From Burkholderia multivorans ATCC BAA-247 (GTDB lineage Bacteria > Pseudomonadota > Gammaproteobacteria > Burkholderiales > Burkholderiaceae): 64,000 nucleotides of DNA. The position numbers and the translations under genes are program-made. The notes below the pieces were generated by a model, which was not told where the DNA came from, did no database searches, and saw nothing but the letters and a program-made list of their open reading frames with translations. Positions within the stretch are counted from its first letter, which is position 1. The number at the start of each line of letters is the position of its first letter. Shown in pieces: positions 1 to 64,000 of the stretch. The stretch covers positions 3,224,001 through 3,288,000 of the forward strand of contig NZ_CP009832.1 in assembly GCF_000959525.1 (NCBI RefSeq). The letters are read 5' to 3'.

Positions 1-514
1 GCAACAGGCCATTGCTGTTCACGCGCCCCGCGACGGTACGCCCGTTACTCATTTCGATCAGGTATGGGTAGCTCCGCGGTATCGTGGTACCGATGCCAAC
101 ACGCACCTGTTCGTCGAAACTGGCGCATATATCGACCTGTGCCCCCGGCGCCTCTTCGACCATCGCAACACTTGCAGCCGAGACCCTTTTGGCTGCCTCC
201 AGCATCGCTCTCTCGTGCGATTCGAAGACCATCATCATGTTACGTTCGGCATAGAAAACCGGCGGCGGATTGCACCCACAGACATTGATATCGCCGCTCA
301 GCGCCCATGGCTGGCCGTTCGACGCGGTGCCTGGCCAGCGTACCCCTGTCGGTGAAATAAACCCTTCCTGATTGCAGGCGGAGCAGTAAGTCTTCATATA
401 AAGCGTGGCGATATTCACGCTCGGCGGCGGGTTCGAATAGGTCATAGTCTCGAGCCCTTCGATAATCACCGCGCTACCGCCTCGATCACCCTTAGCGAGA
501 AAATAGCGAATCAT
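1..514 (-). CDS. PAAR domain-containing protein, 5' part only
   Basis: The gene reads leftward off the window edge, leaving 171 codons from ATG at 514. The N-terminus (MIRYFLAKGDRGGSAVIIEG) and the Cys-containing segments around YCSACNQEG and INVCGCNPPPVF resemble the PAAR-like proteins common in Burkholderia. In that family PAAR domains cap the VgrG spike of a type VI secretion system and often carry a C-terminal effector. About 75 residues follow the PAAR-like part before the edge, and I recognise no toxin domain in them. The start overlaps the stop of the upstream small gene by ATGA, so the two are probably translated together. No other secretion genes are visible here. Confidence 0.75.
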   Translation of the reverse strand, partial: MIRYFLAKGDRGGSAVIIEGLETMTYSNPPPSVNIATLYMKTYCSACNQEGFISPTGVRWPGTASNGQPWALSGDINVCGCNPPPVFYAERNMMMVFESHERAMLEAAKRVSAASVAMVEEAPGAQVDICASFDEQVRVGIGTTIPRSYPYLIEMSNGRTVAGRVNSNGLL

Positions 515-699
515 TCTGTGCCACCTCGGCGAATCACGGCCGCACGTTTCACGACCGTGAAGGTTTCGGCAGATATAGGACCGTTACGGTCCGGACTGTC
601 CATAGAGGTGTCGCCGTTATCCTGTGCGCTAGCAACGCGTTCGGTAAACGCGCCGTTGGTGGCAAAAAGATGGGGTGGCACCGCCCACTTGTTATTCAT
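511..699 (-). CDS. Small hypothetical protein upstream of the PAAR gene
   Basis: This is a 62-residue protein beginning MNNKWAVPPHLFATNGAF. I chose this ATG rather than the in-frame one at 744 because a purine-rich AAAGGAGAT ribosome-binding sequence sits just before it. The protein is polar, with no signal peptide, membrane segment or cysteine. Its stop overlaps the PAAR gene start (ATGA), so a function linked to the PAAR protein, such as an adaptor or translational coupler, is likely. No function is recognised. Confidence 0.6.
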   Translation of the reverse strand: MNNKWAVPPHLFATNGAFTERVASAQDNGDTSMDSPDRNGPISAETFTVVKRAAVIRRGGTE

Positions 700-1009
700 C
701 GGAATCTCCTTTCTCGACGACTCGGCGAAAGTTGCCGCACCCAAATTTGCGCAATCAAGAAAGGAAGCTCAATGAGACGAATTCGAAATACTTATCAATA
801 AGGCCCGCTGCAGTACGGTTACGCAATAACGGACACACTGTTCGAGACGCAGCTGGCCAACTCAGTTGCGACTGGCACTTGTGTTCGACTACACCGGACA
901 CCACGCCGCCCGCTCGGAGCGGCTGCGCTTTTCGCTGTTCAGTAAGATTCGCGACGACGACGTTCTCCTCAAACGTCCGAGCACCGCCCCTGTCGCTACA
1001 ATAAGCGCC

Positions 1010-1933
1010 ATGAACACCCCCACCTCCCCCGACACGCCCGACACCGACGGCGCACACATCGCGCGCAGCCGGCTCGACGCGCACCTGGACGCCGCGCCGC
1101 GCGCGTGGCCGCTCGACATCGTCGCCGCGACCGGCTCGACCAACGCGGACCTCGCCGCCCGCCTGAAGACGCTGCCGCGCACCGCGCACGCACTGCCCGC
1201 GCCGCTCGTGCGCGTCGCGTTCGAGCAGACGGCCGGCCGCGGCCGGCAAGGCCGGCCGTGGTTCGCGCAACCGGGCAACGCGCTGCTGTGTTCGGTCGGC
1301 TGCATCGTGCCGCGCCCCGTCGAGGCGCTCGGCGGCCTGAGCATCGCGATCGGCGTCGCGCTCGCGGAAGGCCTCGCGACGCTGCCGCTCGACGCACGCT
1401 CGCGCGTCGCGCTCAAATGGCCGAACGACCTGCTGCTGACGGCCGCCGACGACGGCGGCACGTCGCGCATCGTCGGCAAGCTCGCCGGGATCCTGATCGA
1501 AACCGTGTGGACCACCGCCGACGCCACCGCCGTCGTGATCGGCTTCGGCATCAACGTGCGCGGCGCGGAAGCCGTCGCCGCGCAGGTCGACGCACTGCGC
1601 GCGCGCGAAGCCGCATTGGCGAGCGGACTGCCGCCGGCAGCCCTGTCGATGGCGTGCGCAAGCGCAAACCTCACCGATACGCTCGCCGCGTCGCTGAACG
1701 CGCTCACGCCCGCACTCGCGCAGTTCGCGACCGACGGGCTCGCGCCGTTCCTGCCGCGCTGGCATGCGCTGCACGCATACGCGGGCCGCGAAGTCGTGCT
1801 GCTCGAACAGGGCGTCGAACGCGCGCGCGGCATCGCGACCGGCATCGATGCGGCCGGCCAGCTGCTGCTCGACACGCCGAACGGCATTCAGGCCATCGCG
1901 GCGGGCGACGTGTCGCTGCGCGAAGCGCAATGA
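1010..1933 (+). CDS. birA: Biotin--[acetyl-CoA-carboxylase] ligase
   Basis: This 307-residue cytosolic enzyme activates biotin to biotinyl-AMP and attaches it to the lysine of biotin carboxyl carrier proteins. Visible motifs are the biotinyl-AMP loop GRGRQGRPW (about residue 75), KWPNDLLL (about 136) and [10 protein letters not shown] with the family's conserved lysine. The sequence enters the ligase domain almost at once (ATGSTNADL near residue 45), so the DNA-binding helix-turn-helix of E. coli BirA is absent and it should not act as the bio repressor. An in-frame ATG at 866 exists, but the extension is unlike the family. The stop overlaps the coaX start by ATGA. The biotin genes lie 30 kb downstream. 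Confidence 0.93.
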
Positions 1934-2718
1934 GCGAACCGCATCTGCTGATCGATGCCGGCAACAGCCGCATCAAATGGGCGCTCGCCGATGCGCAGCG
2001 CACGCTGGTGCGCACCGGCGCGTTCGGCCATACGCGCGACGGCGGCGCCGATCCCGACTGGGCCGACCTGCCGCGTCCGCGCGGCGCATGGATCTCGAAC
2101 GTGGCGGGCGCCGATGTCGGCGCGCGGCTCGATGCGCTGCTCGATGCCCACTGGCCGGGGCTGCCGCGCACGACGATCCGGTCGCGGCCCGCGCAATGCG
2201 GCGTGACGAACGGGTACACGACGCCGGAACAGCTCGGCAGCGATCGCTGGGCCGGGTTGATCGGCGCACGCGCGGCGTTTCCGGACGAACATCTGCTGAT
2301 CGCGACGTTCGGCACCGCGACGACGCTCGAGGCGCTGCGCGCGGACGGCCGTTTCACCGGCGGGCTGATCGCGCCGGGCTGGGCGCTGATGATGCGCGCG
2401 CTCGGCACGCATACCGCGCAGTTGCCGACGCTGACGACCGACATCGCGAGCGGCCTGCTCGCCGATGCACAGGCGCAGCCGTTCCAGGTCGACACGCCGC
2501 GCTCGTTGTCGGCCGGCTGCCTCTACGCGCAGGCGGGGCTGATCGAGCGCGCGTGGCGCGATCTCGCGGCGGCCTGGCAGGCACCGGTGCGGCTCGTGCT
2601 GGCCGGCGGCGCGGCCGACGAGATCGCGCGCGCGCTGACGCTGCCGCATACGCGGCACGACGCGCTGATCCTGTCCGGCCTCGCGCTGATTGCCGCCGAA
2701 GCGAGCGCGCAGGACTGA
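1930..2718 (+). CDS. coaX: Type III pantothenate kinase
   Basis: This 262-residue enzyme phosphorylates pantothenate in the first step of coenzyme A synthesis. The N-terminal phosphate-binding motif [13 protein letters not shown], the central [16 protein letters not shown] and the [12 protein letters not shown] segment are typical of the type III (CoaX) ASKHA-fold family. It starts inside the birA stop codon (ATGA overlap), an arrangement common in betaproteobacteria, so the two genes are translationally coupled. Confidence 0.95.
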
Positions 2719-2808
2719 CGGGCCGCGTACGCGTGCCGCAGCCGCGACGCGGACGAAAACCGGCCGCACGGGGCCGCTTCAACTGAATGACGACAGGGAG
2801 TTTCGACG

Positions 2809-3054
2809 ATGCTGCGCTGGCTGATCGCTGTTCTCTTTCTCGCCAACCTGATCGCGTTCGCGCTCGCGACCGAGATGGTCGGGCCGCGGCCGGCCGCCGG
2901 CGCGCGCGAACCGGGCGTAGTCGCGCGCCAGGTACGCGCCGATGCGCTGCGCGCGACACCGCTTGCGCAAGCGACCGATCAACCGGTCGTCGGCGGGCCG
3001 ATCGCGCCGCCGGCCGTGGCGACGGAGCCGCTGGCCGCGTCGTCGCCGCGCTAG
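2809..3054 (+). CDS. Small single-pass membrane protein, function unknown
   Basis: This 81-residue protein has one hydrophobic segment at its N-terminus (LRWLIAVLFLANLIAFALA, residues 2-20) followed by an Ala/Pro-rich tail that would face the periplasm. A GGGAG ribosome-binding sequence precedes the ATG. It follows birA-coaX by 90 bp and ends 10 bp before the convergent hldE2. The anchor-plus-linker plan recalls the N-terminus of SPOR-domain proteins, but no SPOR domain is present, so it may be a shortened relative. That last point is inference. Confidence 0.6.
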   Translation: MLRWLIAVLFLANLIAFALATEMVGPRPAAGAREPGVVARQVRADALRATPLAQATDQPVVGGPIAPPAVATEPLAASSPR

Positions 3055-3064
3055 CGCGCGGGCG

Positions 3065-3547
3065 TCACTGTTGCGCGCGCACCTTCTTCAACAGCGCGGT
3101 CGTCGAGCGATCGTGCTCGAACGGAATCGCGAGCGCGCGGCCGCCCCAGCCGCGCACGAGCGCCGATTCGGGCAGCGCGTCCATGTCGTAGTCGCCGCCC
3201 TTCACGAGGACGTCCGGATGAACCGCTTCGATCAGCGACACCGGCGTCTTTTCCTCGAACTTCACGACCCAGTCGACGCTTTCCAGCGCCGCGAGCAGCG
3301 CCATCCGGTCGTCTTCGCGGTTGATCGGGCGGTCGTCGCCCTTGCCGAGCATGCGCACCGACGCGTCGCTGTTCACGCCGACGATCAGGCACGCGCCGAG
3401 CGCCTTCGCATCGGCGAGATAGGTGACGTGGCCGCGATGCAGGATGTCGAACACGCCGTTCGTGAAGACGACGGGCGCCGGCAGCGATGCGCGCAGCGCG
3501 ACGAGTGCGTCGCGGGTGATCAGCTTGCGTTCGAAGGAAGCGGGCAT
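3065..3547 (-). CDS. hldE2/rfaE2: D-glycero-beta-D-manno-heptose 1-phosphate adenylyltransferase
   Basis: This 160-residue nucleotidyltransferase makes ADP-heptose for the lipopolysaccharide inner core. The signature is FTNGVFDILHRGHVTYL with the H-R-G-H motif at residues 37-40; INREDDRMALL and VKGGDYDMDALPE also match the family. It corresponds to the C-terminal half of bifunctional E. coli HldE. The kinase half is a separate gene in many betaproteobacteria and is not in this window. It lies downstream of, and in the same direction as, the ferritin-like gene, with a terminator between them. Confidence 0.93.
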   Translation of the reverse strand: MPASFERKLITRDALVALRASLPAPVVFTNGVFDILHRGHVTYLADAKALGACLIVGVNSDASVRMLGKGDDRPINREDDRMALLAALESVDWVVKFEEKTPVSLIEAVHPDVLVKGGDYDMDALPESALVRGWGGRALAIPFEHDRSTTALLKKVRAQQ

Positions 3548-3632
3548 GATGAAAGTCGGGCGGATGGGATGAAACGGATCGAGCGGGACGTCCTGCGCGC
3601 CGCAGGCGCAATCGGCCCGCGCGATGCCTGAG

Positions 3633-3664
3633 AAAAAGCCCGTCGGGCAGGCCGGACGGGCTTC
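3633..3664 (-). terminator. Rho-independent terminator of the ferritin-like gene
   Basis: On the minus strand, AAGCCCGTC and GACGGGCTT arms enclose a short GC loop and are followed by a T run. It lies 60 bp beyond the stop at 3723 and before the hldE2 start, so it separates the two leftward genes. Confidence 0.7.
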
Positions 3665-3722
3665 GGATCGCGGGCGCCGCGCGGGCCGAGCGGATGCGCC
3701 CGCCGCCGCGCCGCGACGGCCG

Positions 3723-4598
3723 TCAGGCCGGTTGCGCGGACGACGAACCGCTTTCCGACTGCAGACGGTTCGTGACTTCCTTGCGGTAACGGTTCAGTTC
3801 CTGCGCGGTCGCGAACGTGCGCTCGAACAGGATCGACAGGTTGTGCAGGATGCGGTCGACGACCTTCTTCTCCCACTCGCCGTCGAAGCGGATCTGCTCG
3901 TCGAGCCAGCGCTCGAGCCATTCCGGATCGGGCAGGCGGGACTGCACGGTGTCGCGCGGGAACAGCGCCTGGTTTACGTGCAGGTTCGTCGGGTGCAGCG
4001 GCTTCTCGGTGCGGCGCGCCGACGCCATCAGCACGCCGATCTTCGCGAACGCCGCGCGCGCGACGTCGCCGCAATTGTTCAACGCCTTCTTCATGTAGCG
4101 CAGATACGCGCCGCCGTGACGCGCTTCGTCGCGCGAGATCGTCTCGTAGATGTGCTTGATCACCGGCTCGGTGTGCCAGTCGGCCGCGCAGCGATACCAG
4201 TGGTTCAGACGGATTTCGCCGCAGAAGTGCAGCATCAGCGTCTCGAGCGGCGGCGCCGGGTCGAACTCGAAGCGCACCGCGTGCAGTTCTTCCTCGGTCG
4301 GCACGAGCTCCGGCTTGAAGCGGCGCAGGTATTCCATCAGCACGAGCGAATGCTTCTGCTCCTCGAAGAACCACACGCTCATGAACGCGGAAAAATCGCT
4401 GTCGTGCTGGTTGTCGCGCAGGAACATTTCCGTCGCCGGCAGCGCCGACCACTCGGTGATCGCATTCATCTTGATCGTCTTCGCCTGCTCGTCGGTGAGC
4501 AGCGAAGCGTCAAACTTGTCCCACGGAATGTCTTTCTCCATGTCCCAGCGGACAGCTTCGAGCGATCGGTAAAGTTCCGGATAAAGCATGGTGTTCAT
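3723..4598 (-). CDS. Ferritin-like diiron domain protein
   Basis: This is a 291-residue, largely helical soluble protein. Two E-x-x-H motifs, E80-Q-K-H83 and E158-A-R-H161, with further acidic residues (E57, E128, E152) in helical context, are the expected ligands of a ferritin-like diiron centre. Related betaproteobacterial proteins are annotated as ferritin-like, and the fold also includes acyl-ACP desaturases and other diiron oxidases; the substrate cannot be read from sequence. I chose ATG 4598 because a GGGGTGGG purine tract precedes it and the longer frame up to 4979 is of non-family composition. It is a single-gene unit. Confidence 0.7.
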   Translation of the reverse strand: MNTMLYPELYRSLEAVRWDMEKDIPWDKFDASLLTDEQAKTIKMNAITEWSALPATEMFLRDNQHDSDFSAFMSVWFFEEQKHSLVLMEYLRRFKPELVPTEEELHAVRFEFDPAPPLETLMLHFCGEIRLNHWYRCAADWHTEPVIKHIYETISRDEARHGGAYLRYMKKALNNCGDVARAAFAKIGVLMASARRTEKPLHPTNLHVNQALFPRDTVQSRLPDPEWLERWLDEQIRFDGEWEKKVVDRILHNLSILFERTFATAQELNRYRKEVTNRLQSESGSSSAQPA

Positions 4599-5048
4599 GA
4601 TGGTCCCACCCCTGTTCTGCGCAATGCGACTTCTTTCAACGTGACTGATGCCGCGCGGGCGCATGCGCGCCTTGTGCAGCCAAGACTCAAATTTTACGCG
4701 GGAAACCGGCCTCCCGGACGCTGCTTGCGCGTCCGGCAGCCGGGCGGCCGCGTGCCGCCGTGGTACACGCCGCCGCCACGCTCCGCTCGAACGGAACCGG
4801 CCGCGCGTGCCTGAATTGGGGGGCCGGCGCTGGCCGGCTCGCTGGCGAACCCGCGCCCGTTCCGGTCGCCCGAACGGGCTCCCCGTACGGCTGCCGGCGC
4901 GGCGGGCTGCTCGATATGGTGTATTCGGCGGCGGCCATGATAGCACGCACGCATGACCGTTCCGCGACGCGCACGGCACCGCGCCGAGCGGCGTGCAGGT
5001 GCGGCGATCGGTCGCGGTAGCGCGTCGCGAATCCGCAACCGTGACGTG
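4599..5048. other. Intergenic region without a recognised gene
   Basis: These 450 bp lie between the patatin 3' end and the ferritin-like gene, and must hold the promoter of the latter. All open frames here are GC-driven shadows without family resemblance. I see no strong terminator, RNA gene or repeat. Confidence 0.5.
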
Positions 5049-6455
5049 TCAGACCCGCATTTCGCCGGCCGCACGATCGTCGCCGACGCGGGCATCGGGC
5101 GCCGTTGCGCTGGCGTCGCGCGTTTCGGCGGCGGGCACGTCGGAGGGCGCATCGCCGCGAGCCGCCGAGCTGCCGACCGCCGAGCTGCCGACCGTCGAGC
5201 TGCCGACCGTCGAGCCGCCGACCGCGGAGCCGCCGACCATCGAGCCGCCGCCCGCCATCGCACCGCCCGCCATGCCGCCGTTCCCCATTCCGCCGCCATC
5301 CGCCGCGGCGATCCACGCCGCAAGCGTGTCGCGCTGCGCGCGCCCGTCGCGGTAGCCGAGCTCGATCAGTTCGCGCGTGAACGGCTCCTCGAACAGCAGA
5401 TAGCTCGCGAACGACGCACCGGCCGGCTGGCTGCCGCCGATCGCGCCGAGCAGCCCGCGCATCGTCGCCGGCATCTGCTTCAGGTGCTTCGCGGCGATCA
5501 GCTCGATGCGCTCGGACGGCGCGATCGCGAGCACGTCGACGTGCCGCCAGCCGCTGTCGACTTCGACCTGATGCGGCAGGTGCTCGATCATCCGGTTGAT
5601 GTGCTCGATCCGTTCGATGTCCGAGCCGATCGAGTCGAGGAACACGCTCGCGAGCACCTGCTGGCCGATCTGCGCGAGCGTCGGATAGCCGCGCGCGCGG
5701 CCCGCCCCGTTCGCGGCGGGGATTTCCGGGCGCGGATCGGCAGCGCCGACGACGACGATGCGCTGCGCGCCGAAGTGGATCGCCGGAGACAGCGGCGCGA
5801 TCTGCCGGATCGAGCCGTCGCCGAAGTACTCAATCTGTCCGTCGAGCACGAGCGGCACGGCGGGGAACACGAACGGAATCGCCGACGAGGCGAGCAGGTG
5901 CGACGCCGACAGATCGACGAGCCGCGCGGTGCGCTGCGCGCGCCGCCATGCCTGGATCGGCTCGGCCGCCTGGTAGAAGGTCAGGTGGCGGCCGCTCGAA
6001 TAGCTGAGCGCCGTCACCGCGAGCGCATGCAGCAGGCGCGCTTCGAGCATCTGCTCGATCCGGTGGAAGCTGAGCTCGCGCTGCAGCAGATGCGCGAGCG
6101 GCGTGTTGTCGAGCAGCCCGCGCGGCGAGCGGCGCGCGGCCCAGCCGAACGTCATCGTCGCGAGCCAGCGTGCGCCGGCCGCCGCGATGCCGAGCCAGTC
6201 GGTGCGATACACGTAGTCGGCGCGCAGATGCTCCCAGAACTCGAGCAACCGCCGCACGCCGTGCGAAAAGTCGTCCGCGTGGCTCGCGATCGACGTCGCG
6301 TTGATCGCGCCGGCCGACGATCCGCAGACGACCGCGAACGGCAGCGTATGCCGATGCGGATCGGCCTCGCGCGCGATCTCGGCCAGTGCCTTCAGCACGC
6401 CGACCTGATACGCGGCGCGCGCGCCGCCTCCCATCAGAACGAGCGCGAGTCGCAT
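5049..6455 (-). CDS. Patatin-like phospholipase
   Basis: This 468-residue hydrolase of the patatin family would cleave acyl esters, probably phospholipids. The oxyanion loop GGGARA is at residues 9-14, the nucleophile elbow GSSAG at 45-49 (Ser47) and the catalytic D-G at 213-214, so the Ser-Asp dyad is complete. The last ~90 residues form a Gly/Ser/Ala-rich tail with a five-residue repeat (S-T/A-V-G-S/G) encoded by a 15 bp tandem repeat. No signal peptide is seen. It lies 21 bp downstream of phaM in the same direction and may be cotranscribed with it. The family includes both lipid-turnover enzymes and secreted toxins. Confidence 0.85.
   Translation of the reverse strand: MRLALVLMGGGARAAYQVGVLKALAEIAREADPHRHTLPFAVVCGSSAGAINATSIASHADDFSHGVRRLLEFWEHLRADYVYRTDWLGIAAAGARWLATMTFGWAARRSPRGLLDNTPLAHLLQRELSFHRIEQMLEARLLHALAVTALSYSSGRHLTFYQAAEPIQAWRRAQRTARLVDLSASHLLASSAIPFVFPAVPLVLDGQIEYFGDGSIRQIAPLSPAIHFGAQRIVVVGAADPRPEIPAANGAGRARGYPTLAQIGQQVLASVFLDSIGSDIERIEHINRMIEHLPHQVEVDSGWRHVDVLAIAPSERIELIAAKHLKQMPATMRGLLGAIGGSQPAGASFASYLLFEEPFTRELIELGYRDGRAQRDTLAAWIAAADGGGMGNGGMAGGAMAGGGSMVGGSAVGGSTVGSSTVGSSAVGSSAARGDAPSDVPAAETRDASATAPDARVGDDRAAGEMRV
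5167..5256 (+). repeat. 15 bp tandem repeat in the patatin 3' end
   Basis: Six consecutive 15 bp units beginning GAGCTGCCGACC or GAGCCGCCGACC encode, on the minus strand, the repeating GSTVGSSTVGSSAVG tail. The unit length keeps frame, so copy-number change would lengthen or shorten the tail without disrupting the gene. Confidence 0.8.
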
Positions 6456-6476
6456 GATCGGCCTGCTAGTCGCGCA

Positions 6477-7271
6477 TCACGTCGCGCGTTTCGGCGGACG
6501 CGTTTCGGGCGACGAAGCGGCTGCCGCGCGCGCCGCCGCCGAGCCGGCCGGCTTCGCGCGCTTCGCCGCCGGCTTGCGCGGCGCGGCCGCGGCCGCGGGT
6601 GCGGGCTCGGGTGTGGACTCCGGTGCGTCGCCCGGCTCCTCGGCGCCTTCCGCGGCGGCCGCGCCATCGGGCGACGCCGCGCCGGGCGCCATTCCGGGCT
6701 GCGCCATCGCGAGGCTCGCGAGCTGATTGAACTGCGCCTGCAGCAGGTTCCACCAGCCGGCCGGATCGAACGACTGATTCGGCTGCTGCGCGGCGTCGCG
6801 CTCCGGCGGCGCATCGGCGCCGGCCGACGCGTCGCCCGCCTGCGGCTTCGGCTGCGCGGTCTCGCCGAGCGGCGCGGTCGCGGCCTTGGCCGCCGCGACG
6901 GCCGCATCCTCGGCCGCCGACATCGAACTCTGCGCGAACGCGCCGAACGCCCGCAGCGTCGCGAGCGTCGCGCGCTGCACTTCGAGCGCCTGGATCGCGG
7001 ACTGCAGCATGCCGAGGTTCAGCTTCAGCCATTGCTCGACCGCGCGCAGATCGGTGATCCGCTTGTCGAGTTCCTCGACGTTCGTGAGCGGCGCCATCAT
7101 GTCGGACATGCTCGACAGCGACGGCGGCAGCCCGGACGCGGCGCCCGGAAACGGCGCCATCGCGCCGAACGGCGACATCCGCATCATGTCCCACATGCGC
7201 TCGAGCATGTCGGCGGGCTTGAAGCCGGCAAAGCCGGCGAAGGGGTTGGAGCCGGGGGCATCGGTCGTCAT
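6477..7271 (-). CDS. phaM: PhaM-type polyhydroxyalkanoate granule regulatory protein
   Basis: This 264-residue protein begins MTTDAPGSNPFAGFAGFKPADMLERMWDMM and has the N-terminal region typical of PhaM (LTNVEELDKRITDLRAVEQWLKLNL). The Ala/Pro-rich C-terminus has basic KPAAKRAKPA-type motifs like the DNA-binding tail of Ralstonia PhaM. In Ralstonia eutropha, PhaM activates PHA synthase and tethers granules to the nucleoid. The same role is inferred here. Upstream ATG 7319 is possible, but the family starts at MTTD. It sits between the enoyl-CoA hydratase gene and the patatin gene, all leftward. Confidence 0.85.
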   Translation of the reverse strand: MTTDAPGSNPFAGFAGFKPADMLERMWDMMRMSPFGAMAPFPGAASGLPPSLSSMSDMMAPLTNVEELDKRITDLRAVEQWLKLNLGMLQSAIQALEVQRATLATLRAFGAFAQSSMSAAEDAAVAAAKAATAPLGETAQPKPQAGDASAGADAPPERDAAQQPNQSFDPAGWWNLLQAQFNQLASLAMAQPGMAPGAASPDGAAAAEGAEEPGDAPESTPEPAPAAAAAPRKPAAKRAKPAGSAAARAAAASSPETRPPKRAT

Positions 7272-7346
7272 ACGGGCATCCTGATTGGACTGGGGAGCAC
7301 GCGGCCGGCATCCGAGCACGATCGCGTGTTTCGATCATAGCGCGCG

Positions 7347-8174
7347 TCAGAACGGCGCGTCGCCGGGAAACGCGGGCGGGCGCCGCTCGCGCAGCGAACG
7401 GAGGCCCTCCTGCACGTCGGGCCCCGAAAAGCCCATGAATTCCAGCGCGAGCGACGTATCGAAGGTCGGCCCGGCCGTGCGCAGCCAGTTGTTGAGCGCG
7501 TACTTCGTCCAGCGGATCGCCGACTGCGACCCGTTCGCGAGCCGCTCGGCCACCTCGTAGGCCTTCGGCACCAGATCGGCCGGCTCGACCGCGAGCGACA
7601 CGAGGCCGATGCGCTCCGCCTCTTCGCCGCTCACCGGCTCGCACAGCATCAGGTAGTACTTCGCCTTCGCCATCCCGCACAGCAGCGGCCACACGATCGC
7701 CGCGTGATCGCCGGCCGCGACGCCGAGCCGCGTATGGCCGTCGATGATCCGCGCATCCTTCGCGGCGATCGAGATGTCGGCGAGCAGCCCCGCGACGAGC
7801 CCCGCGCCGACCGCCGGGCCGTGCATCGCGGACACGATCGGCTTGCTGCAGTTGATCACGTTGTAGACGAGGTCGCGCGCTTCGCGCCATACGCGGGCGC
7901 GCACGTCGTAGTCGTTGGCCATCGCTTCGACGAGCGCGAGATCGCCGCCCGCCGAGAAGCCCTTGCCTTCGCCGCGAATCACGGCGACGCGCGTGTCGGG
8001 ATCGCGATCGACGTCGCGCCAGATGTCCGCGAGCTCGCGATGCATCTGCGCGTTCGCGGTCGCGAGGCCGCTGCGGTTCGCGCCCTCGCCGCTCATCACG
8101 ATGTCGAGCACGCCGTGTTCGCGGCGCGTCACCTTCAATGCTTGATAACCGCCGTACGCGGCGAGATCGGCCAT
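7347..8174 (-). CDS. Enoyl-CoA hydratase/isomerase family protein
   Basis: This 275-residue crotonase-fold enzyme acts on a CoA thioester. The two oxyanion-hole segments are visible: [16 protein letters not shown] and [17 protein letters not shown]. The exact reaction (hydration, isomerisation, dehalogenation) is not decided by sequence. ATG 8174 is chosen because the protein then begins at family length; the longer frame from 8336 adds a basic, non-homologous stretch. It lies 75 bp upstream of phaM in the same direction, which suggests a link between fatty-acid oxidation and PHA metabolism. Confidence 0.85.
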
Positions 8175-8292
8175 GCGCTGCTCCTGGGTCGAGGCTGTCG
8201 AATCGAGTGTAGTCAAGCCCGCGCGCGCAAACATCGGGCGAAACCCGGCGCGGGCCGGCCCGGCGACCGTGCGTCGCCGCACACCGCACGCG

Positions 8293-9285
8293 TCACGCGA
8301 CGCCGTCGGGCGGCGCGACCGACTGCTCGATCGCACCGAAGATCGACTTGCCGGCCGGATCGAACATCTCGATGCGCACGGTGTCGCCGTAGCGCATGAA
8401 TTCCGTCTGCGGCGCGCCGTGCTCGATCGTCTCGAGGCAGCGCTTCTCGGCGATGCAGCAGTAGCCGCGCTTCGCGTCCTTGTTCGATACGGTACCGGAG
8501 CCGACGATCGAGCCCGCGCGCAGATTGCGCGTCTTCGCCGCGTGCGCGATCAGCTGGCCGAAATGAAACACCATGTCGGTGCCCGCGTCGGGCTGGCCGA
8601 CCTTCTTGCCGTTCCAGTGGACGATCATCGGGCGGTGCACGCGGCCTTCGCTCCACGCGTCGCCGAGTTCGTCCGGCGTCACCGCGACCGGCGCGAACGC
8701 GGTCGCGGGCTTGCTCTGGAAGAAGCCGAATCCCTTCGCGAGCTCGGCCGGGATCAGGTTGCGCAGCGACACGTCGTTCACGAGCGTGATGAGCCGCACG
8801 GCCTTCAACGCCTCGTCCGGCGAGGCGCTCATCGGCACGTCGCCCGTGATCACCGCGACTTCCGCTTCGAAATCGATGCCCCACGCTTCGGACGGACACA
8901 CGATGTCGTCGCGCGCGCCGAGGAAATCGTCGCTGCCGCCCTGGTACATCAGCGGATCGGTCCAGAACTCGGGCGGCATCTCGGCGCCGCGCGCGCGACG
9001 CACGAGCTCGACGTGGTTCACGTACGCGGAGCCGTCCGCCCACTGGAACGCGCGCGGCAGCGGCGCCATGCAGTGAGCGGGATCGAACGGAAACGCGCGG
9101 CGCGCGCGGCCGTGATTCAGCGCGTCGTACAGCTCGCGCAGCTGCGGCGCGTAGAACGCCCAGTCGTCGAGGACGCGCTGCAGCGTCGGTGCGATCGTGT
9201 CGGCGATCGCCGCGGTGTGCAGGTCGCGCGACACGACGATCAGCTGGCCGTCGCGCGTGCCGTCCTTCAGCGAAGCAAGTTTCAT
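8293..9285 (-). CDS. Fumarylacetoacetate hydrolase family protein
   Basis: This 330-residue FAH-fold enzyme is a metal-dependent hydrolase or decarboxylase of aromatic-degradation type. The segment [20 protein letters not shown] carries the acidic Mg2+ ligands, and [40 protein letters not shown] is characteristic of the fumarylacetoacetase C-terminal domain. It faces the IclR regulator gene across 125 bp, the usual arrangement for a regulator and its target, so an aromatic-acid breakdown product may be the substrate. The other pathway genes are absent from the window. Confidence 0.87.
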
Positions 9286-9410
9286 AAGGGAATCTGCCGT
9301 TGTGGTGACGATGGAGGGAATCTATTTTACGATGGTGAATCCGCGCGGCGCGGGAGTCTCTCGCGCGCCGCTTCCGTCCCGATCCTTGCCGCGTTCCGCG
9401 CCCTGCTTCC

Positions 9411-10277
9411 ATGTCCGCCAGCCCGCTTCCCGACGACGAACTCGCCGATTCCGACACCGACGACGCCGCAGCCGGCGAGCACGGCGAGAAGGTGCGCTCG
9501 GGCATCCAGTCGATCGAGGTCGGCTTCCGGCTGCTCGACGTGCTGACGAGCGAGCCGCGCGCGATGATGCTGCGCGATCTCGCGCAGCGCGCGGGCATGA
9601 GCCCTGCGAAGGCGCACCGCTATCTCGTGAGCTTCCTGCGGCTCGGCGTCGTGTCGCAGGACCCTGTGTCGGGGCGCTACGAGCTCGGCGGCTTCGCGCT
9701 GCAGATGGGGCTCGCGCGGCTCGCGCGCGTCGACGGCGTGAAGCTCGCGCGTATCGCGCTGACCGAATTCCGCGATCGGCTCGACCAGACGGTCGGCATC
9801 GCCGTATGGGGCAATCAGGGGCCGACGATCGTGCACTGGATGGAATCGAGCCATCCGGCGAAGGCGTCGCTGAAGCTCGGCGACGTGATGCCGCTGCTCG
9901 GCTCCGCGACGGGCCTGCTGTTCGCTGCCTATCTGCCGCGCAGCAAGACCGCCGCGATGCTCGAACGCGAACTCGCCGACACGCGGCGCTCGCCGCATCA
10001 CGGCGGCCCGCGCACGCTCGACGAGGTCGAAGCGATGCTCGCGGACGTGCGCACGCACGAGGCGGCGCGCGTCGAAGGCATGCTGCTGCCGACCATTCAC
10101 GCGTTCTGCATGCCGGTGTTCGATGCGGTCGGCGAACTCGCGCTCGGGATCGTCGCACTCGGCCACGAAGGCACGTTCGACATCGCGTGGGGCGGCGAAA
10201 TCGACACCGCGCTGCGCGCATGCGCGCGCAAGCTGTCGTACGAACTCGGCTATAGTCCGGTCGCGCGCGACGCCTGA
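9411..10277 (+). CDS. IclR-family transcriptional regulator
   Basis: This 288-residue regulator has an N-terminal winged helix (GIQSIEVGFRLLDVLTSEPRAMMLRDLAQRAGMSPAKAHRYLVSF in outline) and a C-terminal effector domain with LPTIHAFCMPVFDAVGELALGIVALG. IclR proteins typically control aromatic or short-chain acid catabolism in response to a metabolite. It is divergent from the FAH-family gene, its most likely target. The next gene starts at or near its stop codon. Confidence 0.9.
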   Translation: MSASPLPDDELADSDTDDAAAGEHGEKVRSGIQSIEVGFRLLDVLTSEPRAMMLRDLAQRAGMSPAKAHRYLVSFLRLGVVSQDPVSGRYELGGFALQMGLARLARVDGVKLARIALTEFRDRLDQTVGIAVWGNQGPTIVHWMESSHPAKASLKLGDVMPLLGSATGLLFAAYLPRSKTAAMLERELADTRRSPHHGGPRTLDEVEAMLADVRTHEAARVEGMLLPTIHAFCMPVFDAVGELALGIVALGHEGTFDIAWGGEIDTALRACARKLSYELGYSPVARDA

Positions 10278-10369
10278 TGCGCGCGACGCGCCGCGAACGC
10301 GCGGCGCATCCGACGGTCCGACGTGCGATGACGCGCGCGTCGCGCGTCCCACCCCCGTTCCGACTGCCG

Positions 10370-11668
10370 ATGCCGCACGCCGACACCCGTCCTCGTCCCG
10401 CTTCGCTCCGCCGCTGGCGGCGCGTGGGCGTTGCGCTCGTCGTCGCGCTCGTGCTGCACGCGCTCGCCGCGCTGTGGCTCGTGCGCAACCGCGAGTCGTT
10501 CACGCCGACGCCGCCGGCCGACGTGCCGGTCCAGGTCGAATTGCTGAAAACGCAGCCGATCGAGCGCGCGCCCGCGCCGCAGCCGCCTGCGCATGCAGCG
10601 CCGGCCGCGCCTGGGCCGGCCGCGCCCAAGCCGGCGCGCGCGGCGGCGCAGGAGCAGGTCTTGACGTCGACGCAGACCGACGCGCACGGCGCCCCGCCGG
10701 CCGCCGCGTCGGCCGCGAGCGGCGTGCCCGGCGCATCGTCGGCGCAGCCCGCATCGGCGCCCGCCGGCGCAAGCGGCGCGGCCACGCCCGGCCCCGCGAC
10801 GCACGGCGTGAAGTTCGCGGTGCCGCCGTCCGGCGACCTGCAATACGACACGTTCTACAACGGGATGCAAAACATGATCGGTACGATCCACTGGCGCACC
10901 GACGGACGCACGTACGATCTGTCGGTGTCGATGCCCGTGCCGTTCATCGGGCCGTTCGACTACCGCAGCGAGGGCCGCATCGACGCCTTCGGCCTCGCGC
11001 CCGACCGCTACGTCGAAAAGCGCGGCCGGCGGCCCGAGGACATCGCGGTCTTCAATCGCGAGCAGCATCAGGTCGTATTCACGCGCACGCCGAACAACGC
11101 GCCGCTGCCCGACGGCGTGCAGGACCGCTTCAGCATGCTGATCCAACTGTCGAGCCTCGTGCGCGGCAATCCGTCCGCGTACAAGCCGGGCGTCACGCAA
11201 CAGTTCTTCGTGATCGACAACAACAGCGGCGAGAACTGGCCGATCGCGGTGATCGGCGACGAATCGGTGCAGACGCAGGGCGGCATCGTGCAGGCGCGCC
11301 ATTTCATGCGGCTGCCGCGCCGCGACGGCGACACGCGACGCATCGACATGTGGCTCGCGCCGTCGGTCGGCTGGCTGCCGGTGCGGCTCGTGCAGACCGA
11401 GCCGAATGGCGCGCAGATCGAACTGCTGTGGCACGGCCCGCTCGCACCGCCCGACAAGCCCGCCGACGCGGCACCGGCCGCCGCGACATCGGCCGCCGCG
11501 GCATCGGCCGCCGCGGCATCGGCCGCCGCAATGAACGCGCCTGCGGCCGCGACGCCGCCCGAGCCGGCGACGGCCGACGCATCGACGCCTGTCGCGTCCG
11601 CATCGGTGCCCGCGCAACCGCCGCCCGCGCCCGCCGAGCCGGTCGCATCGGCACCCGGCACGCCGTAA
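10370..11668 (+). CDS. DUF3108 domain-containing envelope protein
   Basis: The protein has about 432 residues. A basic N-terminus is followed by one membrane segment (VGVALVVALVLHALAALWLV), an Ala/Pro-rich spacer resembling TonB-type linkers, the DUF3108 region (from about FAVPPSGDLQYDTFYNGMQNMIGTIHW to the LVQTEPNG segment) and an Ala/Pro tail with an AASAAA repeat. It is predicted to be anchored in the inner membrane and to act in the periplasm; the function of DUF3108 proteins is unclear. Start choice is uncertain: in-frame ATGs at 10277 (overlapping the IclR stop) and 10328 are alternatives, and none has a clear ribosome-binding site. Confidence 0.75.
   Translation: MPHADTRPRPASLRRWRRVGVALVVALVLHALAALWLVRNRESFTPTPPADVPVQVELLKTQPIERAPAPQPPAHAAPAAPGPAAPKPARAAAQEQVLTSTQTDAHGAPPAAASAASGVPGASSAQPASAPAGASGAATPGPATHGVKFAVPPSGDLQYDTFYNGMQNMIGTIHWRTDGRTYDLSVSMPVPFIGPFDYRSEGRIDAFGLAPDRYVEKRGRRPEDIAVFNREQHQVVFTRTPNNAPLPDGVQDRFSMLIQLSSLVRGNPSAYKPGVTQQFFVIDNNSGENWPIAVIGDESVQTQGGIVQARHFMRLPRRDGDTRRIDMWLAPSVGWLPVRLVQTEPNGAQIELLWHGPLAPPDKPADAAPAAATSAAAASAAAASAAAMNAPAAATPPEPATADASTPVASASVPAQPPPAPAEPVASAPGTP
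11479..11531 (+). repeat. In-frame 15 bp repeat in the DUF3108 gene tail
   Basis: About 3.5 copies of a 15 bp unit (GCATCGGCCGCCGCG and close variants) encode a repeating Ala-Ser-Ala-Ala-Ala stretch. It is length-variable in principle without frameshift. Confidence 0.6.
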
Positions 11669-11782
11669 AACGACGCGAAATCGGCAATTTCGACCGATTA
11701 AAGATCGTCGTGAAATGGCCGATGACATTCTTTAACAACTATTTCAGTGCACCGGCCGACAATAGGAAACGTTTGATAAGTA

Positions 11783-11910
11783 TCGGTTTCTAACCGAGAC
11801 ACCCCGCAACACGGGAACGGGGTGTGCAGCACAAGCCCCTTGAAACCGGCGAAGGCTGCCCCACGTAGGGGACAACAAGGCCAGATGCCACTGCGAAGAG
11901 GAGTGCCGCC
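11783..11910 (+). promoter_or_regulatory. Structured leader upstream of the DUF3567 gene
   Basis: Three helices can be drawn in the 240 bp upstream of the gene: TCGGTT/AACCGA (11783-11797), a perfect 8 bp ACACCCCG/CGGGGTGT (11799-11825) and CCCC/GGGG around ACGTA (near 11858-11872). A GCCACTG heptamer and the GAGGAG ribosome-binding region follow. This is unusual for a 258 bp gene and suggests a cis-acting RNA. Some pieces (GGCTGCCCC, GCCACTG) recall cobalamin riboswitch elements, but the order and core do not fit well enough to call one. Confidence 0.4.
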
Positions 11911-12168
11911 ATGCAAATGATCTACAACAGCCCCAACTACTGCGTCGTCGAATTTGCGCCGCAGGCCGGCCACCATCTGATGAATGCCGGTGGATACGAA
12001 ATCGTCGACAAGAACGCGCAGCGCGAGATTTTCATCGACGGCGAACTGGCCGAGCGGTTCCGCGAGCACGTGAAGCAGCTGATCGAGGAAGAGCCGACGC
12101 TCGATGAAGTCGACGAATTCCTCGGACAGTTCGACAGCCTGATGATGATGCCCGTCGTCCTCCACTGA
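11911..12168 (+). CDS. DUF3567 domain-containing protein
   Basis: This 85-residue soluble acidic protein begins MQMIYNSPNYCVVEFAP and contains FIDGELAERFREHVKQLIEEEPTLDEVDEFLGQF, matching the small DUF3567 family of betaproteobacteria, whose function is unknown. A GAAGAGGAG ribosome-binding sequence lies 9 bp before the ATG. It is a single gene with a long structured leader and its own terminator, ahead of but separate from metH. Confidence 0.85.
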   Translation: MQMIYNSPNYCVVEFAPQAGHHLMNAGGYEIVDKNAQREIFIDGELAERFREHVKQLIEEEPTLDEVDEFLGQFDSLMMMPVVLH

Positions 12169-12242
12169 CGGCTCACGGCCCGGCGCGATGCGCGACCGGG
12201 CCATTTGCCGCGCATCGCGCGGCGTGCGAGCACTCCGATCAT

Positions 12243-12274
12243 GCCCCTGCCCGGTTCGCCGGGCCGGGGCTTTT
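12243..12274 (+). terminator. Terminator after the DUF3567 gene
   Basis: A 12 bp stem with one mismatch (GCCCCTGCCCGG / CCGGGCCGGGGC) around a TTCG loop is followed by TTTT. It is a strong intrinsic terminator 75 bp after the stop and isolates DUF3567 from metH. Confidence 0.8.
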
Positions 12275-12525
12275 CGTTTGATGGCCGCGCCGCGCATCGG
12301 TTGCGCGGGCAACGCATCGCGCGTCGCACGCCGCCGTCGAACGCGCGACCGTGCAGCTGCGGCACGCCCCGCCTCCTGAGCCGCGCCGGTCGCGCGTCAC
12401 GCCACGCGCCACGCGCCATACGCCCGGCGCCACGCATCGCGGGCCGCGCCGCGCCGCGCGAGGCCAGGCGGCCGCGCGGCGCACCGGCTACAATGTCGGT
12501 TTCCCGTCTTCGCCGCTCTTTCGCC

Positions 12526-13596
12526 ATGTCCGCGACTCCTACCGCCGCTTCCGCCGCCCCGCTCGACGCGTCCTACACGCGCGGCGCCGAACTGCCCGCG
12601 CTGCTGAAATCGCGGATCCTGATCCTCGACGGCGCGATGGGCACGATGATCCAGCGCTACAAGCTCGACGAAGCCGCGTATCGCGGCGAGCGCTTCAAGG
12701 ATTTCCCGCGCGACGTGAAGGGCAATAACGAGCTGCTGTCGATCACGCAGCCGCAGGTGATCCGCGAGATCCACGACCAGTACTTCGCGGCGGGCGCCGA
12801 CATCGTCGAAACCAATACGTTCGGCGCGACGACGGTCGCGCAGGCCGACTACGGGATGGAAGACCTCGTCGTCGAGATGAACGTCGAATCGGCGAAGCTC
12901 GCGCGCGCGTCGGCCGCGCAGTACGCGACGCCCGACAAGCCGCGCTTCGTCGCCGGCGCGATCGGGCCGACGCCAAAGACGGCGAGCATCTCGCCCGACG
13001 TCAACGATCCGGGCGCGCGCAACGTGACGTTCGACGAGCTGCGCGACGCGTACTACATGCAGGCGAAGGCGCTGCTCGACGGCGGCGTCGATCTGTTCCT
13101 CGTCGAGACGATCTTCGACACGCTGAACGCGAAGGCCGCGCTGTTCGCGCTCGACCAGCTGTTCGAGGACACCGGCGAGCGTCTGCCGATCATGATCTCG
13201 GGCACCGTGACCGACGCGTCGGGCCGCATCCTGTCGGGCCAGACCGTCGAGGCGTTCTGGAATTCGCTGCGCCACGCGAAGCCGCTCACGTTCGGCCTGA
13301 ACTGCGCACTCGGCGCGGCGCTGATGCGCCCGTACATCGCCGAGCTCGCGAAGCTCTGCGACACGTTCGTCTCGTGCTATCCGAACGCGGGCCTGCCGAA
13401 CCCGATGGCCGAAACCGGCTTCGACGAGACGCCCGACGTCACGTCGGGGCTGCTGCGCGAGTTCGCGCAAGCCGGCCTCGTGAACCTCGCCGGCGGCTGC
13501 TGCGGCACGACGCCCGAGCACATCGCCGAGATCGCGAAGGCGCTCGCCGACGTGAAGCCGCGCCGCTGGCCGAGCCAGTACAGCGAAGCCGCCTGA
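12526..13596 (+). CDS. metH (N-terminal part): Methionine synthase, homocysteine-binding subunit
   Basis: This 356-residue protein equals the first domain of cobalamin-dependent methionine synthase, which binds homocysteine through zinc. The barrel opens with [14 protein letters not shown], and the zinc cysteines are visible in the [11 protein letters not shown] segment near the C-terminus and the LNCALG segment. ATG 12526 (MSATPTAAS) is preferred over 12493 because a TACAAT -10-like hexamer overlaps the upstream ATG. The rest of the enzyme is encoded by the next gene, 46 bp downstream. Confidence 0.93.
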
Positions 13597-13642
13597 TCCG
13601 ACTGCCCGAAGCACGCCCCTCATTACACGAATTCGCACCGCC

Positions 13643-16360
<2,718 letters not shown>

Positions 16361-16393
16361 ATGCGGCCGCGCGCCGCGGCCGTTTCGTCAGAC

Positions 16394-16423
16394 AAAAAAA
16401 GCCCGCGCGAACGCGGGCTTTTT
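16394..16423 (+). terminator. Bidirectional terminator between metH and the DUF1840 gene
   Basis: A run of seven A, the stem GCCCGCG/CGCGGGC and a run of five T form an intrinsic terminator usable on both strands. It serves two convergent genes. Confidence 0.85.
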
Positions 16424-16466
16424 GCTTCGTTGCGGCTCGTGCGGACGGCGGCGGTCGCAGTGGCGC

Positions 16467-16790
16467 TCAGAAGCCCCAGTGCACGTCGGCCTGAGCGGCC
16501 TTCGCTTCGCGCAGCATCGCGAGGAACGGCGCGACGCGCTGCGCGAGGCTCGGCGGCACTTCGTGGTGCGCGTGGTCGGCGTCGTCTTCATGGAAATGGC
16601 CGGCGTGCTCGGCGCGCTCCTGCTTCGCCTGCGCGACCGCGTCTTCCAGCTTCGCGATCGCGTGATCGAGTTCGTCGTGCGTAATCACGCCGCGTTCGCC
16701 GAGTTGCTTGCCGACGAGGCCCAGCACATACACGGCGAAATCCTTCAGCACGTCGAGATCCTGTGCCGCCTTGCTCTTGAACGTAATCAT
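16467..16790 (-). CDS. DUF1840 domain-containing protein
   Basis: This 107-residue protein begins MITFKSKAAQDLDVLKDFAVYVLGLVGK and matches the small betaproteobacterial DUF1840 family of unknown function. The middle is a charged helix and the segment HAGHFHEDDADHAHHE is His/Asp-rich, which could bind metal (inference). ATG 16790 is preceded by an AAAAGGGAA ribosome-binding sequence. It is convergent with metH and divergent from argS. Confidence 0.85.
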   Translation of the reverse strand: MITFKSKAAQDLDVLKDFAVYVLGLVGKQLGERGVITHDELDHAIAKLEDAVAQAKQERAEHAGHFHEDDADHAHHEVPPSLAQRVAPFLAMLREAKAAQADVHWGF

Positions 16791-16991
16791 GACAATTCCC
16801 TTTTCATCTTGTTGTGCCTGCGGGGCCCGCGTTGCGGAACGCCGGCAGACCGGCGTCCGGCCTCGCGGACGCGGGGCGCCTGAGCGGCATATTAGCACCT
16901 GTTAAAATTCTGCGATCCCTGAAACGCGCGCCGCTGCGGCGCGCCGGCGGGCCGGCCCGGCCGTCCGCCACCAACGAAGCCTCCTATCAGC

Positions 16992-18788
16992 ATGCTGCCA
17001 GCACAAAAACAGACCCTCGAAGCCCTGCTCGCGGATAGCGTTCAGCAGGTCGCACACGCGCTGAAAGGCGCCGACGCGGCAAACGCCGGCGTCGCGTTCG
17101 TCGCCCCCGCGATCACGCTCGAGCGACCGAAGGTTGCCGCGCACGGCGACGTCGCATGCAACGTCGCGATGCAGCTCGCGAAGCCGCTCGGCACGAATCC
17201 GCGCCAGCTCGCCGAGAAAATCGTCGCGGCGCTCACCGCGCAGCCGGGCGCGCAAGGCCTCGTCGAGAGCGCCGAGATCGCCGGTCCCGGCTTCATCAAC
17301 CTGCGGCTCAGCGCCGCGGCCAAGCAGGCCGTGATCGGCGCGGTGCTCGAGCAGGGCCGCGCGTTCGGCACGTCGGATCGCGAAAAGGGCAAGCGCGTGC
17401 TGCTCGAATTCGTGTCGGCGAACCCGACCGGCCCGCTGCACGTCGGCCACGGCCGTCAGGCAGCGCTCGGCGATGCGCTCGCGAACGTGATCGCGAGCCA
17501 GGGCTATGCGGTGCACCGCGAGTTCTACTACAACGACGCGGGCGCGCAGATCGGCAACCTCGCGATCTCGACGCAGGCGCGTGCGCGCGGGCTGAAGCCC
17601 GGCGACGCCGGCTGGCCGGAAGCCGCCTACAACGGCGAATACATCGCCGACATCGCGCGCGACTACATGAACGGCGAGACGGTCGCCGCGAAGGACGGCG
17701 AGCCCGTGAAGGGCGCCGGCGACGTCGACGATCTCGACGCGATCCGCAAGTTTGCGGTCGCGTATCTGCGCCGCGAGCAGGACATGGATCTGCAGGCGTT
17801 CGGCGTGAAGTTCGACCAGTACTATCTCGAATCGTCGCTGTACAGCGAGGGCCGCGTCGAGAAGACGGTCGACGCGCTGATCAAGGCCGGCATGACCTAC
17901 GAGCAGGACGGCGCGCTGTGGCTGCGCACGACCGACGAAGGCGACGACAAGGACCGCGTGATGCGCAAGTCCGACGGCACGTATACGTACTTCGTGCCGG
18001 ACGTCGCGTATCACGTGACGAAGTGGGAGCGCGGCTTCACGAAGGTCATCAACATCCAGGGCTCCGACCACCACGGCACGATCGCGCGCGTGCGCGCCGG
18101 CCTGCAGGGGCTGCACATCGGCATCCCGAAGGGCTACCCCGACTACGTGCTGCACAAGATGGTCACCGTGATGCGCGACGGCCAGGAAGTGAAGATCTCG
18201 AAGCGCGCGGGCAGCTACGTGACGGTGCGCGACCTGATCGAATGGTCGGGCGGCGCGGCGCCGGGCCAGGAGGCGGCGCCCGATCTGATCGACGAAGCGA
18301 CCATCACGCGCGGCCGCGACGCGGTGCGCTTCTTCCTGATCTCGCGCAAGGCCGATACCGAGTTCGTGTTCGACATCGATCTCGCGCTGAAACAGAACGA
18401 CGAAAACCCGGTCTACTACGTGCAGTACGCGCATGCGCGGATCTGCTCGGTGCTCAACGAGTGGAAGTCGCGCTACAACGGCGAGCTCGCGCAACTGCCG
18501 CAGGCGGACCTGTCGCAGCTCACGAGCCCGCAGGCCGCGTCGCTGATGCAGAAGCTCGCCGAGTATCCGGACATGCTCACGCACGCGGCGAACGAGCTCG
18601 CGCCGCATGCGGTCGCGTTCTACCTGCGCGATCTCGCTGGCGAATTCCACTCGTTCTACAATGCGGAGCGCGTGCTGGTCGACGACGAAGCGCCGCGCAA
18701 CGCGCGCGCCGCGCTGCTCGCGGCCACGCGGCAGGTGCTCGAGAACGGGCTGGCGATGCTCGGCGTGTCCGCGCCCGCCAAGATGTAA
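16992..18788 (+). CDS. argS: Arginine--tRNA ligase
   Basis: This 598-residue class I aminoacyl-tRNA synthetase charges tRNA-Arg. The HIGH-type motif appears as HVGHGRQ at residues 150-156 inside the family hallmark [15 protein letters not shown], and [11 protein letters not shown] near residue 402 stands for the KMSKS loop. An N-terminal Add1 domain and a C-terminal DALR anticodon-binding domain (from about [21 protein letters not shown]) are present. Length is normal for the family. The SPOR protein gene follows. Confidence 0.97.
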
Positions 18789-18926
18789 GCGGCCCGACGC
18801 GGCCGGCGAACGGCCGCGGCAGCGCCCGCGGCGCGCACGCGCCGCATGCGTGCCTCCGGCAGGCACGCGTGCGCAGGTGTGCGTGCCGCGACCTTTTCAC
18901 GATTCTTTTTGCAGGTGACTCAAGCA

Positions 18927-19811
18927 ATGGCACAACCACGCCGCACGTCGAAGCAATCGAAACAAGCCGGAGGAACATTTCTGGGCATCGTGCTGGGCCT
19001 GATCGTCGGCCTCGCGATCGCCGTGGTGGTGGCGCTCTATATCACGCGTTCGCCGTCGCCGTTCGTGTCGAAGGTCGCGCCGCCGCCCGCCGACAACGGC
19101 GCGAGCCAGGCGCAGCCGTTCGATCCGAACCGCGCGCTGCAAGGCAAGACGCCGGGCCAGCCGGTCCCGCAAGCCGCGCAGCCGGCGCCGCCGAACACCG
19201 CGCCGGGTCAGGCCGCGAACCAGACGCAAGGCGGGCTGCTGCCCGAGCCGCAGATCGTCGAAGTGCCGCCGTCGGGCAACACCGGCAGCACCGGGTCGAG
19301 CGGCACGACGGCGTCGAACAACGGGTCGAACAACGGTGTCGCGGTCCCGCCGAAGACCGCCGACAATCCGCCGCCGAAGAAGCCGCAGCCGCCCGCGGCC
19401 GACGACGACCTCGGACGTTTCGCCGCACAAAAGCAGGCGCAGCAGCAGGCCGCCGCGCAGAAGCAACAGCAGCAGCAACAGCAGGCGGCGAACACGGCGA
19501 AGCCGACGTCGCCGACCTCGTCGACCTCGTCGACCACCGCTGCGGCGAAGCCGCCGACCGCGAACGATGCGAACACGGGCTACTTCCTGCAGGTCGGCGC
19601 TTACAAGACCGAAAGCGACGCCGAGCAGCAGCGTGCGCGTCTCGGCTTCCAGGGCTTCGAATCGAAGGTGTCGAAGCGCGACGTGAGCGGCGTCACGTAT
19701 TTCCGCGTGCGTGTCGGCCCGTTCTCGAAGTTCGAGGATATGAACTCGGCCCGTCAGCGCCTGTCCGACGCTGGTGTCGACACGGCAGTGATCCGTTTCA
19801 CGAAGCAGTAA
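18927..19811 (+). CDS. SPOR domain-containing cell-envelope protein (FtsN-like plan)
   Basis: This 294-residue protein has a short basic cytoplasmic tail, one membrane segment (FLGIVLGLIVGLAIAVVVALYI), a long Pro/Gln/Ala-rich linker with a polyglutamine tract (KQQQQQQQ region) and a C-terminal SPOR domain (TGYFLQVGAYKTESDAEQQRARLGFQGF...YFRVRVGPFSKFEDMNSA). SPOR domains bind denuded peptidoglycan at the septum, so a role in cell division is likely. ATG 18927 is chosen over 18846 because it starts the basic tail. It lies 138 bp after argS and 69 bp before dsbA. Confidence 0.88.
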   Translation: MAQPRRTSKQSKQAGGTFLGIVLGLIVGLAIAVVVALYITRSPSPFVSKVAPPPADNGASQAQPFDPNRALQGKTPGQPVPQAAQPAPPNTAPGQAANQTQGGLLPEPQIVEVPPSGNTGSTGSSGTTASNNGSNNGVAVPPKTADNPPPKKPQPPAADDDLGRFAAQKQAQQQAAAQKQQQQQQQAANTAKPTSPTSSTSSTTAAAKPPTANDANTGYFLQVGAYKTESDAEQQRARLGFQGFESKVSKRDVSGVTYFRVRVGPFSKFEDMNSARQRLSDAGVDTAVIRFTKQ

Positions 19812-19880
19812 GCATCCGGCCGCGCCCACGCAGAACCCGTTACGTTTCGTAACCCGAACAACCGATTCGACGTACACAAC

Positions 19881-20519
19881 ATGAAAAAACTGCTTAGCAC
19901 GCTTCTTCTGTCCCTGGGCCTCGCGGCCGGCTTCGCGCAGGCGTCGCCGGCGGCGCCCGTCGCCGGCAAGGACTTCGAGGTGATGAAGTCGCCGCAGCCG
20001 GTGTCCGCGCCGGCCGGCAAGGTCGAAGTGATCGAGTTCTTCTGGTACGGCTGCCCGCACTGCTACGAGTTCGAGCCGACGATCGAAGCGTGGGTGAAGA
20101 AGCAAGGCGGCAACATCGAGTTCAAGCGCGTGCCGGTCGCGTTCCGCGACGATTTCGTGCCGCACTCGCGGCTCTATTACGCGGTGTCCGCGCTCGGCAT
20201 CGCCGAGAAGGTCACGCCGGCGATCTTCAACGCGATCCACAAGCAGAAGAACTATCTGCTGACGCCGCAGGCACAGGCCGACTTCCTCGCGACGCAGGGC
20301 GTCGACAAGAAGCAGTTCATGGATGCGTACAACTCGTTCAGCGTGCAAGGCCAGGTCAAGCAGTCGGCCGAGCTGCTGAAGAACTACGCGATCGACGGCG
20401 TGCCGACGATCGTCGTCCAGGGCAAGTACAAGACGGGCCCCGCCTACACGAACAGCATCCCGGGTACCGCGCAGGTGCTCGACTTCCTCGTGAAGCAGGT
20501 TCAGGACAAGAAGCTCTGA
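19881..20519 (+). CDS. dsbA: Thiol:disulfide interchange protein DsbA
   Basis: This 212-residue periplasmic oxidase introduces disulfide bonds into secreted proteins. It has a signal peptide (MKKLLSTLLLSLGLAAGFAQA), the redox site C58-P-H-C61 in EFFWYGCPHCYEFEP, and the cis-proline loop GVPTIVVQGKY. The mature length suits the DsbA thioredoxin fold with helical insertion. The partner dsbB is not in this window. The next gene starts 19 bp downstream and is probably cotranscribed. Confidence 0.95.
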   Translation: MKKLLSTLLLSLGLAAGFAQASPAAPVAGKDFEVMKSPQPVSAPAGKVEVIEFFWYGCPHCYEFEPTIEAWVKKQGGNIEFKRVPVAFRDDFVPHSRLYYAVSALGIAEKVTPAIFNAIHKQKNYLLTPQAQADFLATQGVDKKQFMDAYNSFSVQGQVKQSAELLKNYAIDGVPTIVVQGKYKTGPAYTNSIPGTAQVLDFLVKQVQDKKL

Positions 20520-20538
20520 TCCCCGCCCGCGCGCCGGC

Positions 20539-21312
20539 ATGACTACTCCGCTGAAGGTCTTCATCACCGGCGCGTCGAGCGGCCTCGGCCTCGCGATGGC
20601 CGAGGAATACGCCCGCCAGGGCGCCGTCCTCGCCCTCGTCGCGCGACGCACCGACGCACTCGATGCGTTCGCGCGACGCTTTCCGAAACTCTCCGTTTCC
20701 GTCTACCGCGCCGACGTGCGCGATGCCGACGCGCTCGCCGCCGCGGCCGCGTCGTTCATCGCCGCGCACGGCTGCCCGGACGTCGTGATCGCGAACGCCG
20801 GCATCAGCCAGGGCGCGGTGACGGGCCAGGGCGATCTCGCCGCGTTCCGCGACGTGATGGACATCAACTACTACGGCATGGTCGCGACGTTCGAGCCGTT
20901 CGTCGGTCCGATGACGGCCGCGCGCCACGGCACGCTGGTCGGCGTCGCGAGCGTTGCCGGCGTGCGCGGGCTGCCCGGCTCCGGTGCGTACAGCGCGTCG
21001 AAATCGGCGGCGATCAAGTATCTCGAGGCACTACGCGTGGAACTGCGCCGGGCCGGTGTCGCGGTCGTGACGATCGCGCCCGGCTACATCCGCACGCCAA
21101 TGACCGAGCACAACCCTTACCCGATGCCGTTCCTGATGGACGCCGACCGGTTCGCCGCCCAGGCGGCCCGCGCGATCGCGCGCAAGCACGCGTTCCGCGT
21201 GATTCCGTGGCAGATGGGCGTCGTCGCGAAGGTGCTGCACGTGCTGCCGCGCTGGCTGTACGACCGTCTGTTCGAAAAGGCGCCGCGCAAGCCGAGAGCC
21301 CGCGCGCACTGA
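20539..21312 (+). CDS. Short-chain dehydrogenase/reductase
   Basis: This 257-residue Rossmann-fold oxidoreductase has the cofactor motif TGASSGLG near the N-terminus, the NAG element (VIANAGIS) and the catalytic YSASK segment. The substrate cannot be told from sequence. It begins 19 bp after dsbA with only a weak ribosome-binding site, so it probably belongs to the dsbA transcript. The C-terminus is basic and lies near a hydrophobic stretch, a feature seen in membrane-associated SDRs. Confidence 0.87.
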   Translation: MTTPLKVFITGASSGLGLAMAEEYARQGAVLALVARRTDALDAFARRFPKLSVSVYRADVRDADALAAAAASFIAAHGCPDVVIANAGISQGAVTGQGDLAAFRDVMDINYYGMVATFEPFVGPMTAARHGTLVGVASVAGVRGLPGSGAYSASKSAAIKYLEALRVELRRAGVAVVTIAPGYIRTPMTEHNPYPMPFLMDADRFAAQAARAIARKHAFRVIPWQMGVVAKVLHVLPRWLYDRLFEKAPRKPRARAH

Positions 21313-21703
21313 CTTTCCCCGCCGCTCGGCGTGCGCGCCGTCGACCAACGCGCGTCGAACGCGGGCGTGCAATGGCGGTGTTGCCCTCTCACGCTTGCGC
21401 TCCTCCTGCCGAATCGCATCTCGTCGCACTGCCGTGTGATCGCTTTTCCGCTGTTCGCAACGGCCCTGCACCGCCGCTACTCGCTCCGCTGTCCGCACCG
21501 CTACCCACCGCTCTTTCGCCGCCCCGGCAGCCGTTCCGGCGCCAACGCAGCCGTATTCCCGCCAATTCGCCGCGTTCGGTCGCCTTTTTTCACGCCGCGC
21601 GCGCTTTGACGGTATGCTATCCGGCAGCCGCGCCGGCCCGCCGCCGTGATCGCGCGCCGGCCATTCGTCATCCGCAGAACGCACAAGTCACGAGGGAGAT
21701 TCC
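21313..21703 (+). other. Intergenic region upstream of the peptide-binding protein gene
   Basis: This 391 bp stretch must hold the promoter of the gene at 21704. It is pyrimidine-rich in its first part. I see a CGAGGGAGA ribosome-binding region just before the start, but no convincing RNA gene, repeat or coding sequence. Confidence 0.4.
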
Positions 21704-23299
21704 ATGCAGGTCAAGCTGTTCGCCGCGGCCGCCGTCGCCGCCGCACTCGCCGCCCCCGGCCTCGTCGCGGCCAAGCCGCTCACCGTCTGCACCGAGTCGA
21801 GCCCGGACGGCTTCGACGTCGTCCAGTACAACTCGCTCGTCACGACGAATGCGTCGGCCGACGTGATCTTCAACACGCTCGTGTCGTACGACGAAGCCGC
21901 GAAGAAGGTCGCGCCGGCGCTCGCCGACAAGTGGGAAGCGAGCGCGGACGGCCTCACGTACACGTTCCATCTGCGTCCGAACGTTGCGTTCCAGACGACC
22001 GACTACTTCAAGCCGAGCCGCCCGCTCAACGCCGACGATGTCGTGTTCACATTCAGCCGGATGCTCGACGACGCGAATCCGTGGCACAAGGTCGCCGGCG
22101 CGAGCGGCTTCCCGCACGCGCAGTCGATGGGGCTCGCGAAGCTCGTGAAGTCGGTCTCGAAGGTCGACGATCTCACGGTGAAGTTCGTGCTGAACGAACC
22201 GAACGCGACCTTCGTGCCGATCCTGACGATGGGCTTCGCGTCGATCTACTCGGCCGAATACGCGGACCAGCTGCTGAAGGCCGGCAAGCAGGTCGACCTG
22301 AACGCGAAGCCGATCGGCACCGGCCCGTTCGTGCTGAAGAGCTACACGAAGGACGCGCTGATCCGCTACGACGTGAATCCGTCGTACTGGGGCGCAAAGC
22401 CGAAGGTCGACCGGCTGATTTACGCGATCACGCCCGATCCGTCGGTTCGCCTGCAGAAGCTGAAGGCCGGCGAATGCCAGATCGCGCTGTCGCCGAAGCC
22501 GCAGGACGTGCTTGCCGCGAAGGGCGAAAGCGCGCTGAAGGTCGTGCAGACGCCCGCGTTCATGACGGCGTTCGTCGCGCTGAACACGCAGAAGAAGCCG
22601 CTCGACAACGCGAAGGTGCGCGAAGCGCTGAACCTCGCGTTCGATCGCGCGACCTACCTGAAGGTCGTGTTCGACAACACCGCGACGGCCGCCAACAACC
22701 CGTATCCGCCGAACACGTGGAGCTACGCGAAGGACGTCGCGCCGTATCCGTACGATCCGGCGAAGGCGAAGCAGCTGCTCGCGCAGGCCGGCTTCCCGAA
22801 CGGCTTCTCGACGACGATCTGGACGCGTCCGACCGGCAGCGTGCTGAACCCGAACCCGAAGGCGGGCGCCGAGCTGCTGCAGGCCGACCTCGCGAAGATC
22901 GGCGTGAAGGCCGACGTGAAGGTCATCGAATGGGGCGAACTGATCAAGCAGGCGAAGCTCGGCCAGCATGACATGCTGTTCATGGGCTGGGCCGGCGACA
23001 ACGGCGATCCGGACAACTATCTGACGCCGCTGTTCAGCTGCAACGCGGTGAAGTCGGGCATCAACTTCGCGCGCTTCTGCGATGCGCAGCTCGACAAGCT
23101 GATCGCCGAGGGCAAGGCGACGGCCGATCAGGGCAAGCGCACGAAACTGTACGAATCCGCGCAGAAGATCATTCACGACCAGGCGCTGTGGATTCCCCTC
23201 GGCTATCCGACCGCCGCCGCCCTCACGCGCGCGAACGTCAGCGGCTATCGCGTGAGTCCGTTCGGACGGCAGAACTTCGCGACGGTCGCGGTGCAGTAA
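21704..23299 (+). CDS. dppA-like: ABC transporter dipeptide/oligopeptide-binding protein (family 5)
   Basis: This 531-residue periplasmic solute-binding protein has a signal peptide (MQVKLFAAAAVAAALAAPGLVAA) and family 5 features: LTVCTESSPDGFDVVQYNSL, a TYTFHLRPNVAFQ segment, and the C-terminal DQALWIPLGYPTAAALTRANVSGY. It closely resembles DppA, which delivers dipeptides or haem to the Dpp permease. No permease or ATPase gene adjoins it (the next gene is antisense), so it must work with components encoded elsewhere. Confidence 0.9.
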   Translation: MQVKLFAAAAVAAALAAPGLVAAKPLTVCTESSPDGFDVVQYNSLVTTNASADVIFNTLVSYDEAAKKVAPALADKWEASADGLTYTFHLRPNVAFQTTDYFKPSRPLNADDVVFTFSRMLDDANPWHKVAGASGFPHAQSMGLAKLVKSVSKVDDLTVKFVLNEPNATFVPILTMGFASIYSAEYADQLLKAGKQVDLNAKPIGTGPFVLKSYTKDALIRYDVNPSYWGAKPKVDRLIYAITPDPSVRLQKLKAGECQIALSPKPQDVLAAKGESALKVVQTPAFMTAFVALNTQKKPLDNAKVREALNLAFDRATYLKVVFDNTATAANNPYPPNTWSYAKDVAPYPYDPAKAKQLLAQAGFPNGFSTTIWTRPTGSVLNPNPKAGAELLQADLAKIGVKADVKVIEWGELIKQAKLGQHDMLFMGWAGDNGDPDNYLTPLFSCNAVKSGINFARFCDAQLDKLIAEGKATADQGKRTKLYESAQKIIHDQALWIPLGYPTAAALTRANVSGYRVSPFGRQNFATVAVQ

Positions 23300-23381
23300 C
23301 GCCGCGGCACGCGCGGGCAGCGGCTCGCGCCGCTGCGGCGCGATGCAGCCCGTGCACGCGTGAGGCGAGAAGCGCGCTCGC

Positions 23382-24461
23382 TCAGCGCGCGATGCGGAAC
23401 CGCAGCACGCCGTCGTCGCCCTGCTCGCGTACGAGTTCGCCGGCCAGCCACAGCAGGTTCAGATGGGCGATCGCTTCGCCGAGCGCGAACGTCATCTGAT
23501 GGATATCGAGCTCGCGGCGGCGGAACATGATCGGCACGATGTCGGCCGCGCTCATCGGCCGTTCCGCGCACGCGACGCGCACTTCGTCGAGCCGCGCGTC
23601 GTGATGCGCGCGCAGCTGCGCGATGCGCGTGCGCACGCCGCGAAACGGCTTGCCGTGCGACGGCAGCACGAGCGTGTCGGGCGCCATCGTCTCGTAGCGG
23701 CCGAGCGACTGCAGATAGAGCGCGAGCGGGTTCGCTTCCGGCTCCAGATCGAACACCGACACGTTCGTCGAGATCCGCGGCAGCACCATGTCGCCCGAAA
23801 TCAGCACGCCGTCCGCTTCACTGTGCAGCGCGCAATGTTCAGGCGAATGGCCGTAGCCGGTCACGACGCGCCACGTGCGCGTGCCGATCGTCACGGCGTC
23901 GCCGTCGCGCAGGCGCCGGTAGCGCGGCGGCACGGCCGGCACGAGGTCCGAGTAATAGCTGCGGCGGTTGCGCAGCTTGTCGAGCGACGCGGCGTCCGTC
24001 AGCCCGTGGCGCGCGAAATGGTCGGCCGCAGCCGCGCCGCCTGCGTTCGATCCGTTGCCGGCCGCCATCAGGCAGCCGAACATGTATTCGCCGAGCGTCA
24101 TCCATAGCCGCACGTTCCAGCGCCGCTTGTCGCCGCCTTCGCAGAGCCAGTTCGCGAGACCGAAGTGATCGGGATGGCAGTGCGTGACGATCACGCGCAG
24201 CACCGGCAGGCCGTCGAGGTGCGCGTCGAAGATCTGTTCCCAATGCGTGCGGATCGCGTCCGATGCGATCCCGCAGTCGACCACGGTCCAGCCGGCCTGC
24301 CCGTCGATCTCGTCACGCAGCAGCCACAGGTTGATGTGATCGAGCGAAAACGGCAGCGGCATGCGTAGCCAGCGTACGCCGGGCGCGACCTCGAACGTGT
24401 CGCCCGCAGCGGGCAGCGTGTCGGCGAACGGATAGTCGAGTTGGTGTTCCAGTGCGTTCAT
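23382..24461 (-). CDS. MBL-fold metallo-hydrolase
   Basis: This 359-residue protein of the metallo-beta-lactamase superfamily has the metal-binding motif THCHPDHFG (H-x-H-x-D-H) near residue 114 and further His ligands in GYGHSPEHCALH. It has a C-terminal winged-helix-like extension (MFRRRELDIHQMTFALGEAIAHLNLLWLAGEL) seen in LACTB2-like and RNase-type relatives. Substrate unknown; thioester or lactone hydrolysis is typical. It is divergent from aceK. Confidence 0.85.
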   Translation of the reverse strand: MNALEHQLDYPFADTLPAAGDTFEVAPGVRWLRMPLPFSLDHINLWLLRDEIDGQAGWTVVDCGIASDAIRTHWEQIFDAHLDGLPVLRVIVTHCHPDHFGLANWLCEGGDKRRWNVRLWMTLGEYMFGCLMAAGNGSNAGGAAAADHFARHGLTDAASLDKLRNRRSYYSDLVPAVPPRYRRLRDGDAVTIGTRTWRVVTGYGHSPEHCALHSEADGVLISGDMVLPRISTNVSVFDLEPEANPLALYLQSLGRYETMAPDTLVLPSHGKPFRGVRTRIAQLRAHHDARLDEVRVACAERPMSAADIVPIMFRRRELDIHQMTFALGEAIAHLNLLWLAGELVREQGDDGVLRFRIAR

Positions 24462-24776
24462 CGGTGGGGCGTCTCGTCGTTATGTCGGTGCGAAGCGCGG
24501 ACGGCCAAGCCGCCGCGGGCGTTGCGTCGATTCTATCGCTGCGGCGCAAAACCCGTAGCGGGCGCGGCGCCGACGCACGAAAAAAGTTCGTGCCGGAATC
24601 GGCTCAGTAGCGGCATCATTGCGCGAAGATGCTCCGAACGGCGCCGAACGGCCGCCAACATGCCGATTCGCGCACGCGGGCGTGCCGCGCCGGGTGTCAT
24701 GGAAACGGCGACTTGGGCGCTAAAATGGCGCCTGGAGCGAACAGTCCCCCGCCCCTTTTGAGCGAGCCTGCACGCA
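24462..24776. other. Intergenic region between the MBL hydrolase gene and aceK
   Basis: This 315 bp spacer carries the divergent promoters of both genes. No operator, hairpin or coding sequence stands out. There is no strong ribosome-binding site before aceK. Confidence 0.4.
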
Positions 24777-26594
24777 ATGAATCACTTCCCCAAACTGCTG
24801 TCGTCGCAGATCGGCTTCGACGTCGCACAGTCGATGCTCGAGTACTTCGACCGCCACTACCGGATCTTCCGCGAAGCGGCCGTCGAAGCGAAGGCGCTGT
24901 TCGAGCGCGCCGACTGGCATGGGCTGCAGCGGCTCGCGCGCGAGCGGATCACCTCGTACGACGAGCGCGTGCAGGAGTGCGTCGAGGTGCTGCAGGACGA
25001 ATACGACGCGGAGAGCATCGACGACGAAGTCTGGCAGCAGATCAAGCTCCATTACATCGGTCTGCTGACGTCGCACCGCCAGCCCGAGTGCGCGGAAACC
25101 TTCTTCAATTCGGTGTGCTGCAAGATCCTGCACCGGTCGTATTTCAACAACGACTTCATCTTCGTGCGCCCGGCGATCTCGACCGAATACCTCGAGAACG
25201 ACGAGCCGGCCGCGAAGCCGACGTATCGCGCGTACTATCCGGGCACCGACGGGCTGGCGGTCACGCTCGAACGGATCGTCACGAACTTCCAGCTCGAGCC
25301 GCCGTTCGAGGATCTCGCGCGCGACATCGCGTGCGTGATGCAGGCGATCCACGACGAATTCGGCCGCTTCGACGAAGCGCCGAATTTCCAGATCCACGTG
25401 CTGTCGTCGCTGTTCTTCCGCAACAAGAGCGCGTACATCGTCGGCCGCATCATCAACGCCGATCGCGTGCTGCCGTTCGCGGTGCCGATCCGCCACGTGC
25501 GGCCCGGACTGCTCGCGCTCGACACCGTGCTGCTGCGCCGCGACCTGCTGCAGATCATCTTCAGCTTCTCGCACTCGTACTTCCTCGTCGACATGGACGT
25601 GCCGTCCGCGTACGTCGATTTCCTCTGCACGATCATGCCCGGCAAGCCGAAGGCCGAGATCTACACGTCGGTCGGGCTGCAGAAGCAGGGCAAGAACCTG
25701 TTCTACCGCGACCTGCTGCATCACCTGTCGCATTCGAGCGACCGCTTCATCGTCGCGCCGGGGATCAAGGGCCTCGTGATGCTCGTGTTCACGCTGCCGT
25801 CGTTCCCGTACGTGTTCAAGATCATCAAGGATCACTTCCCGCCGCCGAAGGAAACGACACGCCGGCAGATCATGGAGAAGTATCTGCTCGTGAAGCGCCA
25901 CGACCGGCTCGGACGCATGGCCGACACGCTCGAATATTCGAGCGTCGCGCTGCCGCTCGCGCGGCTCGATCACGCGCTGGTGCGCGAACTCGAGAAGGAA
26001 GTCCCGTCGCTGCTCGAGTACGAGGGCGACAATCTCGTGATCAAGCATCTGTACATCGAGCGCCGGATGACGCCGCTGAACCTCTATTTGCAGAACGGCA
26101 CCGACGCGGAAGTCGAGCACGGCGTGAAGGAATACGGCAACGCGGTGAAGGAGTTGATGAAGGCCAACATCTTCCCCGGCGACATGCTGTACAAGAATTT
26201 CGGCGTCACGCGCCACGGCCGCGTCGTGTTCTACGACTACGACGAGATCGAGTACCTGACCGACTGCAACGTGCGCCGCGTGCCGCCGCCGCGCAACGAA
26301 GAAGACGAGCTGTCCGGCGAACCGTGGTATACCGTCGGCCCGCACGATATCTTTCCCGAGACTTACGGTCCGTTCCTGCTCGGCGATCCGCGCGTGCGCG
26401 CCGCGTTCCTCAAGCATCACGCCGACTTCTTCGATCCGGCGCTGTGGCAGGCGAGCAAGGACAAGCTGCTGCAGGGCGAACTGCCCGATTTCTTTCCGTA
26501 CGATGCGTCGCTGCGCTTCTGCGTACGCTATCCGGAGCGCTTCGGCGCGACGGCCGAGCGTGCGCCGGCGCGTGGCGCGCAGCGTGCGGCCTGA
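24777..26594 (+). CDS. aceK: Isocitrate dehydrogenase kinase/phosphatase
   Basis: This 605-residue bifunctional enzyme phosphorylates and dephosphorylates isocitrate dehydrogenase, which diverts isocitrate to the glyoxylate shunt on acetate or fatty acids. The whole length matches AceK, including the [25 protein letters not shown] segment (ATP lysine region), and [19 protein letters not shown] with the metal-binding Asp. Unlike in enteric bacteria it is not next to aceBA. The carbonic anhydrase gene follows 36 bp after the stop. Confidence 0.95.
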
Positions 26595-26629
26595 TGTGTT
26601 TCACCCGAACCGATATCGAACGATTCACG

Positions 26630-27415
26630 ATGACGGACACCACCACGATGAATACCCAAGATCACCCGCTCTCCCACCTGTTCGACAACAACGACGCCTG
26701 GGTCAAGCGCCAACTCGCCGACGATCCGCAGTTCTTCGCGCGCCTCGCCGATCAGCAGGCGCCGGAGTACCTGTGGATCGGCTGTTCCGACTCGCGCGTG
26801 CCGGCGAACCAGATCATCGGCCTGCCGCCGGGCGAAGTGTTCGTCCACCGCAACATCGCGAACGTCGTCGTCCACACCGACCTGAACTGCCTGTCGGTGA
26901 TCCAGTTCGCGGTCGACATCCTGCGCGTGAAGCACATCATGGTGGTCGGCCACTACGGCTGCTCGGGCGTGAACGCGGCCCTGCACAACCGCCGCGTCGG
27001 CCTCGCCGACAACTGGCTGCACCACGTGCAGGACGTGCGCGAGCGCCACGCGGCGCTGCTCGACGAATGGCCGGTCGGCGAAGCGCGCTATCGCCGCCTG
27101 ATCGAGCTGAACGCGATCGAGCAGGTCGTCAACGTCTGCCGCACGACGATCGTCAACGACGCATGGGCGCGCGGCCAGTCGCTGACCGTGCATGCACTCG
27201 TGTACGGCGTGCACGACGGCCGGATGCGCAACCTCGGGATGGCCGTGTCGAACTTCGATTCGCTCGAGGAGACGTATCGGCGCTGCGTCGCGTCGCTGAC
27301 CGCGCGCGGCGAACACGCGCCGGACAACGACATCATCGCGGCCGACGCCGCGCGGCTCGATGCGGTCGCGCAGTCGGTCGCCGATACGCTGAAGCACGGC
27401 GACGGCAACTGCTGA
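26630..27415 (+). CDS. can: Beta-class carbonic anhydrase
   Basis: This 261-residue zinc enzyme interconverts CO2 and bicarbonate. The ligands are clear: C52-S-D54-S-R56 and H108-Y-G-C111. The D-R pair indicates the classical beta-class active site. Bicarbonate supply would serve the biotin-dependent carboxylases. An in-frame ATG at 26648 (MNTQDHPLSHLF) is an equally possible start, and one at 26594 overlaps the aceK stop. It is probably cotranscribed with aceK. Confidence 0.93.
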   Translation: MTDTTTMNTQDHPLSHLFDNNDAWVKRQLADDPQFFARLADQQAPEYLWIGCSDSRVPANQIIGLPPGEVFVHRNIANVVVHTDLNCLSVIQFAVDILRVKHIMVVGHYGCSGVNAALHNRRVGLADNWLHHVQDVRERHAALLDEWPVGEARYRRLIELNAIEQVVNVCRTTIVNDAWARGQSLTVHALVYGVHDGRMRNLGMAVSNFDSLEETYRRCVASLTARGEHAPDNDIIAADAARLDAVAQSVADTLKHGDGNC

Positions 27416-27509
27416 GCGCCGAACGCGTGCGTCGCGACGCACCCATCGCGTCGCGCGCCGCGATCGTCCCGCGACGCGCCGGCATCGCACCGTAAAAGGA
27501 GCGGCGAAC

Positions 27510-28187
<678 letters not shown>

Positions 28188-28226
28188 TCGCCATTCACAA
28201 CGCTTCGTCGTTAATTCCTGTTACGC

Positions 28227-28664
28227 ATGATTCCGAACCGACCTGATGCCTGCCCGTGCGGCGGCGCGTCCCCCGCGACGGGCGGCAAAGCCACGCCGCC
28301 GCGCTATGCGGACTGCTGCGGCCGCTTCATCGACGGCGGCGCGCCCGCGCCGAGCGCACTCGAGTTGATGCGTTCGCGGTATACCGCCTACGTGCTCGGC
28401 GCCGTCGACTACCTGCGCGCGACCTGGGACGCGCGCACTTGCCCGCCGGATCTCGACATCGACCCCGACGCGCCCGACGCGCCGCGCTGGCTCGGGCTCG
28501 CGATCAAACGCCACGCGACGCTCGACGAAACGCATGCCGAGGTCGAATTCGTGGCCCGCTACAAGGTGGGCGGCCGCGCGTACCGGCTGCACGAGACGAG
28601 CCGCTTCACGCGCGACGAACACGGTTTCTGGCGCTATGTCGACGGCGATGTAAGCGAGCGCTGA
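28227..28664 (+). CDS. YchJ-family protein with SEC-C zinc motif
   Basis: This 145-residue protein starts with a Cys-rich SEC-C-like motif (DACPCGG...YADCCGRFIDGG) that should bind one zinc ion, followed by a compact NTF2-like domain (LMRSRYTAYVLGAVDYLRATW, and EFVARYKVGGRAYRLHETSRF). YchJ proteins are widespread and have no firm function. It lies 39 bp after the SDR gene, so it is probably in the same transcript. Confidence 0.88.
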   Translation: MIPNRPDACPCGGASPATGGKATPPRYADCCGRFIDGGAPAPSALELMRSRYTAYVLGAVDYLRATWDARTCPPDLDIDPDAPDAPRWLGLAIKRHATLDETHAEVEFVARYKVGGRAYRLHETSRFTRDEHGFWRYVDGDVSER

Positions 28665-28770
28665 CAAATACTTGCTGTGTCAGACGCCGGGTAATTCCTG
28701 CATTGCACAACCTGAATTTGTCGGGCTAGGATGGCCTTCGATCGGGTCTGTTGCATGGCAGGGCTTACGA

Positions 28771-30042
28771 ATGGCGTTCAGCAAGGTAGTGGTGGGATGG
28801 ATGGCGGCGTGCGCGCTGTCGGCCGCTCAGGCCGGTACGCTGCCGAACGCAAATGCCGATGCGGGCGCGGCCGGCAAGTCGCTCGCCCATGCCGAGCGCT
28901 TCGATTACGGCGACTCGGGCCTGCCGCAGGTCGCGGCCGATCTCAACGAGCGCATTCTGCGCATCCCGGCCGACGCGTCGGGCACCGTCACGCTCGAAGC
29001 GACGCTGTTCAAGCCGGACGGCCCCGGCCCGTTCCCGCTCGTCGTCTTCAATCACGGCAAGAACACCGGCGATCTCCATCAGCAGCCGCGCAGCCGCCCG
29101 CTCGCGTTCGCGCGCGAATTCGTGCGCCGCGGCTATGCGGTGATCGCGCCGAACCGCCAGGGTTTTGCGGGCTCCGGCGGCACCTATCGGCAGGAAGGCT
29201 GCAACGTCGAGAAAAACGGCCTCGCGCAGGCCGCCGACGTCGCCGCGACGATCCGCTACATGTCGCAGCAGTCGTACGTCGACGCATCGCGCATCGTCGT
29301 CGCGGGCACGTCGCACGGCGGCCTCGTGTCGGTCGCGTACGGCACCGAAGCGGCGCCCGGTGTGCGCGGCATCATCAACTTCTCCGGCGGGCTGCGCCAG
29401 GATCTCTGCGACGGCTGGCAGAAGAATCTCGTCGACGCGTTCGACCAGTACGGCGCCCACACGGCCGTGCGCTCGCTCTGGCTGTACGGCGACAACGATT
29501 CGGTATGGACGCCCGCGCTCGTGTCGCAAATGCACGATGCATACGTGGCGCACGGTACGCAGGCGCAGTTCATCGATTTCGGCCGCTACAAGGACGATGC
29601 GCACCGGCTGATCATCGATCGCGACGGCGTGCCCGTCTGGTGGCCCGCCGTGCACGCGTTCCTCGCCGAACTGAATCTGCCGACCGCCGTCCGCTATGCG
29701 GTCGCGAGCCCGCACGAGCCGAAGGCGACCGGCTACGCGTCGATCGACGCCGTCGACGCGGTGCCCTATGTCGACGAAGCGGGCCGCGAAGGCTATCGCC
29801 GCTTTTTGAACCAGCATCCGAGCCGCGCGTTCGCGGTATCGTCCGAAGGCGCATGGTCGTGGGCCGAAGGCGGCGACGATCCGATGGCGCTCGCGCTCGA
29901 CAACTGCGCCAAGCAGGGCGCCGGCCCGTGCCGGCTGTATGCGGTGAACGATCGCGTCGTATGGAACGCGAACACGCAGACGGCCGACAACGACGATACC
30001 GGCGCGCACGGCGCCGATACGCGCGCGCTCGCGTCGCGCTGA
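28771..30042 (+). CDS. Secreted alpha/beta hydrolase (dienelactone-hydrolase type)
   Basis: This 423-residue protein has a signal peptide (MAFSKVVVGWMAACALSAAQA), then an alpha/beta-hydrolase fold. VVFNHGKNTGD forms the oxyanion region, GTSHGG is the nucleophile elbow, and an Asp and His late in the domain complete the triad (LYGDNDSVW and KDDAHRLI). The ~110-residue C-terminal extension has no clear domain and contains two Cys (DNCAKQGAGPCRLY) that could form a disulfide in the periplasm. An upstream ATG at 28672 would bury the signal peptide, so 28771 is preferred. Confidence 0.82.
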   Translation: MAFSKVVVGWMAACALSAAQAGTLPNANADAGAAGKSLAHAERFDYGDSGLPQVAADLNERILRIPADASGTVTLEATLFKPDGPGPFPLVVFNHGKNTGDLHQQPRSRPLAFAREFVRRGYAVIAPNRQGFAGSGGTYRQEGCNVEKNGLAQAADVAATIRYMSQQSYVDASRIVVAGTSHGGLVSVAYGTEAAPGVRGIINFSGGLRQDLCDGWQKNLVDAFDQYGAHTAVRSLWLYGDNDSVWTPALVSQMHDAYVAHGTQAQFIDFGRYKDDAHRLIIDRDGVPVWWPAVHAFLAELNLPTAVRYAVASPHEPKATGYASIDAVDAVPYVDEAGREGYRRFLNQHPSRAFAVSSEGAWSWAEGGDDPMALALDNCAKQGAGPCRLYAVNDRVVWNANTQTADNDDTGAHGADTRALASR

Positions 30043-30558
30043 CGCGCGCTTTCTTTTCCGCTTCCCTTTCGTTTCGTTTTCGACGGCGCGCGCCGGCGTA
30101 CGCGGTACGTGGCGCGCCGTGCTGCGCCGCGCGCGTGTCCGGCGTCGTCACCTTCGCCGTCGTCGTCTTCGATCGCACACCGTCGCTCGACGCACACTCG
30201 CGATACAAGCCGCGCGCCGCGCCTCGATCACCGCTTTCTCCATCGTTCCCCTTATTCCGCACGCCGCGGCACCGCGCCGCCCACGATTTTTTTCTGTCGG
30301 GGGGTGTCACTCGAACGTCGTCATCTGCGGCCATTTCGGGCGATCTCGAGCGTACCGTCGCGAGCGGTCCCGATCTGCGCCGAACTCCCGTCCCACAAGG
30401 CTTTGCGGCGTTTGTAACCGCTAGTGCAAGGGGCCGCGGAACACGCTAATCTCTGCGCGTTTTCGTGTCGTGCGCGCCGTCGGCCGCACGATGGCTGTCC
30501 CCGTGTGCGCGCCGCGTCCGACGATGCCGCGCGCCGCCGTTTTACCCCCGGAGTCGCC
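30043..30558. other. Intergenic region upstream of the biotin operon
   Basis: These 516 bp hold the bioA promoter. The first half is pyrimidine-rich and the only strong site is the GGAG ribosome-binding sequence at 30550. No BirA operator-like dyad of the E. coli type is evident, which fits a BirA without a DNA-binding domain. No RNA gene is seen. Confidence 0.4.
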
Positions 30559-31901
30559 TTGAGTACGTCAGCCCCCGACGACTGGGTCGCGCGCAGCCTG
30601 CGCGCGGTCTGGCATCCCTGCACCCAGATGAAGCACCACGAGCGCCTGCCGCTCGTTCCCGTCGCGCGCGGCGCGGGCGTATGGCTGTACGACCGCGACG
30701 GGCGCCGCTACTTCGATGCGATCAGCTCGTGGTGGGTCAATCTGTTCGGCCATGCGAATCCCGACATCAACGCCGCACTGAAGGACCAGCTCGATACGCT
30801 CGAACACGCGATGCTCGCCGGCTGCACGCACGAGCCCGCGATCGAGCTCGCCGAGCGACTGCATGCGCTGACTGCGAACACGCTCGGCCATGCGTTCTTC
30901 GCATCGGACGGCGCGTCGGCCGTCGAGATCGCGCTGAAGATGAGCTTTCACGCGTGGCGCAACCGCGGCCGCGCCGATAAGCGCGAATTCGCGTGCGTCG
31001 CGAACGGCTACCACGGCGAAACGATCGGCGCGCTCGGCGTGACCGACGTCGCGCTGTTCAAGGACGCGTACGATCCGCTGATCCGCCACGCGCACGTCGT
31101 CGCGTCGCCCGACGCGCGCGGCGCGCTGCCGGGCGAAACGGCCGCCGACGTTGCGGGCCGCGCGCTTGCCGACGTGCGCCGCCTGTTCATCGAACGCGGC
31201 GAGCGAATCGCCGCGCTGATCGTCGAGCCGCTCGTGCAGTGCGCGGCCGGGATGGCGATGCACGATCCGTCGTACGTACGCGGGCTGCGCGCGCTCTGCG
31301 ACGAATTCGACGTGCATCTGATCGCCGACGAAATCGCGGTTGGCTGCGGCCGCACCGGCACGTTCTTCGCGTGCGAGCAGGCCGGCGTGTGGCCCGACTT
31401 CCTGTGCCTGTCGAAAGGCATCAGCGGCGGCTATCTGCCGCTATCGCTCGTGCTGACGCGCGACGACGTGTTCGCCGCGTTCTACGACGACGACACGACG
31501 CGCGGCTTCCTGCACTCGCACTCGTACACCGGCAATCCGCTCGCATGCCGCGCGGCGGTCGCGACGCTCGACCTGTTTGCGCGCGACGACGTGCTCGCGA
31601 GCAACGCGCGCAAGTCGGCCGCGCTGCGCGCCGCGCTCGCGCCGCTCACCGCCCATCCGGAGGTGCGCCACCTGCGCGAGCGCGGCACGCTGTTCGCGTT
31701 CGACGTCGCGCTCGACGGCGACGCGGCGCGCGGCTTCTCGCGGCGCTTCTTCGAGCGCGCACTCGAGCACGAACTGCTGCTGCGGCCGATCGGCACGACC
31801 GTCTACCTGATGCCGCCGTACGTGTTGAGCGACGACGACATCGCCTGGCTCGCGCAGCGCACGCGCGATACGCTCGAGGCCACGCTCGCGGAGAGTGCAC
31901 G

Positions 31902-31905
<4 letters not shown>
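30559..31905 (+). CDS. bioA: Adenosylmethionine--8-amino-7-oxononanoate transaminase
   Basis: This 448-residue PLP enzyme makes 7,8-diaminopelargonate from KAPA using S-adenosylmethionine as amino donor. [19 protein letters not shown] contains the PLP lysine, and [17 protein letters not shown] is a BioA hallmark. I chose the TTG start at 30559: GGAG lies 5 bp upstream, and the protein then begins [26 protein letters not shown] as in the family. The ATG at 30424 would add 45 non-homologous residues. The stop overlaps the bioF start (ATGA). Confidence 0.95.
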
Positions 31906-33082
<1,177 letters not shown>

Positions 33083-33086
<4 letters not shown>

Positions 33087-33802
33087 GCACACCGCTTTCG
33101 CTGTTCGTCACGGGCACCGACACCGAGATCGGCAAGACTTTCGTGTCGGCCGCGCTGCTGCACGGCTTCGCGCGGCACGGGCTACGCGCGGCCGCGATGA
33201 AGCCGGTCGCGGCCGGCGCCTATGAGCGCGACGGCGTGTGGCGCAACGAAGACGCCGACCAGCTCGATGCGGCCGCGAGCGTCGTGCTGCCGCCCGAGTT
33301 GCGCACGCCGTTCCTGCTGAAGGCGCCCGCCGCACCGCACATCGTCGCCGCGCACGAGCACGTGACGCTCGACATCGACACGATCGTCGCATGCCATCGC
33401 GACGCGCTGACGCGTGCGGACATCGTCGTCGTCGAAGGCGTCGGCGGCTTTCGCGTGCCGCTGAACGACACGCAGGACACCGCCGATCTCGCAGTCGCGC
33501 TCGGCCTGCCGGTCGTGCTCGTGGTCGGCATGCGGCTCGGCTGCATCAGCCATGCGCTGCTGACGGCCGACGCGATCGCGGCGCGCGGGCTCACGCTTGC
33601 CGGCTGGGTCGCGAACCACGTCGATCCGGCGATGACTTACGCGGACGAGAACGTCGCGACGATTCGCGACTGGCTCGCGCGCGAGCATCGCGCACCGCTG
33701 CTCGGCCGCATCGCCCACATGGCGCCGGCCGACCCCGAATCCGCCGCGGCGACGCTCGACATCGCCGCGCTCGTCGACACGCTGCGCGCCGCGCAGCGTT
33801 GA
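33083..33802 (+). CDS. bioD: Dethiobiotin synthase
   Basis: This 239-residue ATP-dependent carboxylase closes the ureido ring of dethiobiotin from diaminopelargonate and CO2. It has the P-loop [10 protein letters not shown] at the N-terminus, KPVAAGAY and [12 protein letters not shown], all diagnostic of BioD. It overlaps bioF by ATGA, with GAGGAGG upstream as ribosome-binding site, and lies 40 bp before bioB. Confidence 0.96.
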
Positions 33803-33842
33803 CTCCCCGATCTCACCCCTCCAGTCAGGACAGGAAAACGAA

Positions 33843-34862
33843 ATGACCCAAGCCCAGACCGCCGCCGCGCAACCCGACGCGATTCCCGTGGCAGCGCCGT
33901 CGCCGCAGCGCTGGCGCGTCGCCGACGTCGTCGCGCTGTTCGAGCTGCCGTTCAACGATCTGATCTTCCGTGCGCAGCAGGTGCATCGCGAGCACTTCGA
34001 CGCGAACGCCGTGCAGCTGTCGACGCTGCTGTCGATCAAGACCGGCGGCTGCGAGGAAGACTGCGGCTATTGCTCGCAGTCCGCGCATCACGACACGGGC
34101 CTGAAGGCCGAGAAGCTGATGGACGTCGACGCGGTGCTCGACGCCGCGCGCGCCGCGAAGGCGAACGGCGCGAGCCGCTTCTGCATGGGCGCCGCATGGC
34201 GCAACCCGAAGGAGCGCCACATGCCTGCGCTGACCGAGATGGTGCGCGGCGTGAAGGCGCTCGGCCTCGAGACCTGCATGACGCTCGGGATGCTCGAGGA
34301 CGAGCAGGCGAAGCAGCTCGCCGACGCGGGCCTCGACTACTACAACCACAACCTCGACACGTCGCCGGAGTTCTACGGGCAGGTGATCTCGACGCGCACG
34401 TACCAGGACCGCCTCGACACGCTCGACCGCGTGCGCGACGCGGGGATCAACGTGTGCTGCGGCGGCATCATCGGGATGGGCGAATCGCGCCGCGAACGCG
34501 CGGGGCTGATCTCGCAGCTCGCGAACCTGAATCCGTATCCGGAATCGGTGCCGATCAACAATCTGGTCGCGATCGAAGGCACGCCGCTCGCCGGCACCGC
34601 GCCGCTCGATCCGTTCGAATTCGTGCGCACGATCGCGGTGGCGCGCATCACGATGCCGAAGGCGGTCGTGCGACTGTCGGCCGGCCGCGAACAGCTCGAC
34701 GACGGGCTGCAGGCGCTGTGCTTCCTCGCCGGCGCGAACTCGATGTTCTACGGCGACCAGCTGCTCACGACGAGCAACCCGCAGACGCAGAAAGATCGCG
34801 CGCTGTTCGAGCGTCTCGGGATTCGTGCGAGCGAGGCCGATGCGATGTCGGCCGACGCGTAA
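33843..34862 (+). CDS. bioB: Biotin synthase
   Basis: This 339-residue radical-SAM enzyme inserts sulfur into dethiobiotin. The [4Fe-4S] motif is C70-E-E-D-C74-G-Y-C77, and the second cluster ligands lie in the later barrel strands ([30 protein letters not shown]). It is the last gene of bioA-F-D-B. Its 3' 312 bp recur almost unchanged at 42285-42596, beyond the pxp module. The C-terminal tail (EADAMSADA) differs from that of the copy (EADALAERA), which suggests that one of the two ends was imported. Confidence 0.97.
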
Positions 34863-34896
34863 GCGCGCCGCGCACCGCGGGTTCGCCCGCCCGATG

Positions 34897-34925
34897 AAAA
34901 AGCCGGGATGCGTCCCGGCTTTTTC
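34897..34925 (+). terminator. Terminator of the biotin operon
   Basis: AGCCGGGA and TCCCGGCT arms around TGCG, flanked by AAAAA and TTTTT, form an intrinsic terminator that can work on both strands. It lies between convergent bioB and lysR. The same stem recurs after the bioB fragment near 42643. Confidence 0.85.
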
Positions 34926-34965
34926 GTTGCCGTACGGTTCGCATACCTGCACGGCACGGCGGCAC

Positions 34966-35883
34966 TCACGCGCCGCCGCCGATCGTCCTCGGCTCCATGA
35001 AGGTGTGCCGGAAATAATCGCGCACCGCATGCATCGCGGGGCTCAGCTCGATGTTCTTGCGCCATGCGAGGCCGACGCTCATCGGCGGTACCGGGTCGCG
35101 CAGCAGGATCGTCTCGATGCGCCGCCCTTCCAGCGACCACGGCCGATATACCATGTCGGACAGCACGGCGACGCCGGTGCCGTTCGCGACCATGCTGCGC
35201 ACGGCCTCGACCGACGACGTGCGCAGGATCACATTCGGCCGATACGGTGTCTCGTTCCAGTAGCGCATCGCCGTCTGCCCGGCCTCGTCGACCGTCAGCA
35301 TCACGAACGGTTCGCGCGCAACCTCGGCGAACGTGACGCTCTCGCGCCTGAGCAGCGGATGGTGCGCGCCGACCCACAGCCGGCGCACCGAATGGATCAC
35401 CGGCTCGAGTACGAGCTCGGGGTTCGACACGTTCGAGGTGAGCAGCACGGCCATGTCGTAGCGGCCCGCGATCAGCCCTTCCTCGATCGACTCGCGGTTC
35501 AGCTCGTGCAGATGGATCGTCAACCGCGGATAGAGCGTGTTCAGGCGCAGCACGTGATGCGGGAGGAAGTAGCCGAGCACCGTGTAGCTCGCGGCGATCG
35601 CGAGCGTGCCCGTCAGCGTGCTCTCGAGGTTCGGGATCCGCATCGCCTCGTCGACCGACGAGAGGATCGCGTACGCGTGATTCAGGAAGCGCCGCCCCGT
35701 ATCGGTCAGCGTGACGCCTGCCGACGTGCGCAGGAACAGCTGCGTGCCGAGGCTGTCCTCCAGTTCCTTGATGGCGCTCGTCACCGCGGACTGCGAGATC
35801 GTCAGCTGGATCGCGGCCTGCGAGATCTGACCGAGCTCGGCGGTCGCGACGAAGTACTTGAGCTGTCTGAGGGTCAGGGCCAT
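34966..35883 (-). CDS. LysR-family regulator of the adjacent pxp operon
   Basis: This 305-residue LysR protein has an N-terminal helix-turn-helix (LRQLKYFVATAELGQISQAAIQLTISQSAVTSAIKELE in outline) and a periplasmic-binding-type effector domain. It is divergent from pxpA with 256 bp between them that contain two palindromes, so it very likely controls the pxp operon and itself in response to a substrate-derived ligand. It is convergent with bioB. Confidence 0.9.
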   Translation of the reverse strand: MALTLRQLKYFVATAELGQISQAAIQLTISQSAVTSAIKELEDSLGTQLFLRTSAGVTLTDTGRRFLNHAYAILSSVDEAMRIPNLESTLTGTLAIAASYTVLGYFLPHHVLRLNTLYPRLTIHLHELNRESIEEGLIAGRYDMAVLLTSNVSNPELVLEPVIHSVRRLWVGAHHPLLRRESVTFAEVAREPFVMLTVDEAGQTAMRYWNETPYRPNVILRTSSVEAVRSMVANGTGVAVLSDMVYRPWSLEGRRIETILLRDPVPPMSVGLAWRKNIELSPAMHAVRDYFRHTFMEPRTIGGGA

Positions 35884-36005
35884 GGTCGACGGAAAACTGA
35901 TGGAGCGCGATAAACATCATATCAACCGTGCCGCGACGCAGAAGCGGGCCCCGTGAAAACCCTGCCGCGCCCGCTGCGGCGGCCCTCACGGCGCATTTTC
36001 GGCGA

Positions 36006-36050
36006 TATCGAAAAAATCGATACACCGGCATATAAAAATAGAACTATTTT
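36006..36050 (+). promoter_or_regulatory. Twin palindromes in the lysR-pxpA divergent region
   Basis: TATCGA-AAAAA-TCGATA (36006-36022) is a perfect 6-5-6 dyad of the T-N11-A type bound by LysR proteins. It is followed by AAAATAG-AA-CTATTTT (36035-36050), a perfect 7-2-7 dyad overlapping an AT-rich TATAAAAAT stretch that could be the -10 region of pxpA. The assignment as regulator-binding sites is inference from position and symmetry. Confidence 0.55.
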
Positions 36051-36139
36051 GACTCGCTGCGCGCGGCTAACCTCGGGTCACACGGTTTCGACAGGCGTAC
36101 CGACGCCGGCGAACCGGAGAACCTGGAGGAACACACCGT

Positions 36140-36922
36140 ATGAGGAAGCACAGCGTCGACCTGAATTCCGACATGGGCGAAGGCTTCGGCCCGTGGACGA
36201 TCGGCGACGGCGTCGACGAGCAGATCATGCCGCTGATCAGCTCGGCGAACATCGCCACCGGCTTTCATGCCGGCGACCCGAACATCATGGCGCGCACGGT
36301 GCAGCTCGCGCGCGACGCCGGCGTCGGCATCGGCGCGCACCCCGGCTTTCGCGACCTGGTCGGCTTCGGTCGCCGCACGATCGCCGAATCGCCGCAGGCG
36401 CTCGTCAACGACATCGTGTATCAGCTCGGCGCGCTGCGCGAGTTCGCGCGGCTGAACGGCGTGAGCCTGCAGCACGTGAAGCCGCACGGTGCGCTGTACA
36501 TGCACGCGGCCGCCAGCGAGACGTTCTCGCGGCTGCTGATCGAAACGCTGCAGCGCATCGATCCGGGCCTGTTGCTGTACTGCATGGAAGCGTCGGCCAC
36601 GTACCGCGTCGCCGCCGAATACGGCCAGCCGGTGGTGCGCGAGTTCTATGCGGACCGCGACTACGACCGCAGCGGCTCGATCGTCTTTACGCGCCGCGTC
36701 GGCCGGCTCGATGCGCGCCAGGTCGCCGACAAGGTGCTGCGCGCCTGCGTCGACGGCAAGGTGCGCACGGTCGATGGCGACGACATCGACATCGATTTCG
36801 ATTCGGTCTGCATCCACAGCGATACGCCAGGCGCACTCGCGCTCGTGCGCGAGACGCGCGACGCGCTGACCCGCGAAGGCATCCGCACCGCCGGCCCGCG
36901 GCCGCTTGCCGCCCAACACTGA
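36140..36922 (+). CDS. pxpA: 5-oxoprolinase subunit A (LamB/YcsF family)
   Basis: This 260-residue LamB/YcsF-family protein starts [17 protein letters not shown], the family signature, with [16 protein letters not shown] and [14 protein letters not shown] (likely active-site residues). With PxpB and PxpC it forms an ATP-dependent hydrolase of 5-oxoproline in characterised bacteria. A CTGGAGGAA ribosome-binding sequence precedes the ATG. It is the first gene of the operon opposite lysR. Confidence 0.92.
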
Positions 36923-36939
36923 TTCAAGGAGACACAGAG

Positions 36940-37182
36940 ATGGCATTGCACGACATCGTCAGCCCGCTGCCGGGCACCTTCTACCGGCGCCCGTCGCCCG
37001 ATGCGGACTACTACGTCGCGCTCGATGCGACGGTGGCCGCCGGCGCGGTCGTCGGCCTCGTCGAAGTGATGAAGCAGTTCACCGAGATCGAGTCCGAGGT
37101 GCCGGGGCGCGTCGTCGAGCTGCTCGTCGAAGACGGCGAGCCCGTCGACGCGGGGCAGGTGCTGATGCGGATCGAGGGGTGA
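36940..37182 (+). CDS. Biotin carboxyl carrier protein-like subunit
   Basis: This 80-residue protein is a bare biotinyl domain: SPLPGTFYRRPSP at the start and VEVMKQFTEIESEVPGRV with the biotin-accepting lysine (K45) in the middle, in place of the usual M-K-M. It lacks the long N-terminal linker of housekeeping AccB and is about half its size, so it is probably a dedicated carrier for this operon. It lies between pxpA (18 bp) and the biotin carboxylase (5 bp). Confidence 0.87.
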   Translation: MALHDIVSPLPGTFYRRPSPDADYYVALDATVAAGAVVGLVEVMKQFTEIESEVPGRVVELLVEDGEPVDAGQVLMRIEG

Positions 37183-37186
37183 CGCG

Positions 37187-38677
37187 ATGAATCGGGCAAT
37201 TTCCTGCGACGCGTTCTATCGCCCGTCGCGCATCCGCACCGTGCTGGTCGCGAACCGCGGCGAAATCGCGGTGCGCGTGATTCGCGCCGCGCACGAGCTC
37301 GGGATGCGCGCGGTCGCCGTGGTCAGCGATGCGGACCGCGACAGCCTCGCCGCGCGCATGGCCGACGAAGCGATCCACATCGGCTCCTCGCACGCGGCGA
37401 AGAGCTACCTGAATCCGGCCGCGATCCTCGACGCCGCACGGCAATGCGGCGCGGATGCGATCCATCCGGGCTACGGCTTCCTCTCCGAGAACGCCGCATT
37501 CGCCGCGCAGGTCGAAGCGGCCGGCCTCGTCTTCGTCGGCCCGGACGCGCAGGTGATCGCGACGATGGGCGACAAGGCGCGTGCACGCGACACCGCGCGG
37601 CGCGCGAACGTGCCGACGGTGCCCGGCAGCGACGGCGTCGTGCAGTCGCTCGACGCCGCGCGCGAGGTGGCCGCGCGCATCGGCTATCCGGTCATGATCA
37701 AGGCGGCCGCCGGCGGCGGCGGGCGCGGCATTCGCGTCGCGCACGATGCGGCGCAACTCGAGGCCGAGCTGCCGCTCGCGCAGCGCGAGGCGCAGGCCGC
37801 GTTCGGCGACGGCGGCGTCTATCTGGAGCGCTTCATTGCGCGCGCGCGGCACATCGAAGTGCAGGTGCTCGGCGACGGGCGCGACGTCGTCCATCTGTTC
37901 GAACGCGAATGCTCGTTGCAGCGCCGCCGCCAGAAGATTCTCGAGGAAGCGCCGTCGCCCTCGCTGACGCCGGCGCTGCGCGCCGAGCTGTGCGCATCGG
38001 CGACGCGTCTCGCGCGCGAAGTCGGCTATCGCAGTGCGGGCACGCTCGAATACCTGTTCGACGACACGCGCGGCGAGTTCTACTTCATCGAGATGAACAC
38101 GCGCATCCAGGTCGAGCATCCGGTGACCGAAGCGATCACCGGCATCGACCTCGTACGCGAAACGCTGCGCATCGCCGACGGCGAACCGCTGCGTTTCGCG
38201 CAGCAGGACATCGCGATGCGCGGCGCGGCGCTCGAATGCCGGATCAATGCGGAAGACCCGCTGCAGGACTTCCGCCCGAATCCCGGCCGAATCGATGCGC
38301 TCGTGTGGCCGACCGGCCCTGGCGTGCGTGTCGACTCGCTGCTCTATCCGGGCTGCGTCGTGCCGCCGTTCTACGACTCGCTGCTCGCAAAGCTGATCGT
38401 GCACGACGAGAGCCGGGCAGCGGCGCTGCAGCGTCTGTCGCGCGCGCTCGGCGAACTGCAGGTCGGCGGCATGAAGACCACCGCGCCGCTGCACGCCGCG
38501 CTGCTCGCAGACGCCGACGTCCGCGCCGGCCGCTATCACACGAATTTCCTCGAGGCGTGGATGCCGCGATGGCGTGCGGCGCTCGACGCGGCGGCCGCCG
38601 CCGCGAGCCGGTCCGAATCCGAATCCGCAAACCTCAACGTAAACGCAGACGCGACACGCGTCGGGGAGGCGCTGTGA
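37187..38677 (+). CDS. Biotin carboxylase subunit (AccC-like)
   Basis: This 496-residue ATP-grasp enzyme carboxylates the carrier biotin using bicarbonate. It shows TVLVANRGEIAVRVIRAAHELG, the glycine-rich ATP loop AAAGGGGRGIR and FYFIEMNTRIQVEHPVTE. The C-terminus is longer than AccC (an Ala/Ser-rich tail). It is presumably a paralogue dedicated to this operon. Its stop overlaps the GTG start of pxpB (GTGA). Confidence 0.92.
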   Translation: MNRAISCDAFYRPSRIRTVLVANRGEIAVRVIRAAHELGMRAVAVVSDADRDSLAARMADEAIHIGSSHAAKSYLNPAAILDAARQCGADAIHPGYGFLSENAAFAAQVEAAGLVFVGPDAQVIATMGDKARARDTARRANVPTVPGSDGVVQSLDAAREVAARIGYPVMIKAAAGGGGRGIRVAHDAAQLEAELPLAQREAQAAFGDGGVYLERFIARARHIEVQVLGDGRDVVHLFERECSLQRRRQKILEEAPSPSLTPALRAELCASATRLAREVGYRSAGTLEYLFDDTRGEFYFIEMNTRIQVEHPVTEAITGIDLVRETLRIADGEPLRFAQQDIAMRGAALECRINAEDPLQDFRPNPGRIDALVWPTGPGVRVDSLLYPGCVVPPFYDSLLAKLIVHDESRAAALQRLSRALGELQVGGMKTTAPLHAALLADADVRAGRYHTNFLEAWMPRWRAALDAAAAAASRSESESANLNVNADATRVGEAL

Positions 38678-39549
38678 CGACCCGCTATACGTTCGGCGGC
38701 GATGAGTTCGTGTTCGTCGAGATCAGCGAAGCGATGTCGCTCGACGCCTTCTTCAAGGGCACCGCGATCACGCGCGAGCTGCAGCGCCGCGCGGTGCCCG
38801 GCATCACCGAGATCTGCCCGGCCAACGCGTCCTACCAGGTGCGCTACGACCCGGACACGATCGCGCCCGACGCGCTCGTCGCGCTGCTGAAGTCGATCGA
38901 AGCCGACGTCGGCGAAGCGTCGCTCGACCTCGACACGCGCATCGTCGAGGTGCCGGTGCTCTACAACGATCCGTGGACGCACGAGACGATGATGCGGTTC
39001 CGCGAGCGTCATCAGGATCCGTCGTCGACCGATCTCGAATACGCGGCGCGCATCAACGGCAAGCGCGACGTCGACGAATTCATCGCCGCGCACTCGGGCG
39101 CGCCGTGGTTCGTGTCGATGGTCGGCTTCGTCGCGGGCCTGCCGTTCATGTACCAGATGGTCGAACGCGAACGCCAGCTCGAAGTGCCGAAATACCTGCG
39201 GCCGCGCACCGACACGCCGAAGCTGACGGTCGGCCATGGCGGCTGCTTCGGCTGCATCTACTCGGTGCGCGGCGCGGGCGGCTACCAGATGTTCGGCGTG
39301 ACGCCGGCGCCGATCTTCGACCCCGAACAGCGGCTCGACTATCTGCGCGACTTCATGGTGTTCTTCCGCCCCGGCGACATCGTGAAGTTCCAGCCGATCG
39401 ATCGCGCCGCGTACGACGCGGCCGTCGCGGCCGTCGAAGCGGGCACGTTCTCGCTGCGCGTGCGCCCCGTGAAATTCTCGCTCGACGCATTCCGGCGCGA
39501 TCCCGATGCATACAACCGTTCTCTCGTCGAGGTGCTGCATGCAAGCTGA
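38674..39549 (+). CDS. pxpB: 5-oxoprolinase subunit B (AHS1/KipI family)
   Basis: This 291-residue protein has the AHS1 (KipI) domain, with VEVPVLYNDPWTHETMM, FIAAHSGAPWFVSMVGFVAGLPFMY and LTVGHGGCFGCIYSV. It is longer than the ~220-240 residues common for PxpB. The GTG start at 38674 is placed by overlap with the upstream stop and the GGGGAGG sequence before it. AHS1 is homologous to part of the carboxyltransferase domain of urea carboxylase (established). The 3' end overlaps pxpC by 11 bp. Confidence 0.9.
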   Translation: MTTRYTFGGDEFVFVEISEAMSLDAFFKGTAITRELQRRAVPGITEICPANASYQVRYDPDTIAPDALVALLKSIEADVGEASLDLDTRIVEVPVLYNDPWTHETMMRFRERHQDPSSTDLEYAARINGKRDVDEFIAAHSGAPWFVSMVGFVAGLPFMYQMVERERQLEVPKYLRPRTDTPKLTVGHGGCFGCIYSVRGAGGYQMFGVTPAPIFDPEQRLDYLRDFMVFFRPGDIVKFQPIDRAAYDAAVAAVEAGTFSLRVRPVKFSLDAFRRDPDAYNRSLVEVLHAS

Positions 39550-40534
39550 CGCGCACAAGCTGATCGAGGTCGTGAAGCCCGGCCTCGCGACCTCGGTCCA
39601 GGATATGGGCCGGCAAGGCTACTACCACGTCGGCATTCCGCCGTCGGGCTCGCTCGACCAGTACGCATCGCGCGCGGCGAACCTGCTGGTCGGCAATCCC
39701 GAGCAGGCGGCCGTGCTCGAATGCACGCTGCTCGGCCCGGAGCTGCTGTTCCACACCGACGCGCTGATCGCCGTGACCGGCGCGGAAATGACGCCGAAAA
39801 TCGACGGCGTCGGCCAGCGCTGCAACGTGGCGCTGCGCATCCGCGCGGGCAGCGTGCTGTCGTTCAACTACGTGAAGGGTGGCGCGCGTGCGTATCTCGC
39901 CGTCGCGGGCGGCATCGACGTGCCGGTCGTGCTCGGCAGCCGCTCGACGTATGCGCTCGGCGCGATCGGCGGCCACGCGGGCCGGCGTCTGCAGAAAGGC
40001 GACCGGCTGCCGGTCGGCGCAGCGCGCGAGCCGGGCCGCGAAGGCCGCGAGCTGCCGTCCGCCGTGTGCCGGCCGCTCGACAGCCAGGTCGAGCTGCGCG
40101 TGCTGACCGGCCTCTACCACTACCGTCTCAGCGACGAATCGGCGCATACGTTCTTCGACGACGAATGGACCGTCGCGCCCGAGGCGGACCGCATCGGCTA
40201 TCGCTACAAGAACGGCCGCCCGCTGCAGTTCCGGCCGCGCGAGCAGCCGTTCGGCGCGGGCGCCGATCCGTCGAACATCGTCGACGCGTGCTATCCGATC
40301 GGCTCGATCCAGGTGCCGGCAGGGCTCGAGCCGATCATCCTGCATCGCGACGCGGTGTCTGGTGGCGGCTACGCGACGATCGGCACCGTGATCAGCGCCG
40401 ACATGGACCTGATCGGCCAGATGCAGCCCAACCATCGCGCGCGCTTCGTGCGCGTGACGATGGCCGACGCGCTCGCCGCGCGCCGCGAGTACCAGCGACG
40501 CCTCGCGCTGCTGCGCGCCATGCTGCAGGACTGA
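39539..40534 (+). CDS. pxpC: 5-oxoprolinase subunit C (AHS2/KipA family)
   Basis: This 331-residue protein of the AHS2 (KipA) family starts LIEVVKPGLATSVQDMGRQGYYHVGIPPSGSLDQYASRAAN, a diagnostic segment, with GARAYLAVAGGIDVPVVLGSRSTY further on. It pairs with PxpB. The two resemble the carboxyltransferase domain of urea carboxylase, so together with the carrier and carboxylase subunits a complete split carboxylase can be assembled. ATG 39539 is preferred over 39506 because it starts at the family N-terminus. Confidence 0.93.
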   Translation: MQADAHKLIEVVKPGLATSVQDMGRQGYYHVGIPPSGSLDQYASRAANLLVGNPEQAAVLECTLLGPELLFHTDALIAVTGAEMTPKIDGVGQRCNVALRIRAGSVLSFNYVKGGARAYLAVAGGIDVPVVLGSRSTYALGAIGGHAGRRLQKGDRLPVGAAREPGREGRELPSAVCRPLDSQVELRVLTGLYHYRLSDESAHTFFDDEWTVAPEADRIGYRYKNGRPLQFRPREQPFGAGADPSNIVDACYPIGSIQVPAGLEPIILHRDAVSGGGYATIGTVISADMDLIGQMQPNHRARFVRVTMADALAARREYQRRLALLRAMLQD

Positions 40535-40770
40535 ACGCAGGACGCCCGGCCGCCGTACCGGGCCCCGCGCCGCGGCACGGCCGCCTGCGCGGTTCATTTT
40601 CCGACTACGTATTCCGTTTCCCGCCCGCGCGACCGCGCGGCGCGCGGCGGGGACGCTTGCGCGTCGTTTCTGCCGGACCGGTTGCCCGCCCGACGTCGGG
40701 GCAACCCTGCGGAGCGCATGCACCGCAGCCGCGACGTCGTTCGCCGTTTCGCTCACCAAGGAGCACGCTC

Positions 40771-42126
40771 ATGGCCAACCTGGCTCAGGCCCGCACCGAC
40801 GAGGATCTCGACCTGTCGACGCTCGCCATTCCCGATCACGCGCGCATGCCGCCCTTCTCGCTGACGATGGCGTGGTGGGCCGTGTGCAGCGCGGTGTTCT
40901 ACATCGTCGTCGGCGCGACGCTCGCGCTTACCTACGGCGCGCGCAACGCGCTGATCGGCATGGCGCTGTCGGTGGTGTCGTACGGCGCCGTCAACACGAT
41001 CATCAGCCGCTACGCGATCCGCACCGGGCTGTCGGTCGCACTATTCTCGCGTGTGCTGTTCGGCAGCGCCGGCGCTGCGCTCGCGACGCTGATCTTCTTC
41101 GCGACGGCCATCTACTACGCGGTGTTCGAAGGCTCGGTGATCGCGATTGCCGCGCATCACCTGTTTCCGGCGCTCGACTACAAATGGGCCGCGCTGCTCG
41201 TCGTCGGCTACAGCGTGCCGCTCGTGTTCGGCAGCGTGCAGCACTGGCTCGACAAGTTCAACGGCGTGTTGCTGCCGTTCTACCTGCTCGGGCTGCTCGC
41301 GGCGGTCGGGCTCGCGACGGCCGAATACGGCTATCACGCCGCGTGGCTCGACATCGGCCCGGCCGGCGGCGCGCCGGCCGGCGGATGGTGGCATTGCTTC
41401 GTCTACTACATGGGCGTCTGGGTGCTGATGATGTTCACGTTCGACTACGCGCGCTTCGGCCGCAGGCAGGACGCGCGCTATCACGGCCGCTTCAACTTCG
41501 GGATGCCGTTCTACCTCGTCACGTTCCTGCTGAACGGTGCGGCCGGCATTTATCTGGTCGGCACGATTCCGGGACTCGGTATGCTATCCGAAGTGTCGGT
41601 CGTGCTCGCGCTGCTGAAGCTGATGGGGTTGTGGGGCCTGCTGTTCGTCTGGGTCACGCAGTCGCGCATCAACACCGCGAACTACTACCTCGCGACGGTC
41701 AACATGCAGGCGTTCTTCCAGAAGGTGGCCGGCCTGCGTGCGCCGAAATTCGTATGGGCGCTCGTGGTGGGTGCGGTCGTCTATGCGCTGATGATGGCCG
41801 ACGTCTTCTCGCGGATCCTGCAGGCGCTCGCGTATCAGGGCATCTTCGTCGTCGCGTGGGTCGGCGTCGCGCTCGCACATATCCTGTCCGCGCGCTACGG
41901 CGAGCTCGTCGGCGACGACGTCGAATGCCGCGACGCGCATGTGCCGACCTTCAATCCGGGCGGGCTCGCCGCATGGTTCGCGGGCGCGTTCGCCGGGCTC
42001 GCACTGAACCACGCGAGCGGGTTTGCCGCGTCGCTGTCGGCGCCGGCAACCTTCGCCGTGTCGTGGCTCGTCTATCGCGCGCTGCTCGCGAGCGCGAAGC
42101 GGACCTGGTTCGTGCGGAACACGTGA
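40771..42126 (+). CDS. NCS1-family transporter (nucleobase/hydantoin/allantoin type)
   Basis: This 451-residue inner-membrane transporter has about twelve hydrophobic segments. The opening LDLSTLAIPDHARMPPFSLTMAWWAVCSAVFYIVVGATLA and the later AGIYLVGTIPGLGMLSE fit the NCS1 cation symporter family, which moves cytosine, allantoin, hydantoins and related rings. Genomic context suggests uptake of the pxp substrate. An AAGGAG ribosome-binding sequence precedes the ATG. It follows pxpC by 236 bp in the same direction. Confidence 0.85.
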   Translation: MANLAQARTDEDLDLSTLAIPDHARMPPFSLTMAWWAVCSAVFYIVVGATLALTYGARNALIGMALSVVSYGAVNTIISRYAIRTGLSVALFSRVLFGSAGAALATLIFFATAIYYAVFEGSVIAIAAHHLFPALDYKWAALLVVGYSVPLVFGSVQHWLDKFNGVLLPFYLLGLLAAVGLATAEYGYHAAWLDIGPAGGAPAGGWWHCFVYYMGVWVLMMFTFDYARFGRRQDARYHGRFNFGMPFYLVTFLLNGAAGIYLVGTIPGLGMLSEVSVVLALLKLMGLWGLLFVWVTQSRINTANYYLATVNMQAFFQKVAGLRAPKFVWALVVGAVVYALMMADVFSRILQALAYQGIFVVAWVGVALAHILSARYGELVGDDVECRDAHVPTFNPGGLAAWFAGAFAGLALNHASGFAASLSAPATFAVSWLVYRALLASAKRTWFVRNT

Positions 42127-42184
42127 CGGCGCGGGAACGATCGCTTCACACGTCCCGGGCCGCGCCATCGATCGCCGCCCCCTC

Positions 42185-42286
42185 TTTCGCAACGAGCCGC
42201 TCGTCGACCGGCGCGAGCACCTCGCCGCGCGGCCGTACGCCCGAGCCGAAATGCACGGCGCGCACGCCGGTCGTCCGCACGAATTC
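42185..42286 (-). pseudogene. Fragment of cutC (duplicated 3' part)
   Basis: These 102 bp match 43279-43380, the C-terminal coding part of cutC, at 98 positions by my reading. They lie in the same orientation as the parent about 1.1 kb away. The fragment has no start and ends abruptly at the junction with a bioB fragment (shared GAATTC/TCCG bases at the join). It is a non-functional remnant. Confidence 0.85.
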
Positions 42287-42615
42287 CGTATCCGGAATCG
42301 GTGCCGATCAACAATCTGGTCGCAATCGAAGGCACGCCGCTCGCCGGCACCGCGCCGCTCGATCCGTTCGAATTCGTGCGCACGATCGCGGTGGCGCGCA
42401 TCACGATGCCGAAGGCGGTCGTGCGACTGTCGGCCGGCCGCGAACAGCTCGACGACGGCCTGCAGGCGCTCTGCTTCCTCGCCGGCGCGAACTCGATGTT
42501 CTACGGCGACCAGCTGCTCACGACGAGCAACCCGCAGACGCAGAAAGATCGCGCGCTGTTCGAGCGTCTCGGGATTCGTGCGAGCGAGGCCGATGCCCTG
42601 GCGGAACGCGCATGA
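42285..42615 (+). pseudogene. Fragment of bioB (3' third), duplicated
   Basis: Positions 42285-42596 match bioB 34532-34843 at all but about three of 312 positions, and the frame stays open to a stop at 42613. It encodes the last ~105 residues of biotin synthase from [18 protein letters not shown], ending EADALAERA, with no iron-sulfur cysteines and no start context. The sequence after the match differs from bioB up to a shared terminator stem. It is almost certainly non-functional, but it is a key marker of rearrangement. Confidence 0.9.
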
Positions 42616-42640
42616 GCGTCGCACGCTGCGCCGCATGACG

Positions 42641-42667
42641 AAAGCCGGGACACGTCCCGGCTTTTTT
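42641..42667 (+). terminator. Terminator after the bioB fragment
   Basis: AGCCGGGA-CACG-TCCCGGCT followed by six T. The stem is identical to that of the bioB terminator at 34901, though the bases between stop and stem differ. Confidence 0.8.
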
Positions 42668-42802
42668 CATTGGCGCGGCGGGGCGAAGCGCGTGCATCGG
42701 CGCCGCGTCCGCACTAACATGTGCGCTTCGCCGCGATCGCCGGACGCTGCGCGCGTCGGCCTCGTCGGCGGTTCCATCATCACGTTACGGGGATAACCAA
42801 CG

Positions 42803-43204
42803 ATGAAGCACATCGCCGTCGCGGTGCTCGGCATCGCCGCCGCTACCGCACATGCCGCCGAACCGAAATGTTCGTCGCAGACGCTGAACGGCCACACCAC
42901 CGAGCTCTGCGTGGTCAGCATTCCGTTCCAGCACGACTACTACACGCTGAAGGTCGACCGCGCGCTGATCTTCACGCTGCCCGACGACTACATCGAAGAC
43001 GTCGCGCTCACGCATACGATTCCGCAGGATGCGGCGATCGAGTTCCCGCTGTCACGGCAAGGCACGCCGACGGTGACGATTGCCGGCGGCTGCACGCCTG
43101 TCAGTGAAATACGCGACGGCACCGCGGTCGAGGTCGGCCGCCGCTGCGCGTTCAAGTGGGGCAATGTCGACATCCTGAAGGACCTGACGATCCGCTACGA
43201 CTGA
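42803..43204 (+). CDS. Small secreted protein of unknown function
   Basis: This 133-residue protein has a signal peptide (MKHIAVAVLGIAAATAHA), and the mature part (from AEPKCSSQTLNGHTTELC) contains four cysteines that could form two disulfides. It is predicted to be a periplasmic beta-rich protein. No family is recognised. It lies between the bioB fragment and the convergent cutC. Confidence 0.7.
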   Translation: MKHIAVAVLGIAAATAHAAEPKCSSQTLNGHTTELCVVSIPFQHDYYTLKVDRALIFTLPDDYIEDVALTHTIPQDAAIEFPLSRQGTPTVTIAGGCTPVSEIRDGTAVEVGRRCAFKWGNVDILKDLTIRYD

Positions 43205-43242
43205 CGCACGCGGCGCCGGACGTCGATGCGGCCGATACACGC

Positions 43243-43965
43243 TTACGCCTGCTTCGCGCGATCCAGTACCGCCCGCACTTTCGCAACGAGCCGCTCGTCG
43301 ACCGGCGCCAGCACCTCGCCGCGCGGCCGCACGCCGGAGCCGAAATGCACGGCGTGCACGCCGGTCGTCCGCACGAATTCTCCGACCGCATCGACGGTCA
43401 GCCCCGATCCGGCGAGCACCGTGCAGGTCGTGCCCGCGGCGTGCCGCACCATGCGCGCGATCGTCGCCGTCGCATCGAGCACCGACGGATGGCCGCCCGA
43501 GGTCAGCACCGACGTGACGGCCGGCACGCGCAGCAGCGTGTCGAACGCCGCATTCAGATCGCGCGCGACGTCGAACGCGCGGTGGAACGTCAGATCGCGC
43601 CCGTCCGCTGCCGCCGCCACGCGCGCGAGCGCATCGACATCGACGTCGCCGCGCGCGTCGAGCGCACCGAACACGACACCGTTGGCACCGGCCGCGACGG
43701 CCGCGCGCACGTCGCGCTCGATCACGCGCAGATCGTCCGAGTCGTAGACGAACGCGCGGCTGTGCGGACGCACGATCACGTTCACCGGAATCGACACCGC
43801 GGCGACGACCGCTTCGATCAGCCCGATGCTCGGCGTGAGTCCGCCTTCGCCGATCGCGGTCACGAGTTCGAGCCGGTCGGCGCCGGCGCGCGCGGCGGCC
43901 TTCGCATCGGCGACGGTCGTGGCGATCACTTCGAGGAGCACGGCAGCAGCAGCGGGTCGGTTCAT
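43243..43965 (-). CDS. cutC: CutC-family protein
   Basis: This 240-residue TIM-barrel protein starts VLLEVIATTVADAKAAARAGADRLELV, the CutC signature, and continues with VIVRPHSRAFVYD and a LTSGGHPSVLDA loop. CutC was linked to copper homeostasis in E. coli, but the role is debated and no enzyme activity is established. It is convergent with the secreted-protein gene and has a partial copy at 42185. Confidence 0.92.
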   Translation of the reverse strand: MNRPAAAAVLLEVIATTVADAKAAARAGADRLELVTAIGEGGLTPSIGLIEAVVAAVSIPVNVIVRPHSRAFVYDSDDLRVIERDVRAAVAAGANGVVFGALDARGDVDVDALARVAAAADGRDLTFHRAFDVARDLNAAFDTLLRVPAVTSVLTSGGHPSVLDATATIARMVRHAAGTTCTVLAGSGLTVDAVGEFVRTTGVHAVHFGSGVRPRGEVLAPVDERLVAKVRAVLDRAKQA

Positions 43966-44033
43966 GGCAGCGCGATTCGTCGGGACAATGCGCGCATCCT
44001 AGCCGAGCCGCGTACCGTGCGCCACCCTGCGCG

Positions 44034-45305
44034 TCAGCCCTCTGTCCAGTCGATGTCGCCGCACAGCACGCACTGCGCATCGCCGATCCGGATCGCGATC
44101 GACAGCGTCACGCACGGCTGCGCCTCGTTGATCGACAGATACGGCCGCGTCACCTGCACGCGCCCCGGCTCCGCGATCGCCGTGCGGAAATACGGCCGCC
44201 TCAGCCAGTTCGCGCCCTGCGCCTCGGACAGCGGCGAAAAACGCGTCTCGCGCGGCGCGCGATCGGCGCGCAGCACGATGTTGCGGCCGGCCTGCCGGCC
44301 ACGCGCATCGAGCAGGAAGCAGCGCGCCGCATCGTCGAGCGCGAGGAAGTTCCAGCACACGTCGTCGAGCGGCTCGCCGGCCGCGAGGCGTTCGGCTGCG
44401 CGCTCGAATGCGCGCAGATAAGGCGCGAGCCGCTGCGCGTCGCGCCGCTCGCGCGCATCGGCCTGCTCGCGAAAGCGCTCGGTCAGCTCGCCGATGCAGC
44501 CGGTCGCAGCGGCACTATCGGGCAGGCCGGGCGCCGGCCGGCCGAAGTAGTAGCCCTGCACGAAATCGGCTTCGCATGCGAGCGCGACCTGCGCGTCGTG
44601 CTCCGTTTCGATCCCTTCGACGAGCACGAGCTTGCCCGCTTCGTGCAGCAGCGCGACGAGCCCGTGCAGGATCGCGGTCGGCCCCGTGCGATGCGCGGCC
44701 TGCGACAGCAGGATCCGGTCGAGCTTCACGATGTCGGGATCGAGTTGCCAGATCCGCTCGACGTTCGCGTGCCCGGCGCCGAAATCGTCGAGCGCGATCA
44801 GGAAGCCCTGCGCGCGGCATGCGCGCACCGCGTCGGCAAGCCGCTCGACGTCGTCCGCGCGCTGTTCGAGCACTTCGAGCACGATCCGGCGCGGTGGAAT
44901 ACCGAGCCGCTTCAGGTTCGCGAGCAGCGCGGCCGCCTGGAACGGGTCGGTGAGCACGCCGGGGTGCACGTTCAGAAACAGCCACTCGCGCGACGCGCCG
45001 AGCAGCGCGAAATTCTCGAGATGCAGCGCCTGCGCGAGCCGGTCGAGCTGCAGCAGTTCGCCGTGGCGCGCGGCATCGCCGAACACGTCGAGCGGCGACA
45101 CCGCGCGATCGAGCGTGTCGTGTGCGCGCAAAAGCGCTTCGTAGCCGACTGCCCGCTGATGCGCGAGGCTGAAGATCGGCTGGAACACGGTGGTGAGCGT
45201 CAGCTCGCGGTGCCGCGTCGCGAACCGCTCGAAGCCGGAACTCACTTCCCGCTCGAAACGGTACGGCGACGCGACAACCGGTCGCTCCTGTTGCTCGGTC
45301 GTCAT
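44034..45305 (-). CDS. EAL-domain c-di-GMP phosphodiesterase with C-terminal sensor domain
   Basis: This 423-residue protein has an EAL domain at residues ~35-270 with the key elements intact: E56-A-L in GYEALLRAHD, FLNVHPGVL, VLEVLEQRADD, ALDDFGAGHANVERI, DIVKLDRILL and EGIETEHDAQ. It is therefore probably an active c-di-GMP hydrolase. The C-terminal ~150 residues (FLLDARGRQAGRNIVL, RRPYFRTAIAEPGRVQVTRPYLSINEAQPCVTLSIAIRIG) resemble the PAS/Cache-like domain that follows EAL in YkuI-type proteins and may sense a ligand. ATG 45305 is chosen for its AGGAGG. Confidence 0.85.
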   Translation of the reverse strand: MTTEQQERPVVASPYRFEREVSSGFERFATRHRELTLTTVFQPIFSLAHQRAVGYEALLRAHDTLDRAVSPLDVFGDAARHGELLQLDRLAQALHLENFALLGASREWLFLNVHPGVLTDPFQAAALLANLKRLGIPPRRIVLEVLEQRADDVERLADAVRACRAQGFLIALDDFGAGHANVERIWQLDPDIVKLDRILLSQAAHRTGPTAILHGLVALLHEAGKLVLVEGIETEHDAQVALACEADFVQGYYFGRPAPGLPDSAAATGCIGELTERFREQADARERRDAQRLAPYLRAFERAAERLAAGEPLDDVCWNFLALDDAARCFLLDARGRQAGRNIVLRADRAPRETRFSPLSEAQGANWLRRPYFRTAIAEPGRVQVTRPYLSINEAQPCVTLSIAIRIGDAQCVLCGDIDWTEG

Positions 45306-45611
45306 GCGTTCCTCCTGAAATCGGTCTGCATCGGCAACGCGGCGGCTGACGAACCGGACGGCGCGCGGCATCGGCCCATGTCGATGAACCCTCGGTTTGT
45401 CCGGCCTGCGCCGGACGGCGAGCAAGCATCAAGCAAGCTCCGTGCAAGCGTCGATCACGCGCGCGCCGCACGGTGCACGCGGTGCTGCACCAGCACGGCG
45501 CAACGCAGTTGCACCGTTTGCGTGCATCCGCACCGGCGCACCGGAGCGCAGCGCTCGCGCGAGCACGCTACACTCCGTACGGTCGTTTCATTCCCTGCCT
45601 TTGCCGTATCG
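45306..45611. other. Divergent promoter region of the EAL and antiporter genes
   Basis: These 306 bp contain the promoters of both genes. No dyad, repeat or RNA gene is evident. Confidence 0.4.
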
Positions 45612-47279
45612 ATGGAAATCGTCTTCACCGTCCTCATCCTGCTGCTTACCGTCGCGCTGTCCGGCGCGCTCACGCGCGTGTTGCCGTTGCGGCTGCCGCT
45701 GCCGTTGATGCAGATCGCCTTCGGCGCCGCGCTCGCGTGGCCGCAACTGAACCTCCATGTGACGTTCGACCCTGAAATCTTCATGCTGCTGTTCATCCCG
45801 CCGCTGCTGTTCGCAGACGGCTGGCGGATTCCGAAACGCGAGCTGTATCTGCAGCGGCGCGCGATCCTGATGCTCGCGTTCGGCCTCGTGTTCATGACGG
45901 TACTCGCCGTCGGCTACTTCGCGCATTGGCTGATTCCCGAGTTGCCGCTGCCGATCGCGTTCGCGCTCGCGGCCGTGCTCTCGCCGACCGATGCCGTCGC
46001 GCTGTCGGGCATCGCCGGAAAGGGCCGGATCCCGCCGCAACTGATGCACATCCTCGAAGGCGAGGCGCTGATGAACGACGCGTCGGGCCTCGTCGCGCTG
46101 AAGTTCGCGATCGCCGCCGCGCTCACCGGCGTGTTCTCGCTGCGCGACGCGTCGTTGACGTTCGTCGTCGTCGCGGCCGGCGGACTCGCGACGGGCGCGG
46201 CCGTGTCCTGGCTGTTCAGCGCGCTGTCGACGCGCTTCCTCAATGCCGAGCAGGAAGGCGATCCGGCGCCCGGCATCGTGATGACGCTGCTCGTGCCGTT
46301 CGCCGCGTACCTGTTCGCCGAGCACTTCGATCTGTCCGGCGTGCTCGCGGCCGTGTCGGCCGGGATGATGATGAATTACACGAGCTTCTCGCGCAAAAGC
46401 ACGGTCGCGTCGCGCGTGCGCGCGGAAAGCACGTGGGCGATGATCGAGTTCGTGTTCAACGGCATGGTGTTCATCATGCTCGGGCTGCAGCTGCCGCACA
46501 TCATCGGCCGCGCGCTCGTCGAGGCGCACCATACGAGCGACGCGCTGGTCGGCCGCATGATCTTCAACGTGGGCGCGATGATGCTCTCGCTGTATGCGAT
46601 CCGCTTTCTGTGGGTATGGCTGCTGCGCTGGTTCGCGAGCCGCCGCGCAGCACGACAGGGCCTCGCGGGCACGATGGCCGGCGTGCGCACGATCGCGGTG
46701 ATGACGGTCGGCGGCGTGCGCGGCGCGGTCACGCTCGCCGGCGTACTGTCGATTCCGGTCGCGCTGTCGAGCGGCGCGCCGCTGCCGGGGCGCGATACCG
46801 CGATCTTCATCGCGTCGGCCGTGATTCTCGGTTCGCTGATCGTCGCGGTGATCGGCCTGCCGCTGCTGCTGCGCGGCGTGCGCACGACGCGCAATCCGCT
46901 CGCCGGCGAGGAACGCGCGGCGCGCGCCGCGGCCGCTCAAGCCGCGATCCGCGCGATCGACGCGTCGCACGACGCGATCTCGGCCGAACTCGACGAATCG
47001 GGCGCCGCGCGCTGCGCGGACATCTCCGCGCGCGTGATGGATCAGTATCGGCGCCGGCTCGCCGCGCTCGCCGAGGACGGCCCGACGCCGCGCGCCGAAG
47101 CGAAGCAGGCGGAAACGATGGAGCTGCAGATGCGGATCGCCGCCGTGCGCGCGGAGCGCTCGATGCTGTATCGGCTGCGTACCGAAAGCAAGATCTCCGA
47201 CGAGACGCTGACGAAGCTGATCCGCGAAATCGACCTGTCGGAAACCGCCCTGTCGACGCGCAAGAAAGGAATCGTCTGA
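45612..47279 (+). CDS. Na+/H+ antiporter (CPA1 family)
   Basis: This 555-residue inner-membrane protein has about twelve membrane segments, the hallmark PTDAVALSGIAGKGRIPPQLMHILEGEALMNDASGLVALKFA with the transport aspartates, and a ~90-residue cytoplasmic C-terminal tail. Exchange of Na+ (or K+) for H+ supports pH and salt homeostasis. It is similar to E. coli YjcE-type antiporters. A bidirectional terminator follows. Confidence 0.9.
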   Translation: MEIVFTVLILLLTVALSGALTRVLPLRLPLPLMQIAFGAALAWPQLNLHVTFDPEIFMLLFIPPLLFADGWRIPKRELYLQRRAILMLAFGLVFMTVLAVGYFAHWLIPELPLPIAFALAAVLSPTDAVALSGIAGKGRIPPQLMHILEGEALMNDASGLVALKFAIAAALTGVFSLRDASLTFVVVAAGGLATGAAVSWLFSALSTRFLNAEQEGDPAPGIVMTLLVPFAAYLFAEHFDLSGVLAAVSAGMMMNYTSFSRKSTVASRVRAESTWAMIEFVFNGMVFIMLGLQLPHIIGRALVEAHHTSDALVGRMIFNVGAMMLSLYAIRFLWVWLLRWFASRRAARQGLAGTMAGVRTIAVMTVGGVRGAVTLAGVLSIPVALSSGAPLPGRDTAIFIASAVILGSLIVAVIGLPLLLRGVRTTRNPLAGEERAARAAAAQAAIRAIDASHDAISAELDESGAARCADISARVMDQYRRRLAALAEDGPTPRAEAKQAETMELQMRIAAVRAERSMLYRLRTESKISDETLTKLIREIDLSETALSTRKKGIV

Positions 47280-47313
47280 ACGGCGACGCGCGGCACGCGC
47301 CGCGCCCGCCATG

Positions 47314-47353
47314 AAAAAAAACGGCGATGCCGCACGCGCGCATCGCCGTTTTT
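47314..47353 (+). terminator. Bidirectional terminator between antiporter and IOR genes
   Basis: A run of eight A, the arms ACGGCGATG and CATCGCCGT around an 11 bp loop, and a run of five T serve the convergent antiporter and indolepyruvate oxidoreductase genes. Confidence 0.85.
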
Positions 47354-47385
47354 CGTTTGCGGCGCGCCGGCGCCGCGTGCCGCGC

Positions 47386-50300
47386 TTACTTCGCGACGAC
47401 GACCGGAATCCCCTTCAGCATCCCGGCGCCCTTCAGCTCGTCGAGCGCCTCGCGCACGGCCGCGCTCGTCGCCGCGTCGATACCGAGCTGCAGCGCGAGT
47501 TCGCGTTCCGCGCGCTTCACGCCGGCGAGATTGCGCAGCTTCACGTGGCCGAAGCCGCGTACGCGCGCATGCAGATCCGCGAGCTGCACGACGCGCGCCG
47601 CGTTGTCGGCCGTCATCGCCGCGAATGCACGCGTGAGCGTCGTTTCGTAGTCGTCGGCAAGCGCGCGCTCCATGCGGCGCTCGACCGTGCGGCCGAACGG
47701 ATCGAGCCACGTGCCGCGCAGACTGCGCACACGCGCGAGCATCCCGAGCACCGGCCACATCCACTGGCCGAACACGCGCTTTTTCGGCGCGCTGCCGTCG
47801 CTGCCGGCCTTCGCGACCGTCGGCGGCGCGAGGTTGAACTTCACGCGATAGTCCTGCCCCGGCACGCCTTCGAACTGCGCTTCGAGCGATGTGCGGAACG
47901 CGTCGTCCGCATACAGTCGCGCGACTTCGTATTCGTCCTTGACCGCGAGCAGCCGATAGAACGTCGTCGCGACCGCGTGCGTCAGCGCATCGTCGCCCTT
48001 CGCGCGCGCGGCATTCACGAGCGCACGGTAGCGCTCGACGTAGCGCGCGCCGCCGTAGGCGTGCAGGCGCGCTTCGCGATCGGCGATCAATTCGTCGAGC
48101 GTCTGCGGCGCGGCATGCACGGCCACCGCATGGCGCGCGTTCCACAACGCATCGAGGCCCGGTGCATCGCCGGCCGCCATCCGGCCGACCGAGAACGCGA
48201 GCTTGTTCATCGGCACCGCGACGTTGTTCAGCTCGATCGCGCGCATCATCGCGGCGAGCGACACCGGCACGAGGCCGAGCTGCCACGCGTAGCCGAGCAT
48301 CAGGATGTTCGAGCCGATCGTGTCGCCGAGGAACTTCGCCGCGAGCGCCTGCGCGTCGCAGCTCGACATGAAGCCGTCGCCGGCCGCATGGCGCATCTTG
48401 GCGAGCAGCGCGTCCGCGTGCAGGTTCGCGTCAGGGTTCTGCACGAACGAGGCGTTCGGAATGCTGTGCGTGTTGACGACGATCCGCGTGCGCTCGCGAC
48501 GTACCGTCTGCAGCGCCTCGGCGCTCGCGCCGACGACCATGTCGCAGGCGAGCAGCACGTCGGCCTGCTGCGTGTCGATGCGCACCTGGTTCAGCCAGCG
48601 GTCGCTCGATGCGATCCGCACGAACGACAGCACCGAGCCGCCCTTCTGCGCGAAGCCCATGAAGTCGAGCACCGACGCGCTCTTGCCTTCGAGATGCGCG
48701 GCCATGCTGATCAGCGCGCCGACCGTCACGACGCCCGTGCCGCCGACGCCTGTCACCAGCATGTCGTACGGCGCCGCATCGAGATGCGTGGCCGGCACCG
48801 GCAGCGCATCGACGCGAGCGGCGAGCGCCGCTTCGTCGAATGCCGCACCGGCCGCCTTCTTCAGCGCCGCGCCTTCGACCGTCACGAAGCTCGGGCAGAA
48901 GCCGTTCACGCACGAGTAGTCCTTGTTGCACGACGATTGATCGATGCGGCGCTTGCGGCCGAGCGGCGTTTCCAGCGGCTCGACCGACAGGCAGTTCGAT
49001 TGCACGCCGCAGTCGCCGCAGCCTTCGCAGACCGCGTCGTTGATGAACAGCCGCTTGTCCGGATCGGGGAACTCGCCCTTCTTGCGGCGGCGGCGCTTCT
49101 CGGCCGCGCAGGTCTGGTCGTAGATCAGCACGGTAACGCCCGGCGTCTCGCGCAGCTCGCGCTGCACGGCGTCGAGTTCGCTGCGGTGATGGAACGTCGT
49201 GCCGGCCGGGAACAGCCCGTGATGGCCGTCGTACTTCTGCGGCTCGTCGGACACGACGACGAAGCGCGATACGCCTTCGGCCTCGACCTGCCGCGCGATC
49301 TGCGGCACCGAGATGCTGCCGTCGACGGGCTGGCCGCCCGTCATCGCGACCGCGTCGTTGTAGAGGATCTTGTAGGTGATGTTCGCCTTCGCGGCAACCG
49401 CCTGGCGAATCGCGAGGATGCCCGAATGGAAATAGGTGCCGTCGCCGAGGTTCTGGAACACGTGCTTCGTGTTCGTGAACATGGCATGCGCGGCCCAGTC
49501 GACGCCCTCGCCGCCCATCTGGATCAGACCGGTCGTGTCGCGGTCCATCCACGACGCCATGAAGTGACAGCCGATCCCCGCCTGCGCGATCGAACCTTCC
49601 GGCACCTTTGTCGACGTGTTGTGCGGGCAGCCCGAGCAGAAATACGGCGTGCGCTTCACGGCGTCCGCCTCGTTCGACAGGATCTGCGGCGCGACCAGAT
49701 CGACGACGCGCTCGCGGCGATCGAGCGCCGGCTTGTGACGCGCGAGCCATTCCGCGAACACGGGCAGGATGCGCGACGGACGCAGTTCGCCGAGTTCCGA
49801 CAGCAGGCACGCACCGGCCGCGTCGTGCTTGCCGAGCACGCGCGGGCGCACGCCTTCCGTGCGGTTGTAGAGGTGATCCTTGATCTGCTGCTCGATCACC
49901 GGGCCCTTTTCCTCGATGACGAGCACTTCGTCGAGCCCGTCGACGAACGTGTCGATGCGCGTCAGCTCGAGCGGATACGAGAGGCCGACCTTGTAGATCC
50001 GCACGCCGGCCGCGTCGAGATCGTCGACCGTCAGATCGAGACGGCGCAGCGCCTCCATCAGATCCAGATGCGCCTTGCCGCACGTGACGATGCCGACGTT
50101 CGCACGCGCGGACGGCGCGATCCACTTGTCGATGCTGTTCGTGCGCGCGAAGTGACGCACGGCATCGAGCTTCGCGGCGAGACGCGCTTCGATCGTGAGG
50201 CTCGGCAGATCGGGCCAGCGGTTGTGCAGACCGCCCGCGGGCGGCGTGAAGCCTTGCGGTGCGGGCCATTGCGTCTGCAGCGCGTCGAGATCGACGGTCG

Positions 50301-50958
50301 AACCCGATTCGACCGTCTCCGAAATCGCCTTGAAGCCGACCCAGGCGCCCGAGTAGCGCGACAGCGCCCAGCCGTACAGGCCGAATTCGAGCATATCGGC
50401 GATGTTCGACGGGTTCACGATCGGCATGTGCCAAGCGATCATCGCGAAGTCGCTCTGGTGCGGCATCGACGACGACACGCAGCCGTGATCGTCTCCCGCC
50501 ACGACGAGCACGCCGCCGTGCGGCGACGAGCCGTACGCGTTGCCGTGCTTCAGCGCATCGCCCGCGCGATCGACGCCTGGCCCCTTGCCGTACCACATCG
50601 CATAGACGCCGTCGACCGTGCGCTCCGGGTCCGCTTCGACGCGCTGCGTGCCGAGCACCGCGGTGCCGCCCAATTCCTCGTTGATCGCGGGCAGGAAGCG
50701 CACGCCGCTGGCGTCGAGCAGTTTCTTCGCCTTCCACAGCTGCTGGTCGACCATGCCGAGCGGCGAGCCGCGATAGCCGCTGACGAAGCCGGCCGTGTTC
50801 AGGCCCTGCGCGCTATCGGCCGCGCGCTGCATCAGCAGCAGGCGCACCAGCGCCTGCGTGCCGGTCAGGAAGATCCGGCCGCGCGTCGCGGTCAGGTTGT
50901 CGGTCAGACGATAGTCGGATAGGGCGGGCGTGCCGTCGATCGGCAGGCGGGCGGTCAT
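47386..50958 (-). CDS. Indolepyruvate ferredoxin oxidoreductase, fused subunits
   Basis: This 1190-residue fusion of alpha and beta subunits oxidatively decarboxylates aryl 2-oxo acids to acyl-CoA. The N-terminal thiamine-diphosphate part contains GYRGSPLGMVDQQLW and GKGPGVDRAGDALKHGN. The middle has VCEGCGDCGVQSNC and a nearby SSCNKDYSCVNGFC, likely iron-sulfur ligands. The gamma-type domain (VTGVGGTGVVTVGALI) is near residue 740. The C-terminal domain is of the extended aerobic betaproteobacterial type. ATG 50958 is chosen for family length; an upstream ATG at 50997 adds 13 residues. The promoter region contains large dyads (51046-51144). Confidence 0.93.
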   Translation of the reverse strand: MTARLPIDGTPALSDYRLTDNLTATRGRIFLTGTQALVRLLLMQRAADSAQGLNTAGFVSGYRGSPLGMVDQQLWKAKKLLDASGVRFLPAINEELGGTAVLGTQRVEADPERTVDGVYAMWYGKGPGVDRAGDALKHGNAYGSSPHGGVLVVAGDDHGCVSSSMPHQSDFAMIAWHMPIVNPSNIADMLEFGLYGWALSRYSGAWVGFKAISETVESGSTVDLDALQTQWPAPQGFTPPAGGLHNRWPDLPSLTIEARLAAKLDAVRHFARTNSIDKWIAPSARANVGIVTCGKAHLDLMEALRRLDLTVDDLDAAGVRIYKVGLSYPLELTRIDTFVDGLDEVLVIEEKGPVIEQQIKDHLYNRTEGVRPRVLGKHDAAGACLLSELGELRPSRILPVFAEWLARHKPALDRRERVVDLVAPQILSNEADAVKRTPYFCSGCPHNTSTKVPEGSIAQAGIGCHFMASWMDRDTTGLIQMGGEGVDWAAHAMFTNTKHVFQNLGDGTYFHSGILAIRQAVAAKANITYKILYNDAVAMTGGQPVDGSISVPQIARQVEAEGVSRFVVVSDEPQKYDGHHGLFPAGTTFHHRSELDAVQRELRETPGVTVLIYDQTCAAEKRRRRKKGEFPDPDKRLFINDAVCEGCGDCGVQSNCLSVEPLETPLGRKRRIDQSSCNKDYSCVNGFCPSFVTVEGAALKKAAGAAFDEAALAARVDALPVPATHLDAAPYDMLVTGVGGTGVVTVGALISMAAHLEGKSASVLDFMGFAQKGGSVLSFVRIASSDRWLNQVRIDTQQADVLLACDMVVGASAEALQTVRRERTRIVVNTHSIPNASFVQNPDANLHADALLAKMRHAAGDGFMSSCDAQALAAKFLGDTIGSNILMLGYAWQLGLVPVSLAAMMRAIELNNVAVPMNKLAFSVGRMAAGDAPGLDALWNARHAVAVHAAPQTLDELIADREARLHAYGGARYVERYRALVNAARAKGDDALTHAVATTFYRLLAVKDEYEVARLYADDAFRTSLEAQFEGVPGQDYRVKFNLAPPTVAKAGSDGSAPKKRVFGQWMWPVLGMLARVRSLRGTWLDPFGRTVERRMERALADDYETTLTRAFAAMTADNAARVVQLADLHARVRGFGHVKLRNLAGVKRAERELALQLGIDAATSAAVREALDELKGAGMLKGIPVVVAK

Positions 50959-51045
50959 GGGGACGTCTCCTGATTGTGCTGTTCTGGGCTGCGGCACGGG
51001 CGCGTCGGGCGACGCTGGCCGGCGGCAGCGGGATGGCTCTATTTT

Positions 51046-51144
51046 TTCTCGCAGCGACGAGAATGTTTTTTCTCATCGTGCTCGGGGTGGGCGATGGCGA
51101 GAAAAACCGCGAAGGTTTTGGTGCGGTTTTGAGAGAGTTCTCGC
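51046..51144. promoter_or_regulatory. Nested inverted repeats upstream of the indolepyruvate oxidoreductase gene
   Basis: Two structures can be drawn. TTCTCG-CAGCGA-CGAGAA spans 51046-51063. A larger two-tier dyad has GCGAGAA (51097) pairing with TTCTCGC (51138) and, inside, AAAACCGC pairing with GCGGTTTT. They lie 90-190 bp before the start codon on the side of the gene transcribed leftward, so they could be operators or an RNA leader. Confidence 0.5.
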
Positions 51145-51302
51145 TCGGCGGGTGGCGTTGGGGGAAACGGCGGACCGGCGGATCAGGGTGCGCGGTGCGA
51201 TAGGCGGTGCCGTGCGTGCGATGCCGGCGGTCGTGCGCAATGGCGGACTTCCAGGGCGGCTGTGGCCCGACTGGCGCGGGTTTTAGCGGTTTTCGCGCGT
51301 GC

Positions 51303-54250
51303 GCTCACCGTTGAAATGCACAGCGTTTCGACTGGCGTGGCGCGCGGGATATTCACATCCCGGCTGTCCCGCCACGTCACGCCGGCATTCGCACTCACCG
51401 TTCGGTTGCACAGCGTTTCGACCGGTTTTTTCGTCCGCGCGCGGTGAGGCTCACCGTTCGAATGCACAGGGTTTCGAGTCGTCGGTGGAGGCATATATCC
51501 ACATCGCGATCGCTCGATTCGAGTGGATGCGTCCGATGCTCACCGTTCGGATTCACAGACATTCGAGTGAGTTGACGCGCAGGATGTCCACATCCCGTTT
51601 GCGTCGTGAAGCGATCGGCAAACGCGCCTGCGATTGGCTGCTGCGTGTTGCGGCGGGCCTGGCAGCGGCGTCTTGCCGGGGCCGCCGACGGCGCTCACCG
51701 TTGAAATACACAGTACGGCGAGTGGTTTGGTCGGCCGGATATCCACATCGGTCGTTTCGGCGCGAATGCCACCGTCCGTTCGGGTGTGGACAACCGGCAC
51801 ACCCAAGGACTCGAATCACTGTGCATTTCGACGGTGAGCGTCGCGGTCGGCGCGCGGGCTATATGCCGGCCGTTACGCTTGTTCAGTGCTTGAAGCGACT
51901 GCGCGCCGGAACGTCGTCAGCCCCGCAGAGTCCGCCGCATCGTTCATGTCGCTGACCGATATTGCACGCGGGCGTCGGAGTGTACGCGATAGAACGACGA
52001 CGTGGGCGACTAATGGAACTGGATCGAAAGGACTGACCGCGCGAACACCGATTCATTCGAGTTACGCCGCGGCAATGCGTATCCCGGGCTGGCCCGCGGA
52101 ACGTCGGCGCGTCCGCGATCGCGGCGACCGCATTCGGTCGGAATCGCTCGACGGCGCGCGCTGGCGACCCGCGACGAACGATCGCGATATTGAACGCATC
52201 GCACCGTGGGAAAAGGCTTTGCGAGCGATTGGCGGCCGGTGCTCACCATTGAAATGCACAGGGATTCGAGTCGCTTCGCAGTCGACATATCCACATCGGA
52301 TGCCTCCTGTCGGCCGGTTTGCCGCTCGCACTCACCTCTGACATTCACAGCGATCTGAGTCGCTTTACGGCGGACATGTCCACATCGCGGATCGCGCCTT
52401 GATAGCTCGCGATTCACCGTAGCGCGTGTTACCTCGCGACGGAAATCGCCGTATCGAAAGCCGCGCGGCGGTGGGGCGTTTCCTCCCCTCACCGTAAAGA
52501 TTCACAGCGATGCGAGTCGCTTCGCTGCCGACATATCCACATCGCGGATCGCGCCTCGATGGATTGCGCGCCGGCGCTCACCGTTCGGATCCACAGCGGC
52601 TCGATTCTAGTCGCGACCTGGCATCGCCACATCAAAATCGGTGCCGCGATCGCACGGTCGCCGACACTCACCGTTGAAACGCACAGGGATTCGAGTCGCC
52701 TCGTTGCCCAGCTGTCCACACTGATCAGCAGCGTGGCGATGATTATTCACCGACGCTCGCCGTGCTGGCTCACGGCGAATCGGTCGTCCACACGCCGCGC
52801 ATTTTCGCGGCAAGCTCATGCTTCGGCGGATGGGTCGCCTCACACTCACCATCGAAATTCACAGTGATTGGAGTCGCTCCGAGGCTCACCTATCCACATG
52901 GATAGACGGCACTTCGATGATGAGTCGGAGACACTCACCGCTCTGGCTCCCGGTGATTGAATCGTCCACGCGATGCCCATCTCCACAACGAAATCTGCGC
53001 CTCGGCGAATCGGCTTTGTGGCGCTCACCATCGAAATTCACAGCGGTCCGAGTCGCTCCGAGGCCGACCTATCCACATGGATAGAGGGTGCTTCGATGAT
53101 GACTCGCCGACACTCACCGTTCAGGCTCACGGCGATTCAACGGTCCACACGACGCGTATCTCAGCAACAAAATCCGCGCCTCGGCAGATCGACCGCCTTG
53201 CGCTCACCATCAAAATTCACAGCGATTCGAGTCGCTCCGGGACACATCTATCCACATGGATAAACGGCAGTTCAACGATGACTCGCCGGCACTCAGCGCT
53301 CGGGCTTCCTGCGATTCGATCGACCACGCGCTGCCCATCTACACAACAAAAACCGCGCCTCGGTGAATCGCTTTGTGGCGCTCACCATCGAAATTCACAG
53401 CAATTGGAGTCGCTCCCGTGCTCACCTATCCACATGAATAAACGGCAGTTCGATGATGACTCGCGGGCACTCAGCGCTCCGGTTCCTTGCGGTTCGATCG
53501 TCCACGCGATGCCCGTCTCCACAACAAAAATCCGCGCTTCGGCGAATCGGCCGTCTCACCCTCACCATCGAAATTCACAGCGATTCGAGTCTCTTCGCTG
53601 TCGACATATCCACATCGCTGAGCCCATATGGACGGATTCGCTCGTCCGCACTCGCTATTCAGGTTCGCAACGCCTCGAGCCTTTCCGTAACGGACGTCTC
53701 CACAACCGAAAACCCTGCTTCGCCGGGTCAACCGCCTCGCACTCACCGTCGAAATTCGCAGCGATCCGAGTGCCTGTGCCGCCGACCTATCCACATCCCG
53801 AACCGCGCTTCGATGGATCGTTAGCCGACGGCCGCCGATCAGCTTCGCAACAAAGTCGAGCCTTTTCGCAGCCGACATCTGCGCACCGTAAACCGTGCCT
53901 CGCGATGCGGTTGCTCTCGCTCACCGTCGCAACGCACAGCGATCCGAGTGTCCGTACAGCCGACATATCCACGTCGGACGCACCGTAACCGAGAACCGAC
54001 CTTTTGGCGCTCACCGGTCGAACGCACAGCAAGCCGACTCTCCTCGCGGCAGCCATGCCGACGTCAAAGCCGTACACAAGCGGAAGGCCTCGTGCTCGCA
54101 ATCGCGCGAAAAATCCGCGCCGCCCGCCAGTGTGCCCAAAGGCCCCCAATCTCCCGCGCGCCCGCGTCCCGCTTCGCTTCGACGCCGCCGCTCACCGACA
54201 AAAAGCACAGCGCTTCGAGTCCCTTCAACGCCGACCTATCCACACACGCC
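51303..54250 (+). repeat. Tandem array of ~26 diverged ~89.5 bp units with DnaA-box-like cores
   Basis: Unit starts (the CTCACC element) read by eye: 51303, 51393, 51449, 51539, 51693, 52242, 52331, 52488, 52577, 52667, 52755, 52845, 52933, 53023, 53112, 53202, 53291, 53380, 53470, 53560, 53650, 53741, 53829, 53919, 54009, 54191; one inverted unit spans 51783-51840. Most steps are 88-91 bp. Block 1 is CTCACCRTYGAAATTCACAG followed by YGATTCGAGTCGCT; block 2 is GACMTATCCACATSG, about 24 bp later. TATCCACA occurs eleven times, always on +. From 52.5 to 53.8 kb, strong and weak units alternate (~179 bp). The frame shifts because steps are 88-91 bp, so it is not protein-coding. Around 51.9-52.2 kb the array is eroded. 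Confidence 0.85.
51783..51840 (-). repeat. Inverted unit of the array
   Basis: Read on the minus strand, this stretch gives CTCACCGTCGAAATGCACAG, then TGATTCGAGTC and TTGTCCACA, i.e. one complete unit in reverse orientation. It is the only clearly inverted copy found and sits next to the array's largest gap. Confidence 0.75.
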
Positions 54251-54396
54251 GCCGACGTCCTCGCCCACGCCAACACGATTCATCGTCGAAACGCCGACAG
54301 CCCCGCCAAATCGCGGGGCACGGATACTACCGCGAAACGCGCCTGGCGCTCGCGCGCTTACGCTCTCTCGTCCCGATCTGCGCACATAGTTCGTAT

Positions 54397-54408
54397 ATAA
54401 CTAGTTAT
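54397..54408. promoter_or_regulatory. Perfect 12 bp palindrome in an AT-rich patch
   Basis: ATAACTAGTTAT (54397-54408) lies in the lowest-GC stretch near the array end, about 120 bp before the GST gene, with CGTATATAA just upstream. It could be an operator or promoter of the GST gene. Confidence 0.4.
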
Positions 54409-54528
54409 TCAAGCACACCAACCCTAAAGCCCCACCCCCGACATTTTTCCCCGCGGAATCGCCGCCCACCCGCACCGCTCGGTTACGCTTGAGCATCCGT
54501 CGATTTCGACACCCTGCACGGAGGCGCG

Positions 54529-55143
54529 ATGAAGCTCTACTACTGGCCGAAAACCCGGGCGTTCCGGGCGTTGTGGATGCTGGAGGAAATCGGCGCCGTC
54601 TACGAGCTGGTGCCGATCGACCTGCGCTCGCACGAACAGGGCAGCGACGCGTTCGTGCAGGTGAATCCGATGGCGAAACTGCCCGCGCTCGACGACGGCA
54701 GCGCGCCGTTCGCCGAATCGGGCGCGGTGCTGCTCTATCTTGCCGATCGCTGCCCGGGCGCGGGCCTCGGCATCGCGCCGGACGACCCGGAGCGCGGCCG
54801 CTTCCTGCAGTGGATGTTCTTCACGCCCACCTGTCTCGAGCCGGCCATGGCGGAAAAATTCACCGGCGCGTCGGGCAACCCGGTCGCGTTCGGCTGGGGC
54901 AACATCACGCGCGTGCAGCGCGCGCTCGCGCAGACGCTCGCGCATAGCCGATGGCTCGTCGGCGACCGCTTCACCGCCGCCGATCTGCTGCTCGCGAGCA
55001 CGCTGAAGATCGCCTTCGACGCGCATCTGCTGCCGCACGAAGGTGTGCTCGGCGACTACGTCGCGCGCGCCGAGGACCGCGACGGATACCGTCGCGCGGT
55101 CGCGGTCGAGCAGCGCGAAGCGGCGCGGCTGCTGCACGCGTAA
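54529..55143 (+). CDS. Glutathione S-transferase family protein
   Basis: This 204-residue protein has a thioredoxin-like N-terminal domain (MKLYYWPKTRAFRALWMLEE, VNPMAKLPALDDG, FAESGAVLLYLAD) and a helical C-terminal domain with FTAADLLLASTLKIA. It is probably a cytosolic GST. A GGAGGCG ribosome-binding sequence precedes the ATG. It is the first gene to the right of the repeat array and is convergent with the sulfate-binding protein gene. Confidence 0.9.
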   Translation: MKLYYWPKTRAFRALWMLEEIGAVYELVPIDLRSHEQGSDAFVQVNPMAKLPALDDGSAPFAESGAVLLYLADRCPGAGLGIAPDDPERGRFLQWMFFTPTCLEPAMAEKFTGASGNPVAFGWGNITRVQRALAQTLAHSRWLVGDRFTAADLLLASTLKIAFDAHLLPHEGVLGDYVARAEDRDGYRRAVAVEQREAARLLHA

Positions 55144-55203
55144 TGCACGGCGGCGCGCCCGCGGCCAGATTCGCCCTCGCACCGGCTCGCGCGCGTCGCG
55201 CAT

Positions 55204-55232
55204 AAAAAAACCGGCGGCTCGGCCGCCGGTTT
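55204..55232 (+). terminator. Bidirectional terminator between GST and sulfate-binding protein genes
   Basis: A run of seven A, ACCGGCGGC and GCCGCCGGT arms around TCG, and a T-rich tail form a terminator usable by both convergent genes. Confidence 0.8.
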
Positions 55233-55261
55233 CGTCTCGCGCGTTCGACGACGCGCCGCCG

Positions 55262-56281
55262 TTACTTCCGGTCGACGATCACGCGGTCGAACGTGCCGCC
55301 GTCCGCGAAGTGCGTCTTCTGCGCGTTCGCCCAGCTACCGAAAATCTGCTCGACGCTGAACGTCTTCAGCGGCTTGAACTCGGTCGCATGCTTCTTCAGC
55401 ACGTTCGCGTCGCGCGGACGCAGATGATGCTGCGCGATGATCTCCTGCGCCTCGGGCGTGTACAGGTAGTCGAGATACGCCTGCGCGACCTTGCGCGTGC
55501 CCTTCTTGTCGACGACCTTGTCGACGACGGCGACCGGCGGCTCCGCGAGAATGCTCGCCGACGGATAGACGGCATCGAACTGCGCACCGGACGCGCCGGT
55601 GTCCATCAGCGCGACTTCGTTCTCGAACGTGACGAGCACGTCGCCGATGCCGCGCTGCGTGAACGTCGTCGTCGCGCCGCGGCCGCCGGAGTCGAGCACC
55701 GGCACGTTGCGGAAGATCGCCTTCTCGAACTCGAGCGCCTGCTGATCGGTCGCGCCCTTCTGCTTCTGATAGCCCCATGCGGCGAGATAGGCGTAGCGGC
55801 CGTTGCCCGAAGTCTTCGGGTTCGCGATGATCACCTGCACGCCCGGCTTCGCGAGATCGCTCCAGTCCTTGATCGCCTTCGGATTGCCCTTGCGCACGAG
55901 GAACACCATCGTCGTCGAGTACGGCGAGCTGTTGTCCGGAAAGCGGGCGCGCCAGTCTTTCGGCAGCAGTTGGCCGCGCTCGGCGAGCAGGTCGATGTCG
56001 TTCGGCTGGTTCATCGTGACGACGTCGGCCTGCAGCCCTTGCAGCACCGACAGCGCCTGCGCGCTCGACGCGCCGTGCGACTGCTTGATCGTCACGGTCT
56101 CGCCGGTCTTCTGCTTGTAGGCGGCCGCGAAGCTCGCGTTGATGTCCTTGTAGAGCTCGCGCGTCACGTCGTACGACACGTTCAGGATCGACGTGTCCGC
56201 GTGCGCGACCGTTGCCGCCGCGACGAGTGCCGCCGCCGCGCCCGTATGCAGCCAGCGGCCGATCCCCTTGATGCTTGCCAT
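55262..56281 (-). CDS. sbp: Sulfate ABC transporter substrate-binding protein
   Basis: This 339-residue periplasmic protein has a signal peptide (MASIKGIGRWLHTGAAAALVAAATVAHA) and typical sulfate-binding motifs: LNVSYDVTRELYKDIN, QSHGASSAQALSVLQGLQADVVTMNQPNDID and NPKTSGNGRYAYLAAWGY. It feeds the sulfate/thiosulfate permease CysTWA, which is not adjacent here. ATG 56281 is preferred over 56395 because it begins the signal peptide. Confidence 0.93.
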   Translation of the reverse strand: MASIKGIGRWLHTGAAAALVAAATVAHADTSILNVSYDVTRELYKDINASFAAAYKQKTGETVTIKQSHGASSAQALSVLQGLQADVVTMNQPNDIDLLAERGQLLPKDWRARFPDNSSPYSTTMVFLVRKGNPKAIKDWSDLAKPGVQVIIANPKTSGNGRYAYLAAWGYQKQKGATDQQALEFEKAIFRNVPVLDSGGRGATTTFTQRGIGDVLVTFENEVALMDTGASGAQFDAVYPSASILAEPPVAVVDKVVDKKGTRKVAQAYLDYLYTPEAQEIIAQHHLRPRDANVLKKHATEFKPLKTFSVEQIFGSWANAQKTHFADGGTFDRVIVDRK

Positions 56282-56486
56282 CGTGATATGCCCCGTTTCC
56301 TTGGTGGTGGATGCGCGACGGCGCTGCGCCGTCATCGAAACGTAAGCGGGCATTCTAGCGGCCGCGTCCCGCGCGCCTTCCAATCTGTCGTGCAAAGCAA
56401 ATCACGAATCGTCATAAGCAAGCAGCGCCCCACGCCCGCGCGCCGCAATGCTAAGATCGCCGCTCAGCCCACGTCACGGTTCATCC

Positions 56487-56582
56487 ATGTCCGCCATCCT
56501 CCGCTCGCCGTCGCTTTCCGCCGCCCTCGCGGCCGGCGCGCGCGCGGCCGGGCTGAAACTGAAAAAACGACTCCTCGACTGA
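56487..56582 (+). CDS. Possible short leader peptide (31 residues)
   Basis: An ATG at 56487 starts MSAILRSPSLSAALAAGARA and continues to a stop at 56582 after a basic KLKKRLLD end. It lies directly before a strong hairpin and the DapA-family gene. It has no clear ribosome-binding site. It could be a leader peptide of an attenuator, a small membrane-active peptide or chance. Confidence 0.3.
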   Translation: MSAILRSPSLSAALAAGARAAGLKLKKRLLD

Positions 56583-56592
56583 CGGGGATGTC

Positions 56593-56624
56593 GCGTCCCG
56601 TCAGGCGAATGCCGGACGGGATGC
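56593..56624 (+). promoter_or_regulatory. Strong hairpin in the leader of the DapA-family gene
   Basis: GCGTCCCGTC (56593) pairs with GACGGGATGC (56615) over ten pairs including one G-U. A further GGC/GCC pair encloses GAAT. It is followed by a T-rich but broken stretch (GTTTCTTTTCC). It may be an attenuator, terminator or RNA-protection stem. Confidence 0.5.
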
Positions 56625-56719
56625 CTGCAGGTCGTTTCTTTTCCTTGCTCGCACGCCTCGCACCGGCATAGCGCCGGCGGAACGGTTGTCTCCCTCCCGT
56701 TCTCACCATGAGGCTTTGC

Positions 56720-57619
56720 ATGCACACATCACCCCGTTTTGAAGGTATCTGGCTGCCGATCGTCACGCCGTTTCACCGCGGCGACGTCGATCATCGCGCG
56801 CTCGCGCGCCTGGCGCGGCACTATGCGGCCGCCGGCATCGCAGGCTTCGTCGCCGGCGCGACGACCGGCGAAGGCGTGCTGCTCGATGCACGCGAGCAGG
56901 ACGCCGTGTTCGCGACGCTGCGCGACGCGGTGCCGGACCGGCCGATCGTCGTCGGGCTGACCGCGAGCGCAACGCACGCCGCAGCCGCGCGCGCCCGCGA
57001 ACTCGCGGCGCTGCGCCCGGACGGCCTGCTCGTCACGCCGCCCGTCTACGTGCGGCCGACGCAGGACGGCATTCGGCGCCACGTCGAAGCGATCGTCGAG
57101 GCGGCCGACCTGCCGGTGCTCGTCTACAACATCCCGTACCGCACCGGCGTGAACGTCGAACTCGACACGCTGCAGGCGCTCGCGCGCGATGCACGCGTGG
57201 CCGGCATCAAGGAATGCGGCGGCACGCTCGAGCGGATGAGCCGGCTCGTGCACGAGACGCCGCTCGCGGTGCTGTCCGGCGACGACAACCAGAACTTCGC
57301 CGCGCTCTGCGCCGGCGCGCACGGGACGATCGCGAGCAGCGCGCACGTGCTGCCCGAGCGGCATGTGCGGATGCACGCGCTGCTGCGCGACGGCCGTCTC
57401 GCCGACGCGCGGCATATCGCGGTCGCGTTGCAGCCGCTCGTCGCCGCGCTGTTCGCGGAGCCGAATCCGGCGCCGGTGAAGGCCGTGCTGGCCGCGCAAG
57501 GCTGGTGCGACGACGGCTTGCGTCTGCCGTTCGTGCCGGCCAGCGACGCGCTGCGCGCGCGGCTGCGCGCGCTGTGCGCGGAACTCGATGCACATGCGCC
57601 GGCGAGCGCGATGGCGTAG
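56720..57619 (+). CDS. Dihydrodipicolinate synthase family (DapA-like) aldolase
   Basis: This 299-residue class I aldolase/lyase has LPIVTPFHRGDVDHRAL, GATTGEGVLLDAREQ, VYNIPYRTGVN (catalytic Tyr) and AGIKECGG with the Schiff-base lysine. It is not the housekeeping dapA by context (no lysine genes nearby) and may act on sugar acids or 4-hydroxyproline derivatives. ATG 56720 has GAGG 6 bp upstream; 56708 is an alternative. It is convergent with the LysR gene at 57675. Confidence 0.8.
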   Translation: MHTSPRFEGIWLPIVTPFHRGDVDHRALARLARHYAAAGIAGFVAGATTGEGVLLDAREQDAVFATLRDAVPDRPIVVGLTASATHAAAARARELAALRPDGLLVTPPVYVRPTQDGIRRHVEAIVEAADLPVLVYNIPYRTGVNVELDTLQALARDARVAGIKECGGTLERMSRLVHETPLAVLSGDDNQNFAALCAGAHGTIASSAHVLPERHVRMHALLRDGRLADARHIAVALQPLVAALFAEPNPAPVKAVLAAQGWCDDGLRLPFVPASDALRARLRALCAELDAHAPASAMA

Positions 57620-57674
57620 CGCGGCGCGGCGCGCATCGAATCGGCGATACGTCGTGCGCGCGCGCCGCTGCACG

Positions 57675-58709
57675 CTACGCGGCGAGTGCGGCCGCCGCCG
57701 GATGTGTCGCTTCGCGCACGGCCTGCGTGACGATCCGCGCGAGCCGATCGACGGTCGGCGTCGCCGACGACGTGCGCCGCAGCAGCACGAGCGGCACGCT
57801 CGGCAGCGCCGGCAGGCCGCATGCGGCGGCGTCGAGCACGCGCACCGACGCCGGCAGCCCGTAGTGCGAACGCACGGTCAGCCCGAGGCCGGCCGCGGCG
57901 GCCGCCCACAGCCCGGCGAGGCTCGGCGTCGTAAATGCGACGCGCCACGGCACGCCGGCTCGGTCGAGCGCATCGGTCGCCGCGCCGAAGAACCGGCACG
58001 GCCGGTCGAACATCACGAGCGGCAGCGGTTCGGGTGTCGCCACGATCGCGCGCAGGCCGGCTCGATCCTGCGCGCCTGCCGCCGCGCCGCCGTCGAACTC
58101 GGGTTGAGTCGCATGTGCGGCGCCGATCCACCGCATCGGGACGTGCGCGATCGTCTCGCTGTCGATTCCCGGCCGCGACGCGCGCTCCGCCGACGCCGGA
58201 TCGCCCCATACGAGCGCGAGATCGAGCTGGTTCGCCTCGAGCCGGTCGAACAGATCGGCATTGCGCGATACGCGCGCGTCGATCCGCACCTTGGGATGCG
58301 CGCGCGCAAAGCGGCCGAGCACGTCCGGCAGGATCGCCTCGCCGAAATCCTCCTGCAGGCCCACGCGCACGCGGCCGTCGAGGTTCACGCCGCGCACGGC
58401 CGCGGCCGCTTCGTCGTTCAGCTCGACGATCCGCCGCGCATAGCGCAGCATCGCCTCACCCGCGTCGGTCAGCGCGAGCCCGCGGCCGGCCTTCACGAAC
58501 AGCGGCGTGCCCGCCTGCTCTTCGAGCTTGCGGATCTGCGCACTGACGGCCGATGTCGAGCGCGCGACGCGGTCCGCCGCCTTCGCGAAGCTGCCGAGGT
58601 CGACGCCCGCGACCAGGCTGCGCAACGCCGCGATGTCGAAGTTCGGTTGCGCGAGCGTCGTATCGCCGCGCGGCTCAATGGCGTGTTCGTGTTCGGCCAT
58701 GTCGACCAT
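57675..58709 (-). CDS. LysR-family transcriptional regulator
   Basis: This 344-residue regulator has an N-terminal helix-turn-helix (SFAKAADRVARSTSAVSAQIRKLEEQ in outline) and an effector domain from about residue 110. It faces the MFS transporter gene across 97 bp, its likely target. A disordered N-terminal extension (about 20 residues) is longer than usual; a later start is possible. Confidence 0.88.
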   Translation of the reverse strand: MVDMAEHEHAIEPRGDTTLAQPNFDIAALRSLVAGVDLGSFAKAADRVARSTSAVSAQIRKLEEQAGTPLFVKAGRGLALTDAGEAMLRYARRIVELNDEAAAAVRGVNLDGRVRVGLQEDFGEAILPDVLGRFARAHPKVRIDARVSRNADLFDRLEANQLDLALVWGDPASAERASRPGIDSETIAHVPMRWIGAAHATQPEFDGGAAAGAQDRAGLRAIVATPEPLPLVMFDRPCRFFGAATDALDRAGVPWRVAFTTPSLAGLWAAAAAGLGLTVRSHYGLPASVRVLDAAACGLPALPSVPLVLLRRTSSATPTVDRLARIVTQAVREATHPAAAALAA

Positions 58710-58806
58710 CCCGTTTTATCGAACGATTCGTCAAAAACTTTCCGATTTTCAGGATGAATGTAGGCGACGACACTGTGACTGTCAATTTCCGTCCCGGTCT
58801 TTCGCC

Positions 58807-60060
58807 ATGGAACGCTCGCTTGCCCTTTCCCGTTCGTCTGCCGCGCGCCGCTGCGCCGCCCGCTGGCTGGTGCTCGCAGCCGGCGTTGCCGCGAACATGA
58901 GTTTTTCCGCCGCTGCGGCCGGCATTCCGACCACCGCGGTCTGGATGCGCAGCGCGTATCGCCTCGACAATGGCTCGCTCGGGCTCGTGCTCGGCGCACT
59001 CGGGTTCGGCGTCGCGCTGTCCGAGCTGCCGTGGGGCATCGCCGCCGACCGCTTCGGCGATCGCCGCGTGCTGTTGACCGGCCTGCTCGCGACCGCCTCG
59101 ATGCTCGCGCTGATGGCCGTTGCGATCGTGCCGACGCCCGACGCGGTGCCGCCGCTCGCGCACATCGTCGCGATGATGTGCGGCGTCGGGCTGCTTGGCG
59201 GCAGCGTGAACGGCTCGAGTGGACGCGCGGTGATGCGCTGGTTCGGCGAGCGCGAACGCGGGCTCGCGATGAGCATCCGGCAGACGGCCGTGCCGATGGG
59301 CGGCGGCGTCGGCGCGGCACTGTTGCCGTGGCTCGCGTCGCACGCCGGTTTCGGCGCCGTGTACGGCACGCTGATGCTGTTGTGCGCGGGCTCGGCCGTG
59401 CTGACGTGGTGCTGGCTGCGCGAGCCGCCTGCGGCGGCAGATGCCGCGCAGCCGCACGCGCGGCAACCGGCTGCCCCGCGCGCGACGACGCCGCTCGCGA
59501 ACCGCGCGGTCTGGCGGCTCGTGATCGGTATCGGCGTGCTCTGTGTGCCGCAATTCGCGGTGCTGACGTTCGCGACGGTGTTTCTGCACGATTTCGGCCG
59601 GCTCGGCGTGGCCGGGATCAGCGCGACGATGGTCGCGCTGCAGCTCGGCGCGATGGCGATGCGCGTATGGAGCGGCCGCCATACCGACCGCCATCGGAAC
59701 CGGCGCGCGTATCTGCGCGGATCGGTGCTCGTCGCGGCCGGCGCGTTTGCGCTGCTCGCGGCCGCGACGGCCGGCACCCCGCAGGTGCCGGTCGCGGCGA
59801 TCGTCGCGATTCTCGTGTTCGCGGGCATCTGCGTATCGGCCTGGCACGGCGTCGCCTACACCGAACTCGCGACGCTGGCCGGCGCCGACCATGCCGGCAC
59901 CGCGCTCGGCATGGCCAACACGATGGTCTATGTCGGGCTGTTCGTCACGCCGCTCGCGATCCCGCCTCTGCTCGCGGCGAGCACTTGGAGCGTCGTGTGG
60001 CTCGCGGCCGGCGCGTGCGCGTGCGCGACGCTGCCGCTGTTCCCGAAACGGCCCGCGTAG
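58807..60060 (+). CDS. MFS transporter
   Basis: This 417-residue transporter has twelve hydrophobic segments, with the loop 2-3 motif GIAADRFGDRRVLLTG between segments 2 and 3 and IRQTAVPMGGGVGAALLPW in segment 5. Substrate unknown. It is transcribed away from the LysR gene and ends 10 bp before the convergent TonB receptor. Confidence 0.88.
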   Translation: MERSLALSRSSAARRCAARWLVLAAGVAANMSFSAAAAGIPTTAVWMRSAYRLDNGSLGLVLGALGFGVALSELPWGIAADRFGDRRVLLTGLLATASMLALMAVAIVPTPDAVPPLAHIVAMMCGVGLLGGSVNGSSGRAVMRWFGERERGLAMSIRQTAVPMGGGVGAALLPWLASHAGFGAVYGTLMLLCAGSAVLTWCWLREPPAAADAAQPHARQPAAPRATTPLANRAVWRLVIGIGVLCVPQFAVLTFATVFLHDFGRLGVAGISATMVALQLGAMAMRVWSGRHTDRHRNRRAYLRGSVLVAAGAFALLAAATAGTPQVPVAAIVAILVFAGICVSAWHGVAYTELATLAGADHAGTALGMANTMVYVGLFVTPLAIPPLLAASTWSVVWLAAGACACATLPLFPKRPA

Positions 60061-60069
60061 CGCACGGAC

Positions 60070-62271
60070 TCAGAACGTGTAGACGGCCGACAGCATCGCC
60101 GCGCGCCCGTCGCCGAACTCGACGGCCGACGAGCGCGACGCGTTGCCCGGCTGCTGCCGCACGCGCTCCACGTACGCGCGATCGAACAGGTTGTCGACGT
60201 TCAGCTGAAACCGCAGCCGCCGGTTCACGTCGTAGCTCGCCATCAGGTTGTGCACCCAGTACGCGCCGAGCGTCCCGTCGCCTTCGGACGTCACGTTGCG
60301 CCGGCCGACGAAATGCGACCCATAGCCGATCGTCCAGCCGGCCGGCAGCCGATAGGTCGTCCACAGATTGAACGCGTGCCGCGGCGTGTTGCCGAGCGCC
60401 TTCCCGTTGCGACGCGGCGACGACGGCGAGTCGAGCGTCGCGCTCGCGAGATACGTGTAGTTCGCGAACAGATCCCACTTCGGCGTGATCTTGCCAGCCG
60501 CGCCGAGCTCGACGCCGCGCACGCGCTGCTTGCCGGCGAGCAGGTAGCTGCCGTCGGACATCCGTTCGCGTGCGTGGTGCTTGTACGTCTGGAACAGCGC
60601 GCCGTTCACCGCGAGACCGGCGAGCCCCTCCCACTTCGCGCCAAGTTCGACGCTCTCGTTCTTCTCGGGCGCGAGGCCGCCCGATGCCGCGTTCACGCCG
60701 CTGCCCGTCGTGACGAGGAATTCCGCCGACGGATTGAACGACGTGCCGTATGCCGCGTAGATGCGACCGTTGTCGGTCGGCTTGAACACGAGCCCCGCGC
60801 GCGTGCTCAGATGACGGTCCGCGGTGTCCGCGCGCTCGGTCGGCTTGCCGGCCGGCGTATTGCGCGCCCAGCCGTCGATCCAGTCGTGACGCAGCCCGAC
60901 GTCGAGGTCCCAGTACCGGCCGAACGAGATCGTATCGAACGCGTACAGCGCCTTCACGTCGAGCGCCGTATCGGTGCGCGCGGTGTTCTCGCGGCGCGCG
61001 GGGCCCGTCCAATAGCCGGGCGGCGCGGCAAGCGCATAGCCGTTCTTCGGGAAGTGACGCGCGAGCCCGTGCGAGTAGGTGCTGCGCGCGTACGTCTCGC
61101 GCGAGATCTCGAAGCCCGCGACGAGCGTATGGCCGACGCCGAACGTGCTGAATTCGCCGGTCGCGTTCGTCTGGTTCATCCACATCGCGGTGGACGCGTC
61201 GCGCCCGTAGCCCTGCGGCCCTGCCGGCTTGTAGCGCCCGGGCGGCATCCCGTCGAGGTTCGCATGCGACGCGGAAATCACCGTGTCGCGATTCAGATGC
61301 GCGTAGCGGCTCAGGTTCTGCAGCTTCAGCTGCGGCGACACGTCGTGCTCGGCCTTCACGGTGAACGTATTGGACTCGATCCGCTCGCGGTCGAGGTTGC
61401 GCCAGCCGAAATAAGCATCGCGCGCGACGCCGCCGAGCACCTGGCCGTTGCGCGCGGGCAGCCCGTAGTCGGGCAGGTTGTGGTCGTACTGGTGGAAATA
61501 GCCGAGCGTCACGCGCGTCGGCGTGCCGAGCCCGAAGCCGAGCGACGGTGCGACGCCCCAGCGCCGCTTGCGGATGTCGTTGCGGCCGGGCACGTCGTTC
61601 ACGTGAGCCATCGCATTGAGCCGGAACACCGAACTGCCGTCGCTGCCGGGCAGCGGGCGGTTCGCGTCGAGCGTCGCGCGCCGGTAGCCGGACGTGCCGA
61701 GCACCGTGCCGGCCTCGATGAACGCCTTGCGCTGCGGCGCCTTGCTGATCAGGTTGACCGAGCCGCCCGTCGTGCCCGCGCCGCCGAACACCGAATTCGG
61801 CCCCTTGATGACCTCGACGGCGTCGATGTTGAACAGATCGCTGCGATTGTTCTGCGCGCTGTCGCGCAACCCGTCGAGCTGCAGGTTCGCGTGCGCGCTG
61901 AAGCCGCGGATGAGCAGCATGTCGCCCGACCCGCCGCCGCCCTCGCCCGCGTTGAACGTGATGCCCGCGACGTTGGACAGCGCTTCGCGCAGGCTCGTGA
62001 CCTGCTGCTCGTCGAGCACCTCGCGCGGCACGACGGTGATCGTCTGCGGCACGTCGAGCAGCGGCGTCGCGTATTTCGCGGAGCCCGAACGATCGACGCG
62101 CGAGCCGGTGTCGCGCTCGCCCTGCACGACGATCGGGCTCAGGTGCGGCGCGCGCCGCGGATCGGTGTCGTCCGCAGCGGCCGGCGCGGCCGCGCAGGTC
62201 ATCATCGCGAATGCGACGGAAACAGCCGGGCGACGCGGCGGCGTCGCGCTCGACTGGATCGGGCTCGTCAT
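60070..62271 (-). CDS. TonB-dependent siderophore receptor
   Basis: This 733-residue outer-membrane barrel has a signal peptide, a plug domain (PQTITVVPREVLDEQQVTSLREAL, GDMLLIRGFSAHANLQLDGLRD, VEVIKGPNSVFGGAGTTGGSVNLISK) and the C-terminal YVERVRQQPG...AVYTF strand ending in aromatic F. It takes up a ferric siderophore with TonB energy. ATG 62271 is preferred over 62307 because the latter lies over the Fur box. No siderophore synthesis or permease genes adjoin. Confidence 0.92.
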   Translation of the reverse strand: MTSPIQSSATPPRRPAVSVAFAMMTCAAAPAAADDTDPRRAPHLSPIVVQGERDTGSRVDRSGSAKYATPLLDVPQTITVVPREVLDEQQVTSLREALSNVAGITFNAGEGGGGSGDMLLIRGFSAHANLQLDGLRDSAQNNRSDLFNIDAVEVIKGPNSVFGGAGTTGGSVNLISKAPQRKAFIEAGTVLGTSGYRRATLDANRPLPGSDGSSVFRLNAMAHVNDVPGRNDIRKRRWGVAPSLGFGLGTPTRVTLGYFHQYDHNLPDYGLPARNGQVLGGVARDAYFGWRNLDRERIESNTFTVKAEHDVSPQLKLQNLSRYAHLNRDTVISASHANLDGMPPGRYKPAGPQGYGRDASTAMWMNQTNATGEFSTFGVGHTLVAGFEISRETYARSTYSHGLARHFPKNGYALAAPPGYWTGPARRENTARTDTALDVKALYAFDTISFGRYWDLDVGLRHDWIDGWARNTPAGKPTERADTADRHLSTRAGLVFKPTDNGRIYAAYGTSFNPSAEFLVTTGSGVNAASGGLAPEKNESVELGAKWEGLAGLAVNGALFQTYKHHARERMSDGSYLLAGKQRVRGVELGAAGKITPKWDLFANYTYLASATLDSPSSPRRNGKALGNTPRHAFNLWTTYRLPAGWTIGYGSHFVGRRNVTSEGDGTLGAYWVHNLMASYDVNRRLRFQLNVDNLFDRAYVERVRQQPGNASRSSAVEFGDGRAAMLSAVYTF

Positions 62272-62289
62272 GGTCACTTCCCCTTCATC

Positions 62290-62308
62290 AATGAGAATGG
62301 TTCTCATT
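62290..62308. promoter_or_regulatory. Fur box
   Basis: AATGAGAATGGTTCTCATT is a near-perfect dyad (AATGAGAA-N3-TTCTCATT) of the Fur consensus type. It lies 19-37 bp before the receptor start, indicating repression by iron through Fur. Confidence 0.85.
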
Positions 62309-62402
62309 CAAAATAAAAGGGCGCGACATGGCAATCGGACGGAAACGAAATTTCCGTGGAAGCGGCGCCTGCCGCTTCGGCGCGTCGAGCGGCGTCAGGC
62401 CG

Positions 62403-63041
62403 TCAGGCCGCCTCGCGTGCGAGCGCGCGCCGCGCGGCCGGCCGTTCGGCTTCGCGCTGCGCGTGCGCGGTCCAGGCGCGATGCCGCGTCATGTCGAAGC
62501 CGATCGCGCCACCCCACCGGTACAGCACCAGCAGGAACGGATCGACGATCGAATGGCCACCCGGCTCCGCCCACGTGCGTCCGTCCGCGAGCGCCGCCTC
62601 GATCGTCGCGTTCGCCGCGTCGATCACGCTGCGTCCATGCTCGCTGATCGCACCGTGCAGCGCCGGATCGCCGACGAAGCGGCCGGGCCGCCACAGCGTG
62701 CCGTAGCCGACGCCGTGCACCCAGCCGACGAGCCAGGCGAGCCATTCGTGGCACCGCGCTTCGCGCAGCGCATCGTCGAGCGGCAGCAGCTGCGCATCCG
62801 GATGGCGGCGCGCGAGATACGTCAGGATCGCCGGCGTTTCGGTCAGCACGCGCGACTCGCCGGGAATCGCGAGCACCGGCACACGCGCTTTCGGGTTGAT
62901 CGCGAGATAGCCGTCGGTGAGGTTCTCCTGCTTGCGGACCTGCACGATCTCGACGTCGAACGGTGCGCCCGTTTCTTCGAGCGCGATATGAGCGGCGAGC
63001 GAACACGCGCCCGGCGAAAGATAGAGACGATAGGCGTTCAT
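62403..63041 (-). CDS. Glutathione S-transferase family protein
   Basis: This 212-residue GST starts AYRLYLSPGACSLAAHIALEETGAPFDVEIV with the Ser/Cys region of beta-class GSTs, then LAINPKARVPVLAIPG and LTETPAILTYLA, with a helical C-terminal domain ending in SIVDPFLLVLYRWGG. It is probably cytosolic. It is divergent from the LysR gene, its likely regulator. Confidence 0.9.
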   Translation of the reverse strand: MNAYRLYLSPGACSLAAHIALEETGAPFDVEIVQVRKQENLTDGYLAINPKARVPVLAIPGESRVLTETPAILTYLARRHPDAQLLPLDDALREARCHEWLAWLVGWVHGVGYGTLWRPGRFVGDPALHGAISEHGRSVIDAANATIEAALADGRTWAEPGGHSIVDPFLLVLYRWGGAIGFDMTRHRAWTAHAQREAERPAARRALAREAA

Positions 63042-63132
63042 GGTGGCATTGCCCCGGCGGGCCTGTGAAAGACGAGCACGAGTGTAGGAATGCCGCGCCC
63101 GCGGCCGCAAACGATGAATTGTCGTGCTCGGA

Positions 63133-63147
63133 CATTAGTGTTACTAA
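63133..63147. promoter_or_regulatory. Palindrome in the GST-LysR divergent region
   Basis: ATTAGT-GTT-ACTAAT has perfect 6 bp arms around a 3 bp spacer. It lies 5 bp before the LysR start and about 90 bp before the GST start, and may be a LysR operator or an autoregulatory site. Confidence 0.5.
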
Positions 63148-63152
63148 TGCGC

Positions 63153-64000
63153 AATGCGACGCATCCATCTCCCTCCGCTGCAGACTTTGCGTGCGTTCGA
63201 GGCCGCCGTCCGGCTGCAAAGCTTCACGCGCGCAGCCGACGAACTCGCGCTCACGCAAGGCGCCGTGAGCCAGCACATCCGCGCGCTCGAGGCGCAGCTC
63301 GGCTATCCGCTATTCACGCGCGAACGCGGCGGCGCAACGCCTTCTCACGCCGCGCATGCGCTCGCGCTGCAGGTGCGCCAGGGGCTCAGCGTGCTCGAGC
63401 GCGCGTTCGAGCCGACGCACGCAGTGCGCGCCCGGCCGCGCGCCTGCGACGTCACGCTCAACGTCAGCGTGCTGCCGAGCGTGGCCGAGCGCTGGCTCGC
63501 GCCGCGGCTGCCGCGCTTCGCGGCCGCGCACCCGCAGATCTCGATCGTGCTGCATCCGGACACAGCGCTCGCGCCGCTTCGCAAGCGCGACCGCATCGAC
63601 GTCGCGCTGCGCTATGGGCCCGGCACGTGGCCGGGCGTCGTCGCCGAGAAGCTGATGAACGAGACCGTGTTTCCGGTCGCGAGCCCCGCGTACCGCAACC
63701 GCGACGGCATCGCGCCGCGCGCGCCGGCCGATCTCGTGCGCGCGACGCTGCTGCGCCATCCCGCGCAGCCGTGGGAACCGTGGTTTCAGGCCGCGCGGCT
63801 CGATCTGACCGAATCGGCGCGCGCGCCGCGCTTCGCGGACGCGAACGCGCTGATCGACGCGGTGCTGAAAGGACGCGGCGTCGCGCTCGCGCGCCGCTCG
63901 CTGATCGAGCGCGAACTCGCGAGCGGCGCGCTCGTGCGCGTATCGACGGTGCGCATCACCGACGTCTACGCACACTACGTCGTGTGGCGCCCCGGCCATC
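63153..64000 (+). CDS. LysR-family transcriptional regulator, 3' end cut by the window
   Basis: The 282 codons present start MRRIHLPPLQTLRAFEAAVRLQSFTRAADELALTQGAVSQHIRALE in outline, a GcvA-like helix-turn-helix. They continue through most of the effector domain (LNVSVLPSVAERWLAPRLPRFAAAHPQISIVLH; VALRYGPGTWPGVVAEKL). Only the last residues are missing. It is divergent from the GST gene. Confidence 0.9.

Follow-up and report, generated by a model that had tools for sequence, protein, structure and literature searches.

How the two or three chromosomes of Burkholderia are kept in step is a question on which a locus carried by most of the Burkholderia species examined may bear: a non-coding array of 89-base units, 1–3 kb long, whose position on the main chromosome is fixed. 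What such an array might do was examined in a window, by which we mean the whole stretch of 64,000 nucleotides of Burkholderia multivorans ATCC BAA-247 that was analysed, and in related genomes.

Extent of the array and anatomy of its unit

The array occupies 51302..54250 of the window (plus strand) and lies between two genes transcribed away from it, on the left a gene with PF01558 and PF20169 (47386..50997, minus strand), which we take to be iorA, and on the right a GST-family gene (54529..55143, plus strand). Our unit model, R1, gave 21 matches in 51302–54245, comprising 17 strong ones, three half-units (51392, 52575 and 54008) and a marginal one. A 20-base block with up to six substitutions detected 20 units on the plus strand and a single inverted unit (start 51838, minus strand), and a 32-base block with up to three mismatches occurred seven times against 0.00 expected. 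The array as an observation was therefore confirmed, although the count of about 26 units given in the original prediction was too high, about 21 being recognisable unless more degenerate ones are counted.

By model R1, the array begins with plus-strand units at 51302, 51392, 51449 and 51538 (51302..51596), followed by a plus-strand unit bearing TATCCACA at 51740 (51692..51751; also seen in the word count), the inverted unit (51780..51840, minus strand; also found by the 20-base block) and about 400 bases free of units (51841..52240). Then come five plus-strand units (52241, 52329, 52486, 52575 and 52665; 52241..52722), a part built of 178–180-base double units (52843..53618, plus strand), in which degenerate units, that at 53111 being the marginal one (E 0.09), lie between strong ones at 52843, 53022, 53201, 53379 and 53559, and the last plus-strand units at 53740, 53918, 54008 and 54189 (53740..54245). 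One unit is thus inverted and a stretch is unit-free; the step of 88–91 bp, first described as holding over most of the array, holds in parts and fails in the right half, where steps are mostly 178–181 with a degenerate unit in between. Tandem Repeats Finder called only 52845–53591, with a period of 179 and 4.2 copies. The eleven plus-strand copies of TATCCACA, said to be far above chance, proved to be so: all 11 in the window are on the plus strand within the array, 0.19 were expected, and none of 100 shuffles reached 11. Because spacings of 87–90 bases are mixed, a reading frame would not be kept from unit to unit, and we read the array as non-coding, in line with the original prediction; a decayed coding repeat was rejected for want of a frame-preserving period. 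The unit-free stretch at 51841–52240 adjoins the inverted unit, at a place where several relatives carry an inverted block, and is possibly a decayed or deleted block.

The array was laid out in 35 of the 51 array-positive genomes, giving 462 units, all between iorA and the GST gene, and none in 296,901 flanking bases; in two of these genomes (G031 and G022) a GST match was not found and units were counted within 6 kb of iorA. Units point from iorA to GST throughout, apart from inverted middle blocks of 3–9 units in nine of the 34 other genomes and the single inverted unit of the window. The commonest spacing is 89 bases (91 cases), followed by 90 (60), 88 (49) and 87 (29), and information within the unit peaks at CTCACC (positions 1–6), CACAG (16–20), CGAGT (26–30) and a DnaA-like box (about 46–54). 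Since the units of the 462- and 201-unit sets and of the conservation set were found by block 1, figures for block 1 are inflated, and the word test was therefore repeated from block 2, which removes this bias. Among 331 occurrences of T[AG]TCCACA in the iorA–GST gaps of the 35 genomes, CTCACC stood at the unit offset in 314, CACAG in 321 and CGAGT in 214, while at a control offset 7 bases away CTCACC was met once and CACAG never. TCCACA itself is invariant in alignment A1 and model R1 by construction, because the 125 of 201 units on which both were built were selected for holding it.

The last three units were compared in the 26 genomes, representing 26 species, that share one last-unit pattern. 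Here CTCACC and CACAG had an identity of 1.00 in every unit compared, and CGAGT one of 0.71–0.96, against 0.38–0.47 ungapped at positions 60–75. Identity was 0.845 over block 1 and 0.924 over block 2, with gap fractions of 0 and 0.001, while the spacers, when aligned, reached 0.65 with 10.7% gaps. Judged from these alignments, the words of the unit are under selection while the spacers diverge.

Distribution and chromosomal place

The original prediction had proposed a search of Burkholderia genomes with a profile of the unit for a conserved locus, and such a locus was found, at the same place between iorA and GST. Out of 63 Burkholderia genomes, 47 have multi-unit arrays, four have BLAST matches only (G003, G010, G012 and G029) and 12 have none. 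BLAST with 801 bases of the array matched 42 of 61 genomes of the genus, and model R1, run on a family draw of 299 genomes, gave nine units or more in 36 of the 41 genomes of the genus that were listed; its unit counts stop near 18 and are lower bounds, and weak matches are lost to its filters. Further arrays came to light in G023, G049, G050 and G053 when the iorA locus was read directly, and seven further loci hold multi-unit arrays (G019, G032, G036, G038, G047, G058 and G059). In the same draw, 258 genomes of other genera, among which all 235 without an R1 match were placed, had no array, eight of them giving one or two hits at E 0.001–0.01. All 12 array-less genomes were read at the iorA locus (G045 in a contig part only), and for five the search covered the whole genome as well.

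The order iorA–array–GST is common to the array-bearing genomes. In three array-less Burkholderia (G055, G048 and G014) and in one genome of another genus (G069), iorA and GST lie roughly 220–320 bp apart, and in eight of the other array-less Burkholderia no GST match adjoins iorA. The iorA–GST gap of the array-less G043 contains an unrelated insert of 2.3 kb (L130:5306–7658). The iorA gene is 94–96% identical to that of the window in ten array-bearing genomes and 83–92% identical in the 12 array-less Burkholderia. A scan of named genomes returned 25 stretches with titles that were all from Burkholderia, the named species among them being, as we take it, mostly of the cepacia complex; judged from these species names, the array belongs to a single clade of the genus, the B. 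cepacia complex. In the six array-bearing genomes searched, all matches at E≤0.05 were on chromosome 1. Weak R1 hits at C3:1,106,530, C3:967,856 and C2:2,075,432 of the genome of the window were dropped; the first recurs in relatives and was judged to be coding.

To place the array relative to the origin of chromosome 1, ori1 was taken as near mnmG, on the basis of a passage of PMC4948915 and of DnaA boxes, its exact position being approximate. Array and mnmG share a contig in 22 near-complete genomes, and in 20 of these the array lies 324–409 kb left of mnmG (7.4–11.0% of the chromosome), the exceptions being G001 and G008, where it lies 456 and 813 kb away on the other side. This constant distance may merely be inherited gene order. 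A strict timing of the crtS kind was rejected, as in six genomes the distance of the array (376, 348, 380, 397, 456 and 339 kb) does not track half the size difference between chromosomes 1 and 2 (542, 455, 185, 167, 230 and 541 kb, respectively).

A sister cluster of 2–5 units, some degenerate, lies 75–90 kb left of mnmG in six of six genomes (G000, G001, G011, G025, G031 and G037), in the genome of the window (G000) at C3:147,089–147,381 (L060:16090–16382). In all six it lies downstream of two genes, the first for an ECF sigma factor and the second presumed to encode an anti-sigma factor, a label given to a gene without a Pfam match. The dnaA gene is about 12 kb from the cluster in G000 and 18 kb in G011, and no dnaA was found in the 20–40 kb read around it in G001, G025, G031 and G037. 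In G000 the cluster lies between convergent ORFs and is thus not a promoter region.

Words shared with the replication origins

A passage of PMC7364216 describes CACAG as the target of the Burkholderia adenine methyltransferase BCAL3494 and as enriched at origins, and passages of PMC4948915 and PMC7364216 describe clusters of the 7-mer CTGTGCA at the origins of c1, c2 and c3. The opposite strand of this 7-mer, TGCACAG, is the form that block 1 takes most often (141 of 462 units), and CACAG lies within block 1 of 418 of the 462, both counts coming from units found by block 1. The density of CACAG is 6.8/kb in the array versus 0.74/kb elsewhere in the window, and 10.6/kb at ori2 of the same genome. 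At ori2 it is 10.0–14.1/kb in six array-bearing genomes versus 1.4–5.6/kb in five array-less ones (four Burkholderia and one of another genus), and among the 30 5-mers obtained by permuting its letters, CACAG is the most frequent there in all six of the former and none of the latter. In G000, single kilobases with 5–6 CACAG occur in the sister cluster, in the ori1 region at 197–199 kb and, ahead of dnaA, at 133 kb; five in one kilobase are also found at C3 230 kb and C2 231 kb, places without a known replication role, so that the counts near ori1 are weak evidence. Type III modification and restriction genes lie side by side at G000:C3:158.7–164.0 kb (L191:2726–7989), and this pair is possibly the CACAG enzyme. 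From its size and place, we infer that the methyltransferase of about 745 aa encoded beside the type III res subunit (L191:5752–7989) corresponds to BCAL3494. A like-sized candidate was present in seven of seven Burkholderia and none of three other genera tested.

The word CTCACC (GGTGAG on the other strand) makes up one half of CCCGAAAANNCTCACCT, the iteron of chromosome 2. This iteron is dense on C2 at 236.9–238.2 kb beside a Rep_3 gene and recurs in exact copies in each of the nine other Burkholderia tested, among them array-less ones. Rep_3 iterons contain TGAG half-sites. The other half of the iteron, CCCGAAAA, is absent from the units of the array, and the base after CTCACC is T in most iterons versus G or A in most units. 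At ori2, pairs of the form CTCACC-N6..16-CACAG number 5, 3, 2, 3, 4 and 4 in six array-bearing genomes versus 0 in each of the five array-less ones, a comparison among related genomes with shared ancestry and with a spacing range picked after seeing the ori2 data; the background of G000 holds one such pair in 212,723 bases. Randomisation within ori2 gave p values of 0.0005 (G000), 0.048 (G011), 0.35 (G001), 0.14 (G025), 0.02 (G037) and 0.008 (G031), so that random placing of CACAG within ori2 explains the pairs in two of the six genomes (p 0.35 and 0.14), 0.048 being borderline. A second iteron cluster, without enrichment of CACAG, lies at G000:C2:76.9–80.4 kb (L168), some 160 kb away from ori2; a passage of PMC4948915 likewise mentions that c2 has a second iteron cluster, at 140 kb from its origin.

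Block 2 has the form [AT]T[AG]TCCACA and avoids CACAG. Among its 371 matches, 23 are exactly TTATCCACA, 257 deviate from it at one base (185 of these being ATATCCACA), 86 at two and five at three; hence 280 of the 462 units have a box within one base of TTATCCACA, and the 91 further matches deviate at two or three. The base after block 2 is G in 10 of the 371, or in three of the 331 T[AG]TCCACA, versus 31% G in the spacers, while at C3 190–250 kb of G000 four of five TTATCCACA have G next. The form TTATCCACAG occurs five times in this genome versus four for the reversed control, all five being at C3 133–244 kb.

The original prediction suggested that the array could be a DnaA-titrating, replication-controlling or nucleoid-organising locus. 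Its link to replication is backed by the origin-enriched CACAG, the iteron word CTCACC and the near-constant place about 10% of the chromosome from mnmG, but plain titration of DnaA remains a conjecture; the box is systematically off its usual form. A hint that another factor may bind gained ground: in 26 genomes the last three units never vary in CTCACC or CACAG, words that a DnaA box does not explain, so that another initiator or factor is probably involved.

Possible functions and known systems

The reading that we favour, tentatively and with the case for it slightly the lighter, is that the array is a locus on chromosome 1 for replication control, to which DnaA, the Rep_3 initiator of chromosome 2 or both would bind under methylation of CACAG, in the manner of datA or crtS. 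It builds on the observed anatomy of the unit, the selection on its words, the fixed locus and clade, the occurrence of CTCACC and CACAG at ori2 as well, and the small sister cluster between the array and mnmG. Each 89-base unit offers CTCACC, a CACAG methyltransferase site, the CGAGT word and a DnaA-like box, on which initiators might assemble, DnaA at the box and the Rep_3 protein at CTCACC. On passing about 10% of the way round, the chromosome-1 fork would double the array and leave the CACAG adenines unmethylated on one sister, and this change in methylation could alter the binding or titration of initiator and so limit re-initiation or time chromosome 2; the array would then combine datA and crtS in its mode of working. 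Against this stand a box that is mostly ATATCCACA, the absence of CCCGAAAA from the units, and the fact that array-less Burkholderia also have these iterons and a candidate methyltransferase of like size. Passages of PMC4948915, in which c2 foci sometimes double before c1, and of PMC6090056, in which crtS activity is independent of the methylation state, also count against this reading.

The replication-control reading has two main forms. In the datA-like one, which we regard as doubtful, the array would titrate or inactivate DnaA alone through many weak sites about 10% of the chromosome from ori1, with CTCACC serving a helper protein. The box present in 371 of 462 units (280 within one base of TTATCCACA) and its region being the best conserved block between species argue for this form, as does the constant relative distance of E. 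coli datA from oriC described in a passage of PMC4585315; yet the box of most units is off consensus, CTCACC and CACAG, which are no part of a DnaA box, never vary in the compared units, CTCACC belongs also to the chromosome-2 iteron, and dnaA is near the sister cluster in only two of six genomes. In the crtS-like form, Rep_3 would bind together with DnaA. Its boldest version, in our view likewise doubtful, makes the array an independently evolved second coordination element, tagged by methylation, that would tie chromosome-2 initiation to passage of the chromosome-1 fork. An organising or segregation site, like a centromere or a macrodomain element and bound by a clade-specific nucleoid protein, is unlikely: it would suit a large and a small locus on one arm, left of mnmG, and the spacing classes of 155–157, 165–169, 175–182 and 189–191, about 11 bases apart (of which few are independent, so that helical phasing is only suggestive), but it leaves CACAG, CTCACC and a DnaA-like box shared with the origins unexplained, and according to a passage of PMC4948915 these chromosomes have known parS systems that are distinct from it.

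The position between two divergent genes would suit control of their transcription, but that the array regulates iorA and the GST gene in this way is very unlikely, given that G055, G048, G014 and G069 keep the gene pair with a gap of roughly 220–320 bp and no array, that the G000 sister cluster lies between convergent ORFs, and that some 20 sites across 3 kb would be extreme. Least likely of all, and highly improbable, is a neutral satellite or the relic of a mobile element. Absence from part of the genus and regular runs of 87–90 bases, which suggest recent tandem expansion (e.g. in G053 and G025), speak for it, whereas the invariance of words amid diverging spacers and the single locus throughout do not; a mobile origin was rejected, as none of 72,556 plasmid and 50,697 phage records matched the 801-base piece. 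A structured RNA repeat was also discarded (RNAalifold found 0 pairs on 125 units, and there was no Rfam match at the gathering score), as was a CRISPR array (repeats diverged, spacers 65% identical between species, no cas gene among nine neighbours scanned).

If replication control is the true reading, the CACAG methyltransferase would gain a place in the cell cycle. A passage of PMC4948915 sees no obvious shared regulation of the c1 and c2 origins besides 7-mers of speculative role and calls a crtS-like link in Burkholderia worth exploring. By uniting the 7-mer core, half of a c2 iteron and a DnaA-like box on chromosome 1, the array makes the coordination question testable, as a candidate site for controlling or coordinating the replication of several chromosomes. 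No published report of it was found in a literature search with subscription journals mostly outside its scope, and the passages of PMC4948915 and PMC7364216 on the 7-mers and CACAG do not mention it; its parts are of known kinds, and the composite was not met in the literature searched.

The E. coli datA locus is about 1 kb long, with few boxes and an IHF site. The array resembles it, and DARS1/2, as a non-coding chromosomal locus with DnaA-type boxes and a conserved relative distance from the origin (in a passage of PMC4585315), but has about 20 composite units, two further conserved words, one of them a methylation site, and off-consensus boxes. The 7-mers CTGTGCA and CACAG sites of the B. 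cenocepacia origin regions recur in it, TGCACAG being the commonest form of block 1, although in the array this word forms part of an 89-base unit and is far removed from the origins. It is tandem like the iteron arrays of Rep_3 replicons, with CTCACC as half of the iteron of chromosome 2, whose ori2-adjacent gene encodes a Rep_3 initiator; unlike them it has 89-base units, no CCCGAAAA and a place on chromosome 1, and no rep gene is among nine neighbours scanned. Passages of PMC6090056, PMC11711613 and PMC5991422 describe the Vibrio crtS as a family-conserved site on chromosome 1 with several adenine-methylation sites and a putative DnaA box, tied to the chromosome-2 initiator. Whereas crtS is a single sequence of 62 bp (70 bp in another passage), the array extends over 1–3 kb and shares one half-iteron word with ori2, its binding of an initiator is putative, and in six genomes its distance from ori1 is not set by the difference in chromosome size. 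Like crtS, which with the RctB 29/39-mers of Vibrio cholerae is among the closest known systems, it lies on the primary chromosome, is conserved within a clade and joins methylation sites to a DnaA-like box.
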